DNA from: Paludibacteraceae bacterium
GTDB lineage: Bacteria; Bacteroidota; Bacteroidia; Bacteroidales; Paludibacteraceae
Direction of reading: 5' to 3'
DNA: 35,590 bases
NCBI GenBank assembly: GCA_905233925.1
Contig: CAJOFV010000019.1
Location: 1 to 35,590 of the forward strand
The notes under the pieces are model-generated. The model was not told the DNA's origin. It did not search any database and worked only from the letters and a program-made list of their open reading frames with translations. A program made the position numbers and the translations under genes. Shown in pieces: positions 1 to 35,590 of this stretch. Each line of letters opens with the position of its first letter. The first letter of the stretch is position 1.

Positions 1-321
1 TTTGAAGGCACGCACAGCTATGGTGGCACGCTGAGCGCATGGACGAAGGTTTCGCGCGGCGTGAACGACGATTATGCAGCCAGCGGCTCGAAGGCGTATG
101 TTGTAAAGAAGAGCGGAAATACATATACCCTCTCTGCCAATATTCTCTCGGAAGGCGGCAAAACGTACGTTCTCAAAGCAATCGACTTCAGTTACGGTGT
201 GGCTTCCGCTATTGACGCTTTTGTCGGCGAACAGCCGCTGCGCAAGGTAATGCGCAATGGTGTCATGTACATCGAGAAGAACGGAACTCTTTATACCCTT
301 CAGGGACAAGTAGTGAAGTAA
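1..321 (+). CDS. C-terminal part of a secreted/surface protein (5' end outside window) ending in shared tag RKVMRNGVMYIEKNGTLYTLQGQVVK
   Basis: Frame 1 is open from base 1 to TAA at 319-321. Its C-terminal tag resembles those of four other proteins in the window. Confidence 0.8.
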   Translation, partial: FEGTHSYGGTLSAWTKVSRGVNDDYAASGSKAYVVKKSGNTYTLSANILSEGGKTYVLKAIDFSYGVASAIDAFVGEQPLRKVMRNGVMYIEKNGTLYTLQGQVVK

Positions 322-322
322 T

Positions 323-2266
323 ATGAAACGCATAACCATTATAGCGGTTCTCTTTGCCGCAGCGGTAGTGGATGCCGCTGCTGCATTCAATCTGACCGCA
401 ACCAAAGTGACGGTGCAGGATGTGACGGTGGATAAAACCAATTACTTCGTCACGGTCAATGCACACACCTCTTCCGGCGAATACGAAGTGGCGTTTGACG
501 TATGGCCAAAAACCAACTCTGTCATCGGCTCATTTAGCACGGAGGACAAAACGATTGCGTATGTCAGCAGTTTTGTGCATAAGACCAAAGCCAATGACAA
601 TCCGGTGAATATGTGGTACTACCCCGAGGATACGCATACCATCACGCTGAAGATTGTCAAGAAGAACGAAACAACCTGCACCTTGAGCGGTAGTATCCAG
701 GCGGCACGGGCAGGCACAACATACACCTATGATATCGTTGCCTTCGACTTCGCATACTCCGAAGACGGCACGCCCGACCCCGAGCCTGATCCGTATCGTT
801 TTGAACCGACTACTGCCACCACCATCAACTTCGTGGGCGATGTTGTCAGCTTCAAACAGAAACAGACAGGCTATGTCAACATAACGCTCAACGAGATGGC
901 GAACGAAACATACGACTGGATTGAACTGGATCTCCGTTCTGACGAACTGGCTTGGCCGGCCGGCACATATCCCATTAACGAGAGCGGCAGTATCAATACG
1001 CTTACTGCCTCGGACGGATACCTCGGCTCGCAGAACGATGACCCCTGCTATCTGGCAGTACGTGGCGACAAGGATAACTGGGGACAATATACGCCGTATT
1101 ACTTTGTCAGCGGCAGTCTCACCGTCGCTTATAACACAAAGACCGACACAATCTTCGTTACCGGACAGGCAACATCCTATAACGGCACGAAGGTGAATAT
1201 CAACGTCAAGTCATACAATAACCTCTATGTGCCCGAAGATGAGCCCAAAGAGCCGGAGATTGTGACGCTTGACATTGACTCCGTAGTCATTGCCTACATG
1301 CGCGAAGAAGCCGACAAGGAAAACAACAAACATCCTTACACGTTCAATTTCTTCAGTGACGCGGCGAATGGTTATCCGAATGTGCTGCTCGACCTCATGC
1401 TCTCCGATTCGATGAAACTGACTGCCGGCACCTACACCCTTGACAAAGGACAACTCTCCGGCGTAGCACTCTTCCAGAATCAGGAGGACTTCAACGCCTA
1501 TTTCTTCGGCGGACAGCCCTATGTGTTCACGAGTGTTATGCTTACGCTCACGGATGAAGGAAACGGCAAATGGACATACTCCATGCTCATGATTGACGAA
1601 ATAGGCAGCGAGTATTCGTTCAAACTCACGCAGGCACCGCATCTCATCAATTATCCGGAAGAAACGGAAGAAATTGACCCGAAGGACAAGCCTTATATTG
1701 ATGAGCAGAAAGAAAAAGCCACGATAACTGCAGCCTTTGATAGCATTGTCTGGAAGGATGAAACTGTCAGCAAGGACGGCGTTCTGGATATTTACCTTTT
1801 CCAGCGCGATGCGGATGTCAACGGACTGCGTGCTGCGATGCAGTTGGGCTTCTATACGCCTACATCGGAAGTGGCGGCAGGAATATATCCCGTTAATGAC
1901 ACGGAAGAGGACTTTACCTTCAGCGCGTCGCTTGGGCGCTACGGTAATGTGCTTATCCCGTGTTACTTGACACTCATTGATGCCAATAACTGGGTTCATG
2001 CGGTTTGGTATATCGTGGATGGTGAAATCTTGGTTGATTATGCCGACTGCGGCTGCTCGGAAGATACGCATCCGGATCGTATAGTCGGTGAATGTACGAC
2101 GTATTTTGGTTCGACCGTTCAGTTCTCATATACGAGACCGACTCTGGCGATTGAGTCCGTTTCGCAGCCTTCGGACAAGCCTGCACGTATGATTTTCAAG
2201 GATGGGCACATCCTCATTCTCCGTGACGGCAGAACCTACGACACGCTCGGCAGAACAATCGACTAA
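323..2266 (+). CDS. Secreted surface protein, 647 aa, signal peptide and C-terminal tag (ARMIFKDGHILILRDGRTYDTLGRTID)
   Basis: ATG one base after the preceding stop; hydrophobic N-terminus MKRITIIAVLFAAAVVDAAAA; repeated beta-rich segments; C-terminal tag. Confidence 0.85.
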   Translation: MKRITIIAVLFAAAVVDAAAAFNLTATKVTVQDVTVDKTNYFVTVNAHTSSGEYEVAFDVWPKTNSVIGSFSTEDKTIAYVSSFVHKTKANDNPVNMWYYPEDTHTITLKIVKKNETTCTLSGSIQAARAGTTYTYDIVAFDFAYSEDGTPDPEPDPYRFEPTTATTINFVGDVVSFKQKQTGYVNITLNEMANETYDWIELDLRSDELAWPAGTYPINESGSINTLTASDGYLGSQNDDPCYLAVRGDKDNWGQYTPYYFVSGSLTVAYNTKTDTIFVTGQATSYNGTKVNINVKSYNNLYVPEDEPKEPEIVTLDIDSVVIAYMREEADKENNKHPYTFNFFSDAANGYPNVLLDLMLSDSMKLTAGTYTLDKGQLSGVALFQNQEDFNAYFFGGQPYVFTSVMLTLTDEGNGKWTYSMLMIDEIGSEYSFKLTQAPHLINYPEETEEIDPKDKPYIDEQKEKATITAAFDSIVWKDETVSKDGVLDIYLFQRDADVNGLRAAMQLGFYTPTSEVAAGIYPVNDTEEDFTFSASLGRYGNVLIPCYLTLIDANNWVHAVWYIVDGEILVDYADCGCSEDTHPDRIVGECTTYFGSTVQFSYTRPTLAIESVSQPSDKPARMIFKDGHILILRDGRTYDTLGRTID

Positions 2267-2299
2267 TCTGCGATTCCACGCAAAGAGTGTATTTATGCG

Positions 2300-2327
2300 A
2301 AAGAGCAAGCCTTTGAGCTTGCTCTTT
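2300..2327. terminator. Perfect 11-bp hairpin AAAGAGCAAGC-ctttga-GCTTGCTCTTT between the 323-2266 gene and tRNA-Leu
   Basis: Inverted repeat seen directly, just after the stop at 2266 and before the convergent tRNA. Confidence 0.65.
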
Positions 2328-2338
2328 GCTTCATTTCG

Positions 2339-2424
2339 TACCGCGAGTGGGACTTGAACCCACACAGCCATCACTGGCCAAAGGATTTTAAGTCCTTCGT
2401 GTCTACCGATTCCACCATCGCGGC
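2339..2424 (-). tRNA. tRNA-Leu (anticodon TAA)
   Basis: Reverse complement GCCGCGATGGTGGAATCGGTAGACACGAAGGACTTAAAATCCTTTGGCC...GGGTTCAAGTCCCACTCGCGGTA folds as a class II tRNA. Anticodon stem AAGGA/TCCTT, loop CTTAAAA, long variable arm, no encoded CCA. Confidence 0.95.
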
Positions 2425-2459
2425 TTGGGTTTGGTAGTGATTTCCACCGAAATCGGCCG

Positions 2460-2491
2460 CAAAGGTACTGCTTTTTTTCTGTTCCCACAAA
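2460..2491 (-). promoter_or_regulatory. Bacteroidota-type promoter for tRNA-Leu (TTTG-N20-TACCTTTG on minus strand)
   Basis: CAAAGGTA at 2460-2467 and CAAA at 2488-2491 (reverse complements of TACCTTTG and TTTG) with 20-bp spacing. Confidence 0.65.
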
Positions 2492-2668
2492 TTTTAGCGA
2501 CGAAAAACACAAAAAAATGCGCCATTTTTCTCCTAACACCTTATAGGTGTTCCCTTTTTGCTAAATCGACCTTACAATTTCCGAAAATATGTTTTATAAC
2601 ATAAAAAGTGCGTTTTTTTACGAAAGAGTTGCCCCCTGTTATTAATAATGCGTTTTTGGGCTCGAAAA

Positions 2669-2700
2669 TTTGCACAATTCGCGGAGATATATTAATTTTG
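2669..2700 (+). promoter_or_regulatory. Bacteroidota-type promoter (TTTG-N20-TAATTTTG) upstream of the large surface protein gene
   Basis: TTTG at 2669-2672, TAATTTTG at 2693-2700, 20-bp spacer. Confidence 0.6.
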
Positions 2701-2924
2701 CGCCGTTTTTCGGGCTGAAAAGATGACAAATACTACGCCCAATCTTAAAAATCGGCAATTTTTAATAATTAAACAACCAAAACAATGCCGATAATTAAGG
2801 AAAAACAACGCAAAATTAACAACATCAAGCAGTTAAAGTAAAAGCTAAACATAATTTGGTGACAAACGGTCACCCGTTGCCCGAAACGCGGACAACAAAC
2901 CATTTAGAAGAAAGGACAAAAAAG

Positions 2925-5900
2925 ATGAAACAAATCTACAAAGTAATTAAAACACTTCTCATCCTTACCACACTCACCCTCGGAGCATGGAATAGTAATG
3001 CGTGGGGAAATACAGTCTCTGTCAGTGGTAGTGGATTTAATAATAAATTGTCCAATAATGTGGTAACATTGGGAGGCAATCATGTATCATTCCGATTTGA
3101 GAGTTCTTCAATAAGTTATACAAAAAATATATTGGGTAGTGTAACCGGTATAGAATTGGCGACGCTCGATAAAGGTAAATCTGTTAGTGGAAACTTAAAA
3201 TGGACGCTAAATGGAGGGTTAACACTTGCTATTCAAAGTGTGCGCGTCGTAGCGTCCAATTCTTATGCGGCAACTCTGTATATTGACGATGGAAAAGGAC
3301 ATACAGTAAATCAGAGTAAGAGCGGTTTAGGGAATGACTATGATAAGTCTTTGACTACTATCTCATCTTCATCTACGGGAGTGGAAATTAAATTTACCAG
3401 TACGGTTAGTTCGAAGTACTCTACTTGCAAGCCTCAAATAACAACCATTGAGGTTACATATACAATCACTCCTAATAACCCGGGAGCATCGTCAGAGGAA
3501 AAAACTATCTATGTTACTATTGACAAGGACAATATTGCCAATGATGAGAAACTGCAACTGAATACTTCGGATTGCTTTACGGTGCCGGATAATGATAGCC
3601 ATTTCTATAGTTCTTTGTCGTACTACAGATCCGCAGAAACGGGACTTAATGCAACTACGGATGCAAATGTTAGTAATAACTATTTCAATGCTACAAAAGT
3701 TGGCACTTACTACGTAAAGGCAAAAATCTCTGCTGTGAATAACTGTCATGCAGCATCCGGAGATTATAGCGGCAATATTACCATCAACGTAATTCGCCAT
3801 CCGTCTTCAATTACAATGAATAACGGCGAAGTGTTTGTCAAAGTAAAAGATAATGTCGCTGCTTCACAGCTTGATTTGGATGATCTGATTAAATCGCAAG
3901 TCGGGGATGGCGTTGTTTCCTATACTGTAACAAGCGCGAACAGTTCCAAAGCAACAATCGGAACCGGAAATATATTTTCTGCAACCGATTGTGGCGAATA
4001 TACAATTTCTGCTAGGGCTCAGCAAAGCGCCTTGTATGCGCAAAGTGACCCCGTTTCATTCAAAGTAACGGTTAAGAAGATTAAACCTTCTGTAACGACA
4101 TTGCCGGCAGCAAGTGCAATTAGTTATCATCAAACTATCTCCAATTCGAACTTCTCCGGCGGAGCGGTCACTTGGAATGGCTATACTGTTGCTGGTACTT
4201 TCTCATGGAAAAATGGTTCGCTTGCTCCCGGCGCAGGAAACTCTTGCGAGGCTGTATTTACGCCTTTGGATGAAACACGCTTTGAAAAACCGGATAATTG
4301 CTTCGTCAATGTACCCATTAATCCGATAGACCAAACCATCACTTGGAACTTGGATGAGGATGATGAGTATATATCCGGAACAGTATTTGACGCCGTTGCG
4401 ACTTCGCATGTAGATGGACTGAACGTTTATTATACCATCGACGCCAGCCAATCTCAAATAGCGGAGATGCAAGGGAATGTACTTATCGTGAAACAAACAA
4501 ATAAGACGGTGACGGTTTATGCCCATCAAGATGGTAATGACAACTGGAACGCAGCACCGGTTGTGTCCAAAAACGTTAAAACCTGCGGCGCAAAGCCTGA
4601 TAATTGGAGTGTTACGGCAAAGGATATAACGTATGGTCAGACCTTGGCAGAATCCGAATTAACCGGTGAAGTCCGTTTGGGCGAAGTTGTTATTGCAGGT
4701 CAATTGAGTTGGAAAGTTCCCGCAACTCTTCCTGATGCCGGTAAGCATGAGAATGAATATGACGTGGTATTTACGCCGGAGGATGGTAATACCTACGGCT
4801 CTGTCACATTCAAAGTCACTGTCAATGTGAATAAGGCAAATCCTGAATTGACGTGGCATATCAATCATAGTCTTCGTGAAAATACCAATTATTCAAACTT
4901 CGTTACATCGACCAACAAGGCAGCTCTGACAATCAGTACAAATAACAATAATTTGTTACAAGTAAATGATAATGTACTGAAAACCGGCAGTGTAGAAAGT
5001 GCTACCAATTGTACTATTTATGTTTCTCAAGCTGCTACGAAAAACTATAACGCCATAGAACAAGTTTCATGGGCAGTAACTATCCGTCCGAAAGTGAATG
5101 TATGTCTGCCGGTAACGCTGAATGGGGACTTGATGGAAGATATGACAATCGCTTCTACGAAGGCTTCATGGTGTGGTACCAACGAACAAGGGCATGATAA
5201 ATACCTCACAAGTTATGTTCGTTATACGCAGGCGGAAGGTATTGCATTGGGTTCCTGGAAAGACGGATTTGATGGAATAAGTTGGAGCAAATTAATAAAT
5301 TTGATTACTGGTAACGGTGAATTCGAATGGTCAACTAAATCTATCGATTTGTCTTTCACCGGCGTGCCTGATCGTATTAGTTTCAGTACACAGTTACAGG
5401 TAGTCGAGTTTGAATGGATCAATGAATGGAAGGAAGCCAGGTTAACCGCAGATAAATTTATTCTGTCCGAAAGTGCTGATGGTGTTGATTATACTTCTGT
5501 GCAGACCAAAGAAGGAACTGTCTCTTTTAATGAAGCATTAAAGCCGACCACACGTTATATCCGTATAGAATATAAGGGTAACTTTACCGGATTTATTAAG
5601 AACCTGCAGATTTCCCGGAAGCAGTATATTACTTCTACTGATAATCTGACATTTGGTACGGAGACTCATCCGCTTCAGGAGTCGCAACCTGTAACGATAC
5701 ATTATTCGTCGCTTGGCACTTGTGCCGAACAGAGTGGTGATATTACCGTTTCCACCGACAATGACGCATTCTATGTAGATACCGAAACGATTACAACGGG
5801 CGTTGGCATTGACCAACAGGACGAAGCGACCGTTCGCGTACGTTGCAACGATATCAACAAGACAGGTCATGTTGTGTTCACTGCCTTTGACGGCACAGAA

Positions 5901-8555
5901 TGTAAAGTGCCTGTGCACTCAACGAATGTGGTGCTTACTTCGGCGCACTACGAAACCAACATTTTCCAAACCGGTACAGAGCACAAGCCCGCTGACGGTA
6001 CTGCTTATCGCGCCGTTACAACACCGAGTTTCAACTCCATTTATGGCACTCAGGCTCTATTCGACACCTTATATATATATGGTGTAACAGAAGCCGCCAA
6101 GGCTCACCGTGCTTGGGAACTGGATGTTCAAAAGGGCTACAACGTGCCCGCGTTCACCGCCACAGACGGAGAAACAGCCGGTACAGCCTATACACCGTGC
6201 TTCGTATTTGCCAAGAGCGGTAATGATTATGTGTATGTCCGCACCTTCGATGCGGCAACCAAGTCGCTGAATATTAATGCGGATGGCAAAAAACTGTGGT
6301 TCACAGGCTATCATCCTGTTGCTTCCACGGCCATTCAGCCTGCTATCGCTATCAGCGGTAACGCGGATATCTATCTGTCCAACACAGAAATCACCGCAAT
6401 TGGTACTGTGCTGACCGCAAAAGACGGCACACTGACCGTTCATGCCCGTGGCACGAATGGCCTGAATGTTATCGGTGATGCATCGGCTATCTCACTTGAC
6501 GCGAACAGCACAACCGCTTTGGTAATTGAAGACAGTTGGTTGAGTGAGGCTTCCGCCGTACTGAATCCGAACGGAGCTGCCGGTAAACCGACCATCGACC
6601 TTGGTACCAAGGACAACAGCGTTACCATCAACGGCACGCAAATTACGCTCAAGAACGGTGAGAAGATGGCGGTTGCTTATCTCAAAGACGGCGTAGAGCA
6701 AGTGGAAGGTGCAGTAGCTATCAACGACGGAACCATTCTCGGCGAGGCTGAACTTGGTCTGCCTGCAACTACTACTATTGACGGCGGTACATTCAACGAC
6801 GGTAAGGTTCGCGTTTATGAGAAACAGGGCGGCAAGGGAACACTTCCGCGCAATAGCAATGACGAGATTCTTGGTCGCTACGAAATGGCGCCTGAGGCTG
6901 TCCCCGCGACTTATGGTCACGCGCACCTTACTGCTGATACAAAGGGCAAAGTTTACCCAATGCTCAAGAACAACGATATTTATATCTTCGAAGAAGAGAA
7001 GAACGAAGGCGCTTGGACTGCCGGTGAGAACTGGAACAAGGATAATGCTCCGAGTGAAACAGATATCGTTATTGTGCAAAAGAATGTGGTTGTCAGCACA
7101 TCTGTTACCGTTGCTTCACTTACTATTGAGAAGGGTGGCAGCCTCACAATCGGTGAGGGTGGTTCGGTAACTATCACGGAGAACGGTTACGACCAGTTCA
7201 AGCGCAGCGAATACGGTGACTTGACCGTTAAGCAGGGGGGTAGTTTCGAGACCAACAAGAGTTCCTTTGAGGTTAAGAACTTCTATATTGAAGCTGCTAT
7301 CGGCGACAATACGTACGCAGCCAAGTCCGGCGAAGTGAAACATGCCGAGTCTCTGATTGTGGACGGCGATGCATACTTTGACCTTGTACTTGACCAATCC
7401 GGCAAGTGCTCGCCGGGATGGTACGACTTTACCGTTCCGTTCGAAGTGGATGGCTCCACCGGTATCAGCCGCTATCAGGACAACGCATGGAACAACAGCC
7501 TGAAGGTAGAGACGCATTACGCGATCATGGCGCACTATGAGGACTTGCGCGCTGCCGGTCAGTACAGCTGGAAGAAATATCGCGGTGTGTTGTATCCGAA
7601 CCAGTGCTACACCATCACCATTAACAATACAGCCCCGCTTTACCGTTTCCACAAGAGAGCCGGTGCTCCTGTTATCGCAAGCAAAGTACTGCCGTTGCAG
7701 GTAACCGAAGGCGAAAGCGAGACCCGTGGTTTCAATGCGTTAGGTAATGGTAATCTGGCTATCCGTGATCTGGATGTTGCTTCTGACTTCAAGGTGCAAT
7801 TGTACGACCACAAGGATAATGCCTATACTGCTTATACCGCAGGTGCTGTGAAGTTTGCAGTAGGTTCGGCGTTCTTTGTTCAGGTTAAAGATGCCAATGT
7901 CGGAACTCTCAACTTGCGCGAGACCAACGCTTCCAAAGCATTGCGCGTAGCAGAACGCACTCCGCGTACGGTAAGCGAGTTCACGTTGGAACTGACCGCA
8001 AACGGAGCCGAGAAAGCCGCAGACCGTCTGTTCGTATCCGCAAGTGAGGAAGCGACTGATACGTATGAAATTGGTCACGACCTCAGCAAGTACGGTAATC
8101 CGTCAGAGGCCAAGCGTGCACAACTGTGGTGCAACGCGTACGGCATGCAGCTCTGCGACGCCGAACTGCCGCTGGTGGATAATACGGCGGACTTTGCAAT
8201 CGGTTTGTATGCTCCGGAGGCCGGCATGTACATGATTTCCGTAGCAGGTGCACCGGAAGCAGCCGAGATTTACCTGACCAACGAGGCAGGTGAGGCTATC
8301 TGGAATCTGTCTGTTTCGGAATATGCACTGGATCTGTCGAAAGGCACTACCAACGGCTATGGTCTGCGCATTGTAGCACAAGAGTTGGTAGAGGAACAGG
8401 AAGAAGAGCAAGAGCAAGAGCAGGAAGAGATTACAACTGCTCTGAAGAACAAGGGCGCGAAGGCAACAAATGTCCGCAAGCAACTGATTAACGGTGTGCT
8501 GTACATTCAACGCGAAGGCGCTATTTATGATGCCACCGGCAAACGTGTACAATAA
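2925..8555 (+). CDS. Very large secreted surface protein with tandem Ig/MBG-like modules, E/Q-rich linker and C-terminal tag (about 1876 aa)
   Basis: ATG at 2925 follows an A/G-rich leader and gives a signal peptide (MKQIYKVIKTLLILTTLTLGAWNSNAWG). Ig/MBG-like repeat wording (ITYGQTLAESELTGEV..., ISYHQTISNSNFSGGAV...). Ends RKQLINGVLYIQREGAIYDATGKRVQ. The ORF track starts at an upstream GTG (2856), judged unlikely. Confidence 0.9.
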   Translation: MKQIYKVIKTLLILTTLTLGAWNSNAWGNTVSVSGSGFNNKLSNNVVTLGGNHVSFRFESSSISYTKNILGSVTGIELATLDKGKSVSGNLKWTLNGGLTLAIQSVRVVASNSYAATLYIDDGKGHTVNQSKSGLGNDYDKSLTTISSSSTGVEIKFTSTVSSKYSTCKPQITTIEVTYTITPNNPGASSEEKTIYVTIDKDNIANDEKLQLNTSDCFTVPDNDSHFYSSLSYYRSAETGLNATTDANVSNNYFNATKVGTYYVKAKISAVNNCHAASGDYSGNITINVIRHPSSITMNNGEVFVKVKDNVAASQLDLDDLIKSQVGDGVVSYTVTSANSSKATIGTGNIFSATDCGEYTISARAQQSALYAQSDPVSFKVTVKKIKPSVTTLPAASAISYHQTISNSNFSGGAVTWNGYTVAGTFSWKNGSLAPGAGNSCEAVFTPLDETRFEKPDNCFVNVPINPIDQTITWNLDEDDEYISGTVFDAVATSHVDGLNVYYTIDASQSQIAEMQGNVLIVKQTNKTVTVYAHQDGNDNWNAAPVVSKNVKTCGAKPDNWSVTAKDITYGQTLAESELTGEVRLGEVVIAGQLSWKVPATLPDAGKHENEYDVVFTPEDGNTYGSVTFKVTVNVNKANPELTWHINHSLRENTNYSNFVTSTNKAALTISTNNNNLLQVNDNVLKTGSVESATNCTIYVSQAATKNYNAIEQVSWAVTIRPKVNVCLPVTLNGDLMEDMTIASTKASWCGTNEQGHDKYLTSYVRYTQAEGIALGSWKDGFDGISWSKLINLITGNGEFEWSTKSIDLSFTGVPDRISFSTQLQVVEFEWINEWKEARLTADKFILSESADGVDYTSVQTKEGTVSFNEALKPTTRYIRIEYKGNFTGFIKNLQISRKQYITSTDNLTFGTETHPLQESQPVTIHYSSLGTCAEQSGDITVSTDNDAFYVDTETITTGVGIDQQDEATVRVRCNDINKTGHVVFTAFDGTECKVPVHSTNVVLTSAHYETNIFQTGTEHKPADGTAYRAVTTPSFNSIYGTQALFDTLYIYGVTEAAKAHRAWELDVQKGYNVPAFTATDGETAGTAYTPCFVFAKSGNDYVYVRTFDAATKSLNINADGKKLWFTGYHPVASTAIQPAIAISGNADIYLSNTEITAIGTVLTAKDGTLTVHARGTNGLNVIGDASAISLDANSTTALVIEDSWLSEASAVLNPNGAAGKPTIDLGTKDNSVTINGTQITLKNGEKMAVAYLKDGVEQVEGAVAINDGTILGEAELGLPATTTIDGGTFNDGKVRVYEKQGGKGTLPRNSNDEILGRYEMAPEAVPATYGHAHLTADTKGKVYPMLKNNDIYIFEEEKNEGAWTAGENWNKDNAPSETDIVIVQKNVVVSTSVTVASLTIEKGGSLTIGEGGSVTITENGYDQFKRSEYGDLTVKQGGSFETNKSSFEVKNFYIEAAIGDNTYAAKSGEVKHAESLIVDGDAYFDLVLDQSGKCSPGWYDFTVPFEVDGSTGISRYQDNAWNNSLKVETHYAIMAHYEDLRAAGQYSWKKYRGVLYPNQCYTITINNTAPLYRFHKRAGAPVIASKVLPLQVTEGESETRGFNALGNGNLAIRDLDVASDFKVQLYDHKDNAYTAYTAGAVKFAVGSAFFVQVKDANVGTLNLRETNASKALRVAERTPRTVSEFTLELTANGAEKAADRLFVSASEEATDTYEIGHDLSKYGNPSEAKRAQLWCNAYGMQLCDAELPLVDNTADFAIGLYAPEAGMYMISVAGAPEAAEIYLTNEAGEAIWNLSVSEYALDLSKGTTNGYGLRIVAQELVEEQEEEQEQEQEEITTALKNKGAKATNVRKQLINGVLYIQREGAIYDATGKRVQ

Positions 8556-8566
8556 GGAGGTAAACG

Positions 8567-8728
8567 ATGATGAATAGCAAAAAGATATACGTAATTCCCA
8601 TAACTGAGATATGTCAGGGCGTGCTTGGCACTCCTGTAATGGATGATTTCCCGTTGGCAGGTTCCGGTACGCATGGTATGGCAGGCGCTCCTCCGCGCGT
8701 TCCCGGCGAGCGTTTAGGCGGCTGGTAA
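8567..8728 (+). CDS. Small protein, 53 aa: MMNSKKIYVIPITEICQGVLGTPVMDDFPLAGSGTHGMAGAPPRVPGERLGGW
   Basis: Not in the supplied track (below its apparent length cutoff). ATGATG at 8567 preceded by AAGGAGG at 8554-8560; TAA at 8726-8728; followed by a strong terminator hairpin. Confidence 0.7.
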   Translation: MMNSKKIYVIPITEICQGVLGTPVMDDFPLAGSGTHGMAGAPPRVPGERLGGW

Positions 8729-8744
8729 GCGCTGAAAGGTTGGT

Positions 8745-8782
8745 AAAGAAAGAGTGTGTCCATCGGGCACACTCTTTCTTTT
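8745..8782 (+). terminator. Rho-independent terminator after the small ORF
   Basis: AAAGAAAGAGTGTGTCC-atc-GGGCACACTCTTTCTTT, about 17-bp stem with one G-T pair, ending in a T-rich run. Confidence 0.8.
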
Positions 8783-8809
8783 GGCTTTTCTTAGGCTATT
8801 GTCTCCTTT

Positions 8810-8853
8810 ATCACATACGAATCACATACGAATCACATACGTATCACATACGT
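8810..8853. repeat. Four tandem 11-bp units (ATCACATACGA x2, ATCACATACGT x2)
   Basis: Units at 8810-8820, 8821-8831, 8832-8842 and 8843-8853 read directly. Confidence 0.95.
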
Positions 8854-8921
8854 TTGGCTCGTGCATATATGGTTGAGAGGTGCTGTTTACAAGCGTTATT
8901 TGCCATTGGCATTAGCCGATT

Positions 8922-9314
8922 TTATTTGCCGGCGTCATTCATCCATTTGCCATCCACTTTGATAACCTCGTTCTTTGAGGGTTTGGATGTGCCATCACCG
9001 TAGTTGATGGTGTAAGCAACGGTTGCGTGCTCTCCGTCTTCAGCCATGGTAACTTCACCGATTTCGAACGAAGCAATACCTTCGTGCTTGTTGATTTCGG
9101 GCTGAACTTTTCCCTGGAAGAGAGCTACCATCTGTGCTTTGTCATCTTTGGAGAGCTCTTTCGAGAAGTACATCATGTCAACGATCTTCTCGTAGTTGCC
9201 CTTCTTGAGTTGGGTCAGCATGTCCTGTGTTGCTCCTTCGGGAGTGTTGGAGGATGTGCAGGCAGCAAATGCGAGCGCGATGAGGGCAAGGCCCAAAAAT
9301 TTAATTTTTTTCAT
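8922..9314 (-). CDS. DUF4878-like small lipoprotein, 130 aa
   Basis: MKKIKFLGLALIALAFAAC lipobox; NTF2-like/DUF4878 pattern (ATQDMLTQLKKGNYEKIVDMMYF...VDGKWMND). Confidence 0.8.
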   Translation of the reverse strand: MKKIKFLGLALIALAFAACTSSNTPEGATQDMLTQLKKGNYEKIVDMMYFSKELSKDDKAQMVALFQGKVQPEINKHEGIASFEIGEVTMAEDGEHATVAYTINYGDGTSKPSKNEVIKVDGKWMNDAGK

Positions 9315-9939
9315 AACATTTAAATTTTAAAGAGTTAATAAATAGTTTTTTATTTCCGTTCTCTATATCTGACGGAAAAATTCCTTCATATTCTGTAGAA
9401 CAGAAACTCGGCACGGCGTGCCGGTTGCCGCTACTGATGTCCATTCCTTCGTGGCGGTACGCGAGCCAGACCAGTTCGCAGCAATAAAGCTGCGTGGAGT
9501 CCTGCAAGAGGTAATCGTGGTCAAATACCGTTTTTTCCCGTTGTTTGGCGAGGCAGTATTTTGCCGCGCGTGCTGCCTGTTCGTCGGAGCAGTCGATGCG
9601 CATCCATGCTCCGCATTGCGCCCTGAGCGGCGAAAAGAACTCCGTTGCGGGTTCGTACTTAAGGTATTCGGGTTCGCCATGCGGCGCTTCTCCGGGCACG
9701 GCGTGTACGACCATCCACGTGTTTTTAAGGCTGTCAAAGAGCAAAATGCCAATGTGCGAGTACATGGCTCTGCTGAAGTGCGTGACCAAACGGCTTTCCG
9801 CTCCCCATCCGCACCGCAAGACCAAATCTCCGTCCCGAAAAGGCTCGTCCAAGTCAAATTCCTGCGCGTGTTTCGCCTTGTTGCAGGCGGAGATGAGCAT
9901 CAGCAGGGCGCATATATAGAGCAATCGGGAGCGTGTCAT
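9301..9939 (-). CDS. YiiX/YebB-like permuted papain-fold (NlpC/P60-related) lipoprotein, 212 aa
   Basis: Lipobox LMLISAC; FRDGDLVLRCG; YSHIGILL (candidate His) and QLYCCELVWLAY (candidate Cys). 14-bp overlap with the downstream gene. Confidence 0.75.
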   Translation of the reverse strand: MTRSRLLYICALLMLISACNKAKHAQEFDLDEPFRDGDLVLRCGWGAESRLVTHFSRAMYSHIGILLFDSLKNTWMVVHAVPGEAPHGEPEYLKYEPATEFFSPLRAQCGAWMRIDCSDEQAARAAKYCLAKQREKTVFDHDYLLQDSTQLYCCELVWLAYRHEGMDISSGNRHAVPSFCSTEYEGIFPSDIENGNKKLFINSLKFKCYEKN

Positions 9940-9942
9940 GGT

Positions 9943-11136
9943 TTACAAGTGCGTGCGCATAACGTTGACTACGCTGTCAAACTCGGCACGGTACTTGGCG
10001 GGCACAGGGTCTGCGGGCGGACTCTCGAGTTTCAAGGGATCCACAGGTGTGCCGTTCTTCCAAACACGGAAGTCGAGGTGCGGCCCTGTAGCCGCGCCAG
10101 TAGCACCGACGTAGCCGATAACCTGTCCCTGACTGACGTGCGAGCCGACAGCAATGCCTTTGCCGTACTTGCTGAGGTGCAAGTAGGCGGTGGTGTATGT
10201 CGAATTATGCTTGATTTTGACCATGTTTCCCGCCTGTCCCTTGTAGGCTTTCTCGATGACCACGCCATCGCCTATGGAGACCACGGGCGTGCCGGTCGGT
10301 GCCGCATAGTCCACGCCGGTATGCGGGCGGACAATCTTGAAGACAGGGTGTTTGCGGGCGTAACTGAAGTGCGAGGAAATGCGCTTGTAGTTCAGCGGCG
10401 CCTTAAGGAAAGACTTGCGGAGGCTCTTGCCGTCGCCGTCGAAATAGGTGTGGAGTTCGCCCGCTTCGAAGTAGAACGCCTCTTGCCACTTGCGTGCGTG
10501 GTAGAAGTTGCAGGCGTAAATCTGGCCGATGCCGACGCGTGTGGAATCCACGTAAATCTCGTCGAAGTAAACCCTGACGGAGTCGCCCTTCTGGAGGCCG
10601 AAGAAGTCAATAGTCCACGCGTATATTTCGCTGAGTTCGAGCGCGAGTTCGACGGGCAAATCGTTGCCGACCATGGCGTTCCAGAGACTGGATTCGATGC
10701 CGACGCAGGCGCTTTTCGCCTCATAACGCAGCGGTTTCTTATGGTGCTCGGCGTGCATGGAGTCCGTCAAATGGAGTACGGTTACTTCGCGTGAGGAAGC
10801 CTTGTAAATCCAGTAGCAGAGGTGCTCGACGCCTGCTGTGTCAGTCTGATGCAAGCCCAGGTATTCCTTTCCGGGACGAAGGCTGCGGACATCAAACTCG
10901 GTGCAGGGCAAGGTAGCCAGTTGTGCGAGTTGCTTGCGGTCAGCGCCGAGACGGCCGAGAATACCTCCGAGGGTTTCGCCCTGTTTGACGAAGCCTGTGT
11001 CTACGCGGAACGAGTCAATAGGCAAACCGTATTCGTAACGTACGGGTTCGGGGGTGTCGTCATATGTTTCGCCTTTTGTGCAGGCTGAAAGAACTGCTGC
11101 GAGAGCGATACATATATATATAAGGTGTGACTTCAT
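9943..11136 (-). CDS. M23 family metallopeptidase lipoprotein, 397 aa
   Basis: Lipobox LSAC; HTGVDYAAPTGTPVVSIGDGVV...YLHLSKY...GATGAATGPHLDFRVWKNG M23 motifs. Confidence 0.92.
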   Translation of the reverse strand: MKSHLIYICIALAAVLSACTKGETYDDTPEPVRYEYGLPIDSFRVDTGFVKQGETLGGILGRLGADRKQLAQLATLPCTEFDVRSLRPGKEYLGLHQTDTAGVEHLCYWIYKASSREVTVLHLTDSMHAEHHKKPLRYEAKSACVGIESSLWNAMVGNDLPVELALELSEIYAWTIDFFGLQKGDSVRVYFDEIYVDSTRVGIGQIYACNFYHARKWQEAFYFEAGELHTYFDGDGKSLRKSFLKAPLNYKRISSHFSYARKHPVFKIVRPHTGVDYAAPTGTPVVSIGDGVVIEKAYKGQAGNMVKIKHNSTYTTAYLHLSKYGKGIAVGSHVSQGQVIGYVGATGAATGPHLDFRVWKNGTPVDPLKLESPPADPVPAKYRAEFDSVVNVMRTHL

Positions 11137-11150
11137 ATATCTCTGCGGGA

Positions 11151-11909
11151 TTAGGACGGGGTGTTGATTTCTAATTTTTTCATCGGGTATTTGCGTGTCC
11201 AGGAGGAAACCTTCAGACGAATAACGCCGAGCAGCGCTTCGGAGAAGATGCCGCCGGACATTTTGCTGGTGCCAAGGACACGGTTGATGAAGATAATCGG
11301 CACCTCAACGATGTTGAATCCGCACTTGTAGGCGGTGAACTTCATCTCAATCTGGAAAGCGTAGCCTTTGAAGCGGATCTTGTCCAGTTCGATGGTTTCG
11401 AGCACTTCGCGGCGGTAGCATTTGAATCCGGCAGTGGTGTCGTGGATGTTCATGCCAAGCACGAAGCGGACGTATTTGGAGGCGAAATAGGACATGAGCA
11501 CGCGTCCCATCGGCCAGTTGACGACGTTGACGCCGCTGACGTAGCGGCTTCCGATAGCGACATCCGCGCCCTGGTTTGCGCAGGCGTCGTAGAGCTTGAG
11601 CAGATCTTGCGGGTTGTGCGAGAAGTCGGCATCCATTTCGAAGATGTAGTCGTACTTGTGTTCAATCGCCCACTTGAATCCGCAGATGTACGCGGTGCCG
11701 AGCCCTTGTTTGCCGGCGCGCTCAACGAGGAAGAGCTTGTCCTTGAACTCCTTTTTCTGCAGCCCCTTGACGATGTCAGCCGTGCCGTCGGGCGAGCCGT
11801 CGTCGATGATGAGGATGTGAAATTCCAACGGCAGAGCCATCACGGCGCGGATAATCGCCTCGATGTTCTCTTTTTCGTTGTAGGTTGGTATGATGACTAA
11901 TCTGTCCAT
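11151..11909 (-). CDS. Polyprenol monophosphomannose synthase-like GT2 glycosyltransferase, 252 aa
   Basis: MDRLVIIPTYNEKENIEAIIRAV...ILIIDDGSPDGTADIV...EMDADFSHNPQDL...GSRYVSG DPM1-like motifs. Confidence 0.92.
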   Translation of the reverse strand: MDRLVIIPTYNEKENIEAIIRAVMALPLEFHILIIDDGSPDGTADIVKGLQKKEFKDKLFLVERAGKQGLGTAYICGFKWAIEHKYDYIFEMDADFSHNPQDLLKLYDACANQGADVAIGSRYVSGVNVVNWPMGRVLMSYFASKYVRFVLGMNIHDTTAGFKCYRREVLETIELDKIRFKGYAFQIEMKFTAYKCGFNIVEVPIIFINRVLGTSKMSGGIFSEALLGVIRLKVSSWTRKYPMKKLEINTPS

Positions 11910-11924
11910 AACTGACGATAAGTT

Positions 11925-12731
11925 TTATTCTTTAATGGGCGTGTCTGTAAGTTCATAGACGGGACTCGCGTTGGTGCGGCTGAGCGGCTTGAGGAACACG
12001 TCCTCGAGGGCGTCGCGTACGGTGGCATAAGCAACCGTCGGGTCGTTGTTCTCCTGCGAGAGGTGGCAAAGGAAGACGTTCTTGAGCCCGTCGTGCCAGT
12101 TGTTGCGCAGCAGTTCGGCGCAGGTGGCGTTGCTCTGATGGCCTTTGGGCGATAGAATACGCTCCTTGAGGTAGGTCGGGTAGAGACCGTTGAGCAGCAG
12201 TTGCTCGTCATGATTCGCCTCGATAACGAGGTGGTTGGTCGTGCGGATGCACTCTGCCATCGTGGCGTTGGGCGAGCCGCAGTCCGTGGCAATCATGAAG
12301 CGCTGATCCATATAATCGATGACATAGCCGACGCACTCGGTGGAATCATGCGCGATGGGGAAGGTGTTGATAATCATGCCGTTGAGATCCCATTCGGTCT
12401 CTTTCTCGAAGAACCGGCGGGAGGTCTTGAGCTTCTCTTTGACGCCGTAGTTCTTGTCTATGCCGCTGTGAATGAGCGGCGTAGCGTAAATCGGGAGGTG
12501 CACCTTTTCGCCCAACGTACCGACGGCGCGGATGTGGTCGGCATGGTCGTGCGTGACAAGCACCGCCATAATATTGCGGAAATCAAGGTCCATTTCGCGG
12601 AGGTGCTTCTGAATGGTGCGCGCAGAAATTCCGGCATCAATAAGGATGCCCGAATACTTCGTGCCGAGGTAGTAGCAATTGCCACTACTGCCACTCGCAA
12701 AACTGCGAAATATGAGGTTCGTCTCCGCCAT
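11925..12731 (-). CDS. MBL-fold metallo-hydrolase, YycJ/WalJ-like, 268 aa
   Basis: FASGSSGNCYYLGT...ILIDAGISARTIQKHL...VTHDHADHIRAVG...ATDCGSPN, typical of the YycJ-type MBL family. Confidence 0.9.
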   Translation of the reverse strand: MAETNLIFRSFASGSSGNCYYLGTKYSGILIDAGISARTIQKHLREMDLDFRNIMAVLVTHDHADHIRAVGTLGEKVHLPIYATPLIHSGIDKNYGVKEKLKTSRRFFEKETEWDLNGMIINTFPIAHDSTECVGYVIDYMDQRFMIATDCGSPNATMAECIRTTNHLVIEANHDEQLLLNGLYPTYLKERILSPKGHQSNATCAELLRNNWHDGLKNVFLCHLSQENNDPTVAYATVRDALEDVFLKPLSRTNASPVYELTDTPIKE

Positions 12732-12771
12732 AGTTTTTCATATCGGAACGTGCGAACACAATTCCAACCCG

Positions 12772-12803
12772 CAAAAGTACACTTTTTTTTTGAATTATGC
12801 AAA
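12772..12803 (-). promoter_or_regulatory. Promoter for the minus-strand envelope cluster (TTTG-N20-TACTTTTG)
   Basis: CAAAAGTA at 12772-12779 and CAAA at 12800-12803, 20-bp spacer. Confidence 0.6.
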
Positions 12804-12814
12804 TTTATTGCATA
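12796..12814. promoter_or_regulatory. Palindrome TATGCAA-ATTTA-TTGCATA between divergent promoters
   Basis: Perfect 7-bp inverted repeat, 5-bp spacer, overlapping the minus-strand -33 element. Confidence 0.5.
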
Positions 12815-12818
12815 TTTT

Positions 12819-12850
12819 TTTGCATTTATCAAAGATTTTTTGTAATTTTG
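12819..12850 (+). promoter_or_regulatory. Promoter for the aminopeptidase P gene (TTTG-N20-TAATTTTG)
   Basis: TTTG at 12819-12822, TAATTTTG at 12843-12850. Confidence 0.6.
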
Positions 12851-12870
12851 CCGCCAAATTTTGAAGCCTT

Positions 12871-14676
12871 ATGACAGTTTTAGAGAGAATTAGTGCCCTT
12901 CGGGGCTTGATGCGTGAGCAAGGTTTGTCGGCGTACATCGTGCCCGGCACAGACCCCCACGCGTCGGAATACATGGCTCCGCATTGGATGGAGATGAGTT
13001 GGATAACAGGTTTCCTCGGCGAAACGGGAACGGCGGTCGTGACGCTTGACCGAGCGCTATTGTGGACGGACAGCCGCTATTACCTGCAGGCGGAAGCGGA
13101 ACTGCAAGGGACAAGCGTGGAGCTGATGCGCGAGTCGGATGTGGATTGCCCGAGCATCGCGGACTGGCTGAAAGCTGAAAGCGGAAAGTGGAAAGCGGAA
13201 AGTCTGTTAGTGGGAGTGAATCCGGAGATGTATTCGGTGAACGGCTATAAGAAGCTCCGCGAGGAACTGGAGGACGGCGGACTGGCGCTCAAATCGGTGG
13301 ATTTGATTCGTCCGATTTGGACGGAGAACCGCCCCGACATACCGCTGACGGCGCTGTATGAGTACGAGGACAAGTATGCCGGCGAGAGCGTGGAATCGAA
13401 ACTGCGCCGCGTCCGTGAAGCACTCGCGGAGAAACGCTGCGACGTGGTGGCGGAACTGGACGAGATTGGCTGGCTGCTGAACATCCGCGGGAAAGACGTG
13501 GATTACACGCCTTGCGTGATTGCATACGTGGTGGTGGAGAAGGAGCGTTGCACGCTGTTCGTTGACCCGCGTAAGGTGGATAAGGCTAATGCGAAGGTGC
13601 TGAAGGCGAAGGGAATAACGCTGCGCGGCTATGATGAAGTGTTCAGTTACCTGAACGGTTTGAAGGCAAGCGGCGTGCTGTTTGACGGTAACCGCGTGAA
13701 CGAAGCGCTGTACGAGGCTATCAATCCCGCCATAACGCGCAAAGTGAACGTGTCGCCGAGCCCGTTGCAGGTGATGATGTCCATTAAGAACGAGGTGGAA
13801 CTGAACGGCGAACGCGAAGCGATGAAAGTGGATGCCGTAGCGTTGACGCGGTTCTTCATGTGGCTGGAAAAAGAGGCGTTCAAGACGCCGCAGACTGAGA
13901 TAACGATAGCGGAGAAACTGCACGAGTTTCGCGCGTTGGGCAAGAATTTCACGGACGAGAGTTTCTGCACGATTGCCGGATGGAAAGGCAACGGCGCGAT
14001 TGTGCACTACCATGCGGAGCCTGATGCCTGCGCGAAGATTGAGGGCAACGGCGTGCTGCTGTTGGACAGCGGCGGGCAGTACCTCGACGGCACGACAGAC
14101 ATCACGCGGACGGTGTGGATTGGCGATGAGAAAGCTATTCCGGCGCAGGTCAAACGCGACTTTACGCTGGTGCTGAAAGGACATATCGCGCTCGCGAGAG
14201 CACGATTCCCGAAAGGCACGCGTGGCAACCAGTTGGATGTGCTGGCACACCAGTTTATGTGGCGCGAAGGCGTTTCGTACGGGCATGGAACAGGACACGG
14301 GGTAGGGCATTTCATGGGATGCCACGAAGGACCCGCGAACATCCGTATGGATAACAACCCCAATCCGATTAAGGAGGGCAACGTCTTCTCTGACGAACCC
14401 GGTATCTATCGCACCGGCGAATACGGCATACGTACGGAGAATCTGGTGATTGCTGTGCCCGCCAAAGTCAGCGAACATACAACCGGCGAGACCTACTATG
14501 AGTTCGAGACGATTACCCTGTGCTTCTACGACAAACGGCTCATGGATTTCAAGATGCTGACGCAGGAAGAAATTAACTGGATTAACAAGTACCACGCCCG
14601 AGTCCTTGCCGAGACGCTACCGAGACTCAACAAAGACGAACAGGCGTACCTGGTGGAAAAGTGCAAGCCGATATAA
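12871..14676 (+). CDS. pepP: Aminopeptidase P family (M24) Xaa-Pro peptidase, 601 aa
   Basis: M24 motifs: LLLDSGGQYLDGTTDITRTVWIG, GHGTGHGVGHFMGCHEGPANIR, EPGIY, RTENLV. Confidence 0.93.
   Translation: MTVLERISALRGLMREQGLSAYIVPGTDPHASEYMAPHWMEMSWITGFLGETGTAVVTLDRALLWTDSRYYLQAEAELQGTSVELMRESDVDCPSIADWLKAESGKWKAESLLVGVNPEMYSVNGYKKLREELEDGGLALKSVDLIRPIWTENRPDIPLTALYEYEDKYAGESVESKLRRVREALAEKRCDVVAELDEIGWLLNIRGKDVDYTPCVIAYVVVEKERCTLFVDPRKVDKANAKVLKAKGITLRGYDEVFSYLNGLKASGVLFDGNRVNEALYEAINPAITRKVNVSPSPLQVMMSIKNEVELNGEREAMKVDAVALTRFFMWLEKEAFKTPQTEITIAEKLHEFRALGKNFTDESFCTIAGWKGNGAIVHYHAEPDACAKIEGNGVLLLDSGGQYLDGTTDITRTVWIGDEKAIPAQVKRDFTLVLKGHIALARARFPKGTRGNQLDVLAHQFMWREGVSYGHGTGHGVGHFMGCHEGPANIRMDNNPNPIKEGNVFSDEPGIYRTGEYGIRTENLVIAVPAKVSEHTTGETYYEFETITLCFYDKRLMDFKMLTQEEINWINKYHARVLAETLPRLNKDEQAYLVEKCKPI
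13167..13201. repeat. Five perfect-length 7-bp tandem units (GCTGAAA GCTGAAA GCGGAAA GTGGAAA GCGGAAA) inside the aminopeptidase gene
   Basis: Read directly; encodes LKAESGKWKAES. Confidence 0.9.
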
Positions 14677-14677
14677 T

Positions 14678-14709
14678 GACTGAATGTGTGAAAGAGTGAA
14701 TGAGTGAAA
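14678..14709. repeat. Four 8-bp tandem units (GACTGAAT GTGTGAAA GAGTGAAT GAGTGAAA) filling the pepP-argS spacer
   Basis: Read directly; the array occupies nearly the whole intergenic gap. Confidence 0.85.
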
Positions 14710-14710
14710 G

Positions 14711-16486
14711 ATGAATAAACTGGAAAATATCCTGGCGCAGCAGGTCAAATCTGCGGTAAAAGAGTTGTACGGGATTGAGGCAGATGACAAAATGATTCAG
14801 CTTCAGAAGACCCGTCCCGAGTTTGAGGGACACGTGACGCTGGTGGTGTTCCCGTTCGTCAAGGCGGCGCGCAAAGCTCCCGCACAAGTAGCTGCCGAAA
14901 TAGGTGAAAAACTGGTCGGCGAAGTGGTGGCGAAGTTCAATGCCGTGCAGGGTTTCCTGAACCTCACGATTGCCGATTCCTTCTGGCTCGGACAGTTGGA
15001 GGCAATTGCTGCAGACGCGAACTACGGGCAACTGCCTGACCGCAACAAACTGATGATGGTTGAATATTCGTCGCCGAATACCAACAAACCGCTTCACCTC
15101 GGGCATGTACGCAATAACCTGCTCGGTTGGTCGATTGCGAAGATTCAGGAAGCGAACGGATGGAAAGTGGTCAAAACGAACATCGTCAATGACCGCGGCA
15201 TTCATATCTGCAAATCCATGCTCGCGTGGCTGAAGTTCGGCAACGGCGAGACCCCCGAATCGTCCGGCAAAAAGGGCGATCACCTCATCGGCGACTACTA
15301 CGTACGTTTTGACAAGGAATACCGCAAACAAGTGGCAGACCTCATGGCTAACGGCATGGACGAAGAGACCGCCAAACGTGAGGCACCGCTCATGAAAGAG
15401 GCGCAGGCGATGCTCCTCAAATGGGAACAGGGCGACAAGGAAGTGCGCGAATTGTGGGCAAAAATGAACAGCTGGGTCTATGCCGGATTTGACGAGACCT
15501 ACCGCAAAATGGGCGTGGCGTTTGACAAGATTTACTATGAATCCAACACCTATCTTGAGGGCAAGTCGGAAGTGGAGAAAGGCTTGGCTGCAGGGCAGTT
15601 CTACCGTCGCGAGGATGGTTCGGTTTGGGCAGACCTCACCAAAGACGGACTGGACGAGAAACTGCTGCTGCGCTCCGACGGAACGTCCGTTTATATGACA
15701 CAGGACATCGGCACGGCGAAGCTGCGCTATCAGGACTTCCCGATTGATAAGATGGTCTATGTGGTCGGCAACGAGCAGGAGTACCATTTCAAGGTGCTGT
15801 CTATTCTGCTTGACCGCCTCGGATTCCCATTCGGAAAAGAACTTGTGCACTTCTCCTACGGCATGGTCGAACTGCCAAACGGCAAGATGAAGAGCCGCGA
15901 GGGAACGGTGGTTGATGCGGATGACCTCATGGAGCAGATGATTGCCGACGCCCGTGAAATAAGCAAGGACAAGGTAAATACCCTGCCGGATATAACCCCC
16001 GAAGAAGCTGACGAAATTGCCCGCAAGGTCGGACTTGGTGCGCTCAAATACTTCATTCTGAAAGTTGACCCGCGCAAGAACATGCTCTTCAATCCCGAAG
16101 AGTCCATCGACTTCAACGGCAATACAGGCCCCTTTATCCAATACACCTATGCACGTATTCAGTCCGTTCTGCGCAAGGCCGACAATCTTCAAATTTTTAA
16201 ATTGTCAAATCTTCAAATGAACGCCAAGGAATTGGCGCTCATCCAGCGTCTCGCCGATTATCCGGCAGTGGTGCGTCAGGCTGGCGACGAGTTCTCGCCG
16301 GCGGTCATCTGCAATTATGCCTATGCACTGGCATGCGATTTTAACTCGTTCTACCATGATTATTCCATCCTGAACGAGCCCGACGAGGCGGTGCGCGCTT
16401 TGCGTCTGACGCTCGCCGCAACAGTCGCCAAAACAATCCGCCACGCCATGAACCTCCTCGGCATTGAAGTTCCGGACAGAATGTAA
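14711..16486 (+). CDS. argS: Arginine--tRNA ligase, 591 aa
   Basis: VEYSSPNTNKPLHLGHVRNNLLGWS (HIGH-type motif), GMVELPNGKMKSREGTVV, C-terminal LLGIEVPDRM. Confidence 0.97.
   Translation: MNKLENILAQQVKSAVKELYGIEADDKMIQLQKTRPEFEGHVTLVVFPFVKAARKAPAQVAAEIGEKLVGEVVAKFNAVQGFLNLTIADSFWLGQLEAIAADANYGQLPDRNKLMMVEYSSPNTNKPLHLGHVRNNLLGWSIAKIQEANGWKVVKTNIVNDRGIHICKSMLAWLKFGNGETPESSGKKGDHLIGDYYVRFDKEYRKQVADLMANGMDEETAKREAPLMKEAQAMLLKWEQGDKEVRELWAKMNSWVYAGFDETYRKMGVAFDKIYYESNTYLEGKSEVEKGLAAGQFYRREDGSVWADLTKDGLDEKLLLRSDGTSVYMTQDIGTAKLRYQDFPIDKMVYVVGNEQEYHFKVLSILLDRLGFPFGKELVHFSYGMVELPNGKMKSREGTVVDADDLMEQMIADAREISKDKVNTLPDITPEEADEIARKVGLGALKYFILKVDPRKNMLFNPEESIDFNGNTGPFIQYTYARIQSVLRKADNLQIFKLSNLQMNAKELALIQRLADYPAVVRQAGDEFSPAVICNYAYALACDFNSFYHDYSILNEPDEAVRALRLTLAATVAKTIRHAMNLLGIEVPDRM
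16183..16219. repeat. TTCAAAT-type degenerate repeat block inside argS
   Basis: CAATCTTCAAATTTTTAAATTGTCAAATCTTCAAATG; encodes DNLQIFKLSNLQM. Confidence 0.8.
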
Positions 16487-16501
16487 CAAAATCCATATAC
16501 C

Positions 16502-17413
16502 ATGAGAAACGCGATTTTACCTATTGTTATTGCCATCAGTTTGTGCTCGGTACAACTGACCGCTAACGCCCAGCTTACGGCCGGCAGTCCGCAGCTTATC
16601 GCTGACGGCGGTACGCAGCCGGTCTTGTCACCTGCCGGCGATTATGTCTTGGTGCGCGATGCCGGTGAAGCCGGTTTGACACGTATAAACATAAAAACCG
16701 GTGAACGGCTGTTGGTCGCTTCCGACAGCGATATCGACGGCGATGTTATATTCTCTGACGGAGGAACGATGATAGCCTATAAAACCATCGAATACCGTAA
16801 CCATCTGGCTTATCGTACTATCAAAGCGGCAAACCTGCAGACGGGCGAAATAAAGGTTCTTGACAAACCTGCACGCGAGAGTTTCGCTTTCCGCTTTGCG
16901 GGTGGAAAAATGAAAATCGCCAAGCGCACCACTATGCGTAGCCAGCGGTTGCTGACGGATATACGAACCGTTGAGCATGAATATGTACCGGCTGTCGAAG
17001 ACGATGACCTTGTGCTTTATGACGGCAACGTGCGGAAAGTGTTGAATCCCAACGGGAAAAATATCTACCTCTGGCAACAAATCTCCCCCGACGAACAGCA
17101 TATCGTCTATGTGGCAGTGAATGACGGCTGCCATACGTTCGTTTGCGATATGAATGGCAAAAACGTCGTGGACTTGGGGCATTATATTGGCGCACCGACC
17201 TGGATGGGAAACGATTGGATCATCGGTCAGCAGGACGAAGATGATGGCCATAGAATGACCGCCTCACGCCTCGTTGCCATCCGTCCTGACGGCTCCGATT
17301 TTCAGATTCTCCCAATAGCAGGGCTCAACATGCCCATCAATCCGAATGCCGCTGCCAACGGAAAAGTGACCTTCGAAAACGAGGGCAAAATATATCTCGT
17401 TGAAGTGAGATAA
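16502..17413 (+). CDS. Secreted TolB/WD40-like beta-propeller protein, 303 aa
   Basis: Signal peptide (MRNAILPIVIAISLCSVQLTANAQ); DGGTQPVLSPAGDYVLVRD, WQQISPDEQHIVYVAVNDG propeller-like repeats. Confidence 0.75.
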   Translation: MRNAILPIVIAISLCSVQLTANAQLTAGSPQLIADGGTQPVLSPAGDYVLVRDAGEAGLTRINIKTGERLLVASDSDIDGDVIFSDGGTMIAYKTIEYRNHLAYRTIKAANLQTGEIKVLDKPARESFAFRFAGGKMKIAKRTTMRSQRLLTDIRTVEHEYVPAVEDDDLVLYDGNVRKVLNPNGKNIYLWQQISPDEQHIVYVAVNDGCHTFVCDMNGKNVVDLGHYIGAPTWMGNDWIIGQQDEDDGHRMTASRLVAIRPDGSDFQILPIAGLNMPINPNAAANGKVTFENEGKIYLVEVR

Positions 17414-17445
17414 TATTTGTTCAAAGAACCAAAATATCGAAACCT

Positions 17446-20400
17446 ATGAATAAGCACTATTTGTCAATATTGCTGTTTGTTCTTTATTCCGCGTCATTGC
17501 ACGCGGTGGCACCGAAGATATATATCAATCCCGGACACGGCGGCTATAACTCGAATGACCGGAATATAGTCACTATCAATCACGCTTCCGGCGACCACGA
17601 CGGCTTTTGGGAGTCGCAGGCAAATCTGACAAAAGGTTTGTACCTGCGCGATATGTTGCAGGCGGCAGGCGCGACGGTGTATATGTCCCGCACCGATAAC
17701 CGCTCCGGCTACCGCGACGATAAATCAATCGCCAACACCATCGGTGACCGACCGCTTTCCACCATCGCCAAAGAGGCAAGCGGCAAGGCGGATTTTTTCC
17801 TGTCGATTCACTCTAACGCCGGAGGGAACAGCACTACTACGGCGGTCAATTACCTGCTGCTGATGCTCACCGGTACAGCCGGTTCGAGTGACTGGGGCTC
17901 TTCGTTCAAGTATGCCGAAGCAAAAACGGCTGCGGACTATGCTTGGACAAGACTCTCGGACAACCTGCTTACTGCATGGACGAGCACTTCGAAACGGGTC
18001 ATGTCATATACCACGTATACCGTGATTGCGCCCTCGTACCTGACTATCCCGGGATATTTGAGTGAGGGCGAGTTCCATGACTATAAGCCCGAAACTCACC
18101 GTTTGCTGAACAATGACTACTGTAAACTGGAAGCCTATCGCTTCTTACAGGCGTTTTGCGATTATTATACATCTTCGCTGACGCGGCCATCTACCGGTGT
18201 TATATGTGGTGATGTCCGGGATAATACTGCCAAGATGACCTCTACAACGCTTTATCAGAAGGCAAAAGACGGCACAAAAGACGAATATACACCCCTCAAC
18301 GGCGCTAAGGTAAAACTGAAAGATGGCAGCGGCAAGGTGATAGCGACTTATATATGTGACGATGAATACAACGGCTTTTATGCCTTCTGGGATGTCGCGC
18401 CTGGGACATACACCGTACAATGCGCCGCAGAGGGACATGCTTCCAATTCGCAATCCGTGACCGTTACAGCCGGCAATATAACTTATAATAATGTCAAACT
18501 CGGCAGCGGATCGGGTGACGGAATGGATGATGTGGTAGTCAGTCCGCTGGGCGTGCTGTACGACACGGTTATCAACCATTCGGCTGCAGCCTGGCTCGAC
18601 GACAAGACTATCCGCCGCGCTCTCGTGAGAGATGACAAACTATATGTCCTGACGGACGATAGTAAAGTGCATATTGTCAATGCCAATAGCGGCAGCGAGA
18701 GCGGGTTGTTGAGTACAAGCGGCATAAGTGTCAGCAGCGACAATGCCAACACAAAACTAATCAATGATATCGCACTCACTTACGACAAAGTGCTTCTTGG
18801 CTGTCAGTTGGAACAAACCACATTCAGTTTGAGCAACTCCTGGCAGGTATATAAATGGGCAGACGATAATGCTGCGCCGACAGTGTTCAACCAGTCGCGG
18901 ACAACGAGCACTTGTGGTAACTTTGCTACGGCCAACACAGGATATACATGCTGCGTCAAAGGCAGAGAAAGTTCATATGCCATCTACACGTTGGCACGTT
19001 CCACCGCCAGTACTACATACAGAGCTGTGTCACTTGGTTTAGCTGGCACAACGAAGTATAGCAAGGACGATAGCAATATGAACACATCAACCATCGCAGA
19101 CGATACACGTATGGTTGCGTCACCGTATAGTACCAGTGATTTCGTTCTCGAAAGTGCTTCTATGCACCCGACTCTCTATTACGCTACTTGGGTTACAAGC
19201 GGCACAACGGGTAATCCGCTCACGGCTTATAGTACGCTCACGCTGCCTGATGTGGCTCTTACCGGCGGAACTTTTGTGACCTACGACAACCATATACTGT
19301 ATATTACCCCTTACGGCACCGACAACCTCGGTGTGGGCATATACGACGCCACGAGCGGTTTGGGTTCCGCATCGCTTGTCAAAACTCTTTATCCGGAAAC
19401 GGTGCTGCCGCTTGCTTCGGCGGGATACATGACCGCTGCGGCAGAAGTGGATGGGGATGAGCTGGTGGTAACCTTGTATGTTCAGAATCGGGGCATAGAC
19501 CGCTGGCGACTCTCACAAACGGACATGGAAGTGCATGATGAGGTGATTAATCCGAGTGCGGATTTGGTGGATGGAGATGCGCCCAAGCGGGAATTCCGCG
19601 CAGGATGGATAAGTACGTCTTGGGCTTTGGACTGGCCGGTTACTATGGGCACTTCGGCATCTGTCGTCAGCACGCAGCAGAATAATCTCCGTACATTACT
19701 GAACCGCATGCAGTCGGCGCGGATGAATGCCGTTTATTTCCAAGTGCGTGGCATGGGAGATGCTATGTATAACTCTGCCTACGAACCCTGGAGCAAGTAT
19801 ATTACCGGTACACGCGGCACAGCGCCCTCGTATGACCCGCTGGAGTTGGCTGTCGCTGAGGCGCACAGTCGTGGTATGGAATTGCATGCCTGGATTAACC
19901 CTTATCGTTATTCGTCATCCGCCGGCACATACAGCAATACGTTGAGCAATGACCTCGCCAAAACGCATAACGACTGGCTGCTGTACTATGGCGATGCTAC
20001 GCCGGACACGGTTATACTTAATCCGGGAATACCGGCTGTCAGGACATATATAGCGAATCTCGTTGTGGACATTATTTCCAAGTACGATGTAGATGGTATT
20101 GTCTTTGACGACTATTTCTATATAAACGGCAAAACAACTGACGCGATGGATGCAGCGGCATTTGCGGCTTATAATCCGGACAATCTGAGCCGTGCAGACT
20201 GGCGGCGGCAGAATGTGAACAAGATGATTGAAGAAGTGCGTAATGCCATCAAGGCTGTCAAGCCGTGGGTACGTTTCGGCGTTGCACCTCCGGGGGTGGC
20301 GGCGACAGAAACAGCCGTGGCAAACAAGTACGGCGTGACGAAGAGTCCTGCTCCAAGCGGCTATGACTGGCAATATAACGGGCAATATTCCGAACCGGTG

Positions 20401-23400
20401 CAATGGCTCAAGGATCAGACTGTTGATTACATATCCCCGCAGGTATATTGGCGTATAGGGCACAAGACGAACGACTATGAGGCACTTAGTGCATGGTGGG
20501 TCGCCGTTGCCAAGCAATTCGGCAGACATGCGTATATTTCTCAATCCTACAGCGCGGTTAATGCGGCTTCCAACGCTTCCGAAATGGCCGATGAAATAAA
20601 CGCAAACCGTACGGCTGCGGCCGCGAACGAGACCGTGACCGGTTCGGCACTCTTCCGCATGGGACAGACCAACGATGCCTTTGTCAGCAAACTGACTGCC
20701 GCCTATACGGAACAGGCTTTGCCGCCTGCTATGACATGGTATAGTGCGCCGGATTTGGCTGCTCCCACGAACTTGACGCTTACCGGCACAACGCTTTCGT
20801 GGCAGCACGCAACAGCGGAACGCTATTCGGTCTATGCCTACCCGAAAGGCGGAAACCAGACGCAGGCACTTGCATCGTCTGCTTACCTTCTGGGCATTAG
20901 TTACAGCAAGTCCTTTGACCTTAGTGCTGTCGTGAACCTTGCTGACAAAACCATCGCTGTATGTGCGTTGGATCGTTATGGCAATGAGCATACTGCAGCA
21001 CTTTACAACGCGGCAACAACGCCGGAAGTGTCGGGCATGGAGGGCGCGGATATTTACGCTTCCGAATTGACAATGACCAAGAGTGGTGATACATACACTT
21101 TCTCTTACCGCCTCAATGAAGACGCCACGGATGTGACGTTGCAGCTGTTGTATGAAGGTGCTGTTATTCAGACCAAGTCATTCGGTGCACAAAGCAAAGG
21201 GCAGCGGAGCGGTACGTTGAACGAATCGGAGATTAACTTCCCCGAACGCAATACTGCCGACTATTTGACGTGGGCGATTAAAGCAACGGCGCGTCCGGTT
21301 AATGCATTGACCAAACTTTCGGATGACGGAACGCAATACCAGTTCTACCGTCCGTTCGGCGTGGCGGTTGATAATAATCCCGAGAGCGAATTTTTCGGGC
21401 GGGTCTATGTGACCAACACCAAGAATGGCACTTGTGCCGGTGGCGGACGTACAACTGCGAACGGTCTGTTTGCTTTCGATGCCGAACTGAACGCCTTGAA
21501 TAATTCGGCATACACAGGCGGCGTGACATGGAACAACGCTACCTCATCCGGTAACAGCCCGTTCCGTTTGGCAGTTGCGCCGGACAGCCGTGTCTTCCTC
21601 TGCGACTGGGCGGACAACCATTCGGGTATATGGATTGCGCCTGCAGGTGGTATAACGGGTAACTTTACGCAATTGTTCGCAGGGCTTAATCGCGCATCTT
21701 CGGGGTTATGCACGAACAGCAGCAGCGTGCCTGTCCACGGCTCTATTTCCGGCTGTTGGGTGGAAGGGCTTGGTGCTGACAGTAAACTATACACTATGGA
21801 TGAGGACTACACCGTGGATGGCCAAACATATAACCTCTTGCGCTATGACATCGGAGAAGCAACATCCTGGACAGCAGCGCCGTCAGCGGTGGTCTTTAAT
21901 AACTATGCCAACGGGAAACCCCTATGGAACAATGTCCTGAACGTCGTTTCTGACCTCCACCACGGCTGGTGGATTATTCAGCACCGCTTCGCGGAAACAT
22001 CCGAAGTGCCCTCACTCATTCACGTCCTCAACGGCGCTGTGGACTATAACTCCGGCGGAGAACAGTTGCTCGAAAATAGCAAAAACGGCGGACTGGCAGT
22101 CAACTTCGACGGCTCGCGCATCGCCACTACCGGCCAGAATCAAATCAACATTTGGGACGTAGCCTACGATGCCAACGGACACCTGACGGACATCTCGCCC
22201 GCCTTCGAGATTACCGCCTCCGACATCAGCGGACTTGGCGAATCATCCAATGACGTGGCGTTTGACCCCGCCGGAAATATCTATTATGTCAGCAACACCA
22301 CCGAGCGGCTTGTAGTTATCGGTCTGCCCAAAACAGACAATAGTTTCACGACGCCTGCCCGCGCGACCTTCACCATTCCGTTGCCCGACGAAGCCCCTGC
22401 ACTTGATGTGCTCGTTACGGAATGGGAGCAGTCCGGATTCACCATTGACTTCCGCACAACGCCTGTTGCTACAGGAGTGGCGGTCAAGATAGGCTCGCTA
22501 CTGACAGAAACGTTGCCGTTGGAGACCCTGGTAGCGCATACGGCTACAGGAACGGCTGCTGCCGGTTATGTCAAGCACATCACCCTTCCGGACATTGACC
22601 TCACCACCTACGCTGGTCATACACTGACCCTCAAGTGGATGGCCACAGATGCCGTAGTGGCGCAGACAGAACTGACCATCCCGACACTTGTCTCGGGCAG
22701 CACGAGTGAACTCCCTGAAACAAACAATGTCATTGTGCTCCCGGACGCGACACTCACGCTCGACCTCAGCAGCGCGAGCGGGGCAATGACCCTTCATAGC
22801 CTCGAAGTGTACCCGGGCGGAAAAACCATCGTCAGCAACGGCACGCTGACGCTTGATGACCTTATTCTACGCGTTGGTTGGACAACGGCGCATACGCGCT
22901 TCCGCGCCCCGAAACTTGCCATCATGAACACCGCTTCCATAACGCCCGCAAATGCCTATATGGACTGCGTCATTGACTACGCGCAGTATTATCCGATTGC
23001 AGTTCCCTTCGCCGTCACACGCAGCGCCATAACCTATCGCGATTACCCGTCTGCACCCGCAGCAAGTGGTGTTATCCTCCGGCAGTATAACGGCGCACAG
23101 CGCGCTACCGGCAGCACCGGCGATAACTGGCAGACCGTCACGCCCGCAACCCTCGTGCCCGCCAACGGCTACGCCATCATCGCCAAACGCATGCCCGGAA
23201 CGATGTACAGCACCATCCGCATGCCAATGGACATGAACGCGACGCAGAACACTGTCTCTGTCACGGCGTATGGGGTAGGTACAGGTCTTTGGAATAATGT
23301 CGGATGGAACTTTATCGCCAACCCATATACCGTAGCCTTTAACGGCAACGACGAAACAGCATTCGCCGGCTCCTTGCAAGTACAAGGCGATGGCTCGGGC

Positions 23401-24138
23401 ATACGCTATGCCACCATTCCGACGCCCGACTTCCAGGACTATTACCAAGTGCCGGTGGACGAAGCGGCGCTCGAACCGATGAGTCCGTTCTTCGTACAAG
23501 CAGGTGCAAACGGCGATGTTACTTTCCAACCTGCGCAGAAGAACCCGACACTCGCCCCACCGTCCACCGCTCATCCGTTCAACGTCCATTCCACCGACCT
23601 CCGCTTGCGTTTCACAGGCGCTGCCGGTTTTGACCAGACGTATGTTCTTTTGGGGGAGAACTTTACGGATGAACCGGATTTCAATGCTGACCTGCCGAAG
23701 GAGTTCGGACGAGCGCCGAAGATTTGGACGAACCACCCGACAGACGACCAAAGTCCGTTCGCCTCGATTGCTTTGTCCGATGAGCAGCAGGATTATGTAA
23801 TCCCTGTTTCCATCCAAACCAATGCGGAAGGCGCCTACACGTTTGCACTCAGTGACAAGAGCACGCTCGGCAATATTACGCTGGTCGAACTGACAGACAA
23901 TGGCAATCCCGTGGCGAACTTGTTGGAGGAAAGCTATCGTATCACGTTGCCTGCCGGAACGCTTACAGGACGCTTCGCTTTGCGTCTCTCCCGTGCCCAG
24001 GAAACAACCTCAAGCGACCAACAGCCCGCAACCGACGCCCCGCAAACGGCTGCAAGAAAGCGTTTGCAAGACCAGCGCGTCGTAATTGATTGCAACGGAC
24101 ACACCTATGACATGTTAGGAAATGAAGTGACTCAATGA
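17446..24138 (+). CDS. 2230-aa secreted fusion: N-acetylmuramoyl-L-alanine amidase (Amidase_3), carboxypeptidase-regulatory-like module, propeller-like segment, GHL10/DUF187 glycosidase-like domain, second propeller-like segment, C-terminal tag
   Basis: KIYINPGHGGYNSND, WESQANLTKGLYLRDML, DFFLSIHSNAGG and YLSEGEFHD for Amidase_3; FRAGWISTSWALDWP...MNAVYFQVRGMGDAMY...YDPLELAVAEAHSRGMELHAWINPYR...DVDGIVFDDYFY...YISPQVYWR for GHL10; end RKRLQDQRVVIDCNGHTYDMLGNEVTQ. Confidence 0.9.
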   Translation: MNKHYLSILLFVLYSASLHAVAPKIYINPGHGGYNSNDRNIVTINHASGDHDGFWESQANLTKGLYLRDMLQAAGATVYMSRTDNRSGYRDDKSIANTIGDRPLSTIAKEASGKADFFLSIHSNAGGNSTTTAVNYLLLMLTGTAGSSDWGSSFKYAEAKTAADYAWTRLSDNLLTAWTSTSKRVMSYTTYTVIAPSYLTIPGYLSEGEFHDYKPETHRLLNNDYCKLEAYRFLQAFCDYYTSSLTRPSTGVICGDVRDNTAKMTSTTLYQKAKDGTKDEYTPLNGAKVKLKDGSGKVIATYICDDEYNGFYAFWDVAPGTYTVQCAAEGHASNSQSVTVTAGNITYNNVKLGSGSGDGMDDVVVSPLGVLYDTVINHSAAAWLDDKTIRRALVRDDKLYVLTDDSKVHIVNANSGSESGLLSTSGISVSSDNANTKLINDIALTYDKVLLGCQLEQTTFSLSNSWQVYKWADDNAAPTVFNQSRTTSTCGNFATANTGYTCCVKGRESSYAIYTLARSTASTTYRAVSLGLAGTTKYSKDDSNMNTSTIADDTRMVASPYSTSDFVLESASMHPTLYYATWVTSGTTGNPLTAYSTLTLPDVALTGGTFVTYDNHILYITPYGTDNLGVGIYDATSGLGSASLVKTLYPETVLPLASAGYMTAAAEVDGDELVVTLYVQNRGIDRWRLSQTDMEVHDEVINPSADLVDGDAPKREFRAGWISTSWALDWPVTMGTSASVVSTQQNNLRTLLNRMQSARMNAVYFQVRGMGDAMYNSAYEPWSKYITGTRGTAPSYDPLELAVAEAHSRGMELHAWINPYRYSSSAGTYSNTLSNDLAKTHNDWLLYYGDATPDTVILNPGIPAVRTYIANLVVDIISKYDVDGIVFDDYFYINGKTTDAMDAAAFAAYNPDNLSRADWRRQNVNKMIEEVRNAIKAVKPWVRFGVAPPGVAATETAVANKYGVTKSPAPSGYDWQYNGQYSEPVQWLKDQTVDYISPQVYWRIGHKTNDYEALSAWWVAVAKQFGRHAYISQSYSAVNAASNASEMADEINANRTAAAANETVTGSALFRMGQTNDAFVSKLTAAYTEQALPPAMTWYSAPDLAAPTNLTLTGTTLSWQHATAERYSVYAYPKGGNQTQALASSAYLLGISYSKSFDLSAVVNLADKTIAVCALDRYGNEHTAALYNAATTPEVSGMEGADIYASELTMTKSGDTYTFSYRLNEDATDVTLQLLYEGAVIQTKSFGAQSKGQRSGTLNESEINFPERNTADYLTWAIKATARPVNALTKLSDDGTQYQFYRPFGVAVDNNPESEFFGRVYVTNTKNGTCAGGGRTTANGLFAFDAELNALNNSAYTGGVTWNNATSSGNSPFRLAVAPDSRVFLCDWADNHSGIWIAPAGGITGNFTQLFAGLNRASSGLCTNSSSVPVHGSISGCWVEGLGADSKLYTMDEDYTVDGQTYNLLRYDIGEATSWTAAPSAVVFNNYANGKPLWNNVLNVVSDLHHGWWIIQHRFAETSEVPSLIHVLNGAVDYNSGGEQLLENSKNGGLAVNFDGSRIATTGQNQINIWDVAYDANGHLTDISPAFEITASDISGLGESSNDVAFDPAGNIYYVSNTTERLVVIGLPKTDNSFTTPARATFTIPLPDEAPALDVLVTEWEQSGFTIDFRTTPVATGVAVKIGSLLTETLPLETLVAHTATGTAAAGYVKHITLPDIDLTTYAGHTLTLKWMATDAVVAQTELTIPTLVSGSTSELPETNNVIVLPDATLTLDLSSASGAMTLHSLEVYPGGKTIVSNGTLTLDDLILRVGWTTAHTRFRAPKLAIMNTASITPANAYMDCVIDYAQYYPIAVPFAVTRSAITYRDYPSAPAASGVILRQYNGAQRATGSTGDNWQTVTPATLVPANGYAIIAKRMPGTMYSTIRMPMDMNATQNTVSVTAYGVGTGLWNNVGWNFIANPYTVAFNGNDETAFAGSLQVQGDGSGIRYATIPTPDFQDYYQVPVDEAALEPMSPFFVQAGANGDVTFQPAQKNPTLAPPSTAHPFNVHSTDLRLRFTGAAGFDQTYVLLGENFTDEPDFNADLPKEFGRAPKIWTNHPTDDQSPFASIALSDEQQDYVIPVSIQTNAEGAYTFALSDKSTLGNITLVELTDNGNPVANLLEESYRITLPAGTLTGRFALRLSRAQETTSSDQQPATDAPQTAARKRLQDQRVVIDCNGHTYDMLGNEVTQ
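17509..18165 (+). other. Amidase_3 domain within the 2230-aa protein (approximate bounds)
   Basis: Candidate Zn ligands H (NPGHGG), E (WESQANL), H (SIHSNA) and catalytic-type E (YLSEGEF) are all present. Confidence 0.85.
19582..20745 (+). other. GHL10 (DUF187/YngK/DigH-like) glycosidase-like domain within the 2230-aa protein (approximate bounds)
   Basis: FRAGWIST, HAWINPYR, DGIVFDDYFY, YISPQVYW motifs. Confidence 0.85.
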
Positions 24139-24908
24139 AGCGGCGTTGGGAAATAATGCGGTTTCTTGCAGCGGAGCAGCGGCAGCGCCGGCGCAAGGGG
24201 ATGATTTTTGTCTGTGTCATGGCATTGTTGTCCTATTGCGCTGTGCTGTGCTATTGGACGCTGCAACCAACCATTCCGAACAATCCCGAACCCTCTCAAA
24301 CCCTCTCGAATCATTCTGAATTATCCGGAACCATCGTAACCCATTCCTCAAATTTTCAAATCTTCCATACGGTTTCAGCCGATCGTTCGAGGCTTTGCCG
24401 AGATAAGAAATTTTCAAATTCTCAAATTTTCAAATCTTATTCGGTCTTTCAGACTTCCTCTGCCACTCCTCATGTTCTGGGTTCGGCTTCATCTGCGCCC
24501 CTGACCACTCCTCAACATGTTCAGACCATTACAAACTATTCTGAACCATCCGGAACCACCTTGAACTATCCTAAACTATCGCCAACTGCGTCTTCCCTTG
24601 CCTATGCGCCTTCTTTGGCGAGAAGCTTTGCTGCTTCCACCGAACAGACCGCAGCGCGGAAGGCCGGTCGGCGGTCAGGTTTTGTGGACGACCCTGACCC
24701 GCAGGATCCGGGAGACCCTTTGGCAACTGACCCGTTTGCGGATGACCCCGCTCCCCTTAACCCTGCCGACCCGCTCAACACGCCTGTTGGCGACTGCCCG
24801 TGGTTGCTCATCCTACTCTTTGTGCTTTACCGCCTCGGGATACAAAATCACGAGAATAATGCCCGAATCCGTGCAAAATCAACTTTCGTGCACGATTTTT
24901 GTAAATAA
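24135..24908 (+). CDS. Repeat-rich membrane protein of unknown function, 257 aa, N-terminal TM and C-terminal PVGDCPWLLILLFVLYRLG segment
   Basis: ATGA overlap with the preceding stop; hydrophobic segments MIFVCVMALLSYCAVLCYWTL and WLLILLFVLYRLG; S/T/P-rich middle and D/P-rich stretch DPDPQDPGDPLATDPFADDPAPLNPADPLN. Confidence 0.6.
   Translation: MKRRWEIMRFLAAEQRQRRRKGMIFVCVMALLSYCAVLCYWTLQPTIPNNPEPSQTLSNHSELSGTIVTHSSNFQIFHTVSADRSRLCRDKKFSNSQIFKSYSVFQTSSATPHVLGSASSAPLTTPQHVQTITNYSEPSGTTLNYPKLSPTASSLAYAPSLARSFAASTEQTAARKAGRRSGFVDDPDPQDPGDPLATDPFADDPAPLNPADPLNTPVGDCPWLLILLFVLYRLGIQNHENNARIRAKSTFVHDFCK
24271..24360. repeat. Degenerate 10-bp tandem array, about 9 units (ccattccgaa caatcccgaa ccctctcaaa ccctctcgaa tcattctgaa ttatccggaa ...)
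   Basis: Ten-base periodicity read directly; most units end in AA. Confidence 0.8.
24408..24439. repeat. TTTTCAAA-type degenerate repeat block
   Basis: AAATTTTCAAATTCTCAAATTTTCAAATCTT. Confidence 0.8.
24526..24585. repeat. Second degenerate 10-bp tandem array, 6 units (ccattacaaa ctattctgaa ccatccggaa ccaccttgaa ctatcctaaa ctatcgccaa)
   Basis: Ten-base periodicity read directly. Confidence 0.8.
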
Positions 24909-24909
24909 A

Positions 24910-24941
24910 TTTGCGCATATCAAAAAAAAGTCGTATTTTTG
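24910..24941 (+). promoter_or_regulatory. Promoter for the DUF4160/DUF2442 pair (TTTG-N20-TATTTTTG)
   Basis: TTTG at 24910-24913, TATTTTTG at 24934-24941. Confidence 0.6.
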
Positions 24942-24989
24942 CAGCAAATTAAGATAAAAACGCAACAAAACCTATAAACACTCAATATT

Positions 24990-25247
24990 ATGCCGCAGAT
25001 TAGTGCTTTTTACGGAATTATTATATTCATGAACTTTCAAGACCATGCTCCTGCTCATTTCCATGCATGGTATGGCGATTACAAGATTATTGTCAGCATC
25101 AAAGACGGTGTTGTGAAAGGAGAAATGCCCGGTCGTGCCTTGCGCATGGTTCTTGAATGGCTGGATTTGCACAGGGACGAATTGTTGGAGAACTGGGAGC
25201 GTGCACAAAAGGGTGACATGGTAAAGCACATTGTTCCATTAAAATAA
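24990..25247 (+). CDS. DUF4160 domain protein, 85 aa
   Basis: MPQISAFYGIIIFMNFQDHAPAHFHAWYGDYKIIVSI...PGRALRMVLEWLDLHRDELLENWERA. Confidence 0.9.
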   Translation: MPQISAFYGIIIFMNFQDHAPAHFHAWYGDYKIIVSIKDGVVKGEMPGRALRMVLEWLDLHRDELLENWERAQKGDMVKHIVPLK

Positions 25248-25254
25248 TACGATT

Positions 25255-25482
25255 ATGGATTTTTTGGAGATTACAAAAGCACAGTACGTTGGTGGACACA
25301 AAATTCATTTGTGGTTCAATAACAACGTGGACAGGGTAGTTGATTTCAGCGATAAGCTGAAAGGCGCTGCCTTTGAACCGTTGCGTGATTTGGCGTTCTT
25401 TAAGAACTTCCATATTGCGTACAATACGATTGAATGGGAGAACGGCGCTGATTTTGCACCGGAATACTTGTTTGATTGTTAA
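25255..25482 (+). CDS. DUF2442 domain protein, 75 aa
   Basis: IHLWFNNNVDRVVDFSDKLKGAAFEPLRDLAFFKNFHIAYNTIEWENGADFAPEYLFD. Confidence 0.88.
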   Translation: MDFLEITKAQYVGGHKIHLWFNNNVDRVVDFSDKLKGAAFEPLRDLAFFKNFHIAYNTIEWENGADFAPEYLFDC

Positions 25483-25616
25483 TCGTCTGTTCTCCGCGGC
25501 GTTAATTCGGAGAAAGCGCAAAGCGTTGCGCTGACATATTGATTAATCGTAGCGTTTGCTTTATTTGAGGATACTAAAACCGACGAGGCGATGGAATATA
25601 ACCGCCATAAAGTACT

Positions 25617-26372
25617 ATGAAAAAGCTAATCTTAGTTTTCGTAACGCTTTTTACTGCTATTCATATTAACGCACAGTTAACATATGAAGGGACACAGCAT
25701 GTTATTCGTTTTGGGACAGGCACACAAAGAATAATAGCTCAAAATATTGATTCACCTTCATCAGAACAGGATGCCATGCTCGTTGGGGATTATTTTATGA
25801 CTACAGACATGGGGCTTTCCGATGGACATACACATTATAATGTTTATAATGCCAATATGACCCTAGTAAAATCTTTCTTAATAGAAGGTGCATTTTTTAG
25901 TGTCCCTATCAGCAGTAGCTCAAATGGATTGTATGTGTGGAACTTTATTTCGAAAGAAATATTTACGACAAATGGCAAATGGACTTGTCTGGTTACAGAA
26001 TATAAGAAGGAAAATCTAACAGATGGAAATGGAACTATATTGGGAGAAGTGAAAAAAGTTAAAGAATTACGATTAGTAGATGAAGATGGTAAAATTCTAT
26101 CAATAATACCTTACACAGGAGATACCAAAAAAACATTTTTAAGTCTAGTTAAAATAGGCGACAAGTATAAATTGTTTGTTCCAACAGGAGATGATACATC
26201 AGACATTCCCTATGCTTATGACATATATTCCCTCCCCGGCTCTGGAAACGCTACTGATGTAAACGAAGTATCTGCTCTGCGCCACAATGTACGTAAGTAT
26301 TTGCAAAATGACCAAGTGTTGATTGACAGCAACGAAAGAACGTACAACATGCAAGGTCAACAGATAAAATAA
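25617..26372 (+). CDS. Secreted protein of unknown function with C-terminal tag, 251 aa
   Basis: Signal peptide MKKLILVFVTLFTAIHINAQ; C-terminus RKYLQNDQVLIDSNERTYNMQGQQIK. Confidence 0.85.
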   Translation: MKKLILVFVTLFTAIHINAQLTYEGTQHVIRFGTGTQRIIAQNIDSPSSEQDAMLVGDYFMTTDMGLSDGHTHYNVYNANMTLVKSFLIEGAFFSVPISSSSNGLYVWNFISKEIFTTNGKWTCLVTEYKKENLTDGNGTILGEVKKVKELRLVDEDGKILSIIPYTGDTKKTFLSLVKIGDKYKLFVPTGDDTSDIPYAYDIYSLPGSGNATDVNEVSALRHNVRKYLQNDQVLIDSNERTYNMQGQQIK

Positions 26373-26415
26373 AACCCTGATAATATCGTAGGGCTCGGAA
26401 ATGCCCACCAAAAGA

Positions 26416-26449
26416 ATAGAGACGCTCTTCCGAACGTCTCTATCTTTTT
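26416..26449. terminator. Terminator hairpin ATAGAGACG-ctcttccgaa-CGTCTCTAT with T tract, between convergent genes
   Basis: 9-bp inverted repeat followed by TCTTTTT on plus strand; A-rich upstream side could serve the minus strand (rpsA). Confidence 0.7.
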
Positions 26450-26480
26450 GCCAAAAGCTTGATGGCCAAAGGCTTACAGA

Positions 26481-28364
26481 TTACTCTTCAGCTTTCTTGG
26501 CAGCCTTTTTGGTGGTTTTCTTTGCCTTCGGAGCTTCCTCTACGGGAGCTTCTGCGGGAGCGGCTTCCTCTGCGGGAGCTTCAGCTTTCGCAGCTTTCTT
26601 TGCCGGAGCTTTCTTCGCGGGCTTTTCCTCTAAGCTGGCTTTGAGGTCAGCGAGAACGCCCAGGTCACCGAGAGTGGTTTTCTCCATCTTCGGCAGCTCG
26701 GGAGCGGCTTCTTTCTTGGCTTTTGCCTCTTTGGTGGGAGCCTCTTTGCGCTCTTCCCAGGTGCGGAGGTGGCTCAACATGATGCGTTTTGCCTCTTTGT
26801 TGAACTCGATTACGCGGAACTCCATCGTGTCACCTTTGGCTGCGGCGCTCTTGTCTTCCTTCGCAAGATGACGTGCGGTGCAGAAACCTTCAACGCCGTC
26901 CTCGAGTGCTACAACAGCACCCTTGTCGCTCAGTTCAACGATTTTGCCTTCAACAACGGTGTCCAGACCGTATTTTGCCTCAAGCTCTTCCCACGGATTC
27001 TCCTCGAGTTGTTTGTGACCGAGGCTCAAGCGGCGGTTCTCTTTGTCGATTTCGAGAACAACAACCTCGATTTCAGCGCCGATAGACGTGAACTCGTTCG
27101 GATGTTTGATTTTCTTCGTCCAGCTCAGGTCGCTGATGTGAATCAGACCGTCAACGCCTTCCTCGATTTCAACGAATACACCGAAGTTCGTGAAGTTGCG
27201 AACCTTTGCCCAGTGGCGTGTGCCAACGGCATACTTCTCGGTTACGTTCTCCCACGGGTCAGCCTTCAGTTGCTTGATGCCAAGCGACATCTTGCGCTCG
27301 TCGCGATCCAGAGTCAGGATAACGGCATCCACTTCGTCGCCGACTTTCAGGAAGTCGTTCGCGCTGCGCAGGTGCTGGCTCCAGCTCATTTCGCTCACGT
27401 GAATCAGACCTTCTACGCCGTCGCAAATCTCAACGAATGCGCCGTAGTCAGCCATTACAACAACCTTGCCGTGTACTTTGTCGCCCACTTTCAGGTTCGG
27501 GTCGAGAGCATCCCACGGGTGCGGAGTCAACTGTTTCAAGCCGAGAGCGATACGTTTCTTCTCGTCGTCGAAGTCAAGGATAACAACGTTGATCTTCTGG
27601 TCGAGTTGAACGATTTCCTTCGGGTCGGAAACTCTGCCCCAACTGAGGTCGGTGATGTGGATAAGACCGTCAACACCGCCGAGGTCGATGAATACGCCGT
27701 AGTTGGTGATGTTCTTAACGGTTCCTTCAAGTACCTGACCTTTCTCAAGACGTGAAACGATTTCTTTCTTCTGTGCTTCGAGCTCGGCCTCGATGAGAGC
27801 CTTGTGCGAAACAACAACGTTGCGGAAGTCTTCGTTCACTTTCACAATCTTGAACTCCATGGTCTTGCCCACGAATACATCGTAGTCGCGAATCGGCTTA
27901 ACGTCAATCTGACTGCCCGGCAGGAATGCTTCCATACCGAGAACATCAACGATCATGCCGCCTTTCGTACGGCATTTGATGAAGCCCGTAACGATTTCGC
28001 CTGCCTCGCATGCGGCAACAACGCGATCCCAAGCCTGGGAAGCGCGAGCCTCTTTGTGTGACAGCACGAGTTGGCCTTTCTTGTCTTCCTGGCTCTCGAT
28101 GAATACTTCCACTTTGTCGCCAACCTTCAGGTCGGGGTTGTAGCGGAACTCGGTCGCCGGAACAATACCGTCGCTCTTGAAACCTACGTTTACAACGACT
28201 TCGCGTTTGTTAATGGACGTAACAACACCTTCAACGACTTCTTTGTCCTTGATCGCATTCAGGGTCTTGTCATACTTTTGGATAAGTTCTTCGTTTAATG
28301 TGCCTTTTGATTCTTTCTCATAGGCATCCCAGTCGAAGTTCTGGAGAGATTTGTTTTCTGCCAT
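26481..28364 (-). CDS. rpsA: 30S ribosomal protein S1 with low-complexity K/A/E/P C-terminal tail, 627 aa
   Basis: Repeated S1 modules (YGVFIDLGGVDGLIHITDLSWGRVSDP, YGAFVEICDGVEGLIHVSEMSWS, FGVFVEIEEGVDGLIHISDLSWTKKIKHP). Confidence 0.96.
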   Translation of the reverse strand: MAENKSLQNFDWDAYEKESKGTLNEELIQKYDKTLNAIKDKEVVEGVVTSINKREVVVNVGFKSDGIVPATEFRYNPDLKVGDKVEVFIESQEDKKGQLVLSHKEARASQAWDRVVAACEAGEIVTGFIKCRTKGGMIVDVLGMEAFLPGSQIDVKPIRDYDVFVGKTMEFKIVKVNEDFRNVVVSHKALIEAELEAQKKEIVSRLEKGQVLEGTVKNITNYGVFIDLGGVDGLIHITDLSWGRVSDPKEIVQLDQKINVVILDFDDEKKRIALGLKQLTPHPWDALDPNLKVGDKVHGKVVVMADYGAFVEICDGVEGLIHVSEMSWSQHLRSANDFLKVGDEVDAVILTLDRDERKMSLGIKQLKADPWENVTEKYAVGTRHWAKVRNFTNFGVFVEIEEGVDGLIHISDLSWTKKIKHPNEFTSIGAEIEVVVLEIDKENRRLSLGHKQLEENPWEELEAKYGLDTVVEGKIVELSDKGAVVALEDGVEGFCTARHLAKEDKSAAAKGDTMEFRVIEFNKEAKRIMLSHLRTWEERKEAPTKEAKAKKEAAPELPKMEKTTLGDLGVLADLKASLEEKPAKKAPAKKAAKAEAPAEEAAPAEAPVEEAPKAKKTTKKAAKKAEE

Positions 28365-28536
28365 ATTGGTAGATGGGTGTTTGGTCTGACCGTGTCTCGC
28401 GACACCGGTTTACCCAAACGTTAAAGGGTTAAACAATCGCGTTCTTTCGCTTTTGGCAGCATTTTACCTCTCTTTCGGAGGCATCTTTGTTCCCTCTCGG
28501 GTCGCGTTACTGTTCTCCTTCCGCGAAAAAAGCCCG

Positions 28537-28568
28537 CAAAAGTACAACAATATTTTGACATACACAAA
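28537..28568 (-). promoter_or_regulatory. rpsA promoter (TTTG-N20-TACTTTTG on minus strand)
   Basis: CAAAAGTA at 28537-28544 and CAAA at 28565-28568. Confidence 0.6.
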
Positions 28569-28594
28569 TTTTTTGACGAAATATATGATTTTTT

Positions 28595-28625
28595 TTTGAC
28601 ATATACGATTTTTTTTGTAATTTTG
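28595..28625 (+). promoter_or_regulatory. Divergent plus-strand promoter (TTTG-N19-TAATTTTG)
   Basis: TTTG at 28595-28598, TAATTTTG at 28618-28625. Confidence 0.6.
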
Positions 28626-28669
28626 CACAAATTTTTTGGGTCGAAGGCGCTCACAGCCAACCTGCCAAA

Positions 28670-28729
28670 GACGGCAAAAGGACGGCAAAAGGACGGCAAC
28701 GAAAGCCGAGAGAAGCCTGAGAGAAGCCC
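28670..28729. repeat. Short 11-bp tandem repeats in leader: GACGGCAAAAG x2 plus partial, then GAGAGAAGCCT/GAGAGAAGCCC
   Basis: Units at 28670-28680, 28681-28691, partial 28692-28699; second repeat 28708-28718 and 28719-28729. Confidence 0.9.
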
Positions 28730-28772
28730 CAAAGAGGACAAATTGCAGACTCTGACAATTAAAATAACGATT

Positions 28773-30260
28773 ATGGATTACAAATGGACTTTTGAAAACG
28801 TAGGCGGAGCCACCCGCGTACGCATTATGACGGGGGACGACATCCGTCACCTCGGTGAATTGGACCAGAAGATGTGGACAGTGCTTTCTTGTCCGGCTTC
28901 CGGCCTGGAGATTTCCAACGAGAGCCTTGCGCTTATGGACATCGACGGCGACGGGCAGTTGCGCCTCATGGAAGTGGTGAAGACTGCCGACTGGCTCTGT
29001 GCCAAACTCGCAGACCCGCAGACCTTGTTCGCCCAGTCGGACACGATTGCGTTGGATAATATCGCCGATGAGGCCATCAAGGCCGTGGCTGCCAAAATTG
29101 CCGGTGACAACGCCGAAATCGCTTTGGCTGCGGTGGATGCTGCCATAGATGCCGTAACCATCACGCCCGCGGCTGTGCCTGCTGCACCTTTCGAAGCGGA
29201 TGTAATGGCCGCATACAAAGCCAAACAGGCGGAATATGCTGCGTACTTTGAGCAGGCGAAAATGGCGAAACTCGGCTTGGCGGTCATCGCGGAAGAAACA
29301 GCTGTTCCTCCGATGAAAGAGAAGGACTTCGTGGAAATGGGCGCGAAGATTGCTGCCTATGATGCAGCGGTCGCTGCGGCTGCGGAAGCCGATGCAGCGG
29401 CACTTGCGGCCGGAAAAGCCGAGTATGCTGACTTGCACAAACTCTTGCTCCTGTCGCGTGATTTCTGCAAACTGCTGCGGAACTTCGTAACGCTGGAGGA
29501 CTTCTACAAACGCGAAGCCGACCAGATGGCTATCTTCCAGGCGGGAACGCTTGTTATTGACCAGCGCGCATGCCGTCTTTGCATCCGCGTGAACGACATG
29601 GGCAAGCATGACGCGCAGGCGGGCGCGAGCGGGATGTTCCTTATATATTGTGACTGCGTAAGCAAGAAACTTGGCAAATCCATGAAGATTGTAGCTGCTG
29701 TCACAATGGGCGAAATCAAGAACCTCAAGGTTGGCAAGAACGCCATTTTCTATGACCGGCAGGGCAACGACTGGGATGCTACCATTACCAAAGTTATTGA
29801 CAACCCGATTTCTGTACGTCAGGCGTTTTGGAGTCCTTATCGCAAGTTCGGCAACTGGGTTACTGACCTCATTAACAAATCCGCTTCCGAGAAGAACGAC
29901 AAAGCGTTTGCAGACCTTACCGACACGGCGCAAAAGACAACTGCGGCGGCCACAGAAGGCGCTGCCGTAGAAAAGAAGCAGGCGTTTGACATCGCCAAGT
30001 TCGCCGGTATTTTTGCTGCCATAGGTATGGCGGTCGGCTTTATCGGTGAGTTCATCGCCAGTCTTGCAAGCGGCATTAACGGTACGCCGTGGTGGAAACT
30101 GCTGGTTTGGTTGGCAGCGATTATGCTCGTCATTTCCGGACCTGCAATGATTATGGCTTGGATTAAACTCCGCCGCCGTAACCTTGCGCCGCTTCTCAAC
30201 GCTAACGGCTGGGCGGTCAACGCCGTACGCTTACCGAGCAGGTTCAGTTCCCGTTCATGA
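28773..30260 (+). CDS. Membrane protein of unknown function with EF-hand-like DIDGDGQLRLMEVV, apparently truncated by a frameshift near 30225
   Basis: Start taken as ATG at 28773 (MDYKWTFENVGGATRVRIM). TM segments near the C-terminus. The track ORF begins at 28596, before the leader. Ends abruptly in VRLPSRFSSRS. Confidence 0.7.
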   Translation: MDYKWTFENVGGATRVRIMTGDDIRHLGELDQKMWTVLSCPASGLEISNESLALMDIDGDGQLRLMEVVKTADWLCAKLADPQTLFAQSDTIALDNIADEAIKAVAAKIAGDNAEIALAAVDAAIDAVTITPAAVPAAPFEADVMAAYKAKQAEYAAYFEQAKMAKLGLAVIAEETAVPPMKEKDFVEMGAKIAAYDAAVAAAAEADAAALAAGKAEYADLHKLLLLSRDFCKLLRNFVTLEDFYKREADQMAIFQAGTLVIDQRACRLCIRVNDMGKHDAQAGASGMFLIYCDCVSKKLGKSMKIVAAVTMGEIKNLKVGKNAIFYDRQGNDWDATITKVIDNPISVRQAFWSPYRKFGNWVTDLINKSASEKNDKAFADLTDTAQKTTAAATEGAAVEKKQAFDIAKFAGIFAAIGMAVGFIGEFIASLASGINGTPWWKLLVWLAAIMLVISGPAMIMAWIKLRRRNLAPLLNANGWAVNAVRLPSRFSSRS

Positions 30261-30490
30261 AACTGACTGACCCGTTTGCCAAGAAAGGTATGCCGGGTTG
30301 GAAGAAAGCCCTAATTTGGATGGCGGTTATTATCGGCCTTTGCGGCATTGCTTGTCTGGCGTTGTGGTACTTCGGTATTTGGCCGTTTGACGCTTGTGCT
30401 CCTGTAGCCGAAGCGGTAGAGACAGCAGCTGAAGAAGCAACGGAAGTTGTGACAGAAATCTGCGATACGATAGCTGCTCCGGCGCAATAA
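30257..30490 (+). CDS. Likely out-of-frame C-terminal portion of the preceding protein (77-aa ORF with one TM and acidic tail)
   Basis: The -1 frame is open from about 30206 and reads TLTEQVQFPFMKLTDPFAKKGMPGWKKALIWMAVIIGLCGIACLALWYFG. Confidence 0.6.
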   Translation: MKLTDPFAKKGMPGWKKALIWMAVIIGLCGIACLALWYFGIWPFDACAPVAEAVETAAEEATEVVTEICDTIAAPAQ

Positions 30491-30507
30491 ATGAGGCTTT
30501 TTCCTAT

Positions 30508-30542
30508 AAAAATGCACTTTTTCGCAAAAAAAGTGCATTTTT
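30508..30542 (+). terminator. Hairpin AAAAATGCACTTTTT-cgcaa-AAAAAGTGCATTTTT
   Basis: 15-bp perfect inverted repeat read directly. Confidence 0.8.
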
Positions 30543-30543
30543 A

Positions 30544-30575
30544 TTTGCACGGTTCATAAAAAAGCAGTACTTTTG
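30544..30575 (+). promoter_or_regulatory. Promoter for tRNA-Gln (TTTG-N20-TACTTTTG)
   Basis: TTTG at 30544-30547, TACTTTTG at 30568-30575. Confidence 0.65.
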
Positions 30576-30596
30576 CACGCTTTTTCGTTCAAGCGA

Positions 30597-30667
30597 TGCT
30601 CAATGGTGTAATGGTAGCACTACAGATTCTGGTTCTGTCTGTCTGGGTTCGAGTCCTGGTTGAGCAA
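30597..30667 (+). tRNA. tRNA-Gln (anticodon CTG)
   Basis: TGCTCAATGGTGTAATGGTAGCACTACAGATTCTGGTTCTGTCTGTCTGGGTTCGAGTCCTGGTTGAGCAA; stem ACAGA/TCTGT, loop TTCTGGT; acceptor TGCTCAA/TTGAGCA. Confidence 0.95.
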
Positions 30668-30670
30668 CAC

Positions 30671-30701
30671 AAAAAAAGTGCGATTTTCGCACTTTTTTTT
30701 T
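30671..30701 (+). terminator. Terminator after tRNA-Gln (AAAAAAAGTGCGATTTTCGCACTTTTTTTTT)
   Basis: AAGTGCGA/TCGCACTT stem followed by T run. Confidence 0.8.
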
Positions 30702-30730
30702 GTGTATATGTATTTTTTGTTGTACCTTTG
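30699..30730 (+). promoter_or_regulatory. Promoter for the MFS transporter (TTTG-N20-TACCTTTG)
   Basis: TTTG at 30699-30702, TACCTTTG at 30723-30730; -33 element lies at the end of the terminator T tract. Confidence 0.65.
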
Positions 30731-30767
30731 CGGCAAATTTAATAATAAAACTTAAAAAATCGTTACC

Positions 30768-32033
30768 ATGAGCACAAAGCAATCAAAGTCTTTGACGATT
30801 ATTACTATCATTGCGATGATGTTTCTTTACGCAATGATTTCTTTTGTTACGAACCTCGCTGCGCCGGTCGGCAAGATTTGGGGCGAGTCGTTTACTGACC
30901 CTGCTCAAGCGGAACGCATGGGCATGTTGGGCAACCTGTTCAATTTCCTCGCGTATCTTATTATGGGTATCCCTGCAGGAAATATTCTTGCCAAATACGG
31001 CTACAAAAAGACCTCTCTGGCTGCCATCGTTCTCGGCTTTATTGGAATTGGCGTGCAGTGGCTGAGTGGTGTGGCTGACAGTTTCGCGGTTTATCTCTGC
31101 GGCGCTTTGTTGGGCGGTTTCTGTGTGTGCATGCTTAATACGGTGACTAACCCGATGCTGAACCTTCTGGGTGGCGGCGGCAACAAAGGAAACCAGCTGA
31201 ACCTTATCGGTGGAACCATCAACTCGTTGTCTGCTGCTTTGACGCCGATGCTCGTTGGTGCTTTGGTCGGCGAATCGTTGGTAGGCAAAGAAATTGACGA
31301 TGTGAACGTTGTTCTTTATATCGCCATGGCGGTATTTGTATTAATCTTTGTTATTCTGTGGCTTACGCCGATTGCAGAGCCTGCGGGCGCGGGACAGCAG
31401 ATTACCTACGAACGCAGTCCCTGGGCGTTCCGTCATTTGCGTCTCGGCGTAGTGGCAATTTTCTTGTATGTGGGTGTGGAAATAGGTATTCCCGCAACAC
31501 TCATCAGTTATTTGAGTAAGGGCGGCGGATCCGGTTATGATGACGCAACCTTTATTGCCGGTTTGTACTGGCTGCTAATGCTGATAGGTCGGTCTATAGG
31601 TTCGGTTATCGGCGGCAAGGTAAGCAGTCGCGCGATGGTTATCTGCGTGTCGGTAACAGCCATCATGCTGATGACAGCGGCGATGTTGTTAGGCGGCGAT
31701 GTGCAGGTTGCAATGCCTACGAACTGGTCGTTTGAGGTGGAGCAGGTTCCTGTTGCAGCTTTGTTCATTGTTCTTTGCGGTCTGTGCACGTCTGTTATGT
31801 GGGGCTCTATTTTCAACATGGCAACGGAAGGACTTGGCAAATATACCGCCAAAGCGTCCGGTATATTTATGATGATGGTCTTCGGTGGCGGTGTCATTCC
31901 GTGGATTCAGAGTGCTGTCGCCGGTCACCATTACCTGCTCAGTTACATTGTGCCGACTCTCTGCGTGGCATATATTCTCTGCTACGCGCTTTGGGGCAGC
32001 AAGAATGTCAATACCGATATTAAGGTAGATTAA
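30768..32033 (+). CDS. Sugar MFS transporter, FucP/GluP-like, 421 aa
   Basis: Multiple TM segments; FLYAMISFVTNLAAPVGKIWGESF, MGIPAGNILAKYGYKKTSL, NTVTNPMLNLLGGGGNKGNQLNLIGG patterns. Confidence 0.82.
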   Translation: MSTKQSKSLTIITIIAMMFLYAMISFVTNLAAPVGKIWGESFTDPAQAERMGMLGNLFNFLAYLIMGIPAGNILAKYGYKKTSLAAIVLGFIGIGVQWLSGVADSFAVYLCGALLGGFCVCMLNTVTNPMLNLLGGGGNKGNQLNLIGGTINSLSAALTPMLVGALVGESLVGKEIDDVNVVLYIAMAVFVLIFVILWLTPIAEPAGAGQQITYERSPWAFRHLRLGVVAIFLYVGVEIGIPATLISYLSKGGGSGYDDATFIAGLYWLLMLIGRSIGSVIGGKVSSRAMVICVSVTAIMLMTAAMLLGGDVQVAMPTNWSFEVEQVPVAALFIVLCGLCTSVMWGSIFNMATEGLGKYTAKASGIFMMMVFGGGVIPWIQSAVAGHHYLLSYIVPTLCVAYILCYALWGSKNVNTDIKVD

Positions 32034-32055
32034 AAGAATTGGGAAATAGCAAAAG

Positions 32056-32086
32056 AAAGAGTAGGGCTTGCGTCCTACTCTTTTTT
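32056..32086. terminator. Terminator hairpin AAAGAGTAGG-gcttgcgt-CCTACTCTTT with T run, between convergent MFS and TamB genes
   Basis: 10-bp inverted repeat followed by TTT; overlaps the TamB stop codon. Confidence 0.75.
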
Positions 32087-35000
32087 CCAGTTGAAATCGT
32101 GCTTGAATACCACGCCGACGCCCTCGATCATGGTCGCTTGGCGCAGCGAGTATTTGTCCACGCTGTGGGTGTAACCTTTCAGCCGCACTTTGCCGTTGGG
32201 CGTGAGGAAATATTCAATGTCCAGGTCGCCGAAGAACGGCCGGTTCGAGATGTCGTTGTAGCGGTAACCGATGTTTCCGTTGATAAGGAGCCTGTCAACC
32301 GGCTGCAGCGAGAAGACTGCCTCATACTCCTGTTGTGCCGTTTCGCCTTCGCCGTCTGCGCGGTAGTTGAAGCCCATTGTAAAGACATTAGTCAGTTTGC
32401 CGAGCCAAGCGTTTATTTGTCCGGTGATGGTGGACGAAAGAAGGGAATAGGTCTCGTTGACACCGGACGACGCAGTAGAAGTCCGCATGTACTCCGGCGT
32501 GTAGAAACGGCCGAACACAAGCAGATAAACCACTTGGCGCATCATCATCTCGTCCGTGTTAATGACAGAGCGGATTTGGTTCTCAATGGTTTCTTCGGAG
32601 CGCGGCAGTTCAATGTCAAAGCGGATGGCGGGCTCTGAAAGCTTTCCTGTGAGGTTAACGGCGGTGATAACCGGCACAGACGTTCGTCCGGAAATCAGGT
32701 TCTCGGTCTCCGAACCGAAGAGGTCTTTGAGCGACGCCGTTACCTGATACTTGGCGGTAACATTGAGTATAGGCTCTTCTGGATTACCGTTCCAGATGAT
32801 TTGTGACCCTTCCGCGATGGTGAAGTCGCGGCGGATGACATTTCCGATAGTTAGTCCTATTTTACCTGCCATTAGGGTGTATGTGCCGACCAGTTTGTAT
32901 TCGTCCGTGGCATCATCCATCGTGAACTTGATCGACCCGTCGCCGCGTGCAGAAATCTTGTCGCCTGTGCGTTCGTTGAGAACCAGTTCGAAGAGTGTCT
33001 GCGGGTCGATGTCTATGTTCATACCCAAACGGAAGCGGGACGCAGCCGCTGCCACTTCGGCAGGTTTCTTGCGTTGCGGGATAACGGACTTTTTCTTCAC
33101 GACGACGACTTCTTCTTCCTTCTTGTTGTGGTTATAGAACGTGATGAACGAGTTGTCGCTTGCGGAGGAAGCGCCGTCCACGGAAATGCGGAAGCGCGAC
33201 TTGCCGACCGCAATAGCGTCCGCGGACAGCACAATGTCATTGTCAGGTCCTTCAAGATAAACATCTCCGTCCGCATAAATCTTACCGGACATGAACTGTC
33301 CTGGTTGGTCAGGCAGGTTAATGGCAAGCGTATGGTCGCAGCGTCCGGCGAGGTCAAGCCGGAAGTTCTTGAAGTACTCGTCGTGCGTCAGCCGTCCGTT
33401 GAAGTAGAACGGATTACCTTCCTCGTCATGCAGCGTCATATCAGGGAAGATAATAGAAGTTGAGTCCATAAAGACGGAGTCGTTGAATGTATAGCGGCAG
33501 CCTGTGAACGGAATAGTCAGTCCGGCGTCTATGCCTTTGACGCGGGTCATGACCCACACTTTCTTGCCTTCGCCGCTGACAGTTACACGTCCCGACCCGT
33601 AACCGCTGATATCTGACAGGAAGCCGGACGTCCAGTGATTAATGAACGCCAACGGAATAGAGTCGGGGAAGATATCTATGAGGAATCGTCCTTTTTTGGG
33701 CTCCGCCAGACCGTCCACGTGCGCTACACGGTGTGAGCCGTTATCTACGTTGCCGTCAATGATGATGTTATTCGTCTCGCGGTCAAGGGAAATCTTTGCC
33801 ACTGCGTCGCCGATGTGAGCACCGCACATGATGGCAGGAGAAAGGCGTACTTCCGCCTCAAAGACAGGCTTGGAGAATACGCCGAACAGTTTTGCCCATC
33901 CGGTCAGTTGTCCGCCGACGGTGAATGCTCTTTCCGGCAACGCGAACGGCATTAGCAGTCCGGCATTTATGTTCGCAAGGGTCACTTGCAGCGAGTCGGA
34001 CATACGCGGCGAAGCTATGCCGTCGGCGGCAATGACTTGTGACGTGCCGAGAATACGGAAGTTATCAATCATCAGCGACGTATCTGCGGCGCAGTAAGCT
34101 ATGCGGGAGTCGTCAATTTTATATACCGAGTCGCCCAACTGCACAATGCTCGGTAGCACATGCATTTCCACTAACGGTTTGCCCGCGTAGTGCATGAAAT
34201 GTGTTTCCACGTCCAACGTCCCATAACTCTTGGCGGGTGGCAGCGCGTGGATGTCCAGTCCCAAGAGCAGCGAGTCGCGGAACGCCTGGGCATGCGTTGT
34301 GAAACGGTTACTGTCCAGTTCAAGGGACATGTCCAACGCCAGCGCGTCGTACTTATCGCCCGCGGTCAGCGTGAAGTCGTGCAATTGCGCATTGCCCGCT
34401 ACAATAGCAGGAACGTAGGTCTGCAGCGACCAACTCCGGCGCTCCTCGTCGAAGGAGCCCTTGATAACAGGGTCGTCGCTAATCATCACCGGCAACTGCA
34501 GCATTTCCTGCAACTGCGCAATTTTGTGGCCGTAGAGGTAGAACGTCAGTTCGTTGTCCGTCTGCTGTGCCATCAGCTGCTTGTAGCGTGAGGTCGGGAA
34601 GACGGATGGCAAGTACCGTGCCAGCTGTTTGGCAAGGGATGTCGGCAGCGTGGTATATGCGAAGTTGCCTTTGGCGGAGCAGGTAAGGTAGTCTGACTGC
34701 AGTTTGAGCGTCAGCACATCATCTTGCCGTTCGGACGTAAGCGCAAGGCTTTTCATGAGCACCGAGTCTTCGCCAATGCGCAGTTGCAGCGAATCTACCG
34801 CCGCAGAAATAGCTGCATGGTCAAGGTCGTGACCCGTGTAGTGCAACTGTGCCGTGCCGTGCAGTTCCGCGTTCGGGAAGCGTTCCAACAGTTTCAATTC
34901 GTACGGGCAAAGGCGGTTTAGCGCCAGTTCGACATCAAGACGTTTGTCCGTATGCTGGAAGTCAAGCAGTCCCTCCAGATTCAGATTAATGTTCTTGTCT

Positions 35001-35590
35001 TTGATGCGCAGCGTTCCTTCGGCATATTTGTCGTCCAATAGTCCGTGCACCTGAATATTCTTGTAGCGGTAACCGCGATAAGCAATGTCTTTGACGGTTA
35101 TATCCGCTGTGCCGTGCGGCGCTTCTCCGGCAGCAAGATGCCAGTTCGTCGTGAGCGACAGCGAAACCGTTCCCAAGTCCTTCTGCGCTAACAGACGCCC
35201 GAGGTTAAAGCGTTTCGTGCCGGCTTGTCCCGTGAGGGCGATGGACGTGAAGTCCTGATTCGTTACGCACGTCCCGTCGGTGGTCAGTACGCCTAATGCT
35301 GTCCGGAACGCCCCGTGCAGCGTCAGGTCGTGCAGCCGTCCGCGCACTTCGCCCTGGTAGTGCATGTCCCCGAGACGGCGGATGACGGGCGGCAGACGGA
35401 ACGGCTTGCCTTGAATGCCCGACACGAAGTCCTGAATCTGCGCAATGGTCAGCGACAAGTCCTGACACCGTGCATTAACATACAGGTCGTCAAGCACAGG
35501 CAGACCGACCGCTGAGAAATTGCCGAGGAACACGCGGTTCCCGTTGTAGAACAGCTCCAGATTGTCCGCGGCTATACTGTCCAGCGACCC
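32075..35590 (-). CDS. TamB-like translocation/assembly module protein (DUF490), partial at 5' end
   Basis: Reading frame stays open to the window edge. C-terminal TamB-type wording: DFTIAEGSQIIWNGNPEEPILNVTAKYQVTASLKDL, ISGRTSVPVITAVNLTGKLSEPAIRFDIELP, VVYLLVFGRFYTPEYM. Confidence 0.9.
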   Translation of the reverse strand, partial: GSLDSIAADNLELFYNGNRVFLGNFSAVGLPVLDDLYVNARCQDLSLTIAQIQDFVSGIQGKPFRLPPVIRRLGDMHYQGEVRGRLHDLTLHGAFRTALGVLTTDGTCVTNQDFTSIALTGQAGTKRFNLGRLLAQKDLGTVSLSLTTNWHLAAGEAPHGTADITVKDIAYRGYRYKNIQVHGLLDDKYAEGTLRIKDKNINLNLEGLLDFQHTDKRLDVELALNRLCPYELKLLERFPNAELHGTAQLHYTGHDLDHAAISAAVDSLQLRIGEDSVLMKSLALTSERQDDVLTLKLQSDYLTCSAKGNFAYTTLPTSLAKQLARYLPSVFPTSRYKQLMAQQTDNELTFYLYGHKIAQLQEMLQLPVMISDDPVIKGSFDEERRSWSLQTYVPAIVAGNAQLHDFTLTAGDKYDALALDMSLELDSNRFTTHAQAFRDSLLLGLDIHALPPAKSYGTLDVETHFMHYAGKPLVEMHVLPSIVQLGDSVYKIDDSRIAYCAADTSLMIDNFRILGTSQVIAADGIASPRMSDSLQVTLANINAGLLMPFALPERAFTVGGQLTGWAKLFGVFSKPVFEAEVRLSPAIMCGAHIGDAVAKISLDRETNNIIIDGNVDNGSHRVAHVDGLAEPKKGRFLIDIFPDSIPLAFINHWTSGFLSDISGYGSGRVTVSGEGKKVWVMTRVKGIDAGLTIPFTGCRYTFNDSVFMDSTSIIFPDMTLHDEEGNPFYFNGRLTHDEYFKNFRLDLAGRCDHTLAINLPDQPGQFMSGKIYADGDVYLEGPDNDIVLSADAIAVGKSRFRISVDGASSASDNSFITFYNHNKKEEEVVVVKKKSVIPQRKKPAEVAAAASRFRLGMNIDIDPQTLFELVLNERTGDKISARGDGSIKFTMDDATDEYKLVGTYTLMAGKIGLTIGNVIRRDFTIAEGSQIIWNGNPEEPILNVTAKYQVTASLKDLFGSETENLISGRTSVPVITAVNLTGKLSEPAIRFDIELPRSEETIENQIRSVINTDEMMMRQVVYLLVFGRFYTPEYMRTSTASSGVNETYSLLSSTITGQINAWLGKLTNVFTMGFNYRADGEGETAQQEYEAVFSLQPVDRLLINGNIGYRYNDISNRPFFGDLDIEYFLTPNGKVRLKGYTHSVDKYSLRQATMIEGVGVVFKHDFNWKKE

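Follow-up and report, generated by a model that had tools for sequence, protein, structure and literature searches.

The fusion gene and its neighbours

The window (the whole stretch of DNA that was analysed, 35,590 nucleotides) carries on its forward strand a gene for a 2230-residue protein in which an Amidase_3 domain is followed by a GHL10 domain. The single uninterrupted frame of the original prediction was borne out: the reading frame is open, and relatives of the protein occur in other genomes. Pfam searches and AlphaFold models, the latter built from alignments of relatives, gave the domain order amidase, CPD-like domain, propeller 1, GHL10, Ig/Fn3-like domain, Ig-like domain, propeller 2, C-terminal extension and short tail.

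16502..17413, forward strand: gene for a 303-aa PD40/TolB-like secreted protein, directly upstream of the fusion gene; conserved partner of the amidase gene
17446..24138, forward strand: fusion gene, 2230 aa, one open frame
17446..17505, forward strand: probable signal peptide, residues 1-20 (MNKHYLSILLFVLYSASLHA), by sequence inspection
17518..18123, forward strand: Amidase_3 domain, residues 25-226, with H31, E56, H122 and E207 (Pfam, alignments)
18289..18501, forward strand: CarboxypepD_reg-like beta-sandwich, residues 282-352 (Pfam)
18553..19515, forward strand: beta-propeller-like region 1, residues ~370-690 (AlphaFold model; 4ftd, DUF4623, among the fold matches)
19516..21045, forward strand: inserted block, residues ~691-1200, GHL10 plus Ig/Fn3-like domain; missing in relatives outside the fusion clade and in L041
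19591..20577, forward strand: GHL10 domain, residues 716-1044, with R821, D888, D889 and Y890 (Pfam, Cwp19 match, alignment, model)
21352..22365, forward strand: beta-propeller-like region 2, residues ~1303-1640 (AlphaFold model; propeller fold matches)
24016..24138, forward strand: short C-terminal tail including the stop codon (..RKRLQDQRVVIDCNGHTYDMLGNEVTQ), a genus-wide motif (tail profile)
24135..24908, forward strand: 257-aa ORF with a 4-base overlap with the fusion gene at its stop codon; a relative follows the fusion directly only at L036 and L042

The Amidase_3 match scored 44.8 bits against a Pfam cut-off of 27. Zinc-ligand and catalytic residues were assigned by motif; H31, E56 and H122 (candidate zinc ligands) and E207 (candidate catalytic residue) were invariant in 21 of 21 aligned sequences, and the same four positions were retained in a wider set of 14 amidases. 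On these sequence grounds, the N-terminal domain is a candidate zinc amidase of the N-acetylmuramoyl-L-alanine type with retained ligands. The His, Glu, His ligand pattern and the downstream Glu are common to the fusion and to the Amidase_3 enzymes CwlD, germination amidase 7rag, 4rn7 and 8c0j. In contrast to those enzymes, the amidase of the fusion belongs to a divergent subfamily from Bacteroidota, marked by a GFWES motif and a CPD-like domain (CarboxypepD_reg, 38.6 bits against a cut-off of 32.3), and many members of this subfamily bear type IX tails.

The GHL10 domain (PF02638) scored 214.7 bits against a cut-off of 27.9 (E 2e-63). In a search of PDB sequences, the sole strong solved relative was Cwp19 of Clostridioides difficile (PDB 5oq2, 5oq3; E 2.5e-68), a lytic transglycosylase (PMC6016235) with which it shares the TIM-barrel; the GHL10 part of our model superposed on Cwp19 with a TM of 0.90-0.92 on the target (~0.91). 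Positions named for Cwp19 in its structure paper (PMC5765458) are retained: R821, D888, D889, Y890, Q766, Q999 and Y1001 correspond to Cwp19 R132, D195, D196, Y197, Q77, Q295 and Y297, and W816, another named position, is also kept. The active-site Ser250 of Cwp19 is replaced by Ala947, at a position that is variable and is mostly Ser or Gly in unfused relatives. Whereas Cwp19 is one enzyme with CWB2 wall-binding repeats (PMC6016235), the GHL10 domain of the fusion is inserted within an amidase-propeller protein. Another family member, E. coli DigH (YddW), breaks down the denuded glycans that amidases generate (PMC12288456). By analogy, we infer a DigH-type specificity for peptide-free glycan in the fusion. 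DigH, however, is a stand-alone protein at the division site, while the fusion is predicted to be secreted and its genome encodes a separate GHL10 protein.

The AlphaFold model of residues 21-1200 had a mean pLDDT of 82.7, with low values around parts of the amidase, and that of residues 1190-2230 had a mean of 73.8. Both propeller-like regions, which flank GHL10, were all-beta in these models; region 1 resembled the DUF4623 structure 4ftd and region 2 several beta-propellers, in each case with modest TM. Because Pfam, the Cwp19 match and the AlphaFold models agree, the domain reading of the original prediction (an amidase with its metal and catalytic motifs, a GHL10 domain and propeller-like segments) was right, and the domain search it had proposed as a check recovered both domains, whose candidate catalytic residues are kept in the alignments.

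The 303-residue upstream protein had no significant Pfam match by itself; its relative at locus L045 matched PD40 repeats above cut-off. A TolB-like gene immediately precedes the fusion or amidase gene at every fusion locus and at 10 of 10 loci sampled phylum-wide. The same arrangement holds at those family loci where the sequence reaches far enough upstream, except for one amidase gene of L071, which has GHL10 before it. The argS and M24 peptidase flanks are conserved alongside the TolB-like gene only in L036. The conserved unit is therefore the TolB-like gene plus the amidase or fusion gene.

The GHL10 block as an insert

When 200 genomes were searched at family level, only the genome of the window (G000), G162 and G185 gave full-length matches to the fusion. 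A GTDB scan added loci L036, L039 and L042 (the last split by a frameshift) and a partial copy, L037; L038 and L040 coincide with the G162 and G185 loci. The fusion loci come from metagenome bins, and G000 is 77% complete. An assembly artefact was ruled out, since related genomes carry the same protein: there are full-length versions in five other genomes (one frameshift-split) and one partial copy. The carrier of the fusion is a rumen bacterium that is apparently uncultured.

Relatives outside the fusion clade encode a protein of ~1230 aa in which the equivalent of residue 688 is joined almost directly to that of residue 1201, without the GHL10 block. As judged from this sequence comparison, the block (~690-1200) is an insert into an existing amidase protein family. 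One further protein, L041 (= G177), groups with the fusion clade (100/100) yet is without the GHL10 block. In a tree calculated without the insert the fusions formed one clade only at 79/94, and the L041 junction has a longer linker than those of the outgroups. L041 may be without GHL10 either through loss or through branching before the insertion. Because it has the amidase protein without GHL10, coupling of the two is not obligatory.

The GHL10 inserts themselves form one clade (100/100), adjoining free-standing GHL10 proteins of ~840-950 aa that share ~45-50% identity with the insert. Of 295 genomes sampled at order level, 133 had GHL10 and 9 had the amidase subfamily; the long GHL10 frames fetched from this sample bore no amidase domain. 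We therefore rejected the idea that the fusion is general across the order. Among the sequences retrieved, both domains shared one frame only in the clade of the window protein. The fusion is a new architecture built from known families.

Gene clusters and C-terminal tails of unfused relatives

The most informative evidence is the neighbourhood of the unfused halves, which lie in a secretion-and-uptake cluster. In six genomes from four GTDB families, a free GHL10 gene and a free amidase gene belong to one co-directional cluster that also holds PKD, NAGPA and TolB-like genes plus SusC and/or SusD: G018 (L118), G006 (L124), G136 (L046 then L045), G270 (L115), G435 (L116) and G307 (L117 and L137). 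The usual order is SusC, SusD, a gene of ~300 aa, PKD, GHL10, one gene, NAGPA, TolB-like and amidase; L115 and L116 differ in having NAGPA before GHL10. Five of the six clusters have a SusD-type gene upstream. The sixth, L115, was covered from the PKD gene onward and has a SusC/SusD pair on its downstream side; SusC can also be seen in L118, L124 and L117. Many of the cluster proteins bear the type IX sorting domain PF18962. GHL10 is also close to amidase genes at L056 and L071.

The relatives of both enzymes thus sit, together with a PKD protein and NAGPA, beside SusC/SusD-type genes as in polysaccharide utilization loci, whereas the fusion gene has no SusC/SusD near it, either in the window or in the other fusion loci. 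At five genus- or family-level GHL10 loci (L061, L062, L064, L070 and L123) no amidase was seen within the stretch, and GHL10 there may act on another glycan for that reason. NAGPA was not found in G000 (77% complete), G162 or G177.

The original prediction had also taken a C-terminal tag as a sign of surface display. The canonical type IX sorting domain PF18962, which ends the 1217- and 1227-aa unfused relatives, is absent from the fusion protein by Pfam, and a different, short tail occupies its place. G000 encodes a type IX translocon gene (2586-aa frame, SprA_N match at E 6e-184). A profile of the short tail had 63 matches in this incomplete genome, with all 20 of those sampled ending exactly at the stop codon; three other genomes of the genus had 30, 41 and 85 matches, and G018 and G270 had none. 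PF18962 counts run in the opposite direction (4 in G000, 6 in G177, 14 in G185, 20 in G162, 40 in G018 and 52 in G270), and GHL10 orthologues within the genus terminate in either the short tail or PF18962. Taken together, these two patterns suggest that the tail could be a sorting signal in shortened form. Surface display of the fusion is plausible on indirect grounds: its relatives carry PF18962 and the short tail takes up that position, while the missing PF18962 counts against it.

A possible role in scavenging peptidoglycan

We favour, with reasonable though far from full confidence, the reading that the fusion is a secreted, probably surface-exposed, bifunctional degrader of peptidoglycan that scavenges wall material from other bacteria. 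In this reading, stem peptides would be taken off MurNAc by the N-terminal zinc amidase, after which the GHL10 domain would cut the bared glycan; the two propeller-like regions might serve as binding or spacing modules, with the PD40/TolB-like protein encoded upstream as an accessory factor. A single chain would carry out both steps on the outside of the cell, to feed it. For the fusion itself we infer catalysis, step order, substrate, route of export and nutritional use. Strong evidence that the amidase and GHL10 act on the same substrate is that they are fused here and are locus neighbours elsewhere. The proposal that one secreted protein performs both steps in succession gained support beyond its domain content: relatives encode the two enzymes separately but within one SusCD-type cluster, and a single clade has them fused. 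Such scavenging has a precedent in Tannerella forsythia, which uses amidase and lytic transglycosylase activities on peptidoglycan (PMC7670621); in the portion of that report available to us, the activities were measured in cell extract and no fused enzyme was reported.

The fusion could instead serve the cell's own wall, as a periplasmic enzyme of septation or turnover that would be the equivalent of AmiC and DigH in one chain. E. coli DigH does work on denuded septal glycans (PMC12288456), and the fusion is without a classical type IX tail. However, G000 also encodes a stand-alone 384-aa Amidase_3 protein (C12) and a stand-alone 396-aa GHL10 protein (C68), which could attend to the cell's own wall, and because of these separate genes external scavenging fits better than septal cleavage. 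The closest unfused relatives, moreover, bear type IX tails and sit in SusCD-type clusters, and the fusion is restricted to one clade. We consider the self-wall role distinctly improbable; of the septal and scavenging alternatives originally left side by side, the cluster context favours the latter. Even less credence, very little indeed, goes to an antibacterial weapon, displayed or released, that lyses neighbouring cells instead of feeding on them. From what is known of the families, a glycosidase paired with a secreted amidase is lytic, but the relatives are found in an uptake cluster of SusCD type and not in a toxin-immunity locus, and there is no recognisable immunity gene beside the fusion gene in the window.

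It is also conceivable, if rather unlikely, that the substrate is a different polymer of the bacterial surface joined to peptidoglycan, for example teichoic acid or a phosphodiester-linked wall polysaccharide; the amidase would help to release it while GHL10 cuts a non-peptidoglycan glycan. Genes for the phosphodiester glycosidase NAGPA recur regularly in the clusters, some GHL10-SusCD loci show no amidase, and variation in loops may allow GHL10 proteins a range of substrates, as the Cwp19 structure paper noted (PMC5765458). Against this, the active-site residues and fold of the GHL10 domain match those of Cwp19, a peptidoglycan enzyme, and G000 (77% complete), G162 and G177 yielded no NAGPA. 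Within the favoured scavenging reading, NAGPA in the clusters hints that phosphodiester-linked wall polymers are part of the substrate.

A broader proposal, which we advance tentatively and hold at somewhat below even chances, is that Bacteroidota have a SusC/SusD-type locus for eating peptidoglycan, comprising an amidase and a GHL10 enzyme, both at the surface, together with a phosphodiester glycosidase and an outer-membrane glycan importer, with the two main enzymes fused in one rumen lineage. In such a locus, the phosphodiester glycosidase could detach phosphodiester-linked wall polymers. No description of a peptidoglycan-type utilization locus was found in the literature searched, in which coverage of subscription journals was thin; such a locus may perhaps be previously undescribed. 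If the proposal is true, it provides a candidate route for peptidoglycan sugars across the outer membrane of these bacteria. With the fusion in view, scattered annotations of GHL10 and secreted amidases can be read as a testable peptidoglycan-type utilization locus. The presence of both domains in one protein allows amidase and glycan cleavage to be tested with single-site mutants.

A shared short C-terminal tail

Four proteins encoded in the window end in a short tail:

2141-2266, tail motif
8433-8555, tail motif
24016-24138, tail motif
26250-26372, tail motif

The motif reads roughly K-x-x-x-NG-x-x-x-I-x-RDG-x-x-Y-[DNT]-x-x-G-x-x-[VI], and neither Pfam nor NCBIfam holds a model for it. The window's genome (G000) contains 63 matches, and in 20/20 sampled matches the stop codon marked the end of the tail. 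Across an order-wide sample, the tail was abundant in the window's genus alone. It seems to stand in for the type IX sorting domain (PF18962).

Genes near the fusion

Two genes lie near the amidase-GHL10 fusion:

9943-11136, M23 peptidase gene, six genes upstream of the fusion
24135-24908, ORF of 257 aa that overlaps the stop codon of the fusion gene

The 257-aa ORF has hydrophobic stretches in both its N-terminal and C-terminal parts (..PVGDCPWLLILLFVLYRL..), and relatives were seen only in L036 and L042, two loci carrying fusion versions. The M23 peptidase is akin to the DD-endopeptidases ShyC and MepM; it and its neighbours are conserved in L036 only. At L042 (7983-14736), the fusion is interrupted by a frameshift that leaves one frame of 1394 aa and another of 869 aa; this frameshift may reflect an assembly error or a pseudogene.

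Unfused GHL10 and amidase genes

At L115, L116, L118, L124, L117+L137 and L046+L045, spread over four GTDB families, SusC/SusD-type genes cluster with genes for a PKD protein, GHL10, NAGPA, a TolB-like protein and an amidase. This arrangement, a candidate utilization cluster, was not described in the literature searched. Phylum-wide, a PD40/TolB-like gene directly preceded the secreted Amidase_3 gene in all ten loci (L167-L176). Two genomes, G011 and G042, carry tandem pairs of GHL10 genes (L065 1663-7931 and L066 3144-9387).
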